Part shown: one piece after another, positions 1 to 64,000 of the stretch
How the letters are laid out: each line of letters begins with the position of its first letter
Position numbering within the stretch: position 1 is the stretch's first letter
Assembly (NCBI GenBank): GCA_012727555.1
Contig: JAAYGT010000027.1
Coordinates: 1-64,000, forward strand
Source of the DNA: Alcaligenaceae bacterium
Lineage (GTDB): Bacteria > Pseudomonadota > Gammaproteobacteria > Burkholderiales > Burkholderiaceae_B
DNA length: 64,000 bases
Direction of reading: 5' to 3'
Notes under the pieces: generated by a model
Seen by the model: the letters and a program-made list of their open reading frames with translations, nothing else
Told to the model about the DNA's origin: nothing
Database searches by the model: none
Translations under genes and position numbers: made by a program

Positions 1-86
1 TCCAGCCGCCCGTGGGCCTTGACGGACTGCAGTACAGGGCTGCTTTGGTGGTTGCGGGTGGTGAGGGTTGCGGTTTGGTGTTTCAT
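1..86 (-). CDS. N-terminus of a VIT-domain-like protein (partial, runs off the left edge)
   Basis: An open frame starts at the ATG at 84-86 on the minus strand and leaves the window. It overlaps the stop of the upstream MerR gene in an ATGA arrangement, so the two are translationally coupled. The 28 visible residues begin MKHQTATLTTRN and include SPVLQSVKAHGRL. The spacing of the leucine, valine and GRL resembles the first strand of vault/inter-alpha-trypsin (VIT) domains. MerR genes followed by VIT/VWA proteins are a known proteobacterial arrangement. The product assignment rests on that short match and the context. The open frame itself is clear. Confidence 0.5.
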   Translation of the reverse strand, partial: MKHQTATLTTRNHQSSPVLQSVKAHGRL

Positions 87-490
87 GCAGAGCCTTTTTT
101 GATGTGGTTCCAGGCCTCGATCACGGCTCGCGCAAGTGCTCGCACTTGCTCTGGGGTAGCACCGGCTTCGTCAGGAGAAATTTGCAGTTCGATGCCGGTA
201 TTGATCCAGATGTGGCTGCGCACGTCGACAGCACCTGGCACCTTGGGGCGCTCAGGCACCGGCAGAGGTGCGCCCGATACGACTTCCCGAATACGTTCGA
301 GGGACAAGCCTGCCTCGGTTAACTGCTTGATACGCAGCAGTGTGTCCAGGTGCTCGCTCAGATAACGTGCACCACGGTTTTCACCGACGGGGCGGGGTAC
401 CAGGCCGATCTGGATGTAGTAACGCACGGTACGCTTGGGCAAGGCCGCAAGCGTACAAAGCTGATCGAGAGTGAATGTGTGTACAGTCAT
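83..490 (-). CDS. MerR-family transcriptional regulator
   Basis: The 135-residue protein has an N-terminal MerR winged helix (about residues 5-70) with FTLDQLCTLAALPKRTVRYY followed by the wing and an LTEAGLSLERIREV segment. The C-terminal half is short and has no cysteine cluster of the metal-sensing kind, so the effector is unknown. Its stop overlaps the start of the next minus-strand gene, a probable VIT-domain protein, implying an operon. A perfect 10-bp inverted repeat lies between the probable -10 box and the start codon, which suggests autoregulation. No clear Shine-Dalgarno precedes the ATG. The family call is firm; the regulated function is not known. Confidence 0.85.
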   Translation of the reverse strand: MTVHTFTLDQLCTLAALPKRTVRYYIQIGLVPRPVGENRGARYLSEHLDTLLRIKQLTEAGLSLERIREVVSGAPLPVPERPKVPGAVDVRSHIWINTGIELQISPDEAGATPEQVRALARAVIEAWNHIKKGSA

Positions 491-492
491 AT

Positions 493-552
493 TGATACAG
501 TTTTACTGTTAAGGTTAACTGTATCATAAAATTGCTTTTAAACACACGGCAA
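493..552 (-). promoter_or_regulatory. Probable promoter and palindromic operator of the MerR gene
   Basis: Arms TGATACAGTT (493-502) and AACTGTATCA (517-526) form a perfect 10-bp inverted repeat with a 14-nt centre, ending 2 nt before the ATG. Read on the minus strand, TTGCCG (547-552) and TATGAT (523-528) are spaced 18 nt apart as -35 and -10 boxes, so the repeat covers the -10 and the transcript start. This is a repressor-like placement, unlike the classical MerR site between -35 and -10. The repeat is seen directly; its use as an operator is inferred. Confidence 0.55.
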
Positions 553-569
553 TCAAGGGTTGGAATGTT

Positions 570-734
570 GGAGCCAACGCGACCACCATCCGGGATCGCA
601 ACACCGTCTGGACGTTCGAGAACCGTATCGGCCAGGCGGGCGCCCGGGCGTTGTTCGGGGGTGTTGAAACGCCTGGCCGTATTGCGTCTACAGTAATGGG
701 AGACAGGCTGAAACGTGAGACAGGGTCACCCTGA
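570..734 (+). pseudogene. Fragment of an IS5-type transposase
   Basis: The plus-strand frame through 570-734 encodes RDRNTVWTFENRIGQAGARALF, which resembles the N-terminal part of IS5-group transposases (pattern NTxWxFRxxLxxAGxxxxLF). Nothing upstream supplies a start, and the frame stops after about 55 codons with an unrelated tail (ETPGRIASTVMGD). No terminal inverted repeats or remaining catalytic DDE region are visible. It is a decayed scrap, consistent with repeated insertion and deletion next to the tRNA-Leu gene. Confidence 0.55.
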
Positions 735-770
735 TGCGGATGATCTCGTAAAGAGGCTCACTCATGAAAT

Positions 771-1118
771 CTACTGTGTATGAGTGCAGACTTTAACAAT
801 GGCGTAGGCTTCAGCTACCTCTTCAAGACCCGATCGAGTAGTCAGATCAAGGCACAATTTCAGATCAAGGACTGCGCCGACCGCATCCGGTGACTTGATT
901 TTGGATTTCGCATTGCCCGTACTGGCCCACTCGTATACCCGTTGAGGGTCATTTTCCCAAAAATAGATACCGTGACCCAGCCATTCGTATTTGCCGGCAC
1001 TTGGTTTCAGGTGTTTTGAAGGGTCAGAGACCAGTGAAGTAACGGTTGCTTGCTCTGTTCCGTGAAAGCCAAGGATAAACGAAGGCTGGGTCTGATACAA
1101 AAGCCACGAATTAGCCAC
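771..1118 (-). CDS. ADP-ribosyltransferase-like toxin candidate, probably truncated
   Basis: The 115-residue product starts at a GTG that overlaps the end of the upstream 71-residue gene by 8 bp. Residues FILGFHGTEQATV, LKPSAGKYEWLGHGIYFWEND and RVYEWA form a pattern (HG, then a Tyr/Trp-rich GxGIYFWE) like small ART-fold toxin domains found beside short partner genes in proteobacteria. The frame ends abruptly after DLTTRSGLEEVAEAYAIVKV with a non-family tail (CTHTQ). From memory of the family I expect a C-terminal half of similar size, so a 3' deletion is likely. It lies between an IS fragment and tRNA-Leu. The function is inferred from a weak motif match only. Confidence 0.45.
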   Translation of the reverse strand: MANSWLLYQTQPSFILGFHGTEQATVTSLVSDPSKHLKPSAGKYEWLGHGIYFWENDPQRVYEWASTGNAKSKIKSPDAVGAVLDLKLCLDLTTRSGLEEVAEAYAIVKVCTHTQ

Positions 1119-1326
1119 GGATCAAATTCTTTCGCTTGCCGTCAATGGTGAGGACGCCCAGTTCAACGAGAAACTTGCGAGCAGCTTCAGGAGAGGTCGC
1201 GATCTTCTTGCGGTAAGCGCGCATATCTTTAAGCAAGGCTTCGCCCTCCAGCATCTTGGTATGGCCGACAACCGGCTCGGAGTGAGACCGTATGCGACTG
1301 ATGGTGCTGGATGGCGTGTTGCTCAC
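1111..1326 (-). CDS. Small partner protein of the ART-like gene (antitoxin candidate)
   Basis: This 71-residue reading frame begins at a GTG (1324-1326) preceded by a strong AAAGGGGG Shine-Dalgarno about 6 nt upstream. It overlaps the downstream ART-like gene by 8 bp, so the pair is translationally coupled. The protein is basic. Its C-terminal part (SPEAARKFLVELGVLTIDGKR) resembles short proteins encoded directly upstream of such toxins. There is no recognisable helix-turn-helix. An alternative ATG start would be at 1254. The antitoxin role is inferred from size, order and overlap. Confidence 0.45.
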   Translation of the reverse strand: MSNTPSSTISRIRSHSEPVVGHTKMLEGEALLKDMRAYRKKIATSPEAARKFLVELGVLTIDGKRKNLIRG

Positions 1327-1350
1327 GTTTACCCCCTTTCAGCGTGCGGG

Positions 1351-1474
1351 TTATAGTAAACCATTGCCATTGATGGATCTGCCCAGCCGAAGTTGTATTG
1401 GCTTGTCCTGGCCGGGGGGGGGGGATGAATGCCTGCACCTTGTATCCGGTGGGCATCTTTGTGATGTTTGCCAT
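1351..1474 (-). pseudogene. Integrase N-terminal stub
   Basis: From an ATG at 1472-1474 on the minus strand the sequence encodes MANITKMPTGYKVQAFI, similar to the opening of tyrosine recombinases of tRNA-targeted islands. Eighteen codons in, it meets a run of 11 C on the coding strand (plus-strand G at 1414-1424). After this the likely continuation (GQDKPIQLRLGRS) is in another frame and then stops. The stub lies about 130 bp from the 3' end of tRNA-Leu, where an island integrase would be expected. Identification is tentative because so little remains. Confidence 0.35.
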
Positions 1475-1600
1475 GTGCGTGCATGATGCGTGCAATCTTT
1501 GAGAAAAATTGATTTTCTACGTTCAGAAAGCTTCAGCCTACACCGCAAACCGTTGATTTTTTTATTTTTTGAATAATTGAAATCAACGGTTTTCAACCAA

Positions 1601-1685
1601 TGGTGCGAACGGAGAGACTCGAACTCTCACACCTCTCGGCGCCAGAACCTAAATCTGGTGCGTCTACCAATTCCGCCACGTTCGC
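1601..1685 (-). tRNA. tRNA-Leu (anticodon UAG)
   Basis: The minus strand folds as an 85-nt type II tRNA. The acceptor stem starts GCGAACG at 1685 and closes with CGTTCGC, followed by an encoded CCA (1601-1603). The anticodon arm is CCAGA / TTTAGGT / TCTGG, giving anticodon TAG, which reads CUN leucine codons. A short variable arm and the GTTCGAGTC T-loop are present. The integrase stub and mobile scraps on its 3' side suggest it has served as an island attachment site. Confidence 0.95.
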
Positions 1686-1764
1686 TGGGTCAAGCCGCGT
1701 ATTGTAGCGTGTTTTTGGCCATTGCTCAAAAGCGGCTGCAACGCGTTCTATGCTGTTCGGACCC

Positions 1765-2964
1765 TCAGATGATGCCGCGCTCCGACCAGTCTTTCAGTGT
1801 GGCGGTGTCAATGCCAAGATGGCTCAAGACCTGTTCTGTATCCTGACCCAGGGTGGGTGCCTTGCGTTCGATGGTTCCTGGTGTTGTACCCAGTTTGGGA
1901 ACAATGCCCGGAACCTTGATCGGCGTGCCGTCGTCCAGCGTATCTTCAAGAATCATGTTTCTGGCCTTGTAATGCGGATCATCGCAAATATCGGCAATAT
2001 CGTAAATGCGTCCGGCCGGAATGCGTGCCTCGTGAAGTGCCTGCAGAACATGTTCAAGCGGGTGTTGAATTGACCAGGCCTGGATGGCGGCATCAATCAC
2101 GCCGGCGTGGCGTGCACGACCGTCATTGTGGTCGTAATCCGGGTTGGCAGCCATGTCGGGGCGGTTGATAACGCCCATCAAGCGTTTGAAAATGCTGTCA
2201 CCGTTGCCTGCGATCAAGGCATATTTACCATCGGAACACAGGTAGGCATTGCTGGGGGTGATGCCGGGTAATGCGCTGCCTGAAGGCTGGCGGATGGCGT
2301 TGAATACGGCATACTCGGGCAACAGGCTTTCCATCATGTTGAACACGGATTCATAGAGCGCAACATCGATCATCTGCCCAGTGCCGCCGTTCTGGTCACG
2401 ATGCCGCAAGGCCAGCAGCACACCGATCACACCGTGCAGGGCAGACAGGGAATCCCCAATGGAAACGCCGACACGCACGGGAGGGCGCCCGGGCTCACCG
2501 CTAAGGTGCCTGAGCCCGCCCATGGCTTCGCCGACAACACCAAAGCCGGGAAGGTCGCGGTAGGGCCCTGTCTGGCCATATCCTGAAACACGCAGCATGA
2601 CCAGTTTCGGGTTCAGTGCATGCAGTTCCTCCCACCCCAGGCCCCAGCCTTCAAGGGTTCCCGGGCGAAAGTTCTCGATCAGGACATCGGTTTCAAGCAC
2701 GAGTTTGCGAATGACGTCCTGGGCTTCAGGCTGGCGCAGGTCGAGCGTGACAGACTGCTTGTTGCGCGACTGAACCTGCCACCACACCGAGGTGCCGTTG
2801 TGCAGCAAACGCCACTTGCGCAGAGGATCACCGGTGCCGGGTGGTTCGATTTTGATGACTGTGGCACCAAATTCGCCCAGCATCTTGGCTGCAAAGGGTC
2901 CGGCGATCAGTTGACCAAGTTCCAGCACACGTACGCCGGCAAGGGGTTTGGATAGGTCCGTCAT
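1765..2964 (-). CDS. CaiB/BaiF-family (class III) CoA-transferase
   Basis: The 399-residue protein starts MTDLSKPLAGVRVLELGQLIAGPFA, the typical opening of family III CoA-transferases. These move CoA between carboxylic acids through an aspartyl-CoA anhydride. The expected catalytic Asp lies in VRVGVSIGDSLSALHG. The conserved GYGQTGPYRDLPGFGVV and VALYESVFNMMESLLPEY stretches are present. The length matches the family. I chose the ATG at 2964 because the upstream in-frame residues do not resemble the family. The acid substrate cannot be read from sequence. It is probably monocistronic and lies beside tRNA-Leu. Confidence 0.88.
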   Translation of the reverse strand: MTDLSKPLAGVRVLELGQLIAGPFAAKMLGEFGATVIKIEPPGTGDPLRKWRLLHNGTSVWWQVQSRNKQSVTLDLRQPEAQDVIRKLVLETDVLIENFRPGTLEGWGLGWEELHALNPKLVMLRVSGYGQTGPYRDLPGFGVVGEAMGGLRHLSGEPGRPPVRVGVSIGDSLSALHGVIGVLLALRHRDQNGGTGQMIDVALYESVFNMMESLLPEYAVFNAIRQPSGSALPGITPSNAYLCSDGKYALIAGNGDSIFKRLMGVINRPDMAANPDYDHNDGRARHAGVIDAAIQAWSIQHPLEHVLQALHEARIPAGRIYDIADICDDPHYKARNMILEDTLDDGTPIKVPGIVPKLGTTPGTIERKAPTLGQDTEQVLSHLGIDTATLKDWSERGII

Positions 2965-3033
2965 GGTGATGTCCAGCAATTGATGAGCTACCATTTTAAG
3001 CGTTTGTGCCGCTGCCGCCATTGGTCTCCGGCT

Positions 3034-3912
3034 TCAGTACACGCCAGGTTCACCTTCCGGCCTGCGTTTGAAGCGTCGATGAACCCAGTAATACTGATCG
3101 GGTTGTTCGCGTATGCGTGCTTCAAGAAACTGGTTCATGGTAACCGCATCCAGCGAGACATCACCGCTGGGGTAATTTTCCAGGGGGTCGAAAATACGCA
3201 AACGATAACCGGCATAGCCAGGAAGAACATCGGCAACGAACGGTACGACGCGTGCGCGGCCCAATTGCGCGAGCCTGGAAACCGAGGTCAAGGTACAGGC
3301 TTGGGTGCCAAAGAAAGGCACAAAAACCGAATCACGCAAGCCGAAGTCCATGTCGGATGCGAGCATGATGGGTTTGCCCGACTTGAGCACCCGCAATATA
3401 TCGCGTGCGCTGCCGTTGCGTGGAATCATTTCGGTGCCGAAGCGCTCCCGTTGTGTGCGCGCAATCGTGTCGGTCACTGTGTCGGACATCGGGGTGTAAA
3501 TGGAAGCGACCGGGTGATGGGCCGAATAGAACATGCACGCTGCCTCGATGGCCGCAAAATGAAAACCCAGAAAAATGGTGGGTTGCTCGTAGGTATCGGA
3601 AAGTTCGATGGCTGATTCAACCTGCATCAGTTCCCTGATATCATCCGCAGAGCCAAACCATTGAATGCCCCGTTCCAGATAGCTTCTTATCACGTGCCTG
3701 AACGTTGATTGCGCCAGTTTCAGACGTTCTGCCTCGTCAAGCTCGGGAAAACAGAGCCCGAGGTTGGTCATCACAATGCGCTTGCGCCGGCTGGGTATGG
3801 AAAACAGCAGGTTGCCCAGTTGTTCACCGCTTCGGGCTACAAGGCCGTAGGGTAGTGCGGCCAGCGAACGCAAGGCGCCCGTGATCAGTGCATGTTTGAA
3901 TGCAGGGTTCAT
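3034..3912 (-). CDS. lpxL: Lipid A biosynthesis lauroyl-type acyltransferase (LpxL/HtrB family)
   Basis: The product is a 292-residue inner-membrane acyltransferase that adds a secondary acyl chain to the lipid A precursor. The N-terminus (MNPAFKHALITGALRSLAALPYGLVARSGEQLG) gives one membrane helix. The HxxxxE acyltransferase motif appears as HFAAIEA, and YIPM-like (IYTPMSD) and RNGSARDILRVLKSGKPIMLASDMDFG segments follow. The usual HFGNWE wording is altered but His and Glu are kept. The C-terminus carries the common QYYWVHRRFKRRPEGE. The start at 3912 is preferred over upstream codons by family length. It could equally be an LpxM-type paralogue. Confidence 0.85.
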   Translation of the reverse strand: MNPAFKHALITGALRSLAALPYGLVARSGEQLGNLLFSIPSRRKRIVMTNLGLCFPELDEAERLKLAQSTFRHVIRSYLERGIQWFGSADDIRELMQVESAIELSDTYEQPTIFLGFHFAAIEAACMFYSAHHPVASIYTPMSDTVTDTIARTQRERFGTEMIPRNGSARDILRVLKSGKPIMLASDMDFGLRDSVFVPFFGTQACTLTSVSRLAQLGRARVVPFVADVLPGYAGYRLRIFDPLENYPSGDVSLDAVTMNQFLEARIREQPDQYYWVHRRFKRRPEGEPGVY

Positions 3913-4141
3913 GTGTGTTGATCTACCACGCAGGGAAACAGCAATGTGCGCCCCTTGATTTTGATGTGCGCATGCTAGCCTGCGTTGTTCTGGTGAGCAA
4001 TCTTTTTCTGCATCACAGCCCGTTTTGACAAGGGTGAATCCGTTTTGATGTCGGCCGGTGTGCGCCGTTTGCGTCAATGTCTGAACTTTCCGTTAAAATG
4101 GTCTGTTCATTTGTTCAATAACTAATCTATATAGGTCCCTA

Positions 4142-5452
4142 ATGCAGCCCGAGGTTGAAATTCTGTCCGGCCTGGAGCGCCGTGTTGATCTGTCCGTATC
4201 GATCGCCGACGTAGAAAAAGAAGTCCAGGCACAACTCAAGCGTGTTGCGCGCACCGCCAAGGTTCAGGGCTTTCGTCCCGGCAAGGCACCTCTTGCCCTC
4301 ATCGAGCGCTCGCACGGGCCCGGTATCCGCTACGATGTCATCAACAGCGAGGTCGGCCGTTCCCTCGACAAGGTTCTTGAAGAAACCAAGTTGCGTGTTG
4401 CGGGTGTGCCCAGCCTCGAGCCCAAAACCGAAGGCGTACCTGAAGGCACGCTGGCCTTTTCGGCCACCTTCGAGGTGTATCCCGAAGTTCAGGTGCCCGA
4501 TCTTTCTGCACTGCAGGTCAAGCGCTCCGTTATCAATGTCACTGACGAAAACGTTCAGCACACCCTCGATATCCTGCGCAAGCAGCGTGCCACCTACACA
4601 GCCCAGGCCGATCGTGCTGCCCAGGATAACGACCGTATCACGCTCGACTTCATCGGCAAGATCGATGGCGTCGCTTTCGACGGCGGTTCTGCTGAAGGTT
4701 TCCCCTTCATCCTCGGTCAAGGTCGCATGCTGCCCGAATTCGAAGACGCTGTTCGTGGCATGAAGGCCGGTGAAACCAAAACATTCCCGCTTTCGTTCCC
4801 CGAAGACTACGCCGGCAAGGAAGTGGCGGGTAAAACAGCGGAATTCACCATCACGGTCCAGGAAGTCGCTGAAGCGGTCTTGCCTGAAGTCGATTCAGAA
4901 TTTGCCAAGTCCCTGGGTCAACCTGAGGGTGATGTCGAAAAACTGAAGGCCGATATCCGCGCCAACCTGGAACGCGAAGTCACCGCGCGTTCGCGTGGTC
5001 GCACCAAGTCCAGCGTCATGGAGGCCTTGGCCGTCGCAACAACCTTCGACGTTCCCAAGGCACTGGTCGAAAGCGATGCTCAGGATCGTGTCAAAGCCGC
5101 CCGTCAGGAACTCAAGGAACGTGGTGTTCCCAACGCCGATTCCATGCCCATTCCGGTGGAAGCCTTTGCCGCAGAATCCGAACGTCGTGTGCGTCTGGGT
5201 TTGCTGGTTTCCGAATTGGTCAAACAGGCCGAACTTCAGGTCAAACCTGAACAGGTTCGTGCCCGTATCGAAGAGTTTGCCCAGAACTACGAGCAACCCG
5301 CTCAGGTGGTAGCCTATTATCTGGCCGATCGCCAGCGCCGTGCCGAAGTCGAGGCCATCGTGCTGGAGGACAACGTTGTCGACCACGTGCTTGCCAAGGC
5401 CCAGGTCACCGACGAAGACGTATCCTTCGATGAAATCATGGGGACAGACTGA
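4142..5452 (+). CDS. tig: Trigger factor (ribosome-associated peptidyl-prolyl isomerase)
   Basis: The 436-residue chaperone binds nascent chains at the ribosome exit. The N-terminal ribosome-binding domain contains [16 protein letters not shown] (GFRxGK signature, about residues 42-57). The FKBP-type PPIase domain follows (about 150-245: [50 protein letters not shown]). A helical C-terminal arm makes up the rest. The length is standard. Its stop overlaps the clpP start by one base (TGATG), so tig and clpP are translationally coupled. It heads the tig-clpP-clpX-lon protein-quality-control cluster. Confidence 0.97.
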
Positions 5453-6111
5453 TGTCATCACGTTTTACCGACTTCTACGCTTCGCTGTATGGTGGTAACT
5501 CGGTAGTGCCTACGGGGTTGGGTTATGTGCCCATCGTGGTCGAACAGTCCGGCCGCGGTGAGCGCTCCTACGATATCTACTCGCGTCTTCTGCGCGAGCG
5601 GGTCATTTTTTTCGTGGGACCTGTCAACGATCATTCAGCCAACCTGGTGGTTGCCCAGTTGCTGTTTCTCGAATCCGAGAATCCCGATAAAGACATCTCC
5701 CTGTACATCAATTCACCGGGCGGGTCGGTATACGCGGGCATGGCCATCTACGACACCATGCAGTTCATCAAACCCGATGTCTCCACGTTGTGTACCGGTA
5801 TCGCAGCCAGCATGGGGGCTTTTCTGTTGGCAGCGGGTGCGAAGGGCAAGCGGTATTCTTTGCCCAATTCCCGTATCATGATCCACCAGCCTTCGGGCGG
5901 TGCTCAGGGTCAGGCGTCCGATATCCAGATCCAGGCACGTGAAATCCTGGGTTTGCGTGAACGTCTGAACGGTATTTTGGCTAAAAATACGGGTCAACCC
6001 ATCGATCGCATTGAAGTCGATACCGAACGCGACAACTTCATGTCTGCCGATGAGGCGGTTACCTACGGTCTCATTGACAAAGTTCTTGTGTCACGCAACG
6101 ACGAAGCCTGA
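5452..6111 (+). CDS. clpP: ATP-dependent Clp protease proteolytic subunit
   Basis: The 219-residue serine peptidase forms the tetradecameric ClpP barrel and works with ClpX. The catalytic triad is visible: Ser120 in GIAASMGAF, His145 in [10 protein letters not shown] and Asp194 in [28 protein letters not shown] is the usual substrate-channel region. The first dozen or so residues probably form a propeptide. It overlaps tig by one base and is followed by two hairpins before clpX. Confidence 0.97.
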
Positions 6112-6120
6112 TGCACGTGC

Positions 6121-6173
6121 GGCCACCCCCTTCGGGTGGCCTCATTCCACCAGGCAGGCAAACCATGCCTGCC
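6121..6173 (+). terminator. Two tandem hairpins between clpP and clpX
   Basis: GGCCACCC (6121-6128) pairs perfectly with GGGTGGCC (6134-6141) around CCTTC. GGCAGGCA (6153-6160) pairs with TGCCTGCC (6166-6173) around AACCA. Neither is followed by a clear T-run, so they may partly terminate or stabilise the tig-clpP message rather than fully separate clpX. Confidence 0.5.
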
Positions 6174-6193
6174 CAACACGTTGAATAGTATCT

Positions 6194-7504
6194 ATGCCCG
6201 AAAAAAAAGGATCGGACGACAAGCTCCTGCATTGTTCGTTCTGCAATAAAAGCCAGCACGAAGTTCGCAAACTGATTGCGGGACCGTCGGTTTTCATTTG
6301 CGACGAGTGCATTGACCTGTGCAAGAACATTATTGTCGAAGAAAGTCAGGAAGAAGCGCGCGAGGCCATTCGTCACGAGCTGCCTACTCCCCAGGAAATC
6401 AAGACCTTTCTCGATGGCTATGTCATAGGTCAGGACAAGCCCAAGCGTACGCTTGCCGTGGCTGTTTACAACCATTACAAACGCATCCGCTATGGCGATG
6501 TCCAGGGCGATGATGTCGAGCTCTCCAAGAGCAACATCTTGCTGATCGGCCCGACGGGCTCAGGTAAAACCCTGCTCGCACAAACGCTGGCACGCATGCT
6601 GAACGTGCCTTTTGTCATGGCCGACGCCACCACGCTCACCGAGGCGGGATACGTTGGTGAAGACGTTGAAAACATCATTCAGAAATTGTTGCAAAATTGC
6701 AACTACGATGTCGAAAAAGCCCAGCGGGCCATCATCTACATCGATGAAATCGACAAAATTTCCCGCAAGGCCGACAACCCCTCCATCACTCGTGATGTTT
6801 CCGGTGAGGGTGTGCAGCAGGCTTTGCTCAAGCTGATCGAAGGAACCGTGGCTTCCGTGCCGCCCCAGGGGGGGCGCAAGCACCCAAACCAGGATTTCGT
6901 TCAGGTTGATACCACGAATATTCTGTTCATCGTTGGCGGTGCTTTCGATGGTCTTGAAAAAGTCATTCGTGACCGCACGGAACGCTCGGGCATCGGTTTT
7001 TCAGCTTCGGTTCGTGCCAAAACCGAGCGTGGTGTCGGTGAACTGTTCTCCGACGTCGAGCCCGAGGATCTCATCAAATTCGGACTTATTCCCGAGCTGG
7101 TTGGCCGCCTGCCGGTGGTGGCCACACTGCAGGAACTCGACCAGGATACGCTCATACGCATCCTCACTGAGCCCAAAAACTCCCTGATCAAGCAATTTCA
7201 GAAGCTCTTCGAGATGGAAGAGGTCGAGCTTGAAATACGGCCCGATGCCCTCGAGGCCATTGCGACGCGTGCCATTTCCCGGCGTACGGGTGCCCGCGGC
7301 CTGCGCTCCATTGTCGAGCAGGCCCTGCTTGACACCATGTACGATCTACCCTCGCGCAAAGGGGTTCGGCGTGTTGTCCTCGATGCCAATGCCGTAACGG
7401 GTCAGGGTTCACCCAAACTGATCTATGAAGACGGAAGTGGCCACGAAGCTGATCACAACGGCAGCAACACCACCGAGCCAGGTCTCAAGGGGGCCGCTGC
7501 CTGA
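6194..7504 (+). CDS. clpX: ATP-dependent Clp protease ATP-binding subunit ClpX
   Basis: The 436-residue AAA+ unfoldase delivers substrates to ClpP. The N-terminal zinc-binding domain carries Cys14, Cys17, Cys36 and Cys39 (CSFC and CDEC). Walker A is GPTGSGKT (119-126) and Walker B is [11 protein letters not shown]. The IGF-type loop that docks on ClpP lies in the [10 protein letters not shown] region. The C-terminal sensor-2 part includes [26 protein letters not shown]. The last 25 residues ([16 protein letters not shown]) are low-complexity. The order clpP-clpX-lon is the standard proteobacterial one. Confidence 0.97.
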
Positions 7505-7608
7505 TTTCGCCAACAGATGCACAGGCATTTTGTACGGGTGTGCGCTGTTCAACGGGTGCGCTTCGGTCCGGTTTTTACCTATACTGGTGAAACAGCCGTT
7601 GTGCACTA

Positions 7609-7638
7609 CTTGAAATCGCGGTTTTCGCCACAACATAC
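7609..7638 (+). promoter_or_regulatory. Possible sigma-32 (heat-shock) promoter of lon
   Basis: CTTGAAA (7609-7615) exactly matches the sigma-32 -35 consensus. A weak -10 (CAACATAC, 7631-7638) follows after 15 nt; the consensus is CCCCAT-like. lon is a heat-shock gene in many proteobacteria, which supports the reading. The -10 match is poor, so confidence is low. Confidence 0.3.
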
Positions 7639-7655
7639 ACCCTCAGGTAGTTCTC

Positions 7656-7679
7656 AAGGGAGGCTTCGGCTTCCCTTTT
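7656..7679 (+). terminator. UUCG-loop hairpin with T-run upstream of lon
   Basis: AAGGGAGGC (7656-7664) and GCTTCCCTT (7669-7677) pair with one G-T wobble around a TTCG tetraloop, and four T begin at 7676. It has the form of an intrinsic terminator for clpX. If lon is transcribed from the candidate promoter at 7609-7638, it would lie inside the lon leader and end 27 nt before the ATG. Confidence 0.55.
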
Positions 7680-7706
7680 GCATCTGTAAACTTTAAGGAA
7701 ATTACT

Positions 7707-10208
7707 ATGTCTGCGAGCCAGATTCTTTCTAACGAGCCTACGGATCTTCCACTGTTGCCGTTGCGCGACGTCGTGGTGTTTCCGCACATGGTGATTCCTC
7801 TCTTTGTTGGGCGTCCCCGTTCCATCAAGGCGCTGGAACTGGCCATGGAGTCAGGCAAAGGCATCATGCTGGTCGCCCAAAAGTCGGCCGGCAAAGACGA
7901 GCCCTCCATCGAAGACCTGTACGAAGTGGGTTGTGCTGCCAGTATTCTGCAAATGTTGAAATTGCCCGATGGCACCGTCAAGGTGCTGGTCGAAGGGGTG
8001 CAGCGCGCCCGCATCAATCAGGTAACGGATCACGAAACGCACTTCATGGGGATCGTAGTGGCCTGCAGCGTGCCTGAAAGTCCGGGTTCCGAGGCCGAGG
8101 CTTTACGCCGTGCTGTTGTTGCCCAGTTCGAGCAGTATGTCAAGCTTAACAAGAAAATCCCCCAGGAAATCCTGACATCCTTGTCCGGTGTTGAAGAAGC
8201 CGGGCGTCTTGCCGACACCATCGCGGCGCATCTTCCCCTGAAACTTGAACAAAAGCAGCAACTGCTGGAAGTGGTTCCCACCCCTGAGCGCCTTGAGCAA
8301 TTGCTCTCGCTTCTCGAGGCCGAAATCGACATTCTGCAGGTCGAAAAACGCATTCGTGGTCGCGTCAAAAAGCAGATGGAAAAGAGCCAGCGCGATTACT
8401 ACCTGAATGAACAGGTCAAGGCCATCCAGAAAGAGCTCGGTGAAGGCGAAGAGGGTGCCGACATCGAGGAACTTGAAAAGAAGATTGCTGCGGCACATTT
8501 GCCCAAAGACGCCCAGAAAAAAGCGGATGCCGAACTCAAGAAGCTCAAGCTGATGTCGCCCATGTCAGCCGAAGCAACCGTTGTGCGTAACTACATTGAC
8601 ACACTCATCGGCCTGCCGTGGCGCAAAAAGAGCCGGATCAACAACTCTATTTCCAATGCCGAACAGGTGCTTGATGCTGACCACTATGGTCTTGAGAAAG
8701 TCAAAGAGCGCATTATTGAATACCTGGCTGTCCAGCAGCGTGTCGATAAACTGAAAGCACCTATCCTGTGCCTGGTCGGGCCTCCGGGTGTTGGTAAAAC
8801 GTCGCTTGGCCAGTCGATTGCCAAGGCTACCAATCGCAAGTTTGTGCGTATGGCACTGGGTGGTGTGCGTGATGAAGCCGAGATTCGTGGCCATCGTCGC
8901 ACCTACATCGGTTCAATGCCCGGCAAAATTTTGCAGAACATGACCAAGGTTGCAGTACGCAACCCCCTGTTCCTGCTCGATGAAATCGACAAAATGGGTG
9001 CTGATTTCCGTGGGGATCCTTCGTCGGCACTCCTTGAGGTGCTTGATCCCGAACAGAACCATACGTTCCAGGATCACTATGTTGAAGTTGATTTCGATCT
9101 GTCCGATGTCATGTTCGTTGCGACCAGCAACACCCTGAACATTCCGCCGGCTTTGCTTGATCGCATGGAAGTAATTCGTCTGTCGGGGTACACGGAAGAC
9201 GAAAAAGTTCATATTGCCTTTGATCACCTCATTCCCAAGCTCATGAAGAACAACGGTGTCAAAGAGGGTGAGCTCGAGGTTCAGGAATCGGCTGTTCGCG
9301 ACATCGTGCGCTATTACACCCGTGAGGCGGGTGTGCGTGCCCTGGAACGTGAGGTCAGCAAAATTTGTCGCAAGGTCGTTAAAAAGCTGCTTCTGGCCCA
9401 GGCAGAAGCCGCTCAGAAAGCGGCTGCAAAAAAGGCCCGTACAGCGCGCAAAACAGCGGCCAAACCATTTGTGCCTGAATGCATCAAGGTTACATCCGAT
9501 AATCTGTCGGAATTCCTTGGCGTGCGTCGCTACACCTTTGGTATGGCTGAAAACGAGAACAAGGTGGGTCAGGTAACGGGTCTGGCCTGGACAGAAGTGG
9601 GTGGTGACCTTCTAACCATCGAGGTTGCCGATATGCCAGGCAAGGGGAACGTCATTCGTACCGGGTCGCTTGGCGATGTCATGAAGGAGTCTGTTGAAGC
9701 TGCCCGTACCGTTGTGCGTGCCCGCGCCCAGAAGTGGGGTATTGCCAACAGCGCCTTTGAAAAACGTGACATCCACGTTCACTTCCCCGAGGGGGCAACG
9801 CCCAAAGACGGGCCTTCGGCAGGTATCGCCATTACGACAGCCACAGTGTCTGCGCTTACTGGTATTCCCGTGCGTGCCGATGTCGCCATGACCGGTGAAA
9901 TTACGCTGCGTGGCGAAGTGCTGGCCATTGGTGGGCTCAAGGAAAAGTTGCTTGCCGCGCACCGTGGTGGTATTAAAACTGTGCTTATTCCCGAGGAAAA
10001 CGTCAAAGACCTGGCCGAGATTCCTGATAACGTCAAGAATCACCTGGAAATCATTCCGGTACGCTGGATTGATCGCGTCCTTGAGGTTGCTCTTGAGTCC
10101 ATGCCCGTACCCTTGTCCGACGAGGAAGTTGCCCGCCTGGCGGCCGAGGCTGTTGCAACATCGGCCAAGCAGGCGGATGCTGCCAGCGGTGGGGTGGTCA
10201 AGCACTGA
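7707..10208 (+). CDS. lon: ATP-dependent protease Lon (La)
   Basis: The 833-residue cytoplasmic AAA+ serine protease degrades misfolded and regulatory proteins. The N-terminal LON substrate domain covers about 10-210. Walker A is GPPGVGKT (358-365) and Walker B is [10 protein letters not shown]. The protease domain carries the Ser704 (PKDGPSAG) and Lys747 (GGLKEKLLA) dyad. An alanine/lysine-rich stretch at about 565-586 ([18 protein letters not shown]) sits between the ATPase and protease domains and is longer than in E. coli. The C-terminus ends SGGVVKH. It is convergent with lexA, with a large hairpin between them. Confidence 0.97.
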
Positions 10209-10250
10209 CTTCCTGCGGGAAGTACCTGTTTGCTGTGTTGCGCAGTCTTG

Positions 10251-10328
10251 AAAAGCCCAAGTTGAACAAGGTTCTGCGGAAACCGGATGAATCCGGTTTC
10301 CGCAGGGTGTGTTCGGTATCGGGCTTTT
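10251..10328. terminator. Nested bidirectional terminator between lon and lexA
   Basis: A perfect 15-bp stem (10274-10288 with 10291-10305) closes on a 2-nt GA centre. An outer pair, AAAAGCCC (10251-10258) with GGGCTTTT (10321-10328), encloses it and gives T-runs on both strands. This fits a shared terminator for the convergent lon and lexA genes. Confidence 0.7.
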
Positions 10329-10385
10329 TGATCAGGGTGCTGGTGATGCCTGGTGGGGGGGGCCACGTGATGGCCTACCCGTTTT

Positions 10386-11051
10386 TTAGTGCGTATGTGT
10401 TCGTATGAGACCAACGGCGACGCCTTCGAGGGAAAAGTCTTCTTCGGGCGAAACAGTGATCGGTTGGAAGTCGGGGTTTTCAGGTAGCAGTTGCACGATG
10501 CCACCCGAGGTGCGCAGGCGCTTGACAGTGACATCGTCACCGAGCCGTGCCACGATGATTTGACCATCGCGCGCTTCGACCGCCTTGCGCACGGCAAGAA
10601 GATCGCCATCGAGGATGCCGGCATCGCGCATGCTGGCGCCACGCACGCGCAACAGAAAGTGGGGAGTCTGGCTGAATAGTGACGGCTCGACAGGCACTTC
10701 ACGTTCAATGTGTTCCTGCGCCAGCATGGGGCTTCCGGCAGCCACGCGACCAATGACAGGCAGAATGAGCCCCGCGTTCATGATGGGCTGCAATGCCGTG
10801 TTCTGCGCGGGAACAATGCTTTCAGTTGACGAGGTATCGATGCGCAACCGTATGCCGCGCGAGGCACCGGGTGTCAGTTCAAGGGCCCCCTTGCGGGCCA
10901 GGGCCTTGATGTGATCTTCGGCTGCGTTGGCTGACCTGAACCCAAGGGCACGGGCGATTTCAGCACGGGTTGGCGGAAAACCGGTGCGCTGGATTTCAGC
11001 GCGGATCAGGTCGAGAATTTCGCGTTGGCGATCGGTCAGTTTGATTGACAT
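10386..11051 (-). CDS. lexA: LexA repressor of the SOS response
   Basis: The 221-residue repressor has an N-terminal winged helix ([43 protein letters not shown]). The C-terminal S24-type autoprotease domain follows, with cleavage site Ala105-Gly106 (GRVAAGSP), Ser140 (RGASMRDAG) and Lys177 (VTVKRL). RecA-stimulated self-cleavage would derepress DNA-damage genes. The SOS box lies only a few bases upstream of the ATG, so lexA regulates itself. No Shine-Dalgarno is visible, because the operator palindrome runs up to the start codon. Confidence 0.97.
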
Positions 11052-11053
11052 AA

Positions 11054-11087
11054 CAATACAGGCTGTACAAAAATACAGCCTGTATTG
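11054..11087 (-). promoter_or_regulatory. LexA (SOS) box within a long palindrome
   Basis: CTGT-N8-ACAG (11063-11078) is a perfect LexA box. It lies inside a longer perfect inverted repeat with 14-bp arms (11054-11067 and 11074-11087) around a 6-nt centre, ending 2 nt before the lexA ATG. A plausible promoter on the minus strand is TTGATC, 17 nt, CACAAT, which would start transcription within the repeat. Confidence 0.9.
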
Positions 11088-11119
11088 TGCGTCATCGGGG
11101 GGTAAAGATCAAGCGCTGA

Positions 11120-12322
11120 TCAGCCAATGACCTGAGCGATGGCTTTGGCAACGTAATCGATGTTACGGCTGTTCAGGGCGGCCACGCAAATGCGGCCACT
11201 GCTTACGGCGTACACACCGTGTTCTTCGCGCAGGCGGTCAACCTGGGCAGACGTGAGGCCTGAATACGAGAACATGCCACGCTGGGCCAGCACGAAATCG
11301 AAGTTCTGGGTAACGCCATGCTCCTTCAGCTTGGCCACCAGTTGCTGACGCATGGTGCGAATGCGATCACGCATGCCAGCCAGTTCATCGGACCACAGCC
11401 CGAACAGTTCGGGGCTGTTCAGCACCATGGAAACAACCGTACCCCCGTGGGTGGGTGGGTTGGAGTAGTTGGTGCGAATGACGCGCTTGACCTGGCTGAG
11501 TACGCGACCGGCTTCTTCTTTGTCAGCCGTGACCAGGGTCAGTGCACCAACGCGCTCGCCATACAGCGAAAACGACTTCGAGAAGGAAGAGCTGATGAAC
11601 ATGGTCAGGTCATGCTTGGCAAACAGACGAACGACCGAGGCATCTTCTTCAAGACCGTCACCGAAACCTTGATAGGCAATATCAAGGAATGGCACCAGTT
11701 TGCGTTGTTTGACCACAGCAGCCACCTGTTCCCATTGCTCGGGCGTGGGGTCAACGCCGGTTGGGTTGTGGCAGCAGGCATGCAGTACAACGATGGTGTT
11801 TTCCGGCTGGGCCTTCAGGCATTCAAGCATGCCGTTGAAATCGAGGCCGTGCGTTGCTGCATCGTAGTAGGGGTAGGTATCGACGGTAAAGCCGGCGCGT
11901 TCGAACAGTGCGCGGTGGTTTTCCCAGCTGGGGTTGCTGATGAGCACTTTGGCGTCGGGCAGCATTTGTTTCAGGAAGTCGGCGCCGATCTTGAGGGCGC
12001 CCGTACCACCCAGGGCCTGGGTTGTGATGACACGTCCGGAATTGATCAGATCAGCATTCTGACCAAAAAGCAAGGTTTGTGCACCCTTGTTGTAGCCTGC
12101 GATCCCTTCGATGGGAAGATACCCGCGTGCTGCATGCGCTTTCACACGTTCTTCTTCGGCACGCTCGACGGCCTTGAGCAGGGGGATGCGGCCTTCATCA
12201 TCGTAGTAAACGCCCACACCCAAATTCACTTTTGTTGTGCGGGTGTCGGCGTTGTATTGTTCGTTCAGGCCAAGAATGGGGTCGCGGGGAGCCTGCTCGA
12301 CAGAAGCGAAGAGAGATGTCAT
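11120..12322 (-). CDS. tyrB: Aromatic-amino-acid / aspartate aminotransferase
   Basis: The 400-residue class I, subgroup Ia PLP aminotransferase interconverts aspartate, tyrosine or phenylalanine with their 2-oxo acids, using 2-oxoglutarate. The PLP lysine is Lys249 in SSSFSKSFSLYGERVG. CHNPTGVDPT and LDIAYQGFGDG supply other cofactor contacts, and the arginine near the C-terminus (SSGRICVAALN) binds the substrate carboxylate. The start at 12322 gives the normal family length. It is divergent from uvrB and convergent in spacing with lexA. TyrB and AspC cannot be separated from sequence alone, and the symbol follows common beta-proteobacterial usage. Confidence 0.88.
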   Translation of the reverse strand: MTSLFASVEQAPRDPILGLNEQYNADTRTTKVNLGVGVYYDDEGRIPLLKAVERAEEERVKAHAARGYLPIEGIAGYNKGAQTLLFGQNADLINSGRVITTQALGGTGALKIGADFLKQMLPDAKVLISNPSWENHRALFERAGFTVDTYPYYDAATHGLDFNGMLECLKAQPENTIVVLHACCHNPTGVDPTPEQWEQVAAVVKQRKLVPFLDIAYQGFGDGLEEDASVVRLFAKHDLTMFISSSFSKSFSLYGERVGALTLVTADKEEAGRVLSQVKRVIRTNYSNPPTHGGTVVSMVLNSPELFGLWSDELAGMRDRIRTMRQQLVAKLKEHGVTQNFDFVLAQRGMFSYSGLTSAQVDRLREEHGVYAVSSGRICVAALNSRNIDYVAKAIAQVIG

Positions 12323-12488
12323 GGTGTTGTGTGCGGATAAGGGTGTGTGGGAGTAATCAGGGAAAAGCACGGTAATTCTTGAAACCGGATGCTGGGAAAA
12401 GGGCACTGCAGGATGTTGATCGCGGCATACGGACGCAAAAGTGGATTGCTTTGAAACATTAGTGTGATAATAAGGGGTTTACCCTAGT

Positions 12489-14528
12489 GTGTCCAGCCTC
12501 ATGAATCGTCCAGCGCCCGGCTTTGTCACTTTTCCGAACAGCCCTTTTCGGTTGTATCAGCCGTATCCGCCTGCCGGTGATCAGCCTGCGGCAATCGATG
12601 CATTGACCCAGGGTATCGACGATGGCCTGATGTACCAGACATTGCTTGGCGTGACAGGGTCGGGCAAAACGTTCTCCATGGCCAATGTCATTGCCCGTAC
12701 CGGGCGCCCGGCCATTGTCCTGGCGCCCAATAAAACGCTCGCTGCACAGTTGTATGCCGAAATGCGCGAATTCTTCCCTGAAAATGCGGTGGAATATTTT
12801 GTTTCGTATTACGACTACTATCAGCCGGAGGCCTATGTGGCCTCGCGCGATCTGTTCATCGAGAAAGACTCATCCATCAACGAGCACATCGAGCAGATGC
12901 GGTTGTCTGCCACCAAAAGTTTGTTGGAGCGACGCGACACCATCATCGTGGGCACGGTATCCTGCATTTATGGTATTGGCAACCCGGGCGACTACCACGC
13001 CATGGTGCTGACCTTGCGTAGCGGTGATCGTATCGGCCGCCAGGAACTGCTGGGTCGACTGGTGGCGATGCAGTACGAGCGTAACGATGTCGATTTCGTG
13101 CGTGGCACATTCAGGGCGCGAGGTGAAGTAATCGACGTTTTTCCTGCGGAAAACGCCGAACTGGCCTTGCGTATCACCCTGTTCGATGACGAAATCGAAG
13201 TTTTGGAATTGTTTGATCCCCTGACCGGCAAGATCCGCCAGAAACTGCCCCGATTCACGGTTTTTCCGGGGTCGCACTATGTCACACCGCGAGAAACCAT
13301 TCTGCGTGCCATCGATACCATCAAACAGGAATTGCGCGAGCGTGTTGCATTCTTTGTGTCCGAAGGCAAACTGGTCGAGGCTCAACGCCTTGAGCAACGC
13401 ACCCGCTTCGATCTGGAAATGCTGCAGGAACTCGGGTTTTGTAAAGGTATTGAAAATTATTCACGGCATTTGTCCGGCGCTGCGCCTGGTGAGCCGCCGC
13501 CGACACTGATCGATTATCTTCCGTCAGACGCGCTCATGTTCATCGACGAGAGTCACGTCACGATTGGTCAGTTGAATGCCATGTATCGGGGTGACCGGTC
13601 ACGTAAATCCACGCTGGTGCAGTTTGGTTTTCGTCTTCCCTCGGCGATGGATAACCGTCCGCTCAAATTCGAGGAATTTGAACAACGCATGCGCCAGTGT
13701 GTTTTTGTGTCGGCCACGCCATCGGTGTACGAGCATGACCACGCCGATCAAGTCGTCGAGCAGGTTGTTCGTCCCACGGGTTTGGTTGACCCGGTCATCG
13801 AGGTGCTCCCTGCGACTACACAGGTTGATGATCTGCTTGGTCAGATCCGTACCCGTGTCGAACGCGCCCAGCGTGTTCTGGTAACAACACTGACCAAGCG
13901 CATGGCTGAAGATCTGACGGATTATCTGACGGAAAACGGTGTCAGGGTGCGTTATCTCCACTCTGATATCGATACGGTCGAGCGTGTCGAGATCATCCGT
14001 GATCTGCGTTTGGGTGCATTTGATGTGCTGGTAGGTATCAACCTGCTGCGCGAAGGCCTGGACATTCCCGAGGTCTCGCTAGTTGCTATTCTTGATGCCG
14101 ACAAAGAAGGGTTCCTGCGTTCCGAGCGCAGTCTGATCCAGACCATAGGTCGCGCAGCACGCAACCTGGAAGGGCATGCCATTCTGTACGCTGATCGCAT
14201 CACGGATTCCATGCGGCGTGCCATTGATGAAACAGAACGTCGGCGCCAGCGCCAGCTGGATTTCAACCAGGCACATGGCATTACCGCACGTGGTGTTAAC
14301 AAGGCTGTCCGGGAAATGATTGATGGCGTGATGCAGGTTGCATCACCGGTGATCGAGCCCGATGATATTCCGGCCGACCTGATTCGCGATGACAAAGCGC
14401 TTGCCAAAGAGCTCAAGCGTCTTGAAAAGCAAATGATGGACCATGCCCGCAATCTGGAGTTCGAACAGGCGGCACAAGCGCGCGATGCGCTTAATCGCTT
14501 GAAGCAGAAGGTGTTGCTCGGAGCCTGA
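12489..14528 (+). CDS. uvrB: Excinuclease ABC subunit B
   Basis: The 679-residue nucleotide-excision-repair helicase is loaded by UvrA and recruits UvrC. Walker A is GVTGSGKT (54-61). The damage-probing beta-hairpin is [11 protein letters not shown]. Helicase motifs include [20 protein letters not shown] and QTIGRAARN. The C-terminal UVR motif ([27 protein letters not shown]) contacts UvrC. The frame opens with GTG at 12489, preceded at 13 nt by AAGGGG; ATG at 12501 is an alternative without a clear Shine-Dalgarno. No SOS box was noticed nearby. Confidence 0.96.
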
Positions 14529-14919
14529 TGGTGTGTGCCGAGTGAGTGTTTGTGGCGGTCAGGGGGGCCCGGGGTCTGGCAGTTGCCCTGACGGGGTGGT
14601 ACTTGTTGTAAAACCTCAACAAAACCGGTGTGATCCCTTCGGTGTTACGTCACCGAAATGTTCCAGAGTCAAAAACCTTGCGTTCCTTGATACTAGGGTT
14701 TACCATTACTGATCTTTCCTTTAGCACATTGAACGACGCTGTGCTGCGCTGCATCAGCACTAAGGTTCCCTTTTGGGTCCCAATTCTGTCTTTTTGGCAG
14801 ATACCAATTCCAAGTCGTTGTTTTCACGCTGTTTTTAGTATCATTAGTTTTATGCGTTGAAAATTGTGTGTGTGCAAAAAGTCTTGCCTTATAACGGGTT
14901 TTCCCTCACACTTTCACCT
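14529..14919. other. 391-bp intergenic stretch between uvrB and the tyrosine phosphatase
   Basis: No convincing gene is present. The one frame (14630-14860) has no family resemblance and no Shine-Dalgarno. A small hairpin, TTCGGTG / CACCGAA, occurs at about 14639-14658. TATAAC at 14890-14895 could be the -10 of the phosphatase gene, without a good -35. Base composition is more A+T-rich towards the right end, as expected for a promoter region. Confidence 0.5.
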
Positions 14920-15411
14920 ATGATGACCAAGGTACTTTTCGTTTGCATGGGTAATATCTGCCGCTCCCCCAGCGCAGAGGGCGTTTTTCGTCGCATGATC
15001 GACGATGCCGGTCTCTCTGAAACCGTCGGGGTCGATTCCGCAGGTACCCACGACTTTCATATTGGCGAAGCACCTGACGCGCGTGCGGTCGCCGCTGCTC
15101 GCAAGCGTGGGTACGATCTCGCTTCCTGTGTTGCACGCCAGATCACCGCTGAAGATTTCCGTGAATATGACCTGATCCTGGCAATGGATTGGGAAAATCT
15201 TTCGGCACTGCAGCAGCAGTGCCCCAAGATCTACCGCCACAAGCTCATGCTGCTCATGCGCTTCGCCAACGAATTCGAAGAAGCCACGGTGCCTGATCCC
15301 TATTATGGTGGCCCAGAGGGTTTCAACAAGGTTCTTGATTACATCGAAGATGCCTGTCAAGGCGTCATGGAAATGGTTCGCAAGCGCGCCTTGCAGTATC
15401 AGGCGGCTTGA
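14920..15411 (+). CDS. Low-molecular-weight protein tyrosine phosphatase
   Basis: The 163-residue enzyme opens MMTKVLFVCMGNICRSPSAE. The phosphate-binding loop is C9-x5-R15-S16 (CMGNICRS). The general-acid aspartate lies in the late VPDPYYGG motif. It dephosphorylates protein tyrosines; relatives act on Wzc-like kinases or arginine phosphate. No capsule or polysaccharide genes are next to it, so the partner is unknown. Two adjacent ATGs (14920 and 14923) are possible starts. Upstream in-frame codons give non-family sequence. Confidence 0.93.
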   Translation: MMTKVLFVCMGNICRSPSAEGVFRRMIDDAGLSETVGVDSAGTHDFHIGEAPDARAVAAARKRGYDLASCVARQITAEDFREYDLILAMDWENLSALQQQCPKIYRHKLMLLMRFANEFEEATVPDPYYGGPEGFNKVLDYIEDACQGVMEMVRKRALQYQAA

Positions 15412-15436
15412 TCCCGTTAATTGTTTTCTCTTTTTC

Positions 15437-15979
15437 TTATCGTATGAACTTCCCCAGTAATTCTCTGAATTCTGGGGTGTTTGCTTTTTGAAGCCACTCA
15501 AACGCTACCATTTCGCGGCTCACAAGCTGTGCGCCCAGTGCTTGAAGGCGTGACAGAGCCAGATTTTTATCGTGTGCCTTGCGTGATGTTACAGCCTCCT
15601 GAACCAGATACACTTGTTTTCCCTGTTCAATCAGATCGAGTGCGGTTTGTTGGACGCAGACATGGGTTTCGGTGCCTACCAGCACCCATTGATCGCGATC
15701 AGCTTGGGCATGGGTCAGTAAGTTGCCTTCCGACACAGCCGAAAAATGTGTTTTTTCAAGAATGTTTTCGGGTTTCATGCGTGCGCGCAGGGCGGGCACT
15801 GTCAGGCCGAGTCCTTTTGGATATTGTTCTGTCATGAGTACGGGAACATTCAGGTGATGAGCAATATCCATCAGCCACGCTGTGTGTGAACACACGCTTT
15901 CTGAGTCCTGTATGTGGGGAAGCATGCGCTCTTGCAGGTCAACAACAAGTAAAACGGACTGATTTGCGTTCATTTTCAT
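15437..15979 (-). CDS. Isochorismatase-family cysteine hydrolase
   Basis: The 180-residue protein has the isochorismatase-like fold with the catalytic set Asp14 (LLVVDLQERM), Lys76 (LEKTHFS) and Cys108 (GTETHVCVQQTALDL). This pattern matches the YcaC/nicotinamidase-like hydrolase branch rather than siderophore isochorismatases. The natural amide or enol-ether substrate is unknown. It ends 25 bp from the convergent phosphatase gene and begins with ATG-AAA-ATG. The second ATG is an equally possible start. Confidence 0.85.
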   Translation of the reverse strand: MKMNANQSVLLVVDLQERMLPHIQDSESVCSHTAWLMDIAHHLNVPVLMTEQYPKGLGLTVPALRARMKPENILEKTHFSAVSEGNLLTHAQADRDQWVLVGTETHVCVQQTALDLIEQGKQVYLVQEAVTSRKAHDKNLALSRLQALGAQLVSREMVAFEWLQKANTPEFRELLGKFIR

Positions 15980-16121
15980 GGGTCATGTCTCCGGTAGTTT
16001 TCGGAGCAACATTACCATGTGTGTCGTGTTCGGTCATTGTGTGTTGGCCGGCGAGGCTGCCAGGCCCGATTCCAACCACAGGTGCTTTGACCATTCGCGT
16101 TTGTGCTGTGCCTGATTTCAA

Positions 16122-16146
16122 GTACCCGAGTATAATGATCGGGTAT
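16122..16146 (+). promoter_or_regulatory. IscR type-1 binding site over the iscR -10 box
   Basis: Arms TACCCGA (16123-16129) and TCGGGTA (16139-16145) are a perfect inverted repeat. The 25-bp window agrees at 21 positions with the published E. coli type-1 IscR consensus as I recall it. A perfect -10, TATAAT (16131-16136), lies between the arms, so [2Fe-2S]-IscR bound here would block the isc promoter. This is strong support for autorepression of iscRSUA. Confidence 0.8.
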
Positions 16147-16189
16147 TTTGAAGCGTTGTTCTCATTAATGTGAATCCACGGGAGGCATC

Positions 16190-16702
16190 ATGCGTTTGAC
16201 GACCAAAGGCCGTTTTGCGGTTGTTGCCATGATTGATCTGGCGTTGCGTCAGCAGCGCGGTCCTGTCACGCTGGCCGGTATCAGTGAGCGCCAGAACATT
16301 TCCTTGTCTTACCTTGAACAGCTGTTTGGAAAATTACGTCGTCATGAACTGGTTGACAGCCAGCGTGGTCCGGGCGGGGGGTACCTGCTTGCCCGCCTGG
16401 CTCGCAAGATCACGGTTGCTGATATCATCTTCGCCGTCGATGAGCCCCTTGATGCTACCGGTTGTCGCGGCAAGGGCACATGCACGGTGGGTCGTAACGG
16501 TGGGCAGGGCAAATGCATGACACACGATCTCTGGTCGGCGTTGAATCGCACGATGGTCGATTTCCTTGATTCAGTCACCCTCCAGGATCTCGTTGATCAG
16601 CAGCGCCTGAACCAGCCCTGTGCCGGGGCTGAACCCATCGAGCGGGAACAGGTTGTCACCGTGTTTCCCGCAGCGGCTGTGGTGCCGCCGGCACTGGTAT
16701 AA
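16190..16702 (+). CDS. iscR: Fe-S cluster assembly regulator IscR
   Basis: The 170-residue Rrf2-family repressor opens [19 protein letters not shown] with a winged helix (about 1-65). It senses Fe-S status through a [2Fe-2S] cluster. The ligands are Cys92, Cys98, Cys109 and His112. The first two are spaced as in E. coli, but the gap before the third cysteine is 10 residues instead of 5 ([10 protein letters not shown]). GGGAGG precedes the ATG. The C-terminal tail ([21 protein letters not shown]) is not conserved. It is first gene of the isc operon and carries a type-1 IscR site upstream. Confidence 0.95.
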
Positions 16703-16761
16703 GCACCGGCCTCTCTGGCCGATGCAGGCCGGTTTTTACATACCATCCAGACAAGGTTTTG

Positions 16762-17931
16762 ATGATGCATCCCATGCCCGTTTATCTCGATTACGCAGCA
16801 ACCACACCGGTTGACCCTCGCGTTGTCGAGGCCATGTTGCCCTGGTTGGGGCCGCAGTTCGGCAATCCGGCCTCTACAAGTCATCCCTACGGCTGGCAGG
16901 CCGAGCAGGCTGTTGAACATGCCCGTTCAAGCGTTGCCGGTCTGGTCGGTGCCGAGCCCCGCGAGATCGTTTTCACGTCCGGTGCCACTGAGTCCAACAA
17001 TCTGGCGATCAAGGGGGCAGTCCTGGCGAATCCGCAACGTGGCCGTCATATCGTTACCGTGCAAACCGAACACAAGGCGGTGCTCGATACATGCCATCAT
17101 CTTCAGGATCTGGGCTACGAAGTCACCTTTCTGCCGGTTCAACCCGATGGCCTGCTTGATCCTCACCTGTTCGCAGATGCGCTGCGGCCTGATACCGTGC
17201 TGGCGTCCGTCATGCATGTCAATAACGAAATTGGTGTGATCCAGAACGTCAGTCTGTTGGGCGATCTCTGTCGTGAACGCGGTGTGCTCTTTCATGTCGA
17301 TGCAGCTCAGTCGGTTGGCAAATTGCCCATTGACCTGAATACGTTGAAGGTCGACCTCATGTCATTTTGTGCTCATAAAATTTATGGGCCCAAAGGCATT
17401 GGGGCTTTGTACGTACGTCGCAAACCCAAAGTGCGTCTGCAGGCCCAGATTCACGGCGGAGGGCACGAACGGGGCTACCGTTCAGGTACGTTGGCAACTC
17501 ACCAGATTGTGGGTCTGGGCGCATCATTTGCATTGGCAGCCGAAAGCATGGATGCCGACACGCGCCATGCCCGTACGTTACGCGACCGATTGTGGCAGGG
17601 TCTTCAGGTTTTGCCGGGTGTGCATTTGAACGGTCACCCTGAGGAACGTGTGGCGGGTAATCTGAATGTCAGCTTTGAGGGCATCGATGGCGAGGCACTC
17701 ATCATGAGCCTGACCAGCCTGGCTGTGTCCAGCGGTTCGGCATGCACTTCGGCCAGTCTCGAGCCTTCGTATGTGTTGCGTGCGTTGGGCCGATCCCATG
17801 CCTTGGCACACAGTTCATTGCGCCTGTCTGTGGGTCGTTTTTCCACGCCGGCCTGCATTGACACAGCCATTGACCAGATTGTGCATCAGGTGCAACGACT
17901 GCGCACCTTGGCGCAGGGGGTCGTTGCATGA
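16762..17931 (+). CDS. iscS: Cysteine desulfurase IscS (C-terminally short)
   Basis: The PLP enzyme of 389 residues removes sulfur from cysteine for Fe-S clusters and tRNA thiolation. The PLP lysine is in [12 protein letters not shown] (Lys206 counted from 16762). The sulfur-carrying cysteine is in [21 protein letters not shown] (Cys328), the long-loop class I type. It ends [13 protein letters not shown] and lacks the roughly 15-20 residue C-terminal tail (ending WAHH in E. coli) that contacts IscU. AAGG lies 5 nt before ATG 16762, and the next ATG is also possible. The iscU-like gene overlaps it by 4 bp (ATGA). Confidence 0.95.
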
Positions 17932-18314
17932 GCCTGCATCGTTTTTACAGCGCACAGGTACTTGACCACTTTCTGAATCCTCGTCAGGCGGGTTCGCTGT
18001 TGCCCTCTGATACCGGTGTGTCCTGGGCGCAGGCAGGTTCCGTTGAAACCGGTGGTGTGCTTGGATTCCAGGTCCGTGTCGATCGCACGGGTCATATCAC
18101 CGACACACGTTTCAGGGCGTATGGGTGCGGGGCGACCATTGCGGCCGGCTCCTGGGTGGCCGATTGGCTGCTGGGCAAATCACTGGAACAGGCGGCCCGA
18201 CTCAAGGCCGCCCCGATTGCACAGGCGCTTGACCTGCCCCCGGTAAAAATGCACTGCGCCCTATTGGCTGAAGAGGCGCTCAGTCGTGCCGTTGGCCACT
18301 TTACAGAACCTTAA
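17928..18314 (+). CDS. iscU: IscU-like Fe-S scaffold lacking the first cluster ligand
   Basis: The 128-residue protein aligns through its length with Isc[14 protein letters not shown] at the start, [13 protein letters not shown] (Cys67), [16 protein letters not shown] (LPPVK at 103-107, Cys110). In IscU an ACGD motif supplies the first cysteine ligand and a key aspartate. Here the same place reads ETGG (residues 40-43), so both are missing. Either the cluster is bound differently or the protein is a carrier or sulfur-transfer partner. It sits exactly where iscU belongs, overlapping iscS by 4 bp and followed 9 bp later by iscA. Confidence 0.85.
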
Positions 18315-18323
18315 GGAGTCATC

Positions 18324-18647
18324 ATGGACATTACTCTCACACAGCAGGCTGCAGAACATATCAGCCGTCATATGAACAAGCGCGGCAAGGGCGTAGGCCT
18401 GCGTCTTGGTGTCAAACTGACCGGGTGTTCAGGTCTGGCCTACAAGGTTGATTTTGTCGACGAAATCAACCCCGAAGATCACGTTGTCGAGCAGTTCGGC
18501 GTTCGGGTATTTGTGGATACCAAAAGCCTGCCATTCCTTAAGGGAACGCGTATTGATTACCGCAGAGAAGGGTTGTCCGAGGGGTTCCGTTTTGAAAATC
18601 CCAATGAAAAGGCAAGCTGTGGTTGCGGTGAATCGTTCACCGTTTAA
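18324..18647 (+). CDS. iscA: A-type Fe-S carrier protein IscA
   Basis: The 107-residue HesB/IscA protein carries the three conserved cysteines: Cys35 (KLTGCSGLAY) and the C-terminal pair Cys99 and Cys101 (ASCGCGESFTV). It transfers [4Fe-4S] or [2Fe-2S] clusters from the scaffold to target enzymes. AAGGAG lies 9 nt before the ATG. The operon ends here: hscB, hscA and fdx, normally next, are absent, and the following gene is on the other strand with an 11-bp tail overlap. Confidence 0.95.
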   Translation: MDITLTQQAAEHISRHMNKRGKGVGLRLGVKLTGCSGLAYKVDFVDEINPEDHVVEQFGVRVFVDTKSLPFLKGTRIDYRREGLSEGFRFENPNEKASCGCGESFTV

Positions 18648-19008
18648 GGGCTGCCAGGGCCAGCAGGGCCCAGCCTCCCATGAACGCGAGCCCGCCCAAC
18701 GGGGTAATGGCACCCAGCCAGTGGCTGCCTGACAGCACCAGAATATAAAGGCTGCCGCTGAACACCAGAATGCCGGCAGTCAGCAAGGTGCACGCCCAGC
18801 CTTGCAGACGCACATTCAGATGCGCACTGCACGCTACAACGGCCAGCAGACCCAGGCCGTGCACCAGTTGGTACAAAACGGCCGTTTCCCAGACCGCCAG
18901 CAGGTCAGACCCGACGTGGGCTTTCAGGCCGTGTGCTCCGAAGGCGCCCGTGCCCACCCCTGTAAACAGGGCCAGGGCGCCAGCAAACAAAGAACTTCTC
19001 GGTGTCAT
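18637..19008 (-). CDS. DUF423 family inner-membrane protein
   Basis: The 123-residue protein has four predicted transmembrane segments (around residues 6-25, 40-62, 68-90 and 96-118). It shows the DUF423 features GAFGAHGLKA, WETAVLYQLVHGLGLL and an ITPLGGLAFMGGWALLA ending. The family (E. coli YgdD type) has no established function. Its 3' end overlaps iscA by 11 bp. Confidence 0.85.
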   Translation of the reverse strand: MTPRSSLFAGALALFTGVGTGAFGAHGLKAHVGSDLLAVWETAVLYQLVHGLGLLAVVACSAHLNVRLQGWACTLLTAGILVFSGSLYILVLSGSHWLGAITPLGGLAFMGGWALLALAALKR

Positions 19009-19059
19009 GGCATGTGTACGTGAATTGAGACAGCCTGCATGCTAACCCGGTATTGTGTA

Positions 19060-20214
19060 TCAGATCGCTGCGCCGCGTGTCAGGGCACGCGAAATGATTA
19101 CTTGCTGAACCTGTGAAGTGCCTTCGTACAAACGGAATAACCGGACATCGCGATAAAAGCGTTCAACCGCATATTCGCTGATGTACCCCGCGCCGCCGTG
19201 AATCTGTACGGCGCGGTCCGCCACGCGGCCGCACATTTCAGTGGCAAAGTACTTGGCGCACGAGGCCTCCATGGAAACGTCCAGACCGGAATCGCGGCGT
19301 TTGGCGGCATCGATCACCATGCATTCAGCGGCATAGATTTCGGTTTTTGAGTCAGCCAGCATGCCTTGGATCAATTGGAAATCACTGATGGGCTTGCCGA
19401 ACTGCTTGCGGTTCATGGCATAGTCAAGTGCATCGCGCAGCATGCGTTTGGCCGCACCGATGGCAATGGCAGCAATGTGCAGACGCCCTTTGTCGAGCAC
19501 TTTCATGGCCGTTTTGAAACCTGCACCTTCTTTGCCGCCGATCAGGTTTTCAGCCGGAATGCGGCAGTTTTCAAAGATGACATCCGCTGTGTGCGCGCCA
19601 CGCTGACCCATTTTTTTATCCGTTTTACCGATCGACAAGCCGGGGGTGCCTTTTTCAACAATGAAGGCAGAAATGCCACCTGCACCCTTGTTGGCCGGGT
19701 CTGTGCGTGCCATGACGGTGAAGACACCCGCTTCTGGTGCATTGGTGATGTAGCGCTTTGTGCCATTGATAATGTAGTGATCACCATCGCGTACGGCGGT
19801 GGTTTTAAGCGATGCGGCATCGGAACCGGCATCGGGTTCGGTCAGGGCAAAAGAGCCGATCAGATCGCCTGCCGCCATGCGGGGCAGGTATTTTTCTTTT
19901 TGCTCCGCGGTACCGTCAAGGAAAATGCCCATGGCGCCAATGCCATTGTTGGTACCGATATACGAACGGAAGGCAGGCGATGTCTGACCCAGTTCGAAGG
20001 CCAGACGCACTTCTTCTTCCATAGTCACACCCAAGCCACCGAATTCTTCGGGCAGCGACAAACCAAACAGTCCCAGTTCTTTCATCTGGTTCACAATGTC
20101 GGCCGGAATCATGTCGGTTTCGGCCACTTCTTCTTCGCGGGGAATGAGGACATCGTGTACGAAGCGGCGCAGGCTGTCTTCGAGAATGGTTTGAGTTTCT
20201 TGATCGCGGATCAT
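19060..20214 (-). CDS. Acyl-CoA dehydrogenase
   Basis: The 384-residue FAD flavoprotein oxidises acyl-CoA to enoyl-CoA. ALTEPDAGSDAASLKTTA and YITNAPEA form the flavin and substrate region. QLIQGMLADSKTEIYAAECMV and QIHGGAGYISEYAVERFYRDVRLFRLYEGTSQVQ are the C-terminal signatures, with the catalytic base Glu364 in LYEGTSQVQ. Overall it resembles the short/branched-chain group rather than the long-chain FadE type. The start at 20214 follows the family; upstream in-frame residues are non-homologous. A perfect 12-bp palindrome lies 37 bp upstream. No other beta-oxidation genes adjoin it. Confidence 0.9.
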   Translation of the reverse strand: MIRDQETQTILEDSLRRFVHDVLIPREEEVAETDMIPADIVNQMKELGLFGLSLPEEFGGLGVTMEEEVRLAFELGQTSPAFRSYIGTNNGIGAMGIFLDGTAEQKEKYLPRMAAGDLIGSFALTEPDAGSDAASLKTTAVRDGDHYIINGTKRYITNAPEAGVFTVMARTDPANKGAGGISAFIVEKGTPGLSIGKTDKKMGQRGAHTADVIFENCRIPAENLIGGKEGAGFKTAMKVLDKGRLHIAAIAIGAAKRMLRDALDYAMNRKQFGKPISDFQLIQGMLADSKTEIYAAECMVIDAAKRRDSGLDVSMEASCAKYFATEMCGRVADRAVQIHGGAGYISEYAVERFYRDVRLFRLYEGTSQVQQVIISRALTRGAAI

Positions 20215-20250
20215 GGCAATAACCTGTTGTCGGTAAGGAGATTCAGAACG

Positions 20251-20292
20251 GTGATAATTTACCATCCGTCTGGCCGGTTTGTAAATTATCAC
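20251..20292 (-). promoter_or_regulatory. Palindromic operator upstream of the acyl-CoA dehydrogenase
   Basis: GTGATAATTTAC (20251-20262) and GTAAATTATCAC (20281-20292) form a perfect 12-bp inverted repeat with an 18-nt G+C-richer centre. It lies between the divergent acyl-CoA dehydrogenase and thermonuclease genes. The size and position fit a TetR-family repressor site such as those controlling fatty-acid genes. No candidate regulator is encoded in the window. Confidence 0.55.
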
Positions 20293-20391
20293 TGAAACCA
20301 GCACACTGCGGATCAACGAAGGTTCCGCTCGAGGTGCCGCTTTTACTGCACCTATTTATAATGCAACGTCTGTTTATCAAGGATGTCCCGG

Positions 20392-21033
20392 GTGAATCAT
20401 CTGTTTTCAAGCTTGACACGCTCATTTGTTGGCACATTGTCACGGTCTCGGGCCCGGCGCCGCAGCCTGGGTGGGCTGGCGCTGGTTTTTTCATGTGCGG
20501 CCATTGCCTGGGTTGGCCTGGCCCCCGGCGCGCAGGCAAAATCCGAAGGCAATTACCGCTTTACCCTCGAGGGGCGGGTAGTGCAGGTGTCCGACGGAGA
20601 CACGTTCAACATGCTGGTCAATGGCCGTACCCGGCGTGTGCGCATGGCCAGCATCGATGCGCCCGAAGTCGGCAAGGGGCGTGAGCAACCGGGTCAACCC
20701 TTCAGCCAGGCATCCCGGCAGGCATTGGCCGCCCTGATCGCCGGGAAAACGGTGGTGGCCCGGTGCTACGAAGAAGACCGCTACGGGCGGTCCATTTGCG
20801 ATGTGCCGTTGTCCGAGACCGAAACCGCGAATCAGCGTATGGTTGCCCAGGGGCTTGCCTGGGCCAACATGGAAAAACGCGGTCAGTTTCTCAGAGATCC
20901 TCGCATGCCGGATCTTCAGCGTGCAGCCAGGTCGCAGGGTCTGGGCATCTGGAGCGAAACGGATCCGGTCGAGCCCTGGCGCTGGCGTTACCAGTGCTGG
21001 CGTCAGAAACAATGCGCAGGGCAGGGTGACTGA
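20392..21033 (+). CDS. Secreted or anchored thermonuclease-family (SNase-like) protein
   Basis: A staphylococcal-nuclease-like domain follows an N-terminal hydrophobic segment (GGLALVFSCAAIAWVGLAPGAQA) ending in an AxA signal-peptidase site. The domain shows VVQVSDGDTFNML, RRVRMASIDAPEV, QASRQALAALIAGKTVVARCYEEDRYGRSICDV and QRMVAQGLAWA, which keep the calcium-binding Asp and catalytic Arg and Glu pattern. It probably cleaves nucleic acid in the periplasm. The GTG at 20392 has AAGG at suitable distance; an ATG at 20383 is in frame but sits directly on that AAGG. TATAAT at 20357-20362 may be the -10. It overlaps the next gene by one base. Confidence 0.85.
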   Translation: MNHLFSSLTRSFVGTLSRSRARRRSLGGLALVFSCAAIAWVGLAPGAQAKSEGNYRFTLEGRVVQVSDGDTFNMLVNGRTRRVRMASIDAPEVGKGREQPGQPFSQASRQALAALIAGKTVVARCYEEDRYGRSICDVPLSETETANQRMVAQGLAWANMEKRGQFLRDPRMPDLQRAARSQGLGIWSETDPVEPWRWRYQCWRQKQCAGQGD

Positions 21034-23222
21034 TGCCTGACGCCAAGGTTTTCTTGCGGGGGCTTGTGGCGGCTTTACTGATGGTGCTGGCCGGGTGTTC
21101 GCCAGAACCGGTCAACAGCCCCTACAGCCCTGATGCACTGGCTGAAAACACTTTGTTCACGGCCTTCACCCAGCGCTCCCCCAAGCACCTTGATCCGGCC
21201 AGTTCCTATTCCACCGACGAATCATCGTTCACCTATGCTATCTACGAACCGCTCTACGGTTACCACTATCTGAAACGACCGTACACACTGGTGCCGCGCG
21301 CGGCAGCCTCTATCGATCCACCCGTGTATCTCGATGCCGACGGCAAGGTGTTGTCGCCCGAGGCGCCCGGTGAAGAGGTTGCCATCAGTGTTTACGATAT
21401 TCGCGTTCGGCCGGGTATTCTGTTTCAGCCGCATCCGGCTTTTGCCCGTGAAGCGAATGGCCAGTACACGTATTGGCCCATCACGCCACAGGCCCTTAAT
21501 GGCCGGTATTCAATCACCGATTTTCCTGAAACGGGCACCCGTGCACTGACAGCACACGACTACGTGTATGCTTTCCGGCGCCTTGCCAGCCCTCGCGTTG
21601 TTTCGCCGGTGTTTGGTGTCATGGCTGAACACGTTGAAGGCATGAAAGACTACGCGGATCACCTCAAGTCGCTGGATGCCAAAGGCAGTAGTGCAGCAAA
21701 CCGGTCTGTCTGGCTCGATCTTCGTTCCCATGGGTTCTCCGGCGTGCAGGCGCTCGATGAGCACACCGTGCGTATTCGGGTACTGGGTAAATATCCTCAG
21801 TTCAAGTACTGGCTCGCCATGACCTTCACGGCGCCCGTGCCCTGGGAAGCTGACCGTTTCTATCATCAGCCGGGCATGGCGGAACACAACCTGTCACTTA
21901 ACACCTGGCCTGTAGGCACTGGACCTTACATGATGGCGGAATCGGTGGTGAACCGACGTCATGTGCTGGTCAGGAATCCGAATTTCAGGGGCGAACCCTA
22001 TCCGTGTGAAGGCGAACCCGAAGATGCAGGCCTGGGGTTGCTGGCCGACTGCGGGAAAATGACTCCGTTCATTGATCGCGTTGTGTTTTCGCTTGAAAAA
22101 GAAAGTGTGCCATTGATGGGCAAGTTTCTGCAGGGCTACTACGACATTCCCCAGGTGGACCGTGGCGATTATGGCGTGGCCATGAAAGTGGCGGCCAACG
22201 ATTCTGCCGCCAAGGCCGCCCTGTACAAAGAGCGGGATCTGCAATTGCGCAGTGCACCTGAAGCCCAGATAACGTATTTCGGTTTCAACTGGCTGGATCC
22301 GGTGGTCGGGCAGGGCAATACCCCCGAACAGGCCGAGCGTAACCGTCTGCTGCGTCAGGCCATCAGTATTGCGTTCGATTGGGAACAGTATGTGGCCATT
22401 TTCCAGAACGATGAAGCGGATGTCGCGTACGGTCCCGTTCCGCCGGGTGTGCCCGGGTATCAGCCTGCACCTCAGGGTTTGAATACCCGGGTTTATCAGT
22501 GGCATGATCAACGTGCCGTTCGTCGATCACTGGATGAAGCCCGTGACTTGTTGGCCAGGGCCGGGTATCCGGGTGGGCGTGATGAGCGTACCGGGCAACC
22601 GCTGATTCTGTATTTTGATTCGGCCGGGGGCATGGGTTCCAGCCCAACACTTGACTGGATGCGACGCCAGTTGGCTGCGCTTGATATTCAGCTTGAAATC
22701 CGGGCCACCGACTACAACCGCTTCCAGGACAAAATGCGTAGCGGCAGTGCCCAGATGTATATGTGGGGCTGGGTGGCCGATTATCCGGATCCGGAAAATT
22801 TCCTGTTTCTGTTGTATGGTCCGAATGCGAAGGCCCTGACAGGGGGCGAGAACGCGTCAAATTACCGTAATCCCGATTTTGACCGTCTGTTCGAGCACAT
22901 GCGCTATCTGGATGATGGTCCGGAAAAAGAAGCGCTGGTCCATGAAATGATTCGCATCGCACAGTACGATGCCCCCTGGATGTTCGGTTTCTACCCAAAA
23001 TCGGGCGGCGCTTACCAGTCGTGGGTGGGTAATGCCAAGCCGGGCCAAATGGTCAGGAATACCTTGCAGTATCTGCGTATTGATCCGCACCGCAGGGTAC
23101 AACTGACCACCCGCTGGAATGCGCCTGTGTGGTGGCCCCTGGGGTTGCTGGCCGGCTTGCTGGGCGCAGGCGCCCTGATGGTGGCCTGGCTGGCCTGGCA
23201 GCGTGACAGGAGGGTGCCATGA
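21033..23222 (+). CDS. ABC transporter substrate-binding lipoprotein (peptide/OppA-DppA family)
   Basis: The 729-residue SBP_bac_5 protein starts with a lipobox (LVAALLMVLAGC, Cys22). It continues with the extracytoplasmic solute-binding fold (LTAHDYVYAFRRLASPRVVSP, VGTGPYMM, RLLRQAISIAFDWEQYV, YMWGWVADYPDPENFLFLLYGPN). It is larger than usual OppA proteins. It also ends with a second hydrophobic segment (WWPLGLLAGLLGAGALMVAWLAW) and a basic tail, so it may be anchored at both ends. The order SBP, permease, permease, double ATPase with 1-4 bp overlaps (ATGA, TAATG) makes a complete importer operon. The substrate is probably oligopeptides, but this is unproven. Confidence 0.9.
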   Translation: MPDAKVFLRGLVAALLMVLAGCSPEPVNSPYSPDALAENTLFTAFTQRSPKHLDPASSYSTDESSFTYAIYEPLYGYHYLKRPYTLVPRAAASIDPPVYLDADGKVLSPEAPGEEVAISVYDIRVRPGILFQPHPAFAREANGQYTYWPITPQALNGRYSITDFPETGTRALTAHDYVYAFRRLASPRVVSPVFGVMAEHVEGMKDYADHLKSLDAKGSSAANRSVWLDLRSHGFSGVQALDEHTVRIRVLGKYPQFKYWLAMTFTAPVPWEADRFYHQPGMAEHNLSLNTWPVGTGPYMMAESVVNRRHVLVRNPNFRGEPYPCEGEPEDAGLGLLADCGKMTPFIDRVVFSLEKESVPLMGKFLQGYYDIPQVDRGDYGVAMKVAANDSAAKAALYKERDLQLRSAPEAQITYFGFNWLDPVVGQGNTPEQAERNRLLRQAISIAFDWEQYVAIFQNDEADVAYGPVPPGVPGYQPAPQGLNTRVYQWHDQRAVRRSLDEARDLLARAGYPGGRDERTGQPLILYFDSAGGMGSSPTLDWMRRQLAALDIQLEIRATDYNRFQDKMRSGSAQMYMWGWVADYPDPENFLFLLYGPNAKALTGGENASNYRNPDFDRLFEHMRYLDDGPEKEALVHEMIRIAQYDAPWMFGFYPKSGGAYQSWVGNAKPGQMVRNTLQYLRIDPHRRVQLTTRWNAPVWWPLGLLAGLLGAGALMVAWLAWQRDRRVP

Positions 23223-24196
23223 TTGCGTATAGTCTGCGTCGTCTTGTGTATGGCGTGTTTATTCTGCTGGGTGTGAATCTGCTGACTTTTGTGCTGTTTT
23301 TTGCCGTCAACACACCCGACGACATGGCCCGGTTGTCGATCGGCGGCCAGCGCGTCAACCAGGAGGCCATCGAGCGCTGGAAAATTGACCGTGGCTACGA
23401 CAAACCCCTGTTCTACAACGATCAGGTCCAGGGTATCGCCCGCTTCACAGACACCATTTTTCACGACCGCTCGCTACCCTTGTTGCGGTTCGATTTTGGT
23501 TTTTCCGATGAAGGGCGCGATATCGGACACGAAATTCGCAGCCGCATGGGGCCCAGTCTGGCACTTGCCGTCCCCACCTTCGTGCTGGGGCTGACGGTGT
23601 GTGTGCTTTTTTCGTTGCTGCTGGTGTATTTCAAAAGTACCCCGCTCGACTTCGCCGGCGTGGTGCTGTGTGTGGTTTTGTTGTCCATTTCGGGGCTTTT
23701 CTACATTATTGCGGGCCAGTGGTTGTTTGCCAAAACCCTGAACTGGGTTCCCTATTCGGGTTATGTGGCTGGCCTGGATGCCTGGCGTTTTCTGGTGTTG
23801 CCGGTCGTGGTCGGCGTGGTCTCCGGCCTGGGGGCGCAGGCTCGTTTTTACCGCACACTTTTTCTTGAAGAAGCCGGCAAAGATTACGTACGTACCGCCC
23901 GGGCCAAAGGCCTGCGTGAATCGGCCGTGCTGATGCGCCATGTGTTTCGCAATGCCTTGTTGCCCATACTGACCGGCACGGTCTCGGCCATTCCCTTGTT
24001 GTTCATGGGCAGTCTGATTGCCGAGTCGTTTTTCGGCATTCCCGGGCTGGGCAGCTACACCATTGACGCCATCAATGCCCAGGATTTCTCCATCGTCCGG
24101 GCCATGGTTTTTCTTGGGTCCAGCCTGTCCATTCTGGGCTTGTTGCTGGCGGATCTTTCTTACACGCTGGCCGATCCGCGTGTACGTTTCGGGTAA
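23219..24196 (+). CDS. ABC transporter permease (OppB/DppB type)
   Basis: The 325-residue inner-membrane permease has one N-terminal helix (IAYSLRRLVYGVFILLGVNLLTFVLFF), a periplasmic loop and about five further helices. The EAA loop that meets the ATPase is GKDYVRTARAKGLRESAVLMRHVFRNALLPI. The C-terminus ends DLSYTLADPRVRFG, typical of this family. It overlaps the binding-protein gene by 4 bp and is followed 5 bp later by the second permease gene. Confidence 0.93.
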   Translation: MIAYSLRRLVYGVFILLGVNLLTFVLFFAVNTPDDMARLSIGGQRVNQEAIERWKIDRGYDKPLFYNDQVQGIARFTDTIFHDRSLPLLRFDFGFSDEGRDIGHEIRSRMGPSLALAVPTFVLGLTVCVLFSLLLVYFKSTPLDFAGVVLCVVLLSISGLFYIIAGQWLFAKTLNWVPYSGYVAGLDAWRFLVLPVVVGVVSGLGAQARFYRTLFLEEAGKDYVRTARAKGLRESAVLMRHVFRNALLPILTGTVSAIPLLFMGSLIAESFFGIPGLGSYTIDAINAQDFSIVRAMVFLGSSLSILGLLLADLSYTLADPRVRFG

Positions 24197-24201
24197 GTGG
24201 C

Positions 24202-25632
24202 ATGCCAAAGATCGTTGTTCTCTGGACTGATTTTTTTGTGGCAACCCTGGTCGTGCTGGGCGTGGTGTATGTGTTTCGCGTTCGGCGCTCTGCCGCGCTG
24301 CGGGCAACCTGGGCCTATGTCGGGCGCTCGGGGGCAGCCTTGTCGGCCGCTACCGTGCTGGCCTGTTTTGTGCTGATCGGGGTGCTGGATTCACTTCATT
24401 ACCGCCCGCTGTTGCCACCGGCGCCTGGTGTCACGGTAACAGAGCCTGTGTATGCGCCCGTACCGCGTTCAGCTCTCGATACCCTGCTGTCACTGACCCG
24501 GTTACCCGACCGCGAAAAGACTTATTCCTCACCTTTGGCACTGCATCAGTTCACCAAGGAAACACGCCTGGAAAACGGTGTACCTGTACGTGACTTTCCA
24601 CGTTTGCAGCATGCAGGGCAAGGCATTACGCCCGAAACACATCAGGCGGATATTTTGCAGCGCGTGGTCCAGGGCCTGGTGTCTGGTCTTGTGCTTGCAG
24701 GATGTGCAGGGCTTGTGATGACCCTTTGTTTTTTGCGGTCTGCGGGCGGTTTCGGGGCGGCATTTCATTATTGGTGGACAGGGCAGTCCGGTGTGGCCTG
24801 GCGGGTAGTGTGGCTGACCCTGACCGTGCTTGCCCTGGTGGTTTCCGTTGTGCTTTCCCTGGCAGCCAATTACCATGTGCTGGGTACCGACCGCACGGGT
24901 AATGATGTTGTGTGGCAATGTCTGAAAAGCATACGCACGGCGCTTGTGATTGGTACGCTCACAACGTTCGCCATGATTCCCCCAGCCCTTTGCTTTGGCA
25001 TTGCGGCCGGCTATTTTCGCGGCTGGGTCGATGACCTCATCCAGTATGTTTACACCACCCTGACGTCGATACCCGGTGTGTTGCTGATCGCCGCCTGTGT
25101 GCTCATGATGCAGGTTTATATTGACAACAATCCGGCACTTTTCGATACCTTGGCTGCGCGTGCCGATGTCAGGTTGTTCATGTTGTGCCTGATCCTTGGT
25201 CTCACAGGTTGGGCAGGTCTGTGCCGTTTGCTGCGTGCTGAAACCCTCAAGCTGCGCGAGCTTGACTACATTCAGGCTGCCCGGGCATTTGGTGTGGGTC
25301 ATTTGACCATCATGGTGCGCCATCTTTTGCCTAATCTCATGCATATTGTGCTGATCACGCTGGTGCTGGAATTTTCCGGTCTGGTGCTCTATGAAGCCGT
25401 GTTGTCTTACCTTGGTATCGGGGTGGATCCCGCCACACCCTCATTCGGTACCATGATCGATGCCGCCCGGCTGGAAATGTCGCGTGATCCCATGGTGTGG
25501 TGGAATCTGGCCGGTGCCTTTCTGTTTTTGCTGACACTGGTGCTGTCGGCCAACATTCTGGCCGATGCCGTTCAGGATGCATTTGATCCGCGCATGCGAC
25601 GGTTTCGTCCGCTTAAAAAGGGGCTTGCATAA
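24202..25632 (+). CDS. ABC transporter permease (OppC/DppC type), long form
   Basis: The 476-residue permease is longer than the usual 280-300 residues because of an N-terminal region with two or three extra hydrophobic segments and a periplasmic stretch. The core has HVLGTDRTGNDVVWQCLKSIRTALVIG, the EAA loop ELDYIQAARAFGVGHLTIMVRHLLPNLMHI and the C-terminal ILADAVQDAFDPRMRR. It forms the translocation pore with the preceding permease. Its stop overlaps the ATPase start (TAATG). Confidence 0.92.
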   Translation: MPKIVVLWTDFFVATLVVLGVVYVFRVRRSAALRATWAYVGRSGAALSAATVLACFVLIGVLDSLHYRPLLPPAPGVTVTEPVYAPVPRSALDTLLSLTRLPDREKTYSSPLALHQFTKETRLENGVPVRDFPRLQHAGQGITPETHQADILQRVVQGLVSGLVLAGCAGLVMTLCFLRSAGGFGAAFHYWWTGQSGVAWRVVWLTLTVLALVVSVVLSLAANYHVLGTDRTGNDVVWQCLKSIRTALVIGTLTTFAMIPPALCFGIAAGYFRGWVDDLIQYVYTTLTSIPGVLLIAACVLMMQVYIDNNPALFDTLAARADVRLFMLCLILGLTGWAGLCRLLRAETLKLRELDYIQAARAFGVGHLTIMVRHLLPNLMHIVLITLVLEFSGLVLYEAVLSYLGIGVDPATPSFGTMIDAARLEMSRDPMVWWNLAGAFLFLLTLVLSANILADAVQDAFDPRMRRFRPLKKGLA

Positions 25633-27428
25633 TGACCGAGACCCTTGTCCGCATCGAGAACCTTTCGGTCAGCATTGCTTCTGATCACGGGGTTGTGCAG
25701 GCTGTGCAGTCGCTCAGTCTTGCACTGCAGCGCTCGGAAACCTTCGCCCTGGTGGGTGAATCCGGTTCGGGTAAAAGCATCACGGCACTTGCCTTGTTGC
25801 GTTTGCTGCCTGATGCTGCCCGGCTCAGTGCATCCGGCCTGTATCTTGGCTCACGGAATCTGCTTGGCCTTCCCGAGCGCAGCCTGCGCGACATCCGCGG
25901 TGGCCGCATCGGCATCATTTTCCAGGAGCCAGCCACCAGTCTGAACCCCGTGATGTCGGTGGGCGAGCAGATCATCGAGGTGCTGCGTCGGCACACACCG
26001 TTGCGTGGTTCAGCCCTCAGGGTGCGTGCCATTGAGTGGCTGGCGCGTGTCGGCCTGCCCGAGCCAGATCAACGCATTGATGATTATCCTTTTCAGTTCT
26101 CCGGGGGACAAAAGCAGCGCATCATGATTGCGCTGGCCTTGGCCGGCGAGCCTGATGTGCTGATTGCCGATGAGCCCACCACGGCGCTTGATGTCACTGT
26201 GCAAGCCCAGATTCTGGAATTGCTGGCCGATATCCAGCGTGAAATGGGGCTGGCAATTTTGCTCATTACCCATGATCTGGCCGTGGTGCGGCAGGTGGCC
26301 GATCATGTGGCACTGATGCGGGCGGGGCGCATCCTCGAGGTACGCCCCGCAGACGATTTTTTCAGTGCGCCCGATCATCCCTATGCCCGACAACTGCTTG
26401 ATGCCTTGCCCACAGCTGCACGCAGGGGCCAAAGGTTGTCGGACATCGATCAGGTTTTTGAGCAGCCGGCTGACATACGTTCTGAAAAGACTCTTGAGAC
26501 GCAGTCCGGAACGCAGCCCAAGCCGCCTGTTGAACTACGCGCTGAAGCTTTGCCCCTGGAGCGCCCTGAAAGGAGCGATGCATCACGACAGACTGATCAA
26601 AAGCACGGTTCACGGCTCCGCGAACAGCCTAAGCCCGTTCTGAGTGTCAAAGACCTTGACGTGGGTTATTTGAAGTCACGTCGCTTTTTCTGGCAACCAC
26701 GTCAGGTGATACCGGTTGTGCGTGGCGTAACCTTTGACCTCTACCCGGGTGAAACGCTGGCATTGCTCGGTGAGTCTGGATGCGGAAAAACCACAGTGGC
26801 CCGCAGCCTGCTCCGGCTGCTTGATCGCCAGGCGCGGGTTGCCGGGCAGGTTCTGCTGGCGGGCATTTCGGTGCTTGACGCAGGTTCAGCACGCTTGCGT
26901 CAGTTGCGCCGAGCACTGCAAATTGTTTTTCAGGATCCTTATGCATCCTTGAATCCGAGAATGCCGGTGGGGCAGGTGCTTGAAGAGGGGCTGGTTTCAT
27001 TGCAGCCTCATCTGTCGCCTGATCAGCGCAAACGGCGAATACAACACCTGATCGACCGTGTCGGCTTGCCTGCATCCACGGTTCAGCGCTATGCTCACGA
27101 GTTCTCCGGCGGGCAGCGGCAGCGTATTGCCATTGCCCGCGCTTTGGCGGTTGAGCCACACGTTCTTGTGTGCGACGAACCTACATCGGCACTTGATGTA
27201 TCTGTGCAGGCCCAGATTCTCGATCTCCTGAGCGATCTGCAAAAAGAAACAAACATGGCCTACCTGTTCATTACCCACAACTTTGGTGTGGTCGAATACC
27301 TGGCTGATCGCGTTGTAATCATGAGTCAGGGGCGTATTATTGAACAGGGGGCGGCTGAGCAGGTGCTTTGCCGGCCTGCGCAGGCCGAGACCCAACGTCT
27401 CTTGCAGGCTGTTCCACGAATTTACTGA
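25632..27428 (+). CDS. ABC transporter ATP-binding protein with two nucleotide-binding domains
   Basis: The 598-residue protein is a fusion of OppD- and OppF-like ATPases. Domain 1 has GESGSGKS, FSGGQKQRIMIALALA and VLIADEPTTALDV. Domain 2 has GESGCGKT, FSGGQRQRIAIARAL and VLVCDEPTSALDV. An 80-90 residue charged linker (about 270-335) lies between them. It powers the importer encoded just upstream, and a similar architecture is known from YejF and GsiA. The final gene of the operon is probably this one, though DUF1178 follows after only 10 bp. Confidence 0.93.
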   Translation: MTETLVRIENLSVSIASDHGVVQAVQSLSLALQRSETFALVGESGSGKSITALALLRLLPDAARLSASGLYLGSRNLLGLPERSLRDIRGGRIGIIFQEPATSLNPVMSVGEQIIEVLRRHTPLRGSALRVRAIEWLARVGLPEPDQRIDDYPFQFSGGQKQRIMIALALAGEPDVLIADEPTTALDVTVQAQILELLADIQREMGLAILLITHDLAVVRQVADHVALMRAGRILEVRPADDFFSAPDHPYARQLLDALPTAARRGQRLSDIDQVFEQPADIRSEKTLETQSGTQPKPPVELRAEALPLERPERSDASRQTDQKHGSRLREQPKPVLSVKDLDVGYLKSRRFFWQPRQVIPVVRGVTFDLYPGETLALLGESGCGKTTVARSLLRLLDRQARVAGQVLLAGISVLDAGSARLRQLRRALQIVFQDPYASLNPRMPVGQVLEEGLVSLQPHLSPDQRKRRIQHLIDRVGLPASTVQRYAHEFSGGQRQRIAIARALAVEPHVLVCDEPTSALDVSVQAQILDLLSDLQKETNMAYLFITHNFGVVEYLADRVVIMSQGRIIEQGAAEQVLCRPAQAETQRLLQAVPRIY

Positions 27429-27438
27429 CACCTTTGCC

Positions 27439-27963
27439 ATGTCTCTTAAAGTATTTGATCTTCAGTGCGATCACGGCCATGTCTTCGAGGGCTGGTTTGC
27501 ATCGCACGATGCGTTCAACGATCAGCAGGCCAGGGGGTTGCTGTCGTGTCCGGTATGCAACAGTCATGCGGTTGAGCGCAAGTTGTCAGCCCCTCGTCTC
27601 AATGTCAGCCACCTGCGTGCCGCAAAGGTGTCGGCGTCAACAGGGCAGGCCGGTGCCGGCTCACAGGGTGGGCATGCGCAGGCAGTGCAGTCCGCTCCCG
27701 ATCACGCTACAGAACCCGTGGTGCCATCAGAGCAATTTGCTCAACTGCAGGCACAGGTTCTGCAGCATCTTCGTGCCATGGTGCGTTCGTCTGAAAATGT
27801 AGGTGCTCGTTTTGCCGATGAAGCACGCCTGATTCACCAGGGGCAGGCGCCTGATCGTGCGATCCGTGGCGTTGCAACACCACAGGAATGCCAGGAATTG
27901 CTGGAAGAGGGCATTGCCGCCTTGCCTGTTCCTGATCTGCTCGATGACGATCGTCTGCACTGA
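27439..27963 (+). CDS. DUF1178 family protein
   Basis: The 174-residue protein starts MSLKVFDLQCDHGHVFEGWFAS with a CxH and a later CPVC (SCPVCNSHAVERKLSAPRLN), suggesting a small metal-binding N-terminal domain. After a low-complexity linker the C-terminal part (ENVGARFADEARLIHQGQAPDRAIRGVATPQECQELLEEGIAALPVP) is the conserved DUF1178 signature. The function is unknown. It starts 10 bp after the ABC ATPase stop and may be co-transcribed with it. Confidence 0.88.
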   Translation: MSLKVFDLQCDHGHVFEGWFASHDAFNDQQARGLLSCPVCNSHAVERKLSAPRLNVSHLRAAKVSASTGQAGAGSQGGHAQAVQSAPDHATEPVVPSEQFAQLQAQVLQHLRAMVRSSENVGARFADEARLIHQGQAPDRAIRGVATPQECQELLEEGIAALPVPDLLDDDRLH

Positions 27964-27993
27964 GGGTGGGGCGATATCGAATGTTTCGACATG

Positions 27994-28031
27994 AAAACGG
28001 CCCTGAACCGTTCAGGTTTCAGGGCCGCTTT
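27994..28031. terminator. Bidirectional terminator between DUF1178 gene and efp
   Basis: CGGCCCTGAA (27998-28007) pairs with TTCAGGGCCG (28018-28027). An A-run on the left and a T-run on the right serve the two convergent genes. Confidence 0.75.
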
Positions 28032-28062
28032 GGTATGAACTGCAGCGTCAAGCTGTAGAGCG

Positions 28063-28620
28063 TTACATTGCGCGACTACGGTATTCGCCTGTGCGTGTAT
28101 CGATTTCGATTTTGTCACCGATATTGCAGAACAGGGGAACGCTGATTTCCATGCCGGTATTGATTTTGGCCGGTTTCAGAACCTTGCCCGAGGTGTCGCC
28201 CTTGACAGCGGGTTCTGTGTAGGTGATCTCACGAACCACAATGGTGGGCAGCTCAACAGAAATGGCGCGTCCTTCGTAGAACACGACTTCCACTTCCATA
28301 CCTTCTTCAAGGTAGTTCAGCGCATCGCCCATGCTTTCTGCTTCAACTTCGTACTGATTGTATTCTTCGTCCATGAAGGCATACATGGGATCGGCGAAGT
28401 AGGAGTAGGTGCAGGTTTTGTGCTCAAGAACAACGACTTCGAACTTTTCGTCGGCCTTGTAGACGGATTCGCTGCCCGATGCCGTGAGCAGGTTCTTGAA
28501 CTTGAGTTTGACAACAGCGGCGTTACGACCCGATTTGTTGTATTCAGCTTTCTGAACAACCAGGGGATCATTGCCCACCATGACAACATTGCCGACACGT
28601 AATTCTTGTGCGGTTTTCAT
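28063..28620 (-). CDS. efp: Elongation factor P (Arg32 type)
   Basis: The 185-residue tRNA-like factor relieves ribosome stalling at polyproline. The loop that reaches the peptidyl-transferase centre reads [13 protein letters not shown] with arginine at position 32 instead of the lysine seen in E. coli. This arginine is rhamnosylated by EarP in the family of Neisseria, Pseudomonas and beta-proteobacteria. earP lies 78 bp upstream on the same strand. The three OB/KOW domains and the C-terminal [17 protein letters not shown] motif are complete. AGTCTC-rich leader sequence separates it from earP. Confidence 0.97.
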
Positions 28621-28698
28621 AAAATAGAGACTCCGGGAAGGGATTGCTCCGCCAGATCGTGAAGCCGAGCCGGAGCAGGTAGTGCAAAACGTGGCATT

Positions 28699-29916
28699 TT
28701 AACCTGTTCCCGATTTTTGCGCGCAGAATTCCAGCAAGCGTGTTGCCAGATCGGGTTCCCCTGCAAGCCTTGTGTACCAGTCGTGCATGCTCCGCTGCCA
28801 GTTGCCCAGGGTGTCAGGCGCAAGAGCCTGGGCAAGTGCTGTATCAACCGCGGGTTGGCCTGGCAGGCCATTCCACGCCCGCATCAAGGTTTTGACGCTT
28901 TCTGGAAGCGGGCTGCATGCCAGGAACGCATTGAGCTTGATGTGATGGGCCTGTTCGGGTTGCGAGTAGATCTGCCACACCATGGGGCGTTGCGCCCAAA
29001 GGCCGCGCACCAGAGAGTCCTCGCCTCGTACGAAGTTCAGGTGACTGCCCCATAGCAAGGTATCGAAGTCGTGTTGTGCCACAAAGGGAATGCTGCGCAG
29101 CAACACGGCACATTCATGACGGGATCCCTGATGGTATTTCAGGGTATCGGGCAATGGGCCGGGGTGAAGAATAACGGCTTTTCTGCCGCATTTTTGAATT
29201 CCGGTGATCAGCTCCTGTACCGGGGCGTCACGATAACCGAAAAGCAGTATGTGCAGCGCACCTTCGTCAAGATGGCAACGGGCAACGGGGTCAAGGTTCA
29301 GTGTCCGTAGCAAACGTTGGTGGTTTTCAGGGGTGTGCAGCCAGTTTTTGCGTCGGGTTTCAAGATCCGGTTCCCGCAGCAGGCCACCGGTACGCGCAGT
29401 GAAACCCGGAAAGAAAAAGAATTTGCGCAGACCGTTTGGTTGAATCGAGGGCAGACCGTGCCACTCATTGACCCAGTCTTCGGCACTCAGGTATTCCAGG
29501 TTGATCCAGAGCCGCGTGCTGCCAGGCATGCGCAGACTGAATGCTTCGGGTAGATCGCATCCGAACGCTTCGATGACGATTTCGGACGGTTGTTCGATGC
29601 GTGATGCTTCATGCCATTGAACGACATCAATACCCTGGATGTGCTGGTTTGCCTTTGAAGGGTCAAGATCCGGCACCAGCAGGGCCAGGCGGTGCAGGTC
29701 ATCAATGAACAGACGAACTTTCACCGGGGGGGGAGATGATGCAGTACCTGACGGGAGCGTTTCGTGTGGGTGGGCAGGCGAGCAGAGCGCTGCTGATTCG
29801 GGCAGGGTGGCGACCTGCCAGGTGGCCTGGGCTTTGATATGAAGTGATAAACGCCAGCAGATGCCGGCGTCACCCAGGTTGTCGATGACGCGGCAAAAGA
29901 TATCGAATGACTGCAC
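28699..29916 (-). CDS. earP: EF-P arginine rhamnosyltransferase EarP
   Basis: The 405-residue inverting glycosyltransferase (formerly DUF2331) moves rhamnose from dTDP-rhamnose to Arg32 of EF-P. DIFCRVIDNLGDAGICWRL holds the two aspartates required in the family (Asp12 and Asp16). NFVRGEDSLVRGLWAQRPMVWQIY (about 294-316) is the nucleotide-sugar site with Glu299. A proline/serine-rich insertion at about 45-64 makes it slightly longer than usual. The start is GTG at 29916. It lies directly upstream of efp, matching the modification pair. Confidence 0.95.
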   Translation of the reverse strand: MQSFDIFCRVIDNLGDAGICWRLSLHIKAQATWQVATLPESAALCSPAHPHETLPSGTASSPPPVKVRLFIDDLHRLALLVPDLDPSKANQHIQGIDVVQWHEASRIEQPSEIVIEAFGCDLPEAFSLRMPGSTRLWINLEYLSAEDWVNEWHGLPSIQPNGLRKFFFFPGFTARTGGLLREPDLETRRKNWLHTPENHQRLLRTLNLDPVARCHLDEGALHILLFGYRDAPVQELITGIQKCGRKAVILHPGPLPDTLKYHQGSRHECAVLLRSIPFVAQHDFDTLLWGSHLNFVRGEDSLVRGLWAQRPMVWQIYSQPEQAHHIKLNAFLACSPLPESVKTLMRAWNGLPGQPAVDTALAQALAPDTLGNWQRSMHDWYTRLAGEPDLATRLLEFCAQKSGTG

Positions 29917-29928
29917 AACAGAAGCGTA

Positions 29929-31137
29929 TCAGTGAAACTGGATGGGGCCTGGGTTGACTTCTTCGGGTAATTCCGGGTGTACCATTTCGCCCATAGGGTT
30001 GGGGAAATAGGGAGCCCCGCAGTCTTCGCAGAATTCGCCGGGATGCAGCCCCGGCAGTCTTCGCACTTCAGCGATACCGAGTTCTTTGAGCAGTGCTGCA
30101 ATTTGATCCGTCAGGGAGGGTTCTTCAGAGTCGATGGTTTCGGCCATGGCTTCTTCTTTGCTGAGAATGGGCCAGATGCACCCGTAGATGACATCGTTGC
30201 CCTGACGTGGGCTCAGGCCGATGCGGTATTCTTCCGGGGAATTTTCACCACAGGCCATGACGGTGGCGCGCAGGTTGTCGGGTGACAGGTTGGCGGCCAT
30301 ATGCAGCCAGGTGATGGCGGCCTTGACGGCCATGGGACGAATGCGTCGGTCGGATTCGCGGTTATTCAGATAGAACGCGTTTGGAACCATGATTTCCACA
30401 TGGCAGCCGGTGAAGATGGACGATACAGTGGTGTGGGTGCTGTCGTACCAGGCCTGAATGCAGTCGAAACGTGAAAAAAAGGACGTTTCGTCTTGCTGTG
30501 TTTGCCAGCGGAAAAATGCATTCCCCTTGGGTACCACAATGGCCCCTACAAGAAACCGCGCATCGGCCAGAACCCCATCGTGATGGTTGCTTTCCCGGAG
30601 GGTGAAATCGGGGATGTGGGCGGGATCGAGTGCTTTGAGTGCCAGTTGCTGGGTCCAGTGACGAGTTTCATGGAACGACTGCGGCATTTGTTCGAAGCTG
30701 ACAAGATCGGGCAGCAGTACAAAGGTACTGTCGGGAGCCAGGGTGGTCTCGACCAGACACTTTTCAAAGTGCCTGAGCTGGGCTTCGGTGATACGATCTT
30801 CTTTGGGCAGCTGGTAACGTGTCCAGGCAAGAAAAGGTACGGTAATGAGCAAGGCCTGGTAGTGCTTGCGCTTGTGAGTGAAGACGGCGGATTCAGAATA
30901 GGTTTCCACCTCTTCTGCAAGCAGTTCGTAGGCATGACTGTCGTCAGTCATGAGTTGCTCAAGGACCGTTTCGACAGTACGGTTCTTTTTTCCCAGCAGA
31001 ATTTTGTCGATCTGGGCACCCAGCAGGGCTTCCCAGTAATGGTCTTCGATGCGACTGCCCGAACGCCCCAGTTCAATAGCAAGATTGAGCAGGCGTTGGG
31101 CATCGCGGGAAAGACGGGACGGCGGGGTAACAGGCAT
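29929..31137 (-). CDS. DUF2863 family protein
   Basis: The protein is about 402 residues from the ATG at 31137 (a GTG at 31149 is in frame). It contains RDAQRLLNLAIELGRSGSRIEDHYWEALL near the start and a C-terminal CEDCGAPYFPNPMGEMVHPE, which may bind a metal with the two cysteines. DUF2863 proteins are largely beta-proteobacterial and have no known function. It ends 12 bp before the earP start on the same strand, so the two may share a transcript. Confidence 0.85.
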   Translation of the reverse strand: MPVTPPSRLSRDAQRLLNLAIELGRSGSRIEDHYWEALLGAQIDKILLGKKNRTVETVLEQLMTDDSHAYELLAEEVETYSESAVFTHKRKHYQALLITVPFLAWTRYQLPKEDRITEAQLRHFEKCLVETTLAPDSTFVLLPDLVSFEQMPQSFHETRHWTQQLALKALDPAHIPDFTLRESNHHDGVLADARFLVGAIVVPKGNAFFRWQTQQDETSFFSRFDCIQAWYDSTHTTVSSIFTGCHVEIMVPNAFYLNNRESDRRIRPMAVKAAITWLHMAANLSPDNLRATVMACGENSPEEYRIGLSPRQGNDVIYGCIWPILSKEEAMAETIDSEEPSLTDQIAALLKELGIAEVRRLPGLHPGEFCEDCGAPYFPNPMGEMVHPELPEEVNPGPIQFH

Positions 31138-31196
31138 ACTAGGACGCACACAGTAATAAAAAACTCAGGGCTTCTAGTGTACCGTTACCCGCCGAC

Positions 31197-33896
31197 TCAT
31201 GCGAGTTGTTGACGCAACACGTAGGGCAAAATACCGCCGTGCACGTAGTAATCTGCTTCGGTTTCCGTATCGATACGCAGCAACACCGTAATTTCACGAC
31301 GGCTTCCGTCAGGTTTTTCAATGACCAGAACGACATCCTGCTGTGGTTTGATGCCATTTTCGAGGCCATGAACCGAGAATACTTCGGAGCCATCAATGCC
31401 CAGCGACTGAACACTGTCGTTGCCTTTGAACTGCAAGGCCAGCACACCCATGCCGATCAGGTTGCTGCGATGAATACGCTCGAAACTGCGTGCAATGACA
31501 GCGCGAACCCCAAGCAGTTGCGTACCCTTTGCGGCCCAGTCCCGTGATGAGCCTGTGCCGTACTCTTCACCGGCAAAAATGACGGTAGGTGTGTTTTCAG
31601 CTTGATAGCGCATGGCAGCATCGTAGATGGTCATACGCTCTTTTTCCGGTTGATGGAAGGTTTCACCGCCTTCGAAGCGATTGCCATCAGGTAGCGGCGG
31701 GATCATGAGGTTTTTGATGCGTACATTGGCGAAGGTGCCACGCATCATGACTTCGTGATTGCCACGGCGTGATCCGTAGCTGTTGAAGTCGTCAGGGGTA
31801 ACGCCGTGTTCTTTGAGCCATTGTCCGGCTGGTGAGGCTTCCTTGATGGATCCGGCTGGCGAGATATGGTCGGTTGTGACGGAGTCACCGAAAATGGCCA
31901 GCGCACGCGCCCCCTTGACCACGGCAATGGTCGGGGGTGTCATGGTGAAGTCCTTGAAAAAGGGCGGCTGTGCGATGTAGGTGGATTCCGGCCAGGTGTA
32001 GGTCTCGCCCGCAACGCCCGAGATTTTTTCCCACAATTTGCCTGGGTTGCTTTCAATCTGGGCATAGTTTGTACGGAAATCCTCAGGCTCGAGGGCCTGC
32101 AGCATAAGCGCCTTGACCTCGGCATTCGAGGGCCAGATATCGCCGAGCCAGACATCGCCGTGTTTGCCTTTGCCGACAGGTTCTGCCATCAGGTTGCGGC
32201 GTACGGTACCCGCCAGCGCAAAGGCCACAACCAGTGGTGGTGATGCCAGGAAGTTCGCTTTGATATTGGGATGAATACGTGCTTCAAAATTGCGATTTCC
32301 AGACAGCACGGCAGCACAGACAAGATTATTCTGAACAATCGCTTCGTTGATGTCGGCAGCAAGGTCACCGGCATTGCCGATACATGTGGTGCAGCCGTAG
32401 GCGCCCACATTGAAGCCAAGTTTTTCCAGGTAATGCAACAAGCCGGTCTTGGTCAGATATTCTGTGACGACCCGTGAGCCGGGTGCCAACGACGTTTTAA
32501 TATGACGCGGTACTTTGAGCCCGAGTTCCACCGCCTTTTTGGCCATCAGGCCAGCCGCCAGCATTACGCTGGGGTTCGAGGTGTTGGTGCACGAGGTGAT
32601 GGCCGCGATCATGATGTCGCCATGGCGAAGTTCGTTGTCGTGTGATGTGGTGATGACATCGGTCAGGCGTTCGGCAGGTTGGTTGAAGCCGGTTGGCCCT
32701 GCCTCGCTGAACAAAGTGTCGAATGTGGTTTTCAGGGCTTCCAGTTCGATGCGGTCTTGCGGGCGTTTGGGGCCGGCAAGCGAGGGGGTGACCGTGGACA
32801 GATCAAGTGTGAGCAACTGGCTGTACCGGATATCGCGGGCCTCTGGTACGCCGTACATGGCCTGTGCCTTGAAATACGCTTTGAGCGCCTTGACTTCTTT
32901 GTCGGTGCGACCAGTGATCCTGAAGTAATCGAGGGTTTTGTCGTCGACCGGGAAAAAGCCCATGGTTGCGCCGTATTCCGGTGCCATGTTGGCGATGGTG
33001 GCGCGGTCGGTGACCGACAGCCCTGCTGTACCTGATCCACAGAACTCCACAAACTTGCCGACCACTTTATGCTTGCGCAATAGTTCAGTCAAAGTAAGTA
33101 CGAGGTCTGTGGCGGTGATGCCGCCACGCAATTGCCCTGTCAGTTCAACGCCCACCACGTCAGGTGTCAACATGTACACAGGTTGGCCCAGCATGGCGGC
33201 TTCGGCTTCGATGCCGCCTACACCCCAACCCACAACGCCGATACCGTTGATCATGGTGGTGTGGCTGTCGGTGCCGACCAAGGTGTCGGGGTAGTACACG
33301 TTGGTCGGCTTGTCGTGGTGCACGCCACGGGCCAGGTACTCGAGATTGACCTGATGCACAATACCAAAGCCCGGGGGAACCACACCGAAGGTGTTGAAAG
33401 CCTGCATGCCCCATTTCATGAACTGGTAACGTTCGCGGTTGCGCTTGAATTCCAGTTTCATGTTCAGATCGAGCGCTTTTTTGCTGCCGTAATGATCAAT
33501 CATGACCGAGTGATCAACGACCAGATCAACAGGGACCAGAGGTTCGATGCGTTTTGGGTCGAGTTTCATTCCTTGCGCAACCGCACGCATTGCCGCCAGG
33601 TCGGCCAGTAGAGGAATGCCGGTAAAGTCTTGCAGTATGACCCGCGACACAACAAAAGGGATTTCTGTCGTGCGCTTGGCGTTGGGCTTCCAGGTGGCCA
33701 GATCACGTACATGCTTGCGCGTTATTTTTTTGCCATCACAGTTGCGCAGTACGGATTCAAGCACAATGCGCAGCGAGATGGGCAGTGACTGGATGTCGGC
33801 CTTGAGGGCTTTACCTAGTGCGGGCAGTGAGTGAAACCGGCCTGTTTTTCGCCCGATTGTGAATTCCTGAAGCGTGTCGAAAGGGTTGTGCAGCAT
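31197..33896 (-). CDS. acnA: Aconitate hydratase A
   Basis: The 899-residue [4Fe-4S] enzyme interconverts citrate and isocitrate. Cluster cysteines are in [13 protein letters not shown] and [14 protein letters not shown]. Substrate residues occur in [31 protein letters not shown] and the swivelling domain has [16 protein letters not shown]. The order of domains (1-2-3-linker-4) is AcnA/IRP-like, unlike the adjacent AcnB. It is the first of three aconitase-superfamily genes within 12 kb. A terminator of the upstream acnB gene precedes it. Confidence 0.96.
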
Positions 33897-34219
33897 GATG
33901 GTGTCTCCGGAACAGGGTAGCGACCAGGGTAAGCGCCTGATTGTAGGCCCTGTTTGCCGTGAAGGACAGTCGTATCATCCGTTTGCGGGTGAAGTTTTCT
34001 TGTTGTGCGAGCTTGCGTGCTACGTTGACCGTTTGCCAGGTCGGCACTTAGTGCCTTTGTTCCTCATCTGTGCATACCCGGGATGTGCACCCGAAAAACA
34101 GAGGCCAGTTCGCGCGAGTGAATGTTTCGCAGCGGCACGAAAAAACCCCGCACGGCGGTGTCGTGCGGGGTCGGTAAACAAGGGGGACGATTTGACGCCC
34201 ACCCTCTCAAGCAGCAGGA
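33897..34219 (-). other. 323-bp acnB-acnA intergenic region
   Basis: No gene is supported here. The acnB-proximal part (34139-34170) is a terminator. The rest must contain the acnA promoter, but no close match to -35/-10 consensus or inverted repeat was recognised. The 21-bp palindrome found upstream of acnB is absent. Confidence 0.5.
34139..34170 (-). terminator. Intrinsic terminator of acnB
   Basis: On the minus strand CCCCGCACG (34170-34162) and CGTGCGGGG (34154-34146) form a perfect 9-bp G+C-rich stem with a 7-nt loop, followed by at least six T. This is a textbook terminator 50 bp after the acnB stop. Confidence 0.92.
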
Positions 34220-36811
34220 TCAGACACCGACGGAGTCGGCAATTTCCTTGTATTCCTCGATCTGGTCGAAGTTCAGGTATTTATAGACTTGATCACTGTT
34301 CTTGTTGATCACGCCCATGTCTGCCAGATATTCCTCGCGGGTTGGAATGCGTCCCAGACGCGAACAGATGGCAGCCAGTTCGGCAGAACCCAGGAACACA
34401 TTGGTGTTGCGACCCAGACGGTTCGGGAAGTTCCGTGTGCTTGTGGACATGACGGTTGCGCCTTCGCGTACCTGTGCCTGGTTCCCCATGCACAGCGAGC
34501 AACCTGGCATTTCTGTGCGTGCGCCCGCTGTGCCGAATACGCCGTAGTGGCCTTCTTCGGTGAGCTGATGCTGATCCATTTTGGTGGGCGGCGCAACCCA
34601 CAGTTTGGCGGGGATATCACGCTTGCCTTCCAGCAGTTTCGAGGCTGCACGGAAATGACCGATGTTGGTCATGCAGCTGCCGATGAACACTTCATCGATC
34701 CCTGTGCCGGCAACGTCGGACAAGGTTTTGACGTCATCGGGATCGTTCGGGCAGGCAACGATAGGCTCATGGATTTCGCTCATGTCAATTTCAATGACAG
34801 CAGCGTATTCGGCATCGGCATCGGGCTCGAGCAGTTTGGGATCGGCCAGCCAGGCTTCCATGGCTTTGATGCGGCGAGCCAGCGAGCGCTCGTCTTCGTA
34901 GCCGTTGGCGATCATCCACTTGAGCAGCACAATGTTGCTGTTCAGGTATTCGATGATGGGCTCTTTGTTCAGCCGCACTGTACAACCGGCAGCAGAACGC
35001 TCGGCGGACGCATCGGACAATTCGAAGGCTTGCTCGACTTTCAGGTCAGGCAGGCCTTCGATTTCCAGGATGCGACCAGAGAAAATGTTCTTCTTGCCTT
35101 GCTTGGCCACGGTGAGCAGGTCTTGCTTGATGGCATAGAATGGAATGGCGTTCACCAGGTCACGCAAAGTGACGCCAGGTTGCATTTTGCCTTTGAAGCG
35201 AACCAGAACCGATTCCGGCATGTCGAGCGGCATGACGCCGGTGGCTGCAGCAAACGCAACCAGACCAGAACCGGCCGGGAAGGAAATACCAATCGGGAAG
35301 CGGGTGTGCGAATCGCCACCGGTACCTACGGTGTCGGGCAACAGCATGCGGTTGAGCCACGAGTGGATCACACCATCGCCTGGGCGCAGCGAAATGCCGC
35401 CACGGGTGCTGATGAACTCGGGAAGTGTATGGTGTGTCTTGACATCAACGGGCTTGGGGTAAGCCGCAGTGTGGCAGAACGACTGCATGACCAGATCAGC
35501 TGAAAAGCCCAGGCAGGCCAGGTCTTTCAGTTCATCGCGTGTCATGGGGCCGGTGGTGTCCTGGCTACCAACCGATGTCATTTTGGGTTCGCAGTAGGTA
35601 CCCGGACGAACGCCTTTGCCTTCAGGCAAGCCACAGGCGCGGCCGACCATTTTCTGGGCCAGGCTGTAACCTTTGCCGGAATCGGCCGGGTTGTGGGGCA
35701 GACGGAACAGTGTCGAGGGGGGCAGACCCAGCGCTTCGCGGGCTTTGGTGGTCAGGCCACGACCGATGATCAGGGGAATACGGCCACCGGCACGCACTTC
35801 GTCGAAGAGTACATCGGATTTGACCTGGAATTCGGCGATGACTTCGCCGTTTTTCAGAGCCTTGCCTTCATAGGGGCGCAGTTCGATGACATCGCCCATT
35901 TCCATTTTGGAAACATCGAGTTCGATCGGCAGCGCGCCGGCATCTTCCATGGTGTTGTAGAAAATGGGTGCAATCTTGCTGCCCAGGCACACGCCGCCAA
36001 AACGCTTGTTGGGAACGAAGGGGATGTCTTCGCCCGTGAACCACAAAACGGAGTTTGTGGCTGATTTACGGCTGGAGCCTGTACCGACTACATCACCCAC
36101 GTAGGCAACCAGGTGGCCTTTGTCTTTGAGCGACTGGATGAAGTTGACCGGGCCGCGTTTGCCGTCTTCTTCGGGTTCAAATGCTGCACCTTCACGCTTG
36201 TTCTTGAGCATGGCCAGGGCATGCAGCGGAATATCAGGACGCGTGGTGGCATCGGGGGCGGGGGAAAGGTCGTCGGTGTTGGTTTCGCCGGGGACCTTGA
36301 AAACAGTGATTGTCAGGCTTTCAGGCAGGGCGGGACGGCTGGTGAACCATTCGGCTTCAGCCCAGCTTTGCATGACTGCTTTGGCGTTGGCATTGCCCTT
36401 GTCGGCTTTTTCCTTGACATCATGGAACGCGTCGAACATCAGCAGGGTTTTTTTCAGTGCTTCGGCAGCGATGGGGCCGATTGTGGCGTCATCGAGCAGT
36501 TCGATCAGTGGGCTGATGTTATAACCACCCAGCATGGTGCCCAGCAGTTCGGTGGCATGCTTGCGGTCAATGAGTGCACAGGTTTCTTTACCCAGAGCCA
36601 CGGCAGCAAGGTAGGAGGCCTTCACCTTGGCGGCGTCGTCGACACCTGCGGGAACGCGATGGGTGATCAGTTCGACCAGAAAGGCTTCTTCGCCGGCGGG
36701 AGGTGCCTTGAGCAGTTCGATGAGATCGGCTGTTTGCCGTGCCGACAGTGGCAGGGGGGGGATGCCGAGCGCGGCGCGTTCAGCAACGTGTTGGCGATAG
36801 GATTCCAGCAT
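34220..36811 (-). CDS. acnB: Aconitate hydratase B
   Basis: The 863-residue main TCA-cycle aconitase opens with the AcnB-specific HEAT-like domain ([35 protein letters not shown]). Cluster cysteines occur in [10 protein letters not shown] and [25 protein letters not shown] and FIPNKRFGG-like segments form the active site. It can also hydrate 2-methylaconitate in the methylcitrate route. The ATG at 36811 is preferred, since upstream in-frame sequence is promoter. A 21-bp palindrome, shared with the gntR-mdh region, precedes the promoter. Confidence 0.97.
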
Positions 36812-36858
36812 TTTCTTGCGTGCCCTTACAGATGGGGTTAACGGATTGGCTCGAAACA

Positions 36859-36911
36859 ATTGTAGTGTTTTCGAGGGGATAATTGCAAATGTCTTATATC
36901 TTATATAAGAC
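36859..36911 (-). promoter_or_regulatory. acnB promoter with GntR-type 21-bp operator (copy 1)
   Basis: The palindrome at 36891-36911 has arms GTCTTATAT and ATATAAGAC around a 3-nt centre. Two bases downstream on the minus strand comes TTGCAA (-35, 36883-36888), then 18 nt, then TACAAT (-10, 36859-36864). The identical palindrome occurs at 45995-46015. Its position just upstream of -35 suggests activation, or repression by overlap. Confidence 0.75.
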
Positions 36912-37061
36912 TGAAATGTGGCTTTTTGAACAGATGTACGTGAACAGGCGGAATTTGCGCATTCAGCCTTGGGTTGCACCGTTTGAAACCGGCGCCTTCA
37001 TCGGTGTGCGCGGGCTCCTTCGGCCTTGAGGCGATATGATTGACTGATTGTGCCGGTGCGT

Positions 37062-37340
37062 TCAGTTAACAACGAGATCACGGTAATCGGGGTTCCGACT
37101 GATGAAGCCAGCGGCGTAGGAACATTGTGGGCGAACTGTCCAGCGCATGTTGCGGGCTGTTTCGAGTGCATTGCGTGTGAGGTCGGCCGCAATGCCGCGC
37201 CCGCCCACAGCGCGCGGAACACCGGTATGCGTGATGGTCATGATGCCATCGAACACCTCGTAGTCAAGAACACAGAGTACACCGTCTTCGGTCAGTTCAA
37301 AGCGCTGTGCTGTTGCGTTGTGCGTAATGGGTCTGCTCAT
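37062..37340 (-). CDS. Small GNAT-family acetyltransferase (YjdJ-like)
   Basis: The 92-residue protein matches the minimal GNAT form: FELTEDGVLCVLDYEVFDGIMTITHTGVPRAVGGRGIAADLTRNALETARNMRWTVRPQCSYAAGFI. The R-G-G-R-G-I-A-A element binds acetyl-CoA, and the late Cys-Ser-Tyr motif is typical of the YjdJ group. The acceptor is unknown. It is followed 16 bp later on the same strand side by a small membrane-protein gene, transcribed in the same direction and upstream of it. Confidence 0.88.
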   Translation of the reverse strand: MSRPITHNATAQRFELTEDGVLCVLDYEVFDGIMTITHTGVPRAVGGRGIAADLTRNALETARNMRWTVRPQCSYAAGFISRNPDYRDLVVN

Positions 37341-37356
37341 GGTGTGGCTCCTGCGG

Positions 37357-37752
37357 TTAAAGTGTGCCCAGAAAGACCAGAATCCAAAGGGTTACCATGG
37401 AAATGATCCCGGCGAAAACGCCACCCCAAAGGCCGATGAGCGGCCACTTGATGCGGCTGGGCAGTTCGGTTGGGTCGATGTGAGCCAGCAGGCGATTGGC
37501 GTTTCCGATCAAGGCATACGTACTTTTGGGAAAGGCGATACGAAAGAAATAGTCGAGCGTGATGGCCAAACGTATGGAGACCGGGTAACGTTCCCAGGCA
37601 CGGTTGTCCAGGTAGGGGTGCCGGAATGCCTGATTTGTGGGGCGGATACGAAAAATGAAAAGATAGAGCCCGCACACGAGCGCTGCCAGACCGCACGCAA
37701 CCAGCAGCGTGAAGGTGAACGGCATGGCGTATAAAACAAAGGTTTGAAGCAT
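37357..37752 (-). CDS. Small membrane protein of unknown function
   Basis: The 131-residue protein has an N-terminal transmembrane helix (FVLYAMPFTFTLLVACGLAALVCGLYLFIF) and a C-terminal one (WPLIGLWGGVFAGIISMVTLWILVFL). Between them a soluble loop contains NQAFRHPYLDNRAWERYPVSIRLAITLDYFFRIAFP. I do not recognise the family; the loop resembles a conserved beta-proteobacterial hypothetical. The ATG at 37752 is chosen; an in-frame start exists at 37788. It is probably co-transcribed with the GNAT gene 16 bp downstream. Confidence 0.7.
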   Translation of the reverse strand: MLQTFVLYAMPFTFTLLVACGLAALVCGLYLFIFRIRPTNQAFRHPYLDNRAWERYPVSIRLAITLDYFFRIAFPKSTYALIGNANRLLAHIDPTELPSRIKWPLIGLWGGVFAGIISMVTLWILVFLGTL

Positions 37753-37863
37753 GATTCTGTGAAATGTAGTGAACGACCAGAACCCCAATCATAGCAATCG
37801 GGCACCGATTCGTTGCTTGGCGTCATGTATCAACAGGTTTGTTGTGTGTTATTTATGTGAGGG

Positions 37864-37923
37864 TGTTTCAGGTTTCTTTAAGCTGAATTGCTTTCCTGTG
37901 TTGCGCTGTTTCAGGTTTCTTTA
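37864..37923 (+). repeat. 17-bp direct repeat, two copies
   Basis: TGTTTCAGGTTTCTTTA occurs at 37864-37880 and again at 37907-37923, 43 bp apart. The second copy ends 3 nt before element A. The TTTCAGGT core recurs at 38196-38203 after element A and relates to the TCAGG array. Confidence 0.85.
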
Positions 37924-37926
37924 GAC

Positions 37927-38142
37927 GGTTCTGCCGGGCGGTGTGCGTACAGGCCGTGCATCACACGACCCCTTCGGGGTTTCCCGTTGCAAGGGCTGCC
38001 AATGGGGCGTGTCCAGAACTCGCGAACTCGACCCGATGGGTCGAGAACGTTCGCTCAAACAGCTGGACACTTGTCTCCCCATTGGCAGCCCTCGCAACGG
38101 CGTGTTCAAGCACGGCCTGTACGCACACCGCCCGGCAGAACC
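37927..38142 (+). repeat. Structured element copy A (216 nt, multi-helix)
   Basis: The element is closed by a perfect 32-bp stem P1 (37927-37958 with 38111-38142). Inside are hairpin P2 (ACCCC-TTC-GGGGT, 37968-37980), a 22-bp stem P3 with one mismatch (37986-38007 with 38077-38098), P4 GTGTCCAG/CTGGACAC (38009-38016 with 38063-38070), P5 GCGAA/TTCGC (38022-38026 with 38050-38054) and apical P6 CTCGACCC/GGGTCGAG (38027-38034 with 38038-38045). Unpaired AACTC, AACG, TCAAACAG, TTGTCT and GGCGTGTTCAAG remain. These are conserved in copy B. It may be a structured RNA read on the plus strand or a foldable DNA repeat. Confidence 0.8.
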
Positions 38143-38242
38143 TCACGATGCAACGACTTCGGAACAGTTAAAAATTCGGGGCCGTTTTGTATCGATTTCA
38201 GGTATTAAAGTAAGTGAAGTTGATCCGGACTCATGACCGACA

Positions 38243-38320
38243 TGAATCAGGCGCTACATGAATCAGGTACCAGATCAGATGAATCAGGTACTAAGTGAAT
38301 CAGGTACTAAGTGAATCAGG
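38243..38320 (+). repeat. Array of five TGAATCAGG repeats
   Basis: TGAATCAGG begins at 38243, 38259, 38280, 38296 and 38312, with periods of 16, 21, 16 and 16 bp. Copies 3 to 5 extend as TGAATCAGGTACTAAG. The array resembles iterons or a cluster of protein-binding sites. Spacers are only 7-12 bp, which excludes CRISPR. Confidence 0.85.
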
Positions 38321-38382
38321 TTCAACAAAAGCACAATCTCCGAACTTTTCAGCAAAGACCGCCCAATAAAATGACACATCCA

Positions 38383-38605
38383 GCGCTGCGGGAGGGGCCC
38401 GGTGGCACGGGTGCGCTCGAACACGCCGCTGGAATGTGCCTGGGCGGGGAGGCAAGGGTGCAGCTGTTTGACCGGGGCGTTTTCGACCAGCCGGGGGCTG
38501 GTCGATCCCGGGAGTTCTGCACCCGCCCCGACCGGGCACATTCCAGCGGGAAGCCCGAAGGGCCGTGAGAGGCGCGCATGTGCCACCGGGCCCCTCCCGC
38601 AGTGC
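38383..38605 (-). repeat. Structured element copy B (about 220 nt, inverted relative to A)
   Basis: Read on the minus strand it has the same helix order as copy A. P1 is a perfect 23-bp stem (38580-38602 with 38386-38408). P2 is GCCC-TTC-GGGC near 38552-38564. P3 is a perfect 15-bp stem (38535-38549 with 38426-38440). P4 is GGGTGCAG/CTGCACCC (38456-38463 with 38517-38524). P5 is CCGGG/CCCGG, and P6 is CGACCAGCC/GGCTGGTCG (38484-38492 with 38496-38504). CAGAACTC, AACG, TCAAACAGCTG, CTTG.CTCCCC and GGCGTGTTCRAGC are shared with A, while stems differ by compensating changes. It ends 63 bp from the prpF stop and could also act as its terminator. Confidence 0.8.
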
Positions 38606-38667
38606 GGGTCAAGAACCTTCGACAGACTGAAGAACCAGACATCCGTCAAAAGAACTTGACCCGATGA

Positions 38668-39861
38668 TCAGAAGCAGTCGCCCGGCACGCGTACCCAGCC
38701 TTCCATAAGTACGCGCGCACTGCGGCTCATGATGGCCTTGGTGACTGTCCATTCGCCGTGCTGCTGTTGTGCCTGTGCACCCACACGCAACGTACCGGAC
38801 GGGTGACCGAAACGCACCGCCTGACGCTCACCACCACCGGCAGCCAGATTCACCAGCGTACCCGGAATCGCGGCGGCTGTTCCAATGGCCACAGCCGCCG
38901 TACCCATCATGGCGTGGTGAAGTTTACCCATGGACAAGGCACGCACCAACAGGTCGATCGAGCCAGCGTCAACGGTTTTGCCACTGGAGGCCGTATAGCT
39001 TGTTGCAGGTGCCACGAAGGCCACTTTGGGTGTGTGCTGGCGTGTTGCCGCTTCATCGGGGTGCTGGATGAGGCCCATGCGCACGGCACCATGAGCACGA
39101 ATCGTTTCAAAGCTGGCCAGGGCGGCCGGATCGCCGTTGATCGCTTCCTGCAGTTCAGTGCCGGTGTAACCGATCTCGGCGGCATTCAGGAAAATGGTGG
39201 GTATGCCGGCGTTGATCAGGGTTGCCTTGAGCGTGCCAATACCGGGGACCTCAAGGTCGTCGACCAGGTTGCCGGTGGGGAACATGGCACCGCCGCCATC
39301 GCCGTCTTCTTCGGCGGCCGGGTCCATGAACTCCAGTTGCACTTCGGCGGCCGGGAACGTGACGCCGTCAAGTTCGAAGTCACCGGTTTCCTGTACCTGG
39401 CCATCGGTGATGGGTACGTGCGCCACAATGGTCTTGCCAATGTTGGCTTGCCAGATCCGGACTGTAGCGATGCCGTTTCGCGGAATACGCGCCGGATCAA
39501 CCAGGCCATTGGTAATACCGAACGGGCCGACAGCGGCTGAAAGGTTGCCGCAGTTGCCGCTCCAGTCGACAAAGGCCTTGTCGATGGACACCTGACCAAA
39601 CAGGTAGTCAATGTCGTGGTCGGGGCGAGTGCTTTTTGAAAGGATGACTGTCTTGCTGGTGCTGGAGGTGGCACCACCCATGCCGTCAATCTGTTTGCCG
39701 TAGGGGTCGGGGCTGCCGATGACGCGCAGCAACAGGGCATCACGGGCTGGGCCCGGTGTGCGCGCGGCTTCGGGCAGGTCGTCAAGGCGAAAGAACACGC
39801 CTTTGCTGGTGCCGCCACGCATGTAGGTGGCGGGGATCCTGATTTGAGCGGGGTAAGCCAT
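38668..39861 (-). CDS. prpF: 2-methylaconitate cis-trans isomerase PrpF
   Basis: The 397-residue PrpF/diaminopimelate-epimerase-like protein isomerises trans-2-methylaconitate made by AcnD to the cis form. It begins IPATYMRGGTSKGVFF, the family signature. DWSGNCGNLSAAVGPFGI holds the conserved cysteine region, and GKLHHAMMGTAAVAIGTAAAIPGTLVN is typical. The length is standard. It follows acnD by 27 bp in the methylcitrate operon mdh/prpB-prpC-acnD-prpF. Confidence 0.95.
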   Translation of the reverse strand: MAYPAQIRIPATYMRGGTSKGVFFRLDDLPEAARTPGPARDALLLRVIGSPDPYGKQIDGMGGATSSTSKTVILSKSTRPDHDIDYLFGQVSIDKAFVDWSGNCGNLSAAVGPFGITNGLVDPARIPRNGIATVRIWQANIGKTIVAHVPITDGQVQETGDFELDGVTFPAAEVQLEFMDPAAEEDGDGGGAMFPTGNLVDDLEVPGIGTLKATLINAGIPTIFLNAAEIGYTGTELQEAINGDPAALASFETIRAHGAVRMGLIQHPDEAATRQHTPKVAFVAPATSYTASSGKTVDAGSIDLLVRALSMGKLHHAMMGTAAVAIGTAAAIPGTLVNLAAGGGERQAVRFGHPSGTLRVGAQAQQQHGEWTVTKAIMSRSARVLMEGWVRVPGDCF

Positions 39862-39888
39862 GGGGCTGTATTCCTGAAAAATGAAGGG

Positions 39889-42483
39889 TCAGGCGGCGGC
39901 GCCGGATTGCAGGAAGTCTTGTGCAAAACGTTGCAGCACACCACCCGCTTCGTAAATGGACACTTCCTCTTCGGTATCGAGGCGGCAGGTGACGGGTACG
40001 TTGAGCGTTTCACCGTTTTTACGGTGAATGACCAGCGTCAGTGTGGCGCGCGGTGTGCGCTCACCGATTACGTCGTAGATTTCGGTGCCGTCGAGGGCCA
40101 GAGTTTTGCGGTTGGTGCCCGGCAGGAATTCAAGCGGCAGAACGCCCATGCCAACCAGGTTGGTGCGGTGGATGCGCTCGAAGCCTTCGGCAACGATGGC
40201 TTCAACGCCGGCCAGGCGAACGCCCTTGGCGGCCCAGTCGCGCGAAGAGCCCTGGCCGTAATCGGCACCGGCCACGATGATCAGGGGTTGTTTGCGTTCC
40301 ATGTAGGTCTCGATGGCTTCCCACATGCGTGTCACCTTCCCTTCAGGTTCAATACGTGCCAGCGAGCCTTGTTTGACCTGACCGTTTTCCACGACCATTT
40401 CGTTCAGCAATTTGGGATTGGCGAAGGTGGCGCGCTGGGCAGTCAGGTGATCGCCACGGTGGGTAGCATACGAGTTGAAGTCTTCTTCCGGCAGCCCCAT
40501 TTTGGCCAGGTATTCGCCCGCAGCGCTGCTGGACAGGATCGCGTTCGAGGGTGAAAGGTGGTCGGTGGTGATGTTGTCACCCAGCACGGCCAAGGGACGC
40601 ATGCCTTTCAGTGTGCGTTCACCAGCCAGGGCGCCTTCCCAGTAGGGAGGACGGCGAATGTAGGTGCTCATGGGGCGCCAGTCGTACAGTGGGCTGACTT
40701 TTTCACCGGATTCCACGCTGGCTGCGAACATGGGTTCATAGACTTTGCGGAATTGTTCGGGTTTGACACTGGCCGCGATGATGGCATCGATTTCTTCATC
40801 GGATGGCCAGATATCCTTCAGAGTTACTGGGTTGCCCTGGGGATCCATGCCCAGTATGTCTTTTTCGATATCGAAGCGAATGGTGCCTGCAATGGCGTAG
40901 GCAACGACCAGTGGCGGCGAGGCCAGGAAGGCCTGTTTGGCGTAAGGGTGAATACGACCGTCAAAGTTGCGGTTGCCCGACAAAACCGCCGTGGCGTAAA
41001 GGTCGCGATCAATGATTTCCTGCTGAATGACCGGGTCGAGCGCTCCGCTCATGCCGTTGCAGGTGGTACAGGCGAAGGCTACGATGCCGAAGCCCAGTTT
41101 TTCCAGTTCGGAAAGCAGTTTGCTGTCTTCCAAGTAGAGTTCAACGGCTTTGGATCCGGGTGCCAGTGAGCTCTTGACCCAGGGTTTACGTGTCAGGCCA
41201 CGCGCATTGGCATTGCGGGCCAGCAGGCCGGCCGCAATCACGTTGCGCGGATTGCTGGTGTTGGTGCAACTGGTGATGGCAGCAATGATCACGGCACCAT
41301 CGGGCATCAGGCCGGGTTGCTGTTCTACGGGGGCGGCAATGCCGCGGGCAGCCAGTTCGCTGGTCGGAACGCGACGGTGCGGGTTTGACGGGCCGGCGAT
41401 ATTGCGTACGACACTGGACAGATCGAAGCGCAGAACACGCTCATATTCGGCCTTGTTCAGCGTGTCGGCCCACAGGCCTGCTGTTTTTGCATAAGTTTCG
41501 ACCAGATTCACCTGGGCTTCATCGCGGCCAGTCAGTTTCAGGTAGTCGATGGTTTGCTGGTCAATGTAGAACATGGCCGCCGTGGCACCGTATTCCGGCG
41601 TCATGTTGGAAATGGTGGCGCGGTCGCCCAGCGTCAGGTGCGCTACCCCTTCGCCGAAGAATTCCAGGTACGACGAGACGACTTTTTCTTTGCGCAGAAA
41701 TTCTGTAAGTGCCAGCACCATGTCGGTTGCGGTGATACCGGGTTGCAGGCGGCCGGTCAGTTCGACACCAATGATGTCAGGCAGCCGCATCCAGGATGCA
41801 CGACCCAGCATGACGCTTTCGGCTTCAAGGCCACCTACGCCGATGGCGATCACACCCAGTGCGTCAACGTGGGGTGTGTGACTGTCGGTACCGACCAGTG
41901 TATCGGGAAATGCAACACCATCGCGGGCGTGAATGACGGGCGACATGCGTTCCAGGTTGATCTGGTGCATGATACCGTTGCCCGGCGGAATGACGTCGAC
42001 GTTTTTGAAGGCTTTTTTGGTCCAGTTGATGAAATGGAAGCGGTCTTCATTGCGGCGATCTTCGATGGCACGGTTTTTTTCGAAGGCGTCGGGATCAAAA
42101 CCGGCACATTCCACCGCCAGCGAGTGGTCAACGATCAGTTGGGTTGGTACCACAGGGTTCACCAGCGCGGGATCACCCCCCTGGGATGCAATGGCATCAC
42201 GCAGCCCAGCCAGGTCAACCAGCGCCGTCTGGCCCAGAATGTCGTGACAGACCACGCGGGCAGGAAACCAGGGAAAATCCAGATCGCGCTTGCGTTCGAT
42301 CAGCTGTTTCAGGGCATCGGTCAGCAACTCGGGGTCGCAGCGCCGCACCAGGTTTTCGGCGTGAACGCGGGATGTGTAGGGCAGGGTATCGTAAGCGCCG
42401 GGTTGAATGGCATCAACGGCTGCGCGCACGTCGAAGTAATCGAGTGCTGTGCCTGGAAGGGGTTTGCGGTAGGCGGTGTTCAT
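39889..42483 (-). CDS. acnD: Fe/S-dependent 2-methylisocitrate dehydratase AcnD
   Basis: The 864-residue aconitase-superfamily enzyme dehydrates 2-methylcitrate in propionate catabolism. Cluster cysteines are in [16 protein letters not shown] and VAFACTTCNGMSGALDP. The swivelling domain has [48 protein letters not shown]. The presence of prpF next to it marks this as AcnD rather than another AcnA. The domain order is AcnA-like. The start ATG 42483 fits the family length. Confidence 0.95.
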   Translation of the reverse strand: MNTAYRKPLPGTALDYFDVRAAVDAIQPGAYDTLPYTSRVHAENLVRRCDPELLTDALKQLIERKRDLDFPWFPARVVCHDILGQTALVDLAGLRDAIASQGGDPALVNPVVPTQLIVDHSLAVECAGFDPDAFEKNRAIEDRRNEDRFHFINWTKKAFKNVDVIPPGNGIMHQINLERMSPVIHARDGVAFPDTLVGTDSHTPHVDALGVIAIGVGGLEAESVMLGRASWMRLPDIIGVELTGRLQPGITATDMVLALTEFLRKEKVVSSYLEFFGEGVAHLTLGDRATISNMTPEYGATAAMFYIDQQTIDYLKLTGRDEAQVNLVETYAKTAGLWADTLNKAEYERVLRFDLSSVVRNIAGPSNPHRRVPTSELAARGIAAPVEQQPGLMPDGAVIIAAITSCTNTSNPRNVIAAGLLARNANARGLTRKPWVKSSLAPGSKAVELYLEDSKLLSELEKLGFGIVAFACTTCNGMSGALDPVIQQEIIDRDLYATAVLSGNRNFDGRIHPYAKQAFLASPPLVVAYAIAGTIRFDIEKDILGMDPQGNPVTLKDIWPSDEEIDAIIAASVKPEQFRKVYEPMFAASVESGEKVSPLYDWRPMSTYIRRPPYWEGALAGERTLKGMRPLAVLGDNITTDHLSPSNAILSSSAAGEYLAKMGLPEEDFNSYATHRGDHLTAQRATFANPKLLNEMVVENGQVKQGSLARIEPEGKVTRMWEAIETYMERKQPLIIVAGADYGQGSSRDWAAKGVRLAGVEAIVAEGFERIHRTNLVGMGVLPLEFLPGTNRKTLALDGTEIYDVIGERTPRATLTLVIHRKNGETLNVPVTCRLDTEEEVSIYEAGGVLQRFAQDFLQSGAAA

Positions 42484-42631
42484 GGCAATGGGTCCGGTAT
42501 GTTCCGGTGTGATGTCTGCACGAACCTGTTTATGTCGTTATGCCCGGTTGCAAAGCCGCATGCAACCCGCAAAAACATGACCGGAGACCGGATTCACCAG
42601 ACAGAACACCGGGTGTGGCTTGAGTTGTTGC

Positions 42632-42659
42632 GAGTCGCACCGGAAGGTGCGACTCGCCT
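42632..42659 (-). terminator. Hairpin after prpC
   Basis: GCGAGTCGCACC (42632-42643) and GGTGCGACTCGC (42648-42659) form a perfect 12-bp stem with a GGAA/TTCC loop. It lies 27 bp beyond the prpC stop on the minus strand, with a second short stem AAGCGCC/GGCGCTT between. No T-run follows, so it may only partly terminate before acnD. Confidence 0.55.
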
Positions 42660-42685
42660 GCGCAAGCGCCAGGCGCTTTCGGGGA

Positions 42686-43849
42686 TCAGCGTTGATCGAT
42701 CGGTACGAACTTCTGGTCTTCAGGGCCAATGTAGTTGGCTGTCGGACGGATGATCTTGTTGTCGATACGCTGCTCGATGATGTGAGCTGCCCAGCCTGCG
42801 GTACGTGCGATGACGAACAGTGGGGTGAACATGGCGGTTGGAACCCCCATCATGTGGTAGGAAACGGCCGAGAACCAGTCAAGGTTGGGAAACATTTTCT
42901 TGGCGTCCCACATGACCGACTCAAGGCGCTCGGCGATATCGAACATTTTCATGTTGTCTTGTTCTTGCGACAACTGGCGCGCGACTTCCTTGATGACCTT
43001 GTTGCGTGGGTCGGAAACCGTGTAGACCGGATGGCCGAAACCAATGACCACTTCCTTGTTTTCAACACGACGACGAATGTCGGCTTCGGCTTCGTCGGGG
43101 GTCTCGTAGCGTTTCTGTACTTCAAAGGCGACTTCGTTGGCGCCACCGTGTTTGGGACCACGAAGAGCGCCGATACCACCGGCAATGGCCGAGTACATGT
43201 CGGAACCTGTGCCGGCGATGACACGGCAGGTGAATGTGGATGCATTGAATTCGTGTTCTGCGTACAGGATCAGCGACGTATGCATGGCACGAACCCACTC
43301 TTCACTGGGTTTTTCACCGTGCAGCAGGTGCAGGAAGTGGCCGCCAATGCTGTCGTCATCGGTGTTGACGTCAATGTAGTGACCATTATGGCTGTAGTGG
43401 TACCAGAACAGCAGGGCCGAGCCCAGGCAGGCCATCAGGCGATCGGCGATGTCGCGTGCATCGGGCAGGTTGTGATCGTCTTTCTCGGGTAACACGCAGC
43501 CCAGAACGGAAACGGCCGTACGCATGACATCCATGGGGTGGCTGGCAGCGGGCAGGGCTTCCAGTGCCGTTTGCAATTGGGCCGGCAGACCGCGCAGGCG
43601 ACACAATTTTTGTTTGTAAGCCGCCAGTTCAGTGGCATTGGGCAACTTGCCATGAATGAGCAGGTGGGCGATTTCTTCGAATTCGCAGGTGTCGGCGAGA
43701 TCGAGGATGTCGTAGCCGCGGTAGTTCAGGTCGTTACCGGTGCGTCCGACAGTGCACAGCGCGGTATTGCCAGCGACAACACCGGACAGCGCAACGGATT
43801 TCTTGGGTTTCGGACCGCTTTGGGGGGCCTGTGTTTCAGGTGTGCTCAT
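42686..43849 (-). CDS. prpC: 2-methylcitrate synthase
   Basis: The 387-residue citrate-synthase-family enzyme condenses propionyl-CoA with oxaloacetate. Catalytic histidines lie in [14 protein letters not shown] and [13 protein letters not shown], with the preceding [25 protein letters not shown] characteristic of PrpC rather than GltA. Its AGGAG Shine-Dalgarno supports the ATG at 43849. It begins 19 bp after the prpB stop, so prpB and prpC form an operon. Confidence 0.95.
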
Positions 43850-43868
43850 GTGTCTCAACTCCTGGTGA

Positions 43869-44762
43869 TTATTTGGTTTTACCTTGCTGGAAGAGGGCAT
43901 CGAGGCGCGACTCGTAGTCGTGGTAGCCGATGCGATCATACAGTTCATCACGCGTCTGCATCATGTCGATGACGTTTTTCTGGTGGCCGTCACGGCGAAT
44001 GGCCTGATAAACCGTTTCGGCCGCTTTGTTCATGGCCCGGAACGCTGACAGCGGGTACAACACCATACCGACACCGGCACTGGCCAGCTCTTCCACGGTG
44101 AACAGCGGGGTCTTGCCGAATTCGGTAATGTTGGCCAGTACGGGGGCCTTCAGGCCTTGAGTGAAGCGGCGGTAGGTGTCGAGATCATAGGAGGCTTCAA
44201 CGAACACGGCATCGGCACCCGCTTCAAGACAGCGCTGGGCGCGTTCAAATGCGGCGTCAACACCTTCAACTGCGATCGCATCGGTGCGCGCAATGATGTA
44301 GAAGTCGTCGTCAGTGCGGGCATCAACTGCCGCCTTCACGCGGTCCACCATTTCCTGGGTGGATACGATTTCTTTGCCCGGGCGGTGGCCGCAGCGTTTG
44401 GCACCGACCTGGTCTTCCAGGTGACAGGCCGCAGCGCCGAACTTGATCAGGCTTTTGATCGTGCGTGCCATATTGAAGGCCGACGGACCGAAACCGGTGT
44501 CGATGTCAACCAGCAAAGGGACATCGCAGACGTCGGTGATACGACGTACATCGGTAAGGACGTCATCAAGCGTGTTGATGCCCAGATCGGGAAGGCCCAG
44601 GGAGCCGGCAGCCACGCCGCCGCCCGAAAGATAGATCGCCCGGTAACCGGCACGTTTGGCCAGCAGGGCGTGGTTGGCATTGATGGCGCCAATGATTTGC
44701 AGGGGGGATTCGTCTTTCAGGGCCTGGCGAAACAGGGCGCCGGGCGATGCGGGTCGTGTCAT
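43869..44762 (-). CDS. prpB: Methylisocitrate lyase
   Basis: The 297-residue enzyme of the isocitrate-lyase family splits 2-methylisocitrate to pyruvate and succinate. Active-site motif [14 protein letters not shown] contains the catalytic cysteine. [26 protein letters not shown] and [18 protein letters not shown] complete the barrel. The start at 44762 matches the family; an ATG 27 nt upstream is in frame. A hairpin lies between it and mdh. Confidence 0.96.
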
Positions 44763-44787
44763 TGTGTCTCCGGGTGTCGAATGGAAC

Positions 44788-44811
44788 ACGAGGCTCCGTG
44801 AGGAGCCTCGT
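44788..44811 (-). terminator. Hairpin between mdh and prpB
   Basis: ACGAGGCTCC (44788-44797) pairs perfectly with GGAGCCTCGT (44802-44811) around a 4-nt loop. It falls 9 bp after the mdh stop and 26 bp before the prpB start. No T-run follows on the minus strand, so read-through into prpB is plausible. Confidence 0.55.
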
Positions 44812-44819
44812 TACAGGGG

Positions 44820-45809
44820 TTACTTCAGCAGGTCTTTGACGCCGTCACGCTCTTCGAGCAGTTCGTTCAGCGTGAAGTTCATGCGGTCACGTGAGAATTC
44901 GTCGATTTCCAGGCCTTGAACACGGGTATATTCGCCATTTTCGGTGGTGACGGGTACGCCGTAGATGATGCCTTCGGGAATGCCGTAGGAGCCATCGGAA
45001 GGGATGCCCATGGTGACCCATTTGCCGTTCGAGCCCAGCACCCAGTCACGGATGTGGTCGATGGCGGCGTTGGCAGCCGATGCAGCCGATGACAGGCCGC
45101 GTGCTTCAATGATGGCGGCACCGCGTTTGCCCACGGTGGGGATGAACACCTCACGGTTCCAGGCTTGATCGTTGATGATTTCATCAATTTTTTTGCCGTT
45201 CACGGTTGTGAAGCGCGTGTCGGGGTACATGGTGGGCGAGTGGTTGCCCCACACGATGAGATTGTCGATGTCGGCAACAGGAACATTGGCTTTGGCGGAC
45301 AACTGCGACAAGGCGCGGTTGTGATCAAGACGCAGCATGGCCGTGAAGTTCTTGGCTGGAAGATCAGGAGCCGACTTCATGGCAATGTAGGCGTTTGTGT
45401 TGGCCGGATTGCCTACAACCAGAACCTTGACATTGCGGCTGGCGACATCGTTCAGTGCTTTGCCCTGGGCGGTGAAGATCTGGGCATTGACGCTGAGCAG
45501 GTCTTTGCGTTCCATGCCGGGGCCGCGGGGGCGTGCACCCACCAGCAAAGCGACATCGGCGTCTTTGAAGGCTTCGCGGGGATCGCTGTGGGCGGTCATG
45601 CCGGCCAGCAGGGGGAACGCGCAGTCATCGAGCTCCATCATGACGCCCTTGAGCGCTTTCTGGGCTTTTTCGTCGGGGATTTCCAGCAACTGCAGAATGA
45701 CCGGCTGGTCTTTGCCGAGCATTTCGCCCGATGCGATACGGAACAACAGTGCGTAGCCGATCTGGCCTGCAGCGCCGGTGACGGCAACACGCATTGCGGG
45801 TTTGGACAT
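44820..45809 (-). CDS. mdh: Malate dehydrogenase
   Basis: The 329-residue NAD-dependent enzyme of the cytosolic-type MDH group oxidises malate to oxaloacetate. The nucleotide motif is [39 protein letters not shown] holds the substrate arginine, [14 protein letters not shown] precedes the catalytic region, and [13 protein letters not shown] includes the catalytic histidine. It is divergent from gntR, sharing a 280-bp control region that contains the 21-bp palindrome. Confidence 0.97.
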
Positions 45810-45963
45810 GAGGAGATCTCCCGAAAGATTTAAAGTGAAGGGTAGGGTGTAAAAGCCACAGTTTAAATCGTTTGGCTGATTCCTTCAGCCCAGGCGGCTA
45901 CCTTTTACTGACCCTTGGCCTTGGGTAAAACGGTGTGGGATGTGCTTTTGCACTCAACCGTCA

Positions 45964-46015
45964 AGCGTATCGAAAACTTGGGCTCAAGTCAAACGTCTTA
46001 TATCTTATATAAGAC
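45964..46015 (-). promoter_or_regulatory. mdh promoter with GntR-type 21-bp operator (copy 2)
   Basis: The palindrome at 45995-46015 is identical over 21 bp to that upstream of acnB. On the minus strand, 2 nt later comes TTGACT (-35, 45987-45992), then 17 nt, then TACGCT (-10, 45964-45969). The divergent gntR-sdh side starts at 46090, so one operator may serve both directions and include autoregulation. Confidence 0.75.
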
Positions 46016-46089
46016 ACAAGACTGTTAGACAAAAACCGGTTTCGCATGCAACAATGCCACCTTTTGCTGATGTCCTGACCGGAAACACG

Positions 46090-46857
46090 ATGTCCGAAAG
46101 CGCTACCTCTGATCGAGCTCCGCTGGCCGAACGCAATGCCAGTGCGGCATTCAGCCCTCTGTACCAGCAAATCAAGGCGTTGTTGCTGCAAAGTCTTGAT
46201 CGTGGTGAATGGAAGCCCGGCGAAGCGATTCCCAGTGAACTTGAGCTGGCGGGACGCTTTCAGGTCAGCCAGGGAACGGTTCGCAAGGCCATCGATGAGC
46301 TGGCCGCCGATAACCTGTTGATCCGTCGCCAGGGCAAGGGTACTTTCGTGGCCACCCATCATGAAGCCCGGGTCAGGTACCGGTTCCTGCGAATGGCGCC
46401 CGACGACAACCATCAACCCGTTTCAGGCAGCCAGATTCTCGAATGCCGCCGCATCAAGGCACCGGCCGACATTGCCCGACTGCTTGATTTGCGTTCGGGT
46501 GAGACAGTGGTGAACATGCGGCGCGTTTTGTCATTTGATCAGGTTCCCACGATTCTTGACGACATCTGGTTGCCGGGTGCGGCGTTCAAAGGCCTGACCG
46601 CCGATTCCCTGGATCGTTATCGTGGCCCGCTGTACGGTCTTTTTGAGTCCGAGTTCGGTGTCAGCATGGTACGTGCCGAAGAAAAGATCAAGGCGGTCGC
46701 CGCATCCGATGATGCCGCAAAGTGGCTTCTGGTTCAGCCGGGTTCGGCTCTTTTGCTTGTTGAGCGCCTGTCGTACACCTATGGTGATCGTCCCATGGAA
46801 GTGCGTCGAGGCCTGTACGTTACCGAAAAATTTCACTACCGGAACACACTGAATTGA
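46090..46857 (+). CDS. GntR-family (HutC/UTRA) regulator of TCA-cycle genes
   Basis: The 255-residue protein has a GntR winged helix (SPLYQQIKALLLQSLDRGEWKPGEAIPSELELAGRFQVSQGTVRKAIDELAADNLLIRRQGKGTFVA, about 22-88). A UTRA ligand domain follows (about 105-245). The ATG at 46090 lies downstream of the palindrome at 45995. Its location between mdh and sdhC, and the identical palindrome at acnB, suggest that it regulates acnB, mdh and the sdh-gltA operon. The effector is unknown; UTRA domains bind small organic acids or sugars. The function is inferred from context. Confidence 0.88.
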   Translation: MSESATSDRAPLAERNASAAFSPLYQQIKALLLQSLDRGEWKPGEAIPSELELAGRFQVSQGTVRKAIDELAADNLLIRRQGKGTFVATHHEARVRYRFLRMAPDDNHQPVSGSQILECRRIKAPADIARLLDLRSGETVVNMRRVLSFDQVPTILDDIWLPGAAFKGLTADSLDRYRGPLYGLFESEFGVSMVRAEEKIKAVAASDDAAKWLLVQPGSALLLVERLSYTYGDRPMEVRRGLYVTEKFHYRNTLN

Positions 46858-46977
46858 GTGTTGTATCGCTGTTGCTGTCCATGAACCGGTCAGTCGATTT
46901 GATACGCATGCCCTAAATCGGTGAAAATGCTGGTTGCGTTTAGCCAAAATTCCATTTGTTCAATCCTCGAGGCCATC

Positions 46978-47391
46978 ATGTCCGATTCAGCTTCAAAGCC
47001 GCGTCCGCAGTATCGCAATATCAGCGTGCCGCAGATTCTCGGTTATCACCTGCCTCTGGCGGGTAAAACGTCCATTTTGCACCGCATAAGCGGCGCCTTG
47101 CTCTTTCTCTGTCTTCCGCTGGTCATTCTTCCGCTCTTTGCGCTCAGTGTCACGTCGCCTGAAAGCTTTGCAGCCATGAAGGCCTGGGTCGATAATCCAT
47201 TGTTCAAACTGGTGCTTCTTGTTCTCATGTGGGGGTACTTCCATCACTTCTGTGCTGGTGTTCGCTACTTGATCCTTGATCTGCACATTGGCGTTGACAA
47301 GGTCTCTGCCCAGAAGTCGGCAGGCGTGGTTCTGGGGGTCAGTCTTGCCCTGACCGTCATTTGTGGTCTCAAACTTTTCGGAGCGTGGTAA
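46978..47391 (+). CDS. sdhC: Succinate dehydrogenase cytochrome b556 subunit
   Basis: The 137-residue membrane anchor has three transmembrane helices (about 38-58, 70-92 and 110-135). SILHRISGALLFLCLP is the quinone-site region and HHFCAGVRYLILDLHIG carries the heme histidine. It anchors the SdhAB catalytic pair in the inner membrane and passes electrons to ubiquinone. Its stop overlaps sdhD (TAATG). It begins 120 bp after gntR. Confidence 0.95.
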   Translation: MSDSASKPRPQYRNISVPQILGYHLPLAGKTSILHRISGALLFLCLPLVILPLFALSVTSPESFAAMKAWVDNPLFKLVLLVLMWGYFHHFCAGVRYLILDLHIGVDKVSAQKSAGVVLGVSLALTVICGLKLFGAW

Positions 47392-47771
47392 TGGCTCAAG
47401 AACGTATCGGCCCTCGTCGCCTGGTGGTGGGTGCACATTACGGCACCATCGATTTCATCGCTCAGCGTATTACTGCGGTCATTATGGCCGTCTACACGCT
47501 CGTGCTCTTTTTCGGAATTATTTTCACCTCTGAAATGAATTTCGAAAACTGGCGCGGTCTGTTCACTTTTACCTGTCTGGGTATTCCGGCAGGGCAATTG
47601 CTGGCCACGCTGGCCTTCTTTTCGCTGGCCTGGCATGCCTGGATCGGTGTGCGCGACATCTGGATGGACTACGTCACTGCTGCCGGCGTTCGTCTGTTGC
47701 TCCAGGTTCTCACAATTCTGTGGCTGGTTGCTTCTGTCGTGTTCTTTGCAAAAATCATCTGGAGTCTATAA
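47391..47771 (+). CDS. sdhD: Succinate dehydrogenase membrane anchor subunit
   Basis: The 126-residue second anchor has three membrane helices. Features are GAHYGTIDFIAQRITAVIMAVYTLVLFF and FFSLAWHAWIGVRDIWMDYVTAAGVRLLLQ, with the histidine of the heme/quinone site in AWHAWIG. It overlaps sdhC by one base and is followed 3 bp later by sdhA. Confidence 0.95.
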   Translation: MAQERIGPRRLVVGAHYGTIDFIAQRITAVIMAVYTLVLFFGIIFTSEMNFENWRGLFTFTCLGIPAGQLLATLAFFSLAWHAWIGVRDIWMDYVTAAGVRLLLQVLTILWLVASVVFFAKIIWSL

Positions 47772-47774
47772 GCC

Positions 47775-49550
47775 GTGACTGCTGTCAAGAAATCCTTACC
47801 GCGCCGCCAGTTCGATGTGGTGGTCGTTGGCGCCGGCGGTGCCGGCATGCGTTGCTCCTTGCAACTGGCTCAGGCAGGCCTTTCGGTTGCCGTGCTCTCC
47901 AAAGTGTTTCCCACACGTTCGCACACGGTGGCCGCTCAGGGCGGTGTCAGTGCCTCGCTGGGCAACATGAGCGAAGACAACTGGTACTGGCACATGTACG
48001 ATACCGTCAAGGGGTCCGACTGGCTGGGTGACCAGGACGCCATCGAATTCATGTGCCGCGAAGCACCGAATGCCGTGTACGAACTCGAACACTTCGGTAT
48101 GCCTTTCGACCGCAACCCCGATGGCACCATTTATCAGCGCCCGTTCGGTGGTCATACGGCAAACTGTGGTGAAAAGCCTGTACAACGCGCCTGTGCTGCG
48201 GCCGACCGTACTGGTCACGCCATGCTGCATACGCTGTACCAGCGCAACGTGTCAGCCCGTACCCACTTCTTTGTCGAGTGGATGGCTCTCGATCTTCTGC
48301 GCAACGAAGACGGCGATGTTCTGGGCGTTACTGCCCTTGAAATGGAAACCGGCGAAATCTACATTCTCGAAGCCAAGCAAACCGTGCTGGCAACGGGTGG
48401 TGCCGGCCGCATCTGGGCGGCCTCAACCAACGCTTTCATCAATACGGGTGATGGCATGGGCATGGCCGCACGTGCCGGTATTCCTTTGCAAGACATGGAA
48501 TTCTGGCAATTTCACCCCACGGGCGTGGCGGGTGCCGGTGTGCTCATCACCGAAGGTGTTCGCGGCGAAGGCGGTATCCTGCTCAACAAAGACGGCGAAC
48601 GCTTCATGGAGCGCTACGCCCCCACCCTGAAAGACCTCGCGCCCCGCGATTTCGTTTCCCGCTCCATGGATCAGGAAATCAAGGAAGGCCGTGGGTGTGG
48701 TGATGGCAGTTATGTGGTGCTCAAGCTCGATCACCTGGGCGCAGACACCATCAAGAAGCGTCTGCCTTCCATCCGTGAAATTGCCATCAAGTTTGCCAAC
48801 GTCGACCCCATCAAGGATCCGATTCCCGTTGTGCCGACCATCCACTACCAGATGGGTGGTATTCCCACCAATATCTACGGTCAGGTGGTTACAACAACGA
48901 ATGGCCAGAACAAGATCGTCAATGGTCTGTATGCCATTGGTGAATGTGCGGCCACATCGGTGCACGGTGCCAACCGTCTGGGTACCAATTCCTTGCTTGA
49001 CCTCATTGTTTTCGGTCGTTCGGCAGGTAATCATATTGTCCAGACCCATCCTGAACGCCAGAAGTCACATCAGCCCATTCCTGAGTCCTCCATCGACCGC
49101 TCGCTCAATCGTGTCAATGCGCTTGAAAATCGTGCATCCGGTGAAAAGACCCAGGACGTCGGTAATTCCATTCGTGCCTCGATGCAATACCACTGTGGCG
49201 TGTTCCGCACGCTTGAATTGCTCAACAAAGGTGTGGAATCGATCGAAGGTCTGGCCGAGCAGGTCAAGAAGGTGCATTTCAAGGACAAGTCAAAAGTTTT
49301 CAATACAGCGCGTATTGAAGCCCTTGAGCTTGAAAACATGATCGAAGTTGCACGAGCAACGATCAAGTCGGCTGCAAACCGCACGGAAAGCCGCGGTGCA
49401 CATGCCCTGAACGATCACCCCGAGCGTGATGATGAAAACTGGTTGCGTCACACCTTGTGGTATTCGGAAGGCAGCCGCCTTGATTACAAGCCGGTGCAAA
49501 TGAAACCGCTGACTGTGGATTCCATTCCGCCCAAAGCGCGTACCTTCTAA
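47775..49550 (+). CDS. sdhA: Succinate dehydrogenase flavoprotein subunit
   Basis: The 591-residue catalytic subunit starts with GTG. VVVGAGGAGMR (16-26) binds FAD, and the FAD is attached covalently to His50 in TRSHTVAAQGG. HPTGVAGAGVLITEGVRGEGG and GGIPTNIYGQVV, plus GECAATSVHGANRLGTNSLLD, form the active site. It oxidises succinate to fumarate. The length and C-terminus (IPPKARTF) are standard. Confidence 0.97.
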   Translation: MTAVKKSLPRRQFDVVVVGAGGAGMRCSLQLAQAGLSVAVLSKVFPTRSHTVAAQGGVSASLGNMSEDNWYWHMYDTVKGSDWLGDQDAIEFMCREAPNAVYELEHFGMPFDRNPDGTIYQRPFGGHTANCGEKPVQRACAAADRTGHAMLHTLYQRNVSARTHFFVEWMALDLLRNEDGDVLGVTALEMETGEIYILEAKQTVLATGGAGRIWAASTNAFINTGDGMGMAARAGIPLQDMEFWQFHPTGVAGAGVLITEGVRGEGGILLNKDGERFMERYAPTLKDLAPRDFVSRSMDQEIKEGRGCGDGSYVVLKLDHLGADTIKKRLPSIREIAIKFANVDPIKDPIPVVPTIHYQMGGIPTNIYGQVVTTTNGQNKIVNGLYAIGECAATSVHGANRLGTNSLLDLIVFGRSAGNHIVQTHPERQKSHQPIPESSIDRSLNRVNALENRASGEKTQDVGNSIRASMQYHCGVFRTLELLNKGVESIEGLAEQVKKVHFKDKSKVFNTARIEALELENMIEVARATIKSAANRTESRGAHALNDHPERDDENWLRHTLWYSEGSRLDYKPVQMKPLTVDSIPPKARTF

Positions 49551-49568
49551 GTCGTACAGGATACCGAA

Positions 49569-50285
49569 ATGAGCCAAAAACGCATCGTTAAATTCGAAAT
49601 TTATCGCTACGATCCCGACAAGGACGAGCGTCCTTATATGCAGAAGCTCGAGGTCGAGCTGCAGCCCACCGACAAAATGCTTCTTGATGCCCTGATCCGC
49701 ATCAAGAACGACGTCGATGACAGCCTGGCCCTGCGCCGTTCGTGCCGTGAAGGTGTGTGTGGTTCCGATGCCATGAACATCAACGGCAAGAACGGTCTGG
49801 CCTGCACGACCAACCTGCGCGAATTGAAAGAACCGATTGTTCTGCGTCCGCTGCCAGGTTTGCCCGTGGTGCGCGATCTGATTGTCGACATGACCCACTT
49901 CTTCAATCAGTATCACTCGATCAAGCCGTACCTGATCAACGATACGCCGCCGCCCGAGCGTGAGCGTCTGCAAACGCCCGAAGCCCGCGAAGAACTCGAT
50001 GGTCTCTATGAGTGCATTCTGTGTGCCTGCTGTTCCACGTCTTGCCCATCGTTCTGGTGGAATCCCGACAAATTCGTGGGTCCGGCAGGCTTGCTGCAAG
50101 CCTATCGTTTCATTGCCGACAGCCGTGACCAGGCCACCGGCGAGCGTCTCGATAATCTTGAGGATCCTTACCGCCTGTTCCGTTGCCACACCATCATGAA
50201 CTGTGCCGATGTCTGTCCGAAGGGCCTGAATCCTACCAAGGCAATCGGAAAGATCAAGGAAATGCTGGTTCGCCGCACAATTTAA
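49569..50285 (+). CDS. sdhB: Succinate dehydrogenase iron-sulfur subunit
   Basis: The 238-residue subunit holds three clusters. The [2Fe-2S] ligands are in [22 protein letters not shown]. The [4Fe-4S] and [3Fe-4S] ligands are in [16 protein letters not shown] and [17 protein letters not shown]. It passes electrons from SdhA to the membrane quinone. It sits 18 bp after sdhA. Confidence 0.97.
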
Positions 50286-50300
50286 GGTGGCCTTCTGCCC

Positions 50301-50561
50301 ATGACCACGTTGTCAGAACTGGACCGTACCCGCCTGCGTTGGCGGGCACGACGCGGCTTGCTCGAGAACGATCTGATCATCACGAAGTTTCTTGATCAGT
50401 TCGAACTCCAGTTAACCGATACCGACGTTACTGCCTTATCCAAGCTGTTCGAGATGGGTGATAACGATTTGCTCGATGTGCTGCTGGCCCGTACTGCCTT
50501 ATCGGGTGAATACAATACCCCCGATATTCGTCGTCTGGTCGAGCAGATGCAGAAGCTATAA
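50301..50561 (+). CDS. sdhE: Succinate dehydrogenase assembly factor SdhE
   Basis: The 86-residue helical protein promotes covalent flavinylation of SdhA. The RGxxE motif appears as RRGLLENDLI, and the fold motif MGDNDLLDVLL is conserved. The location between sdhB and gltA is usual for Burkholderiales. Confidence 0.95.
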   Translation: MTTLSELDRTRLRWRARRGLLENDLIITKFLDQFELQLTDTDVTALSKLFEMGDNDLLDVLLARTALSGEYNTPDIRRLVEQMQKL

Positions 50562-50600
50562 CCGCACGTAAAGCTATAAATTCACATAAGGAAGATTGTG

Positions 50601-51908
50601 ATGCAATTGTCAGACAAGAAAGCTACGCTGTCATTCTCCGATGGCAGCCCTTCCATTGACTTCCCCGTGTACCAAGGTACGGTGGGCCCGGATGTCATTG
50701 ATATCCGCAAGCTGTATGGCCAGACCGGCTTGTTCACGTACGATCCCGGCTTTCTGTCGACTGCATCGTGCGAATCGGGCATTACCTACATTGATGGTGA
50801 CAAAGGTCAATTGCTGTACCGTGGTTACCCCATTGAACAACTGGCGGTCAACTGCGATTTCCTGGATATCAGCTACCTGATCCTGAATGGCGAATTGCCT
50901 AACGGTGCCCAGAAAACCGAGTTCGATTCACTGGTTACCCGTCACACCATGGTGAACGAGCAGTTGCATTTCTTCCTTCGTGGCTTCCGCCGAGATGCGC
51001 ACCCCATGGCTGTTCTTACCGGGTTGGTCGGCGCTTTGTCGGCCTTCTATCACGACTCCACCGACATCACCAACCCTCATCACCGCCACGTTTCGGCCAT
51101 TCGCCTGATCGCGAAAATGCCGACACTGGTTGCCATGGCGTACAAGTACTCCCAGGGCCAGCCGTTCATTTATCCGCAGAATGATCTGTCGTACACCGGC
51201 AACTTCCTGCGCATGATGTTCGCTACGCCTTGCGAAGATTACAAAGTCAATCCCGTTGTCGAGCGTGCGCTTGACCGCATCTTCATTTTGCATGCCGATC
51301 ACGAGCAGAACGCATCCACCTCAACAGTGCGTTTGTGCGGTTCATCGGGTACCAACCCGTTTGCCGCCATTGCAGCCGGTGTGGGTTGCCTGTGGGGTCC
51401 AGCTCACGGCGGTGCCAACGAAGCCTGCCTGCAAATGCTCGAGGAAATCCAGGCCAACGGCGGCATTGCCAAGGTTGGCGAGTTCATGGAAAAAGTGAAA
51501 GACAAGAACTCGGGCGTGCGCCTGATGGGTTTTGGTCATCGCGTGTACAAGAACTACGATCCCCGTGCCAAACTCATGCAGGAAACCTGCAAGGAAGTGC
51601 TGGGTGCGCTGGGTCTGGAAAACGATCCTCTGTTCAAGCTGGCCATGGAACTCGAACGTATTGCGCTCGAAGATCCTTACTTCGTCGATCGTAAACTGTA
51701 TCCGAACGTTGACTTCTATTCCGGTATCGTTCAGCGCGCCATCGGCATTCCTACGTCCTTGTTCACAGCCATTTTTGCATTGGCTCGTACAACAGGCTGG
51801 ATCGCACAGTGGAATGAAATGCTGTCGGATCCCGAGTACAAAATCGGCCGTCCCCGCCAGCTTTACAGCGGTGCCCAGGTGCGCGGCGTTCCCACGAGCC
51901 GCGGTTAA
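50601..51908 (+). CDS. gltA: Citrate synthase (type II)
   Basis: The 435-residue hexameric-type enzyme condenses acetyl-CoA with oxaloacetate. Catalytic residues lie in [22 protein letters not shown] and [15 protein letters not shown], and an N-terminal NADH-site region ([26 protein letters not shown]) is present. AAGGAAG 6 nt upstream favours the ATG at 50601 over the in-frame GTG at 50598. It ends the gntR-sdhCDAB-sdhE-gltA group and is followed by a terminator. Confidence 0.97.
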
Positions 51909-52215
51909 GTTCATGCGTTCGGTACAGCCCGGTTTCGGGTTTGTACCGGTCTCCGGGCTTTATCAACCGTTTTGTCGTACAGACCAGCCTTCATGGCTGG
52001 TTTTTTATCGCCTTTTCGTTGTTCTCTTGCCGGGCGGCAGTGCGTCAGTACTCATTCAGGATGTGTGTGTGTGGCCTGCAACGTTCAGGCCCAATCGTCT
52101 GCCAGATTCCCGCTCATGGCCTGAATCGTGTGTTGCGCGTTCAGCGTGCATATTTCGAAAACACCGCGCAACGTTTATAGTTGGCTGTTGGTAATAGTAT
52201 TGGAGCCACAGGAAC
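51909..52215 (+). other. 307-bp region after gltA
   Basis: The region holds the gltA terminator (51983-52006) and an imperfect hairpin, CGGTACA / TGTACCG, at about 51920-51946. It must also hold the promoter of the DUF2799 gene, for which no strong box was recognised. No gene is supported. Confidence 0.5.
51983..52006 (+). terminator. Intrinsic terminator downstream of gltA
   Basis: ACCAGCC (51983-51989), loop TTCAT, GGCTGGT (51995-52001) and a run of six T form a classic terminator. Confidence 0.9.
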
Positions 52216-52767
52216 ATGAAGCGTGTTCTCAAACCTTTTTTTCTGGCAGCTGCCACGGTAACGTTGCTGGGGGGCTGTGCCAGCATGACCCCTGAAGAAT
52301 GTCTCAGTGCCGACTGGTATCAGCAAGGCCTGCATGATGGTGGTCGGGGTCAGTCAATGGCGCTGGTTGAAGAGCACCGTGAAGCGTGCGCCAAGGTGGG
52401 GGTCGAGGTTGATATCAACCGTTACAGGGCAGGCCGTGAAGAGGGGTTGCGCACTTATTGCACGCCTTCTGTGGGGTTCGATGAGGGTCTGCGCGGCAGG
52501 TACTACAGCAATGTCTGTGCGCCCGCTCTGGAACGTACTTTTCTTGATTCTTACCGTCAGGGTCGGCGTATTTACGAGGCACAACAACGCGTCGACAGCC
52601 TGAAAAATGATCTGAATTCGAAGCAATATGCCCTGGAGCGCGCTAAAGATGACGACAGTCGGGCCCGAATACGTCGTCAAATGCGCGATCTTGATGACAG
52701 CTTGCGTCGCGCACGCGATGATCTGTACTACGCAGAGCGTGCGGCGCGTGATTACCGATCATATTGA
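52216..52767 (+). CDS. DUF2799 family lipoprotein
   Basis: The 183-residue protein has a lipoprotein signal (FFLAAATVTLLGGC, Cys21). DUF2799 features follow: CLSADWYQQGLHDGGRGQ, CAKVGVEVDINRYRAGREEGLRTYCTPSVGFDEGLRGRYYSNVC. The last 60 residues (AQQRVDSLKNDLNSKQYALERAKDDDSRARIRRQMRDLDDSLRRARDDLYYAERA) are likely coiled coil. It is probably attached to the outer membrane, and the function is unknown. It has its own transcription unit between gltA and cydD. Confidence 0.88.
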   Translation: MKRVLKPFFLAAATVTLLGGCASMTPEECLSADWYQQGLHDGGRGQSMALVEEHREACAKVGVEVDINRYRAGREEGLRTYCTPSVGFDEGLRGRYYSNVCAPALERTFLDSYRQGRRIYEAQQRVDSLKNDLNSKQYALERAKDDDSRARIRRQMRDLDDSLRRARDDLYYAERAARDYRSY

Positions 52768-52782
52768 TAGCTTTCAGTCGAT

Positions 52783-52796
52783 TTGTTCCAGATCAA
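52783..52796 (+). promoter_or_regulatory. Candidate FNR/Anr box upstream of cydDCABX
   Basis: TTGTT-CCAG-ATCAA matches 9 of the 10 defined positions of the FNR consensus TTGAT-N4-ATCAA. A TTAAAT at 52824-52829 could be the -10, placing the box near -46, close to class II activation. Cytochrome bd genes are commonly oxygen-regulated. No FNR gene is in this window. Confidence 0.4.
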
Positions 52797-52901
52797 ACCC
52801 TGGCTGATAGTTCTTGATTTCCATTAAATAAGAATTTACTAATTTAGTGAATATTGTTATTGTGATGACATTGCTGAATTACCAGGAACAGGACAAAAAT
52901 C

Positions 52902-54641
52902 ATGACTACCGAAGTGCGCGATTCGTCAGTGTCGCGATCGGTCTCGGTCAAGGGGGCATGGTTGCAGGTAATTGCTGCCATGTTTTGGTTGCCGCAGGCG
53001 GCCATTATTGCTTGGGTTGTGCAAGGGCTGGTACCCGGGCATCCTGATGCATTTGCCGGCCCGCAGGCGCCTGCGCTGTGGGCTCTGGCTTTTTTTGTGC
53101 TGGGTGTACTGCGTTCTGCCGTGCAGTCAGCCGGCATGCGTATCTGCACTGAGCACGCCATAAAAACGCTCACACAGTTACGGTTTTTGGCAACGCGTTC
53201 TGTAGTTTCCGATACACCACTGAACAGGCACCGTCCTGCCTCGGGCGAGGTCGCCAGTATCCTGGCTGAGCAAGCCGAGTCAGTCATACCTTACCTTGCC
53301 CGGTTTCTTCCTGCCCGCCTGCGGGCCATGATCGTACCTTTTTGCATTGTGCTCGTTGTGGCCTGGTTTTCGTGGGCGGCGGCCCTTGTTCTGCTTGTTG
53401 CCGCGCCGCTCATACCCTTTTTCATGGCACTGGTTGGTTGGCGGGCACAACAGGCCAGTCTTGATCAACTTGATCAAATGGGCGACACCAACGCGTTTGT
53501 TCTTGACCGCTTGAGGGGGCTGGCAACATTGCGGACACTGGGCGCGCTTGAATCAACGGCCCGCGACATCAGGCAGCGTGCCAATGCCTTGAAAATGCGC
53601 ACCATGGCGGTGCTGCGTATTGCCTTTCTTTCATCGGCCGTACTTGAGCTTTTTTCTGCCCTGGGCGTGGCCATGGTCGCTGTTTATGTGGGCTTTCACT
53701 TGCTCGGTGAGCTTCCTTTTGGTGCATGGGGTGGCAAACTTGAACTTGGCCCGGCCTTGTTTATTTTGTTGCTTGCGCCGGCATTTTTCGAGCCCTTGCG
53801 AGATCTCGCATCGGCCTGGCACGATCGTGCATCAGGTCTTGCGGCTTTGCAGCAACTGAACAGGCTGTCTGTACTTCAGACAGCTGATCTGTTCAGCGTT
53901 GCAGGTCTGAAGCCCGAACTGTCCCAAGTGCGCGTACCCGCTTCAACAGATCGTCCACCTGCAGTTCAAATAGATCATGTCTCCTTTGCCTACCCTGGCG
54001 ATCAGCGCCTGTTGCTGTCCGGGTTTTCTTTAAATGTGGCTTCAGGTGAACACATTGCTTTTTTCGCGCCCAGTGGCACCGGCAAGTCCACGCTGCTTGC
54101 GCTGGTAGCCGGCCTTGTTCGGCCAGGCTCGGGTCAGGTGCTGCTCAATAACATACCCGTTTCGGACGAAACTGCCGTACAGTCCAGGCAGCGTATGGGC
54201 TGGGTGGGTCAGAATCCTCATATTTTTCAGGGTTCTTTGATCGATAACGTTGCATTGGGGCGTGTCATAGAGCCCGGTTTGCTTGATACCCTGATGAAAC
54301 AGTCTGCATTACAGTCTGTTGTTAACGGTCGGGGCAATGTAGCGCTTGCTGAAGCGGGCCAGGGCTTATCGGGTGGTGAATTACTCAGGGTTTCTCTGGC
54401 CAGAGCCTTGGCCAATTCTCAGGCTGACTTGATACTGGCCGATGAGCCCACCGCACACCTTGATCGCGAGACTGCACGACAGGTGACTGACAACCTGCTG
54501 CAGGCGGCACAGCATAAAACATTGCTGGTTGCTACGCATGATCCGGAACTGGCTGCCCGCATGGATCGGATCGTCAATTTGGTTCATGACCCTGTCCGGG
54601 GGTTAATTATTGACTCTGTCTGCCCAGGAAGCCCGTCATGA
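52902..54641 (+). CDS. cydD: Cysteine/glutathione ABC exporter CydD
   Basis: The 579-residue half-transporter has a six-helix membrane domain (about 15-310) and an ATPase domain. Walker A is FFAPSGTGKST (with Ala-Pro in place of the usual Gly), the signature is GLSGGELLRVSLARAL and Walker B is LILADEPTAHLD. With CydC it exports thiols to the periplasm and is needed for assembly of cytochrome bd, whose genes follow. It overlaps cydC by 4 bp (ATGA). Confidence 0.94.
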   Translation: MTTEVRDSSVSRSVSVKGAWLQVIAAMFWLPQAAIIAWVVQGLVPGHPDAFAGPQAPALWALAFFVLGVLRSAVQSAGMRICTEHAIKTLTQLRFLATRSVVSDTPLNRHRPASGEVASILAEQAESVIPYLARFLPARLRAMIVPFCIVLVVAWFSWAAALVLLVAAPLIPFFMALVGWRAQQASLDQLDQMGDTNAFVLDRLRGLATLRTLGALESTARDIRQRANALKMRTMAVLRIAFLSSAVLELFSALGVAMVAVYVGFHLLGELPFGAWGGKLELGPALFILLLAPAFFEPLRDLASAWHDRASGLAALQQLNRLSVLQTADLFSVAGLKPELSQVRVPASTDRPPAVQIDHVSFAYPGDQRLLLSGFSLNVASGEHIAFFAPSGTGKSTLLALVAGLVRPGSGQVLLNNIPVSDETAVQSRQRMGWVGQNPHIFQGSLIDNVALGRVIEPGLLDTLMKQSALQSVVNGRGNVALAEAGQGLSGGELLRVSLARALANSQADLILADEPTAHLDRETARQVTDNLLQAAQHKTLLVATHDPELAARMDRIVNLVHDPVRGLIIDSVCPGSPS

Positions 54642-56344
54642 ACAGCATCCAGAGTCTTCTTGTGTTGTGGCATATTTTTCGTCTTCAGGCAGGGCAGCGC
54701 ATGCTCGGTGGGGCGTTGCTGGCTGCGCTAACTGTTTTATCCGGTGTCGCGTTGCTGGGTTTGTCAGGCTGGTTCATCACCGCAACAGCGATCGCAGGGC
54801 TCTCCACCGCTACAGCACTGGCCTTCAACGTTTTTGGTCCGTCAGCCGGTATCCGCTTGCTGGCATTGGGTCGTACCGCCAGTCGTTACGCGGAGCGTAT
54901 GGTTACGCACGATGTCACTCTCGATGTCCTTGCCTCGCTGCGCGAACGGCTCTTTCTTGGCTGGTCGGCTCCGGGAGCTGCAACACGTTTGCTTGCCCAT
55001 CCTGCGCGTTTGCTGTTTCGCATCATGGCCGATGTCGATGCCCTTGATGCCCTTTATTTGCGCGTGGTGTTGCCCTTGTCGGTCGTTGTGTTTTCCAGTG
55101 TTTTCGTGGCCTTGTTGCTGGGTGTGCTCAATGTCTTCACGGGCCTTGGTTTTGGTCTTGCCGTGTTGGCCGGTGCCGTGCTTCCTGCCTGGGTCGCGGC
55201 GCGTCAGGCGCGTAGTCTCGTTGCAGAGCGCGTGCTGCAACTCGAAGAATTTCGTCGCGAATCCATTGACCTTGTTTCCGGGCATATCGAACTGATCATG
55301 ACCGGAACGTTGCCTGCAGCCTTTGCGCGTCAGCAGTCACACCAGACACAATTGGCTTTTCTGGAAACTGCACTTGGGCGCATTGATGCCCATGCCGCTT
55401 TCCTGCACGGTTTGGTTGCACACGCGCTGGTGGCTGCAGCACTGTTTAGTGCCTGGTGGCTTGTTGACACCAACCTGCTGTCCGTTGCGCAGGCAGCCCT
55501 GCTTGTGCTGGTTGTTCTGGCAGCCTCTGAACCGTTCACAGCTTTGCGTCGAGGCGCTCTTGAACTGGCTCGAACGCTTATTGCTGCCGCTCGTCTGGCA
55601 CCAAGGTTTGCCTCTGTGGGCACATCCACCAGCCCCGATTCTCCCGCTCTGTACAATTCTGAACCCGACGCGTCCGATATTCTGCTGACTGACGTCAGCG
55701 TTGTGCATGAAAACGCCACAGCCCCTGTTCTCTCAGGGCTGTCCCTGCGCATTCGCGCCGGCGAGCGCGTGGCCATCATTGGTTGTAGCGGTGCAGGCAA
55801 GTCCAGTTTGCTCAATGTGTTGGCCGGTGAACTCCCTGTGCATTCAGGAAGATACCAGCATCCCGGATCAGCCTTGCTGACACAAGCCTCTTACATTTTT
55901 CACGACACCCTGGCAGGCAATCTGCGTGTTGCAGACCCGCTCGCAACGGATGAAAAACTTTGGCAAGTTCTTGGTATCGCCGGTCTTGATGCGGATGTCC
56001 GGGCCATGCCTGACGGTCTTGAAACCATTCCCGGTGAGCGGGGGGCAGGTTTGTCCGGTGGCCAGGCAAGGCGTCTTGCTCTGGCTCGACTGCTGCTGCG
56101 CAAGGTGCCTGTATGGTTGCTCGATGAACCCACCGAAGCTCTGGATACGGTAACCGCCGATCGCGTCATGGACGCCATTTTCAGGGCAGCAGGTACACGC
56201 ACACTGGTCATGGCAACCCATCTTTACCGAGAGGCCCGCCATGCCGAGCGTCTGATACTCATGCGCGATGGTTCGGTGTGCGTCGATACCCGACGCGGTG
56301 AACCCGCCTTTGAAACCCTTTTATTTTCTCTTCGACAGGACTGA
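54638..56344 (+). CDS. cydC: Cysteine/glutathione ABC exporter CydC
   Basis: The 568-residue partner half-transporter has an N-terminal membrane domain (LTVLSGVALLGLSGWFITATAIAGL is the CydC hallmark) and a C-terminal ATPase with IIGCSGAGKSSLLN, GLSGGQARRLALARLLL and VWLLDEPTEALD. The heterodimer with CydD exports glutathione and cysteine. It ends 6 bp before cydA. Confidence 0.94.
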   Translation: MNSIQSLLVLWHIFRLQAGQRMLGGALLAALTVLSGVALLGLSGWFITATAIAGLSTATALAFNVFGPSAGIRLLALGRTASRYAERMVTHDVTLDVLASLRERLFLGWSAPGAATRLLAHPARLLFRIMADVDALDALYLRVVLPLSVVVFSSVFVALLLGVLNVFTGLGFGLAVLAGAVLPAWVAARQARSLVAERVLQLEEFRRESIDLVSGHIELIMTGTLPAAFARQQSHQTQLAFLETALGRIDAHAAFLHGLVAHALVAAALFSAWWLVDTNLLSVAQAALLVLVVLAASEPFTALRRGALELARTLIAAARLAPRFASVGTSTSPDSPALYNSEPDASDILLTDVSVVHENATAPVLSGLSLRIRAGERVAIIGCSGAGKSSLLNVLAGELPVHSGRYQHPGSALLTQASYIFHDTLAGNLRVADPLATDEKLWQVLGIAGLDADVRAMPDGLETIPGERGAGLSGGQARRLALARLLLRKVPVWLLDEPTEALDTVTADRVMDAIFRAAGTRTLVMATHLYREARHAERLILMRDGSVCVDTRRGEPAFETLLFSLRQD

Positions 56345-56350
56345 ACCATC

Positions 56351-57940
56351 ATGGATCTGGATATTGTCTCTTTATCGCGGCTGCAGTTTGCCCTGACTGC
56401 GCTATATCACTTTCTTTTTGTGCCGCTGACCATCGGGCTTTCAATCATCATCGCCATCATGGAGACGGTCTATGTCATGACCAACCGCCCCATCTGGCGG
56501 CAAATGACCAAGTTCTGGGGTACGCTCTTCGGCATTAACTTCGTGCTGGGTGTGGCCACTGGCATCGTCATGGAATTCCAGTTCGGTATGAACTGGTCGT
56601 ACTACAGCCATTACGTTGGCGATGTCTTTGGCGCGCCGCTTGCCATTGAAGGCCTTATGGCCTTTTTCCTCGAAGCCACGTTTGTCGGGCTGTTTTTCTT
56701 TGGCTGGGATCGTCTGTCCAAAGTGGGGCACCTGGTGGCCACATGGGCCGTGGCATTGGGTTCCAACTTTTCGGCACTCTGGATCCTGATCGCCAACGGC
56801 TGGATGCAGTACCCGGTCGGTTCGGTTTTCAATCCGGAAACCATGCGCATGGAGGTCAGCGATTTCTACGAGGTCCTGTTCAACTCTGTGGCTCAGGCCA
56901 AATTTGTGCATACGGTTTCTGCCGGCTATGTCACAGCCTCCATTTTTGTACTGGGTGTTTCAGCCTGGTACCTGCTTAAAGGGCGGCACACTGACCTGGC
57001 CAAGCGTTCAATGACCATTGCATCGTCTTTTGGTCTTGCTGCGGCGTTGTCCGTGGTTGTGCTGGGCGATGAAAGCGGTTATTTGTCGGGTGAACATCAG
57101 AAAATGAAACTGGCTGCCATTGAAGCTATGTGGGAAACTGAACCGGCTCCCGCATCGTTCACCCTGTTTGGTTTGCCTGACCAGGAAGCGCGTGAAACAC
57201 ATTTTGGGGTGCATATTCCCATGGTTATGGGCCTGATCGGTACCCGTTCCCTGGATACCCCCATTCCCGGCATCAACGACCTTGTCAAGTCAGCCGAGCA
57301 CCGTATCCGTGACGGCATTATTGCCTACGATGCCCTGCAGCGTATCCGTTCGGTTGGCGATCAACCCGCCAATCCCGATGACCTTGCCTTGTTCAAAAAG
57401 CATGGCGAGAACCTGGGCTATGCCATGTTGCTGCTCAGCTATGTTGACGATCCACGCAAGGCAACCGATGAACAGATTCAGAACGCATCCTGGGATACCG
57501 TTCCTCAGGTTGCCCCCCTGTTCTGGTCATTCCGTATTATGGTGGCCCTTGGCATGTTTTTCATTGTCCTGATGCTGGTGTTTTTTGTGCAATCTGCGCG
57601 TCGCCGTCTGGATCAAAAGCCTTGGTTACTGAAAGTGGCTGTCTTTTCAATCCCTTTACCCTGGATAGCTGCTGAAATGGGCTGGTTTGTGGCCGAGTTC
57701 GGTCGTCAACCCTGGGTTATCGAAGGCGTCTTGCCCACGGCTGTTGCTGTTTCCGATCTTGGGGTCGGTACAGTCTTGCTCACCATTGCCGGATTCGTGG
57801 CTATTTATACTGTGCTGCTGGTCATTGAAATGCGTCTTATGCTCAAGGCCATCCGCAAGGGCCCGCAGCCTGACAACGCCCCCGAGTCTCCTCTGACGAC
57901 TCCCCATTTGTCTCAACGTCTTGTTGTAGCGGAGCGCTGA
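56351..57940 (+). CDS. cydA: Cytochrome bd ubiquinol oxidase subunit I
   Basis: The 529-residue inner-membrane subunit binds all three hemes and oxidises ubiquinol. His20 (LTALYHFLFVPLTIG) is the heme b595 ligand position. FVHTVSAGYVTASIFVLGVSAWYLL contains the b558 histidine, and MVALGMFFIVLM has the second b558 ligand. GRQPWVIEGVLPT is the family hallmark. The periplasmic Q-loop is of the long type by length. A high-affinity oxidase is useful at low oxygen or under nitric oxide and sulfide stress. Confidence 0.97.
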   Translation: MDLDIVSLSRLQFALTALYHFLFVPLTIGLSIIIAIMETVYVMTNRPIWRQMTKFWGTLFGINFVLGVATGIVMEFQFGMNWSYYSHYVGDVFGAPLAIEGLMAFFLEATFVGLFFFGWDRLSKVGHLVATWAVALGSNFSALWILIANGWMQYPVGSVFNPETMRMEVSDFYEVLFNSVAQAKFVHTVSAGYVTASIFVLGVSAWYLLKGRHTDLAKRSMTIASSFGLAAALSVVVLGDESGYLSGEHQKMKLAAIEAMWETEPAPASFTLFGLPDQEARETHFGVHIPMVMGLIGTRSLDTPIPGINDLVKSAEHRIRDGIIAYDALQRIRSVGDQPANPDDLALFKKHGENLGYAMLLLSYVDDPRKATDEQIQNASWDTVPQVAPLFWSFRIMVALGMFFIVLMLVFFVQSARRRLDQKPWLLKVAVFSIPLPWIAAEMGWFVAEFGRQPWVIEGVLPTAVAVSDLGVGTVLLTIAGFVAIYTVLLVIEMRLMLKAIRKGPQPDNAPESPLTTPHLSQRLVVAER

Positions 57941-57944
57941 AATC

Positions 57945-59099
57945 ATGATTCTGCATACTTTGATTGATTACGACACCTTGCGTGTCATCTGGTGGGTGCT
58001 GCTTGGTGTGCTGCTCATCGGTTTTGCCCTCACCGACGGTTTCGATCTGGGTACGGGTATGTTGCTGCCTTTTGTGGGCCGCAGCGATGTCGAACGCCGT
58101 GTGGTCATCAACAGCATTGGCCCGGTCTGGGAAGGCAATCAGGTGTGGCTCGTTCTGGCGGGTGGTGCCATTTTTGCGGCATGGCCCCAGTTGTATGCCG
58201 TATCTTTTTCCGGCTTTTATCTGGCCATGTTTGCCATATTGTTTGCCCTGATCCTGCGTCCTGTCGGTTTCAAGTACCGCAGCAAGCACGATGATCCGCG
58301 CTGGCGCAGCAACTGGGATATCGCCTTGTTTATTGGTGGTTTCGTGCCCAGCCTTATTTTTGGTGTGGCACTGGGCAATGTCCTGCTGGGGGTGCCTTTC
58401 CGGCTCGATAACGATCTGCGTGCTTTTTACGAAGGTGGTTTCTTTGGTTTGCTGACACCTTTCGCCGTATTGTGCGGCCTGGTATCGGTGGGTATGCTGC
58501 TTGCGCACGGGGCATCCTGGCTGCGTTTGAAAACACGTGGTCCGGTTGCTGAACGTGCACGCAGTATTGGTATGGTAGCGGCACTGGCAACGTTTGTGCT
58601 CTACGCTCTGGCCGGTTTCTTTTTGTGGTCCATGGTCGATGGCTACCGCATCACCAGCGTAATTGATCCAACAGCAGCTTCGAATCCATTGCGCAAAACG
58701 GTTGAGCTCGTCGCCGGTGGCTGGTTTGACAACTACACGAACCACAGCTGGACAATCATTGCGCCTGTGCTGGGGCTGGCCGGTTTGCTTGGTGCGTTCC
58801 TGGGGCTTGCCGCCCGAAAAGATGCCGTGTCGTTTTTGTCGGGGTGTGTGGCCATTGTGGGCATCATCTGCAGTGTAGGCGCTTCCATGTTTCCCATCAT
58901 CCTGCCGTCCTCAATCGACCCGCGGTCCAGTTTGGCCGTTTGGGATGCCTCGTCTAGTCACATGACGCTGTTCATCATGTTGGTTGCGACCGTTATTTTT
59001 ATGCCGATCATTGTGGCCTATACCTCGTGGGTCTATCGTGTTCTGTGGGGTAAAGTGACCGAAGCAGATGTCACTGACGAGAACCGCCACGCCTATTGA
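57945..59099 (+). CDS. cydB: Cytochrome bd ubiquinol oxidase subunit II
   Basis: The 384-residue subunit with about eight helices pairs with CydA. The opening VIWWVLLGVLLIGFALTDGFDLGTGMLLPFVGR and the following IGPVWEGNQVWLVLAGGAIFAAWP are characteristic. SSLAVWDASSSHMTLFIMLVATVIFMPIIVAYTSWVYRVLWGKV ends the protein. It lies 4 bp after cydA and 46 bp before cydX. Confidence 0.97.
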   Translation: MILHTLIDYDTLRVIWWVLLGVLLIGFALTDGFDLGTGMLLPFVGRSDVERRVVINSIGPVWEGNQVWLVLAGGAIFAAWPQLYAVSFSGFYLAMFAILFALILRPVGFKYRSKHDDPRWRSNWDIALFIGGFVPSLIFGVALGNVLLGVPFRLDNDLRAFYEGGFFGLLTPFAVLCGLVSVGMLLAHGASWLRLKTRGPVAERARSIGMVAALATFVLYALAGFFLWSMVDGYRITSVIDPTAASNPLRKTVELVAGGWFDNYTNHSWTIIAPVLGLAGLLGAFLGLAARKDAVSFLSGCVAIVGIICSVGASMFPIILPSSIDPRSSLAVWDASSSHMTLFIMLVATVIFMPIIVAYTSWVYRVLWGKVTEADVTDENRHAY

Positions 59100-59145
59100 C
59101 GGCGTTGTATTTGCGAATTTGTCATAATTCGGACAAGGAGTTGCT

Positions 59146-59262
59146 ATGTGGTATTTTGCCTGGATACTTGGGCTTGGCGTTGCGGCAACATTTGCTGTAC
59201 TGAACGCCATGTGGTTTGAATTGAAGGAAGCGGACGATCAGGCACACACCGATCCGTCCTGA
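59146..59262 (+). CDS. cydX: Cytochrome bd oxidase small subunit CydX
   Basis: A 38-residue reading frame (MWYFAWILGLGVAATFAVLN, then AMWFELKEADDQAHTDPS) is one transmembrane helix with the MWYFxWxLG start and NAMWFE motif of CydX. It stabilises the CydAB hemes. AAGGAG lies just upstream. It is too short for most ORF filters. Confidence 0.95.
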   Translation: MWYFAWILGLGVAATFAVLNAMWFELKEADDQAHTDPS

Positions 59263-59274
59263 TGCAAAGAACGG

Positions 59275-59310
59275 ACGGGCATGCTGCGCATTTCACAGCA
59301 TGCCCGTTGT
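59275..59310 (+). terminator. Terminator of the cyd operon
   Basis: ACGGGCATGCTG (59275-59286) pairs perfectly over 12 bp with CAGCATGCCCGT (59296-59307) around a 9-nt loop, followed by a short T-rich stretch. It lies between cydX and the ArsR-family gene. Confidence 0.8.
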
Positions 59311-59343
59311 TTCAGGGTTTATTTCTACTCGAGCTGTACGATC

Positions 59344-59673
59344 ATGATCACAACACCAGAAGACAGCCTGTTGGTACGGGAAGCAGCAACGCATGCCGCT
59401 TCATTTTTGAAGACAGTGGGCAACGAGCAACGTTTGCTTGTGCTGTGTCTGCTTGCAAAGAACGGGGAGATGAGTGTAGGTGCCATGCTTGACTGCATGG
59501 GTCTTAGCCAGTCGGCATTGTCCCAGCACCTTGCCAAAATGCGCGAAGAAGGTTTGCTGGGTCAGCGGCGGGAATCCCAGATGGTGTTTTACCGAATCAT
59601 TGACCAGCGGGTCGAGCGCTTGCTCAACCTGTTGGCCGACCTGTATTGTCCTGATCAATCGAGCGCATCGTGA
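59344..59673 (+). CDS. ArsR-family regulator, probable persulfide sensor (BigR/SqrR-like)
   Basis: The 109-residue winged-helix repressor has the recognition region LSQSALSQHLAKMREEGLLGQRRESQMVFYRI. Cysteines 35 (RLLVLCLLAKNGEMSV) and 102 (LLADLYCPDQ) occupy the places, and have the 67-residue separation, expected of the dithiol pair of BigR/SqrR that forms tetrasulfide bridges with sulfane sulfur. Cys51 is extra. No metal-site CxC motif is present. It overlaps the SulP gene (GTGA) and precedes a rhodanese gene, which supports a sulfur role. The start at 59344 lacks a clear Shine-Dalgarno. Confidence 0.85.
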   Translation: MITTPEDSLLVREAATHAASFLKTVGNEQRLLVLCLLAKNGEMSVGAMLDCMGLSQSALSQHLAKMREEGLLGQRRESQMVFYRIIDQRVERLLNLLADLYCPDQSSAS

Positions 59674-61421
59674 ATCTTCCCATGCTCGATTGGCTCAAGG
59701 GTTACGACCGTCACATGCTTGTGCAAGATCTGTCGGCCGCCGTCATTGTTACCCTGATGCTCATTCCCCAGTCGCTGGCCTATGCCATGCTGGCCGGGTT
59801 GCCTCCGGAAGTGGGTTTGTATGCCAGTATTTTGCCCCTGATCGCCTACGGGGTGTTTGGCTCCAGTCGCACGTTGTCGGTGGGGCCGGTGGCTGTGCTG
59901 TCACTCATGGTGGCCTCAACGTTGGGGCAACTTTCGTTGCAAGGCGTTCACTATCTGCATGGCAGTCTGGCTCTTGCGCTCATGAGCGGTGCCTGGTTGC
60001 TGGTTTTCGGGCTTTTGCGCCTGGGTTTCGTAGCACATTTCATTAGCCATCCGGTTATGTCGGGTTTCATCAGTGCATCGGCTTTGCTGATCACGGTCAG
60101 CCAGCTTGGGCCGTTGCTGGGGCTTCGCTTGCAGGGTGAGCAGCTCTGGCCGCTCGTTTCATTATTTCAGCAAGCAAGCGCTGTACAGTGGGTGACCTTT
60201 GTCATTTCAATCGTCTGTCTGGGTGTCTTGTTCTGGTCGCGGGCCCGGCTCAAACCGGTGCTTGTAAAGGCTGGTTTGAGCCTTGGTTTGTCAACGGCCC
60301 TGGTTCGAATGGTGCCTGCAGTTCTGGTGGTTCTGGGTATTCTTGTCTCAATGCTGGCCGATTTTTCATCGCTGGGTGTTGCGGTTGTAGGGCAGGTTCC
60401 GGCCGGTTTGCCTGCACTGAGCTGGCCTGCGTGGTCCGAGCTGCCATGGCGTGCGTTGGTTCTGCCATCGCTTTTGCTGGCGCTGGTCGGCTTTGTTGAA
60501 TCTGTTTCCGTCGGCCAGACGCTTGCTGCCAAACGCAGGCAGCGTATTTCAGCCAACCAGGAACTCATTGGTCTGGGCGTGTCCAATCTTGTGTCTGGCT
60601 TGTCCGGTGGTATGCCTGTTACGGGCGGTTTTGCTCGTTCGGTGGTTAATTTTGATGCGGGTGCGCAAACGCCGGCTGCCGGTGTGTTTACTGCTTTGGG
60701 AATTACCGTGGCCGGTTTATGGTTCGCCCCTTTGCTGGCCACACTGCCCAAAGCCATTCTGGCCGCCACCATCGTCGTGGCCGTGCTGGGGTTGTTCGAT
60801 CTCTCCCTGTTTCGCCATACCTGGCGTTTCTCGCGTGCTGACTTCATTGCGTTGTCATTAACCTTTGTTGTGACACTGCTTGTGAATGTCGAGCTTGGTC
60901 TGCTGGCCGGCATTGCCGGTTCTCTTGTCTTGCATGTGTATCACAGCTACAAGCCTCATTGGGCGGAAGTCGGGCTGATCCAGGGTACTGAACATTTTCG
61001 CAACAGAAACCGGCATGTGGTGCTGCTTGATGACACCCTGTTGTGTTTACGAATCGATGAAAGCCTGTATTTTGCCAATGCGGCCCAGCTCGAAGACGTT
61101 GTTGCCCGACTTGTAAGTCAGCGCCCGAAGGTTAAACATGTGGTGGTGCAGTGCAGTGCGGTCAATCGCATCGATGCTTCAGCCCTCGACAGTCTTCTGA
61201 TGATCAACGAGCGTTTGCGCATTGCGGGCGTCGGTTTTCATTTAGCAGAAATCAAAGGTCCGGTCATGGATCGTCTGAACCAGTCGGAACTGGTCCATGT
61301 TCTGAATGGCCAGATTTTTCTGACGCTGTATCAGGGCTGGCAGGCATTGCGGGCTTCTGATGCGTCCTCTTCAACTTCACTCTTATTGCAGGAAACCTAT
61401 TCGCATGAAAACCGCACATGA
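59670..61421 (+). CDS. SulP-family anion transporter with STAS domain
   Basis: The 583-residue inner-membrane protein has the SulP core: VIVTLMLIPQSLAYAMLAGLPPEVGLYASILPLIAYGVFGSSRTLSVGPVAVLSLMVAS. About 10-12 helices follow. NQELIGLGVSNLVSGLSGGMPVTGGFARSVVNFDAGAQTP is the second signature. A C-terminal STAS domain (about 450-560) includes VQCSAVNRIDASALDSLLMINERL. Substrates of the family are sulfate, bicarbonate or other anions. The neighbours suggest sulfate, thiosulfate or a related species. It starts with GTG, overlapping the regulator. Confidence 0.9.
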   Translation: MNLPMLDWLKGYDRHMLVQDLSAAVIVTLMLIPQSLAYAMLAGLPPEVGLYASILPLIAYGVFGSSRTLSVGPVAVLSLMVASTLGQLSLQGVHYLHGSLALALMSGAWLLVFGLLRLGFVAHFISHPVMSGFISASALLITVSQLGPLLGLRLQGEQLWPLVSLFQQASAVQWVTFVISIVCLGVLFWSRARLKPVLVKAGLSLGLSTALVRMVPAVLVVLGILVSMLADFSSLGVAVVGQVPAGLPALSWPAWSELPWRALVLPSLLLALVGFVESVSVGQTLAAKRRQRISANQELIGLGVSNLVSGLSGGMPVTGGFARSVVNFDAGAQTPAAGVFTALGITVAGLWFAPLLATLPKAILAATIVVAVLGLFDLSLFRHTWRFSRADFIALSLTFVVTLLVNVELGLLAGIAGSLVLHVYHSYKPHWAEVGLIQGTEHFRNRNRHVVLLDDTLLCLRIDESLYFANAAQLEDVVARLVSQRPKVKHVVVQCSAVNRIDASALDSLLMINERLRIAGVGFHLAEIKGPVMDRLNQSELVHVLNGQIFLTLYQGWQALRASDASSSTSLLLQETYSHENRT

Positions 61422-61785
61422 TCTGGTGCAGGCCGCCAAAGAACGCATTACCGAAGTCGATCTCCAAGGCGCTCACGACGTGTTGCAGCAGGCTGATCTG
61501 TTGATCGATGTTCGCGAACCCGATGAATACCGTGCCGGGCATGTGCCCGGGGCCGTGAATATTCCCAGGGGGTTGCTTGAGTTTCGCATGAGCAGCACGC
61601 CCGAGTACGAGCCACGTGATAAAAAAATAGTCATTTACTGCAAAACCAGCGGGCGTGCAGCGCTTGCGGCGGTGGCATTGCACGACATGGGGTATTTGTC
61701 TGTGCATTCAATTGCCGGGGGCATCGATGCCTGGGAAGCTGCCGGCAAACCGGTTGTACAGCCCAGTCTGCCCAGCTTCGATTGA
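61405..61785 (+). CDS. Rhodanese-domain sulfurtransferase
   Basis: The 126-residue single rhodanese domain has LLIDVREPDEYRAGHVPGAVNIPRGLLEF and the active loop CKTSGR with Cys79 (IVIYCKTSGRAALAA). It moves sulfane sulfur between small thiols. It overlaps the 3' end of the SulP gene by 17 bp, so translation is coupled. It is the last gene of the ArsR-SulP-rhodanese set. Confidence 0.92.
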   Translation: MKTAHDLVQAAKERITEVDLQGAHDVLQQADLLIDVREPDEYRAGHVPGAVNIPRGLLEFRMSSTPEYEPRDKKIVIYCKTSGRAALAAVALHDMGYLSVHSIAGGIDAWEAAGKPVVQPSLPSFD

Positions 61786-61807
61786 TCTTTTGAAGGGTGT
61801 CTGCCTT

Positions 61808-62230
61808 TCAGTCGCCCGTTTCAAGGTCTTTGTTGCGCATCCAGTCGGCCGTCTGGAAGAAGGCGGGCCTGAGAATATCTTGCAAAGGTTCGGGTAGTCC
61901 GGTGTCTTTCATGGCCTGATCCATGCAGGCTACCCACTGATCCCGCTCGGTGACACCGATTGCAAACGGTAAATGGCGCGCGCGTAACATGGGGTGGCCA
62001 ACGTTTTCCACGAAATACGACGGGCCACCCAGCCAGCCACATAGAAACCAGAACAAGCGTTGACGCGCACGGTCCAGATCCGGCCCGTGGGTGGCCCTCA
62101 GTTCAGCGTAGCCAGTCTCAAGGTCCATCAGATCGTAAAAGCGATCAACCAGTGCCTGAACCGCAGGCTCGCCACCCATCCAGTCGAATGGGGTGATGAC
62201 TTGTGAGGCTTCATGTGTTTGTTCTGTCAT
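61808..62230 (-). CDS. Group II truncated haemoglobin
   Basis: The 140-residue globin has Tyr32 (RFYDLMD, B10), the proximal histidine His86 in RARHLPFAIG and the group II tryptophan Trp99 (RDQWVACMDQA). WLGGPSYFVENVGHPMLRARH is the usual E-F region. It may act in oxygen or nitric oxide chemistry. It lies 22 bp from the convergent rhodanese gene. Confidence 0.93.
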   Translation of the reverse strand: MTEQTHEASQVITPFDWMGGEPAVQALVDRFYDLMDLETGYAELRATHGPDLDRARQRLFWFLCGWLGGPSYFVENVGHPMLRARHLPFAIGVTERDQWVACMDQAMKDTGLPEPLQDILRPAFFQTADWMRNKDLETGD

Positions 62231-62284
62231 GCGTTTGAATTCCTGTGCTTCTGTACGGGCTTTATTCGGGATCGCTGCGACTGC

Positions 62285-63253
62285 TCAGGGCAGTGGAGTT
62301 GACGATTCCCGGGTGAAATCGATCCCTGCAAAGGGAATGTGGATCAGGGCGTTGTTTGATGTGTTTTCCACATAAAAACTGCGCGTAGTTTGATCGGCAA
62401 CGCCGTGCCAACGTTTTCGGGTGGGCAATGTGCTGTCGGCTTGAGGGGGCATCGGTGCGCTTGTGCTTGCAATGACACTGAAAACAGCGGCTGTGCTGAT
62501 TAGGGCAGCGGCTTCGGCAGGCAGGTCATTGGCCAGCATGCGATAACCAAAAGCGGCTTGGAGTGCCGATTGTTCTGGTGTTTTGAACCCGCTGTTACCC
62601 AGTGCATTTTGCAGCTTCCCGAGGTATTCGGCCAGTTTCAGGTGTTCACTGAAAACAGGGGAGGGGGTCAGGATCTGGCAGTTTTTTCCGTGGAAGGCAT
62701 GCCATTTGCCGTTATTCAGTTCAATGACAACGGAATCGCCAGAGCTGTCCGACAGGGCAATACGATCATGTTCAAGGGCGTTGTCAGCACGAGTGAATCG
62801 TCGTAACGGGGCCGTTCGCAAGGCTTTGATTGCCTGCTTCACCGTGCTGCAGGTGTCAAGCAGGTACTGTGCCAAGGCTGTTGGCCAGTGCGAGGGCTCC
62901 CGGTCGTCAGAGCATGTACAGGCACCCTGCTCGGCGTACAATGCGTTGACCACAAGGCCCGCTTCGTTCATGCCGTCGGTGATCTTATCTGTTCCGGTAC
63001 GTATCACAAGGCTGCCAAACGTGCTTTCCCAGCGCATGTCGTGGCAGTCGGGCAGGCTTGAACAGCGTTTTTTTTCGCGCGCGTGAACTTCACTGACCAG
63101 AGGGAAACCTGCATGAAGTTCCAGGCTTCTTCCGGTGATGGTACGTTGGCCTTTCAGTGAATAAAGTGCACGTGTACAGCACTGCCCCGGGTATAAAAGG
63201 GTCAGTGCGCTACCCAGCAGCGACCTTGACGTTGTTGTATTGATGTCCTGCAT
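62285..63253 (-). CDS. Choloylglycine-hydrolase-family (linear amide C-N hydrolase) protein
   Basis: The 322-residue protein has the N-terminal-nucleophile fold of penicillin-V acylases and bile-salt hydrolases. CCTRALYSLKGQRTITGRSLEL aligns with the family's C-T-R start: nucleophile Cys26, Arg42 as the +16 arginine. The usual GRxxDW aspartate and tryptophan are Glu45 and Leu46 here. NEAGLVVNALYAE and YRMLAND-like segments follow. The 25 residues before the cysteine must be removed for activity. A good AGGAG precedes the ATG. The substrate is unknown; N-acyl-homoserine lactones are a possibility for Gram-negative relatives. Confidence 0.85.
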   Translation of the reverse strand: MQDINTTTSRSLLGSALTLLYPGQCCTRALYSLKGQRTITGRSLELHAGFPLVSEVHAREKKRCSSLPDCHDMRWESTFGSLVIRTGTDKITDGMNEAGLVVNALYAEQGACTCSDDREPSHWPTALAQYLLDTCSTVKQAIKALRTAPLRRFTRADNALEHDRIALSDSSGDSVVIELNNGKWHAFHGKNCQILTPSPVFSEHLKLAEYLGKLQNALGNSGFKTPEQSALQAAFGYRMLANDLPAEAAALISTAAVFSVIASTSAPMPPQADSTLPTRKRWHGVADQTTRSFYVENTSNNALIHIPFAGIDFTRESSTPLP

Positions 63254-63426
63254 GGCAGAACTCCTTGCCGATATGACCTGAAACAGGCTTGTAGGATCAA
63301 GCCTGTACGGTTAAAACTGGAATTGCCTGCAGTTCAGCGTTCGGGCCTATGTTCACCCGGCTTGCTTCTCTGTAAGGTCTTTTGTAGCAGTACTTTTTAG
63401 CAGTATTTTGCGCCAAGGCGCTTGCG

Positions 63427-63918
63427 ATGCATCAAGCGGGTCATTTAATGAACGAAAAGAATGCGAATCTTGGACTTTTCAGGCAATTGGCATCCGAGCT
63501 TGATGGCTTGGGCATTGCGTGTTGTATTTTCGACAACAGCGAACATTGCCTGGGCTGGAACAGAACGTTTCTGGTGTTTTTTCCCGAGCACGACGGGCAC
63601 ATTTTCGTGGGTGAGCACTACAGCGAAAATTTGCGCAGGTTTTACGGGTGTCGTCTTGGTCCTGACGAACTCCACAAACTGGAAACGTATGTTCAAGCCG
63701 GCGTGGAGCGTCATCGGGCGCAGTCTCGAACTTACGCTTTCGAGCATCGCGGACGCATGTTGCGCGTTACAACCCTGGCTATCGAGGGGTGTGGACGTAT
63801 CCGGTTCTGGCGTGCCGATACGCCAGAAATCCAGGGTGCAGTTGTGTCTGCGTTGCTGGTTTTCAGGCGCGGCATCCGGGAACCGGGTACCCCAGGCTTG
63901 ATCCTGCCATGCCATTGA
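63427..63918 (+). CDS. PAS-like protein of unknown function
   Basis: The 163-residue protein contains ELDGLGIACCIFDNSEHCLGWNRTFLVFFPEHDGHIFVGEHYSENLRRFY and later RTYAFEHRGRMLRVTTLAIEGCGRIRFWRAD, which resemble a single PAS sensory domain (GIxVFDxxxxxxxWNxxF pattern). No output domain, signal peptide or membrane helix is visible. ATG 63448 (MNEKNANLGLF) is an alternative start. The last 17 residues may be non-native, as its tail overlaps a convergent frame by 56 bp. The family assignment is moderate. Confidence 0.6.
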   Translation: MHQAGHLMNEKNANLGLFRQLASELDGLGIACCIFDNSEHCLGWNRTFLVFFPEHDGHIFVGEHYSENLRRFYGCRLGPDELHKLETYVQAGVERHRAQSRTYAFEHRGRMLRVTTLAIEGCGRIRFWRADTPEIQGAVVSALLVFRRGIREPGTPGLILPCH

Positions 63919-64000
63919 ATGCTTCGAGTAGCCGTGCGCGCCACAGGGAAATGGGGTCGTCGTGATCAAGCAGGGTGTAGTCGCTGATTGTGCGGGCCCA
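63863..64000 (-). CDS. C-terminal part of an unidentified gene (partial, runs off the right edge)
   Basis: A minus-strand frame enters at 64000 and stops at the TGA at 63863-63865. Its 45 residues include TISDYTLLDHDDPISLWRARL and LEAFNGMAGSSLGYPVPG. The amphipathic part looks coding, but I do not recognise the family; a glutathione-S-transferase-like tail is a weak possibility. It overlaps the PAS-like gene by 56 bp tail to tail, so one of the two 3' ends may be misassigned. Confidence 0.4.
   Translation of the reverse strand, partial: WARTISDYTLLDHDDPISLWRARLLEAFNGMAGSSLGYPVPGCRA

Follow-up and report, generated by a model that had tools for sequence, protein, structure and literature searches.

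Tandem repeat arrays at the borders of a dispersed hairpin element in an Alcaligenaceae bacterium

Introduction

Between prpF and a gene for a small membrane protein, a genome of the Alcaligenaceae carries two long palindromes, elements A and B, together with several short repeats. Do these repeats belong to the palindromes, and if so, how did they arise? We analyzed the locus in a stretch of 64,000 nucleotides, referred to here as the window. A sequence-only reading of this DNA had described eight related, TCAGG-containing units as one array bordering element A on both sides, and had proposed that the array is either a binding platform for a protein acting on the elements or a variable-number repeat.

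The features of the locus are given below. Bit scores are from R1, a covariance model of the element core.

37834..37923, plus strand: left-border array of element A, recognized from its sequence and like the arrays 5' of other copies
37927..38142, plus strand (array-to-hairpin sense): element A, a 216-bp imperfect palindrome (159.2 bits)
38143..38379, no strand assigned: spacer between the two convergent hairpins, from the sequence and a promoter and terminator scan
38196..38320, plus strand: spacer array, with TTTCAGGTATTAAAG at 38196-38210 and five copies of TGAATCAGG at 38243-38320, the last three with a 16-bp period
38380..38608, minus strand: element B, of the same family and inverted relative to A, forming a convergent pair (141.9 bits)
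38610..38655, minus strand: left-border array of element B, GTTCTT three times at a spacing of about 20 bp, directly after the prpF stop codon

Results

The repeats form separate arrays

We found each of the noted repeats at its reported position: TGTTTCAGGTTTCTTTA at 37864 and 37907, TTTCAGGTATTAAAG at 38196-38210, and exact copies of TGAATCAGG at 38243, 38259, 38280, 38296 and 38312. However, the eight units are not a single array. The left pair borders element A on its left side, where TTTCAGGTTTCTTTA occurs twice with a period of 43 bp and the 17-mer TGTTTCAGGTTTCTTTA is identical at 37864-37880 and 37907-37923 (spacing 43). A degenerate unit, CAGGTTTGTT, at 37834 is an additional member of this border array. 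The remaining units make up an array of their own, in the A-B spacer. Three of them had been thought to extend at 16-bp periods; there are only two full copies of TGAATCAGGTACTAAG and a partial third (2.6 copies). The spacer array was said to end about 60 bp before element B, and the measured distance is 58 bp. There is also a third array that had gone unnoticed, the minus-strand GTTCTT repeats at about 38616-38655 between the foot of B and the prpF stop codon.

Elements A and B are copies of one large hairpin

Element A has perfect outer arms of 33 bp and two conserved internal loops, and is predicted to form a hairpin with a three-way junction. Its family consists of imperfect palindromes of about 216-230 bp, with helix boundaries of 204-236 bp in this genome (G000; 3.37 Mb in 211 contigs). 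DNA searches of the genome gave 47 matches to A and 44 matches to B (E <= 0.01), and a profile search of genome stretches identified at least 65 copies, full or partial, spread over 43 contigs. Of these 65 copies, 28 are within 40 bp of a contig end (for example on C10, C47, C54, C72 and C202). That is, the elements break the assembly, and 65 is a lower bound.

An alignment of 33 full copies supports a common fold. Its base is an outer helix of about 31 pairs, which leads through an internal loop to a three-way junction carrying a small hairpin. Above this are a second helix of 23 pairs, another internal loop and the apical hairpin. Compensatory changes, on both sides of a pair, were present in 69 of the 81 pairs. 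The covariation score was 0.602, compared to 0.158 for shuffled alignments and at most 0.11 when the structure was slid along the alignment; similarly, 93.5% of cells were paired, compared to 69% (shuffled) and at most 43% (slid). The conserved parts are the loops, with ATC opposite TCAA and AACTC opposite TCAAACA.

There was no Rfam match at the locus (36900-39400) up to E = 1, none at the element in copies from other genera up to E = 0.1, and no match in a search of a plasmid database. Away from the element, we observed a sub-threshold match to MIR173 in one other-genus stretch (L186) and an RsmY-like match in another (L188:195-279; E 0.0078, below the gathering score). In the genome itself, one copy (C33:36066-36287) is composite: its left half is of one sub-type, and its right half and right flank are nearly identical to C145:248-471. 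This copy arose either by recombination between copies or as an assembly chimera.

A GTTCTT-like box marks the left foot of the hairpin and is reiterated in border arrays

Just outside the left foot of the hairpin, at a distance of 2-3 nt, most copies in this genome and in G064 have a GTTCTT-like box, as do many copies from two further genera. Scored as G(T)1-3CTT, it accompanied 23/34 copies in this genome (control rate 0.14) and 17/20 in G064 (control rate 0.06), and was weaker in G018 (7/18) and G002 (6/11). In G001, none of the 25 copies had the box at the boundary. This box, and not TCAGG as had been supposed, is the part that the units share. Only 12 of 34 copies have CAGG no more than 24 nt from the left foot (control rate of 0.077), indicating that TCAGG marks sub-groups rather than the family. 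We also considered TCAGG as a terminal inverted repeat of the element and set this aside as weakly supported: CCTG was at the right end of 9 of the 34 copies, and CAGG at the left of 12.

Additional boxes accumulate on one side of the element. In this genome there were 1.91 extra boxes per 160 bp to the left of copies, compared to 0.58 in shuffled sequence, 0.17 on the opposite strand and 0.32 to the right, which bears out the earlier idea that the units accompany the elements. Of 34 left flanks, 12 had tandem repeats scoring at least 50, as did 5 of the 30 right flanks; shuffled sequence gave 0.0. The right-side arrays include those at C126, C161 and C183. Units were alike within one locus and unlike between loci. 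The period was 41 bp at C79, C148, C183 and C106, 43 bp at element A, 38 bp at C153, 32 and 34 bp elsewhere, 18-21 bp at several loci, and 14 bp at C92 and C161. The number of units also differed, with about seven at C92, three or four at C5, C202 and C21, and two to four 41-bp units at C106, C183, C148 and C79. Thus, the term variable-number repeat is apt when loci are compared. As to whether other copies are flanked by like units, in this genome there are locus-specific arrays of the box, but many copies from other genera have just one box, without an array. The array is therefore not required.

The spacer array resembles border arrays of other copies

No tandem repeat in the window scores higher than the 16-bp tandem at 38280-38321 (84). 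Exact TGAATCAGG occurs six times in the window, five of them inside 78 bp. Allowing up to two mismatches, TGAATCAGGTACTAAG was not found elsewhere in the genome; that is, the 16-bp unit is unique to the spacer. Its nearest likeness is to arrays of the GGAACAGGTATTAC type, with units of 14-16 bp, directly 5' of hairpins at C92, C5, C202 and C21. Comparisons of the spacer array to other border arrays gave scores of 28, 28, 22 and 22, and shuffled sequences gave a 99% level of 21, a 99.9% level of 26 and a maximum of 30. Because these scores are moderate, kinship with the GGAACAGGTATTAC-type border arrays is likely on sequence grounds, not proven.

The spacer array is not at a hairpin foot (its distance is 58 bp to B and 100 bp to A), and there is no hairpin directly downstream of it in the same sense. 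It is best read as a plus-sense border array whose own hairpin was lost or never attached. The distances from A and B, together with the uniqueness of the unit in the genome, could also indicate an ordinary intergenic minisatellite that is next to the elements by chance. We consider this most improbable: tandem arrays are enriched around copies on both sides and were absent from the shuffles, the whole window holds only three arrays scoring at least 50, and units similar to TGAATCAGG are found at the left border of four other copies.

The element is widespread in the family and usually lies behind genes

Within the bacterial family, R1 matched 73 of 250 genomes, representing 25 of 43 genera; in a sample of 349 genomes from the order, it matched 34. 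Outside the order, there were matches in only two genomes among 350 drawn from the class. Four complete genomes had 69, 36, 27 and 22 copies. Named carriers, confirmed with R1, include Pusillimonas minor, Pusillimonas sp. T2 and Neopusillimonas maritima. In other families of the order (L183-L186), the core is preceded by a different 5' module, AGTTACTTTCTTT...AAAGTAACCAAA, and not by the GTTCTT box.

Read in the array-to-hairpin sense, close pairs of copies converge. This holds for 13 of 13 pairs here and for 22 of 24 in the four complete genomes, with none divergent. The same pair geometry was seen in other genera and in other families of the order. We asked if an autonomous gene lies between the members of such pairs. 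In G002, one pair (2532590/2533744) does enclose a two-gene cassette (L242:3639-3833 and 3879-4154, plus strand), which is PaaA2-like/ParE-like and resembles a toxin-antitoxin system; a transposase gene was not found there, and on the strength of this pair we set the possibility aside.

A gene 3' end was on the array side in 44 of 50 isolated copies in complete genomes, with genes called by a simple codon-usage score, so the element usually lies behind a gene and in its sense. Along the chromosomes of three complete genomes, isolated copies tend to have one orientation in one arc and the other in a second arc (permutation p = 0.011 in G018, 0.029 in G001 and 0.047 in G064). This is suggestive of an array-sense orientation that follows replication, a relationship confounded with gene strand.

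The earlier reading proposed that homologous loci carrying the elements without any repeats would speak against it. In G025, from another genus, the order prpF, small protein gene, acetyltransferase gene and acnB is kept, and the first gap of about 90 bp has neither an element nor an array. Since both are missing at this site, it does not refute the association, and its intergenic sequence has diverged too far for the element ends to be placed. G064 has an element just behind prpF in a different neighborhood; no element was found behind prpF in G002 or G018. A search for the locus in named genomes by way of the neighboring small membrane protein found nothing.

Discussion

Origin of the border arrays

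Based on these results, we favor the notion that the arrays consist of repeated border units from a dispersed, non-coding hairpin element and were probably made by local tandem duplication. The element would be, or have been, a non-autonomous mobile repeat that settled behind genes and was spread by some agent, with the box as part of its recognized left end. The hairpin may be strong enough to stall replication, and extra units could then come from replication slippage or break repair at the hairpin foot. Duplication at the foot would explain units that are similar within a locus and different between loci, the pattern described above. Against it, the box is reiterated mainly in this genus and is not at the boundary in G001, and the resemblance of the spacer array to other border arrays is moderate (28 at best).

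It is possible, although unlikely, that the repeated box is instead a binding platform, as first proposed, for a protein acting on the hairpins, either a mobilizing enzyme or a nucleoid protein, with repetition raising its local concentration. In favor of this, the box is conserved across genera in a fixed place and one orientation, and its enrichment is limited to one side and one strand. However, spacing and unit sequence vary by locus, the periods of 14-43 bp have no fixed helical phase, copies in other genera mostly carry one box only, and we found no candidate protein. A comparably low probability attaches to a reading in which the complementary strand is a functional RNA and the spacer array contains control sites for two diverging transcripts. 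The complementary strand folded better in 107 of 108 copies, by a mean of 8.5-16.6 kcal/mol per genome, and had more G-U pairs (343 vs 157). The array sense had more A-C than G-U mismatches (64 vs 14 here, and 57 vs 24 in 42 copies from other genera; p = 0.0003). To judge from its sequence, the complementary strand also has tandem G-A internal loops. Against an RNA with promoters in the spacer, there was no sigma-70-like promoter in the spacer, nor was any such promoter or intrinsic-terminator-like site found in the intergenic region. In addition, the 16-bp unit occurs only at this locus, and 44 of 50 isolated copies lie behind genes whose sense is opposite to that of the complementary strand. 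Strand-biased mutation could give part of the mismatch asymmetry. Nonetheless, the more stable folding, the additional G-U pairs and the A-C excess in the array sense suggest that the complementary strand, as RNA or as single-stranded DNA, is or was the selected molecule. A bolder proposal is that A and B belong to an undescribed structured class found across the order, in which the complementary strand is the selected fold, the conserved tandem G-A internal loops are read by a dedicated factor, and the GTTCTT array is a putative docking or cutting site. We regard this as doubtful, if somewhat less so than the platform or the RNA with diverging transcripts.

The duplication we favor leaves the agent of spread to be considered, and no transposase was linked to the family. 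Searches for Y1_Tnp (PF01797) found none in G000, G001, G018 and G064, all of which are rich in copies, and one weak match in G002. The absence of Y1 transposases from this genome and three rich carriers argues against mobilization by a RAYT at present. We also rejected an association with RAYT/IS200 because the presence of Y1_Tnp does not track the element.

Comparison to known repeats

REP sequences and REPINs are palindromes of 20-40 bp with a GTAG/CGTC tag and are tied to RAYTs (PMC3733652, PMC3116915). Like REP, BIME and REPIN sequences (PMC3116915, PMC3733652), the family consists of many extragenic palindromes that mainly follow genes and lie between genes that converge or run in one direction; close copies are mutually inverted, and one end of the hairpin has a short unpaired tag. 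Unlike REPs and REPINs, the element is about 216 bp, its tag is GTTCTT-like (within 10 nt outside the hairpin, GTAG was found in 1/34 copies and CGTC in 1/34), and this genome has no Y1 tyrosine transposase (RAYT). Given the shared placement, inverted doublets and one-sided tag, and the differences in size, tag and RAYT, we place the family among the interspersed palindromic repeats.

Other repeats are similar in some respects. The BRE of Bordetella, a Beta-proteobacterial repeat element, is 75-91 bp and arranged head-to-tail in tandem (PMC3110155). It is likewise a GC-rich intergenic repeat of betaproteobacteria that differs in number between loci and genomes. In contrast, our elements are palindromes of 216-230 bp in inverted convergent pairs, a distinction drawn from the description of BRE. 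The long terminal inverted repeats associated with TIRYTs ('TIRtrons', PMC3733652) are, like the element, moderately abundant, partly self-complementary and often dimers, but neither this genome nor three of the four complete genomes searched has the tyrosine transposase gene. MITEs such as NEMIS (PMC3733652) are also small, non-coding, gene-adjacent repeats that can form strong hairpins. In our family, however, the hairpin spans the whole element and has conserved internal loops, and no defined short terminal repeats or target-site duplication were found. Intrastrand triplex repeats (PMC4666352) were rejected because they have a different motif. We found no described repeat that matches the family in the open-licence literature, and an earlier description elsewhere is possible.

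The family is a strongly covarying large hairpin, present at up to 69 copies per genome and in most of the sampled genera of the bacterial family, for which there is no Rfam match. It would exemplify palindromic repeats that spread without a Y1 transposase, and under the duplication we favor, its border arrays would be a natural record of duplication at hairpin feet.

In both G019 and Neopusillimonas maritima (L124, L141), there is a copy at a seemingly identical site, behind what by eye is a gyrB-like stop and an apparent intrinsic terminator, which suggests that this copy has been kept vertically.

Follow-up and report, generated by a model that had tools for sequence, protein, structure and literature searches.

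A structured repeat family with many copies per genome and compensatory stem changes in an Alcaligenaceae bacterium and its relatives

On a contig of an Alcaligenaceae bacterium (JAAYGT010000027.1), two large structured elements, A and B, lie tail to tail within the window, that is, the whole 64,000-nt stretch of DNA that was analysed. The first-pass annotation, made from the letters alone, had described them as divergent copies of one folded molecule and had proposed either a complex RNA or the single-stranded DNA substrate of a mobile system. The locus raises the question of whether A and B belong to a wider family, and whether the conserved fold is that of an RNA or of DNA.

Fold, copies and covariation of elements A and B

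The features of the locus are listed below, with positions in the window.

37927-38142, plus strand: element A, the whole folded unit from P1 foot to P1 foot, recognised by its perfect arms, its folding z score and a model match of 156.1 bits
37927-37959, partner 38110-38142, plus strand: outer stem P1 of A, 5' arm and partner, 100% complementary over 33 nt
37984-38007, partner 38077-38100, plus strand: long middle stem of A, 5' arm and partner, 96% complementary over 24 nt
38014-38021, plus strand: conserved CAGAACTC of A, a stem's last bases and the 5' side of the inner loop, recurring across copies
38055-38065, plus strand: conserved TCAAACAGCTG of A, the 3' side of the inner loop and then stem, recurring across copies
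about 38380-38608, minus strand: element B, the second copy, tail to tail with A, model match of 139.3 bits
37864-37880, plus strand: upstream repeat TGTTTCAGGTTTCTTTA, first copy of an exact 17-nt direct repeat (43 nt apart), carrying the TTCTT foot motif
37907-37923, plus strand: second copy of this exact 17-nt direct repeat, directly 5' of P1 of A
38280-38321, plus strand: short tandem array, TGAATCAGGTACTAAG with a period of 16, in the spacer that separates A from B (Tandem Repeats Finder)
38605-38663, minus strand: stretch 5' of B, lying between it and the prpF-like gene, that contains GTTCTT-like repeats and an inverted repeat

A and B folded as the same branched hairpin (z = -18.7 and -11.2, respectively), with 0 of 200 shuffles as stable; the arms of B are 37 nt long and 86% complementary. 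Near-identical copies in the related genome G125 indicated that the unit extends slightly past these coordinates, from a GTTCTT immediately 5' of P1 to approximately 25 nt beyond P1 on the 3' side. The whole unit measures approximately 220-270 nt, and core matches over the whole model alone span 126-176 nt, a few echoes and cut matches being shorter. Extra TTTCAGGTTTCTTTA-type units are repeated upstream of A and of other copies in its genome. By their translations, the genes at 28000-49550 of the window are presumably those of elongation factor P, three aconitases, PrpF, citrate synthase, methylisocitrate lyase, malate dehydrogenase and succinate dehydrogenase. A two-sequence alignment of A and B contained the unpaired motifs that had been named for them, as well as the reported exchange in P4 from GTGTCCAG/CTGGACAC to GGGTGCAG/CTGCACCC.

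Searching the element's own genome with a 124-base query from A gave 41 matches at E 10 or better, and the named motifs occurred in 26 fuzzy-motif instances among the fetched own-genome loci and the window. Four of the 26, which had no complete core, were left out, and 22 rows were kept for covariation analysis. With the covariance model R1, 64 own-genome matches were obtained at E 0.01; these represent 53 places, because 11 of them are opposite-strand echoes, in which the palindrome is matched again where a better match already lies. Several are cut by contig ends. A and B, sharing one branched fold, are thus copies of one structured element found at 53 places in this genome, and covariance models turned up further homologues in many related genomes as well.

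As for the claim that the stem differences are compensatory, 32 of the 56 pairs in the 22-copy alignment had changed on both sides, compared with a shuffled mean of 16.4. The written-out structure paired in 95.5% of 1230 cells (shuffled mean, 83.4%), and double-change cells numbered 153 (shuffled mean, 44.2); none of 500 shuffles reached any of these values. The covariation score was 0.333, against 0.102 for shuffled alignments and at most 0.079 with slid partners. Helix 4, the long middle stem, had double changes in 17 of its 24 pairs. In a wider set of 58 diverse copies (56 distinct, from 13 genera), 52 of the 56 pairs carried double changes; no shuffle reached four of the five covariation measures, and 2 of 500 reached the remaining one. 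These results show that the copies form one structured family, with many copies per genome and compensatory change in the stems. Two of the 22 rows, L027 (C33) and L026- (C49), have 5' and 3' halves that resemble different copies, reflecting either recombination between copies or misassembly; both rows stayed in the alignment.

Wobble pairs, genomic setting and the kind of molecule

In RNA helices, G-U pairs are common, both as a normal intermediate and as a standing part of the helix, whereas A.C pairs are rare. 6S RNA (RF00013) served as a control, since it resembles the element in being a long interrupted hairpin of similar size and was present in the 30 genomes tested; unlike the element, it gave one match per genome. 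Aligned and folded in one script from these 30 carriers, 6S RNA showed 192 G-U (14.9%) and 14 A.C (1.1%) in 1290 cells. The element alignments A4 and A6 showed 22 G-U and 60 A.C in 3213 cells and 69 G-U and 112 A.C in 4306 cells, respectively, so that among these closer copies G-U amounts to 0.7-1.6% of cells and lies below A.C. The relation was reversed in A5, which holds the most diverged copies (46 G-U and 25 A.C in 1368 cells). When the control's own procedure was applied, G-U and A.C came to 0.9% and 1.8% in A2, 1.1% and 2.2% in A4, 6.2% and 2.4% in A6 (only 31 pairs), and 5.3% and 3.0% in A5 (only 12 pairs). In single-copy folds of 99 copies, G-U made up 1.9% on the given strand and 3.7% on the opposite one, compared with 12.0% and 10.1% for 6S RNA; choosing the strand by wobble favoured the opposite strand in A4 and A6 and the given strand in A5. 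Thus, the RNA reading is weakened by the scarcity of wobble pairs in the closer copies, while the most diverged copies point the opposite way.

We read the low wobble content as a sign that the two arms may have been corrected against each other as DNA. Template switching under an RNA function could lower the wobble content just as well, so the wobble data by themselves leave room for an RNA role. According to the accessible text of one published study, multibase compensatory changes can arise by template switching (PMC8794818).

Searches of family databases bear on the same question. At the gathering score, Rfam 15 matched only a tRNA elsewhere in the window and nothing in nine diverged loci; the best sub-threshold matches at A and B reached 20 bits, against thresholds of 70-150. 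As the annotation had stated, no named RNA family in Rfam fits, at gathering or relaxed thresholds. A Chlorobi-1 match in an Acidovorax locus (L283; 25.2 bits, threshold 50) fell within the mirrored mate copy and was taken as chance. Of eight element-bearing frames that were translated (five from L104, L106, L109 and L112, and three from the window), none came near the cut-off of a Pfam family, and seven of the eight matched no NCBIfam family.

The setting of the copies was examined with a simple, noisy gene caller, for the copies with both flanks called. Convergent genes flanked 40 of 78 copies and divergent genes 6 of 78; the other 32 lay between tandem genes, 17 sense and 15 antisense, and one further copy had no upstream gene called. 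The upstream gene was co-oriented in 57 of the 78. Closely spaced pairs were always in the order plus then minus, as are A and B (17 of 17 in four other genomes and 10 of 10 in the own genome). That pair members are recent duplicates was rejected, as they are no more alike than other copies. Tandem arrays were more frequent within 300 bp of copies than far from them (11.7 versus 2.2 per 10 kb), a contrast that mainly compares intergenic with coding DNA. The 5' foot window of 140 distinct copies contained TTCT in 86, GACG (the complement of CGTC; tied for 11th in the list of 4-mers) in 38, CGTC in 8, GTAG in 7 and CTAC in 1; in the 3' foot window of 136 copies, GACG occurred in 16, GTAG in 12, CGTC in 9 and CTAC in 5.

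From these data, the reading that we favour, with a probability of about 0.5, is that A and B are copies of a non-autonomous DNA element of approximately 220-270 bp that is dispersed in the chromosome and behaves like a giant, untagged REP. Its conserved form is a single folded strand, whose long outer stem has a GTTCTT-type foot and leads to a three-way junction; from there arise a small hairpin and a long arm that ends in a conserved inner loop and an apical hairpin. The fold would form in DNA, either in a single-stranded lagging-strand template or as a cruciform. During replication the arms would template each other, and both would be rewritten together without wobble intermediates; such correction probably takes place by template switching. 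Arm-on-arm templating would also be expected to cause slippage, seen as tandem arrays beside copies, and deletion. The invariant loops may be kept because a putative copying or moving protein reads them; this predicted reader would be specific for the AACTC / TCAAACAG loop.

One rival is a structured RNA, that is, a small RNA or 3'-region RNA kept in many copies and selected for its RNA fold. The intricate junction, the invariant loops and the strong covariation all agree with it, as do the co-oriented upstream genes, the excess of G-U over A.C in the most diverged set, and T-rich stretches after P1, which occur only in some genera. Against it stand, besides the two wobble-poor alignments and the empty Rfam search, the antisense orientation of 15 of the 32 copies between tandem genes and the failure to find a promoter-like site in 37300-39000, the latter being a weak test. 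No intrinsic terminator was found on A or B. We consider a structured RNA unlikely. Of the two possibilities first proposed, then, the single-stranded DNA substrate fits better, and a complex RNA no longer stands as first choice given the scarcity of wobble pairs in the closer copies; the proposed link to a mobile system gained support from the dispersal of the whole unit in G125, described below.

Distribution, recent spread and loss

Model R1 matched 70 of 268 genomes in a family sample (24 of 43 genera), leaving 198 of 268 without a match at the stricter filter. The broader model R2 matched 80 of 399 genomes in an order sample (39 of 159 genera), 21 of 369 in a class sample and 10 of 398 in a phylum sample, all 10 of them inside the class (the out-of-class share of the 398 was not stated). 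These large searches used stricter filters and therefore under-counted. An exact motif scan of named genomes yielded 20 loci. Fifteen of them, from Parapusillimonas, Pusillimonas, Pigmentiphaga, other Alcaligenaceae and a Burkholderiales MAG, scored at least 70 bits with R2; the Acidovorax locus L283 and a Comamonadaceae MAG contig (L278) scored about 27 bits, and L272, L277 and L281 had no R2 match at E 0.01. A Gloeocapsopsis record (L277) and three viral contigs (L285-L287) showed the motif pattern only, with no model match at E 0.01 and an unlike fold, and were taken as chance; in viral contigs the strict motif was not found, and the looser form gave only these three chance-like matches.

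In contigs binned as Magasanikbacteria (L272:4440-4550) and Komeilibacteria (L281:4645-4755), a minimal hairpin with the AACTCGC / GCTCAAACAG loop stands beside a AAAAGTAT-type hairpin. These motif hairpins are convincing, but their fold is modest (z of -1.4 and -2.5), and the contigs may reflect either cross-phylum spread or misbinning. By eye, more distant carriers have an extra hairpin of the GTTACTTTTCTTT...AAAGAAAAGTAAC type preceding the unit, and a short P1. The Acidovorax copies (L283:6760-7440) form a mirrored pair of approximately 650-700 bp, in which each copy has an outer GTAACTTTCTTTT...AAAAGAAAGTCACC-type hairpin; on its own, that hairpin also has matches on an Ilyobacter megaplasmid and in a few further records.

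Plasmid searches with the window and L158 copies, and a phage search with L158, returned no match. Copies from L104, L283 and L112 matched 1, 7 and 1 plasmid records, respectively, all typed non-mobilizable and none covering 80%; five of the seven Acidovorax matches and the L104 one span only the outer hairpin region.

To follow the unit at unrelated loci, 20 copies from G125 were fetched out of 34 among the matches listed. Nineteen of the 20 had the same outer stem, the same core and sharp ends in unrelated flanks, the exception being L130. The unit ran from a GTTCTTAAG-type 5' end to a GTTTTTTG-type 3' end with small variation, and some copies carried extra GTTCTTAAG units or truncated 5' arms upstream. 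Mean core identity was 0.90 in G125, compared with 0.54-0.68 in three other genomes. Furthermore, when the orthologous stretches of five G125 loci were taken from five related genomes, 13 of 15 had no model match; both remaining stretches, at two loci, came from G185, the nearest relative tested (rng identity 83.7%). These results show that the whole unit spread recently in G125. Homogenisation by gene conversion could mimic part of this pattern. No base-exact empty site was found, the cross-genus spacers being too diverged for an exact junction. The element-free spacers L345 (G185) and L346 (G184) hold a short palindrome-bearing stretch, GGCACCCACAAGGGGTGCCGCTACAA in L345 and a shorter form in L346, which probably belongs to a different small repeat family.

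In the genus of another carrier, G061, the flanks of eight loci were traced into eight other species. Twelve of the 20 fetched orthologous stretches hold the element and eight do not. Several of the element-free sites carry element remnants: at least three of them (L245, L249 and L251) are deletions, because pieces of the arms remain, and in G057 nearly the whole intergenic stretch is gone at the L163 locus. The element therefore persists at orthologous loci in this genus, and its loss occurs by deletion. In 15 orthologous comparisons, the pairs common to both folds showed 60 two-sided and 11 one-sided changes, and unpaired columns differed at 48 of 851 positions; compensation is nonetheless far from complete, because 142 further differences sit where the two folds pair differently. 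At the L165/L264 locus, one species had swapped the whole core for the variant of another copy, and the locus-specific P1 stayed, with matched changes of its own. Long simple-sequence arrays, TGACGTGG x33, TGCTTACT x31 and CCAA x42, were seen approximately 150-200 bp from the copy cores at L153, L156 and L157 of G061.

This persistence would also suit a resident chromosomal landmark that moves little and that selection holds at fixed places, such as a barrier to transcription in both directions or a binding site of a nucleoid or replication protein. The preference for convergent genes agrees with such a role, as does the plasmid and phage record, in which window and L158 copies matched nothing and three other copies had only partial matches, all to records typed non-mobilizable. 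So does the finding that, of 29 loci upstream of rng, a ribonuclease-G-like gene (L288-L316), 6 loci from five genera carried a copy, always in one orientation, in a survey of 30 carrier genomes picked by the author whose draft contigs often end about 1.5 kb or less upstream of rng; some places are therefore old or favoured. Three findings speak against a fixed landmark: in G125 one variant has recently spread to unrelated loci, copies are lost by deletion, and 198 of 268 family genomes have no match at the stricter filter. We place this reading on the improbable side, level with the structured RNA.

Candidate movers and comparison with known systems

A dispersed DNA element calls attention to what might move it. 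Mobilisation as a REP or REPIN by a RAYT (Y1 HUH) transposase is suggested by the palindrome, the 5' foot motif, the oppositely oriented pairs and the intergenic residence, in all of which the element resembles REPs as the accessible text of PMC3733652 describes them. The Y1 transposase family PF01797 was present in 4 of 12 carriers (G211, G294, G423 and G764), but was not found in the other eight (the own genome, G125, G061, G126, G202, G161, G158 and G503), and a Y1/RAYT mobiliser was rejected for most carriers on this ground. In addition, the foot reads GTTCTT, with GTAG in 7 and its complement in 1 of 140 copies, and the element is at least five times longer than REPs of 20-40 bp. RAYT mobilisation is thus highly improbable. 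Less probable still is that the element is the attC site of an integron or one end of a known insertion sequence: attC sites are indeed recognised as a folded single strand, but the element is larger and branched, occurs singly or in inverted pairs rather than in cassette arrays, and has no integrase or transposase recognised by eye in its 14 largest neighbour clusters.

Those clusters came from 2277 clustered frames. Judged by eye, most of the 14 are translations of the elements themselves and the others are ordinary genes, with no mover-like gene among them; the ordinary ones we take to be an ABC transporter, a TctC-type protein, rng, a cytochrome and a gyrB-like gene.

A bolder extension of the DNA-element reading is that the copies belong to a class-wide, perhaps wider, selfish DNA family whose hereditary unit would be the folded single strand and not its sequence. 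A putative enzyme would read the inner loops and the GTTCTT foot and copy or move the strand, and the arms would be remade on each other, so that pairing would be passed on with the stem sequence free to drift. We regard this proposal as doubtful. If the minimal versions on the Patescibacteria-binned contigs are real, the family would be very old or very mobile between phyla.

Whatever its nature, the element, with its many copies ranging from orthologues up to relatives across the class, is a large natural data set for asking how long hairpins keep their pairing despite sequence turnover, a question that is usually argued for RNA genes. It also carries a warning: covariation is usually taken as proof of a structured RNA, yet on its own it may stem from DNA hairpins; the ratio of wobble to A.C pairs provides a way of telling the two apart. 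Many copies lie at contig ends, and the element may explain broken assemblies in these genomes. Finally, it points to a putative enzyme or binding protein that would act on the folded strand.

No description of the element was found in the open literature that was searched, including the accessible text of PMC12306157, PMC2267715, PMC3110155, PMC8794818 and PMC3733652, subscription journals lying outside the scope of this search. REPs, according to the available part of PMC3733652, are palindromes of 20-40 bp tagged with GTAG or CGTC. REP, REPIN and BIME sequences share with the element the dispersed intergenic palindromes, the opposite orientation of close units and the location mostly between convergent or unidirectional genes; they too are old chromosome residents, and the CGTC class of REPs has no dedicated transposase (PMC3733652). 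REPs differ from the element in length (20-40 bp versus approximately 220-270 bp) and in foot (GTAG/CGTC versus GTTCTT), and RAYT-mobilised REPs also in that most element carriers tested have no Y1 transposase. We know of no REP with a three-way junction such as the element has.

The nearest published repeat that we found in these bacteria, going by the accessible text of PMC3110155, is the BRE (Beta-proteobacterial repeat element) of Bordetella and other Betaproteobacteria, with 1-29 copies per genome. Like the element, the BRE is a chromosomal, usually intergenic repeat with signs of mobility; unlike it, the BRE is 75-91 bp long and forms tandems with few or no nucleotides between units, and it is by this description only that the two are set apart (PMC3110155). 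The same text names Correia/NEMIS, ERIC and RUP as repeat elements (PMC3110155). The element resembles them as a non-autonomous palindrome in intergenic DNA, but its outer stem varies widely in sequence with pairing kept. These three and other MITE-like palindromes are short, non-autonomous and intergenic, with conserved terminal repeats. With MITEs and transposable elements in general, the element shares the occurrence of one unit with sharp ends at unrelated loci, as seen in 19 of the 20 fetched G125 copies.
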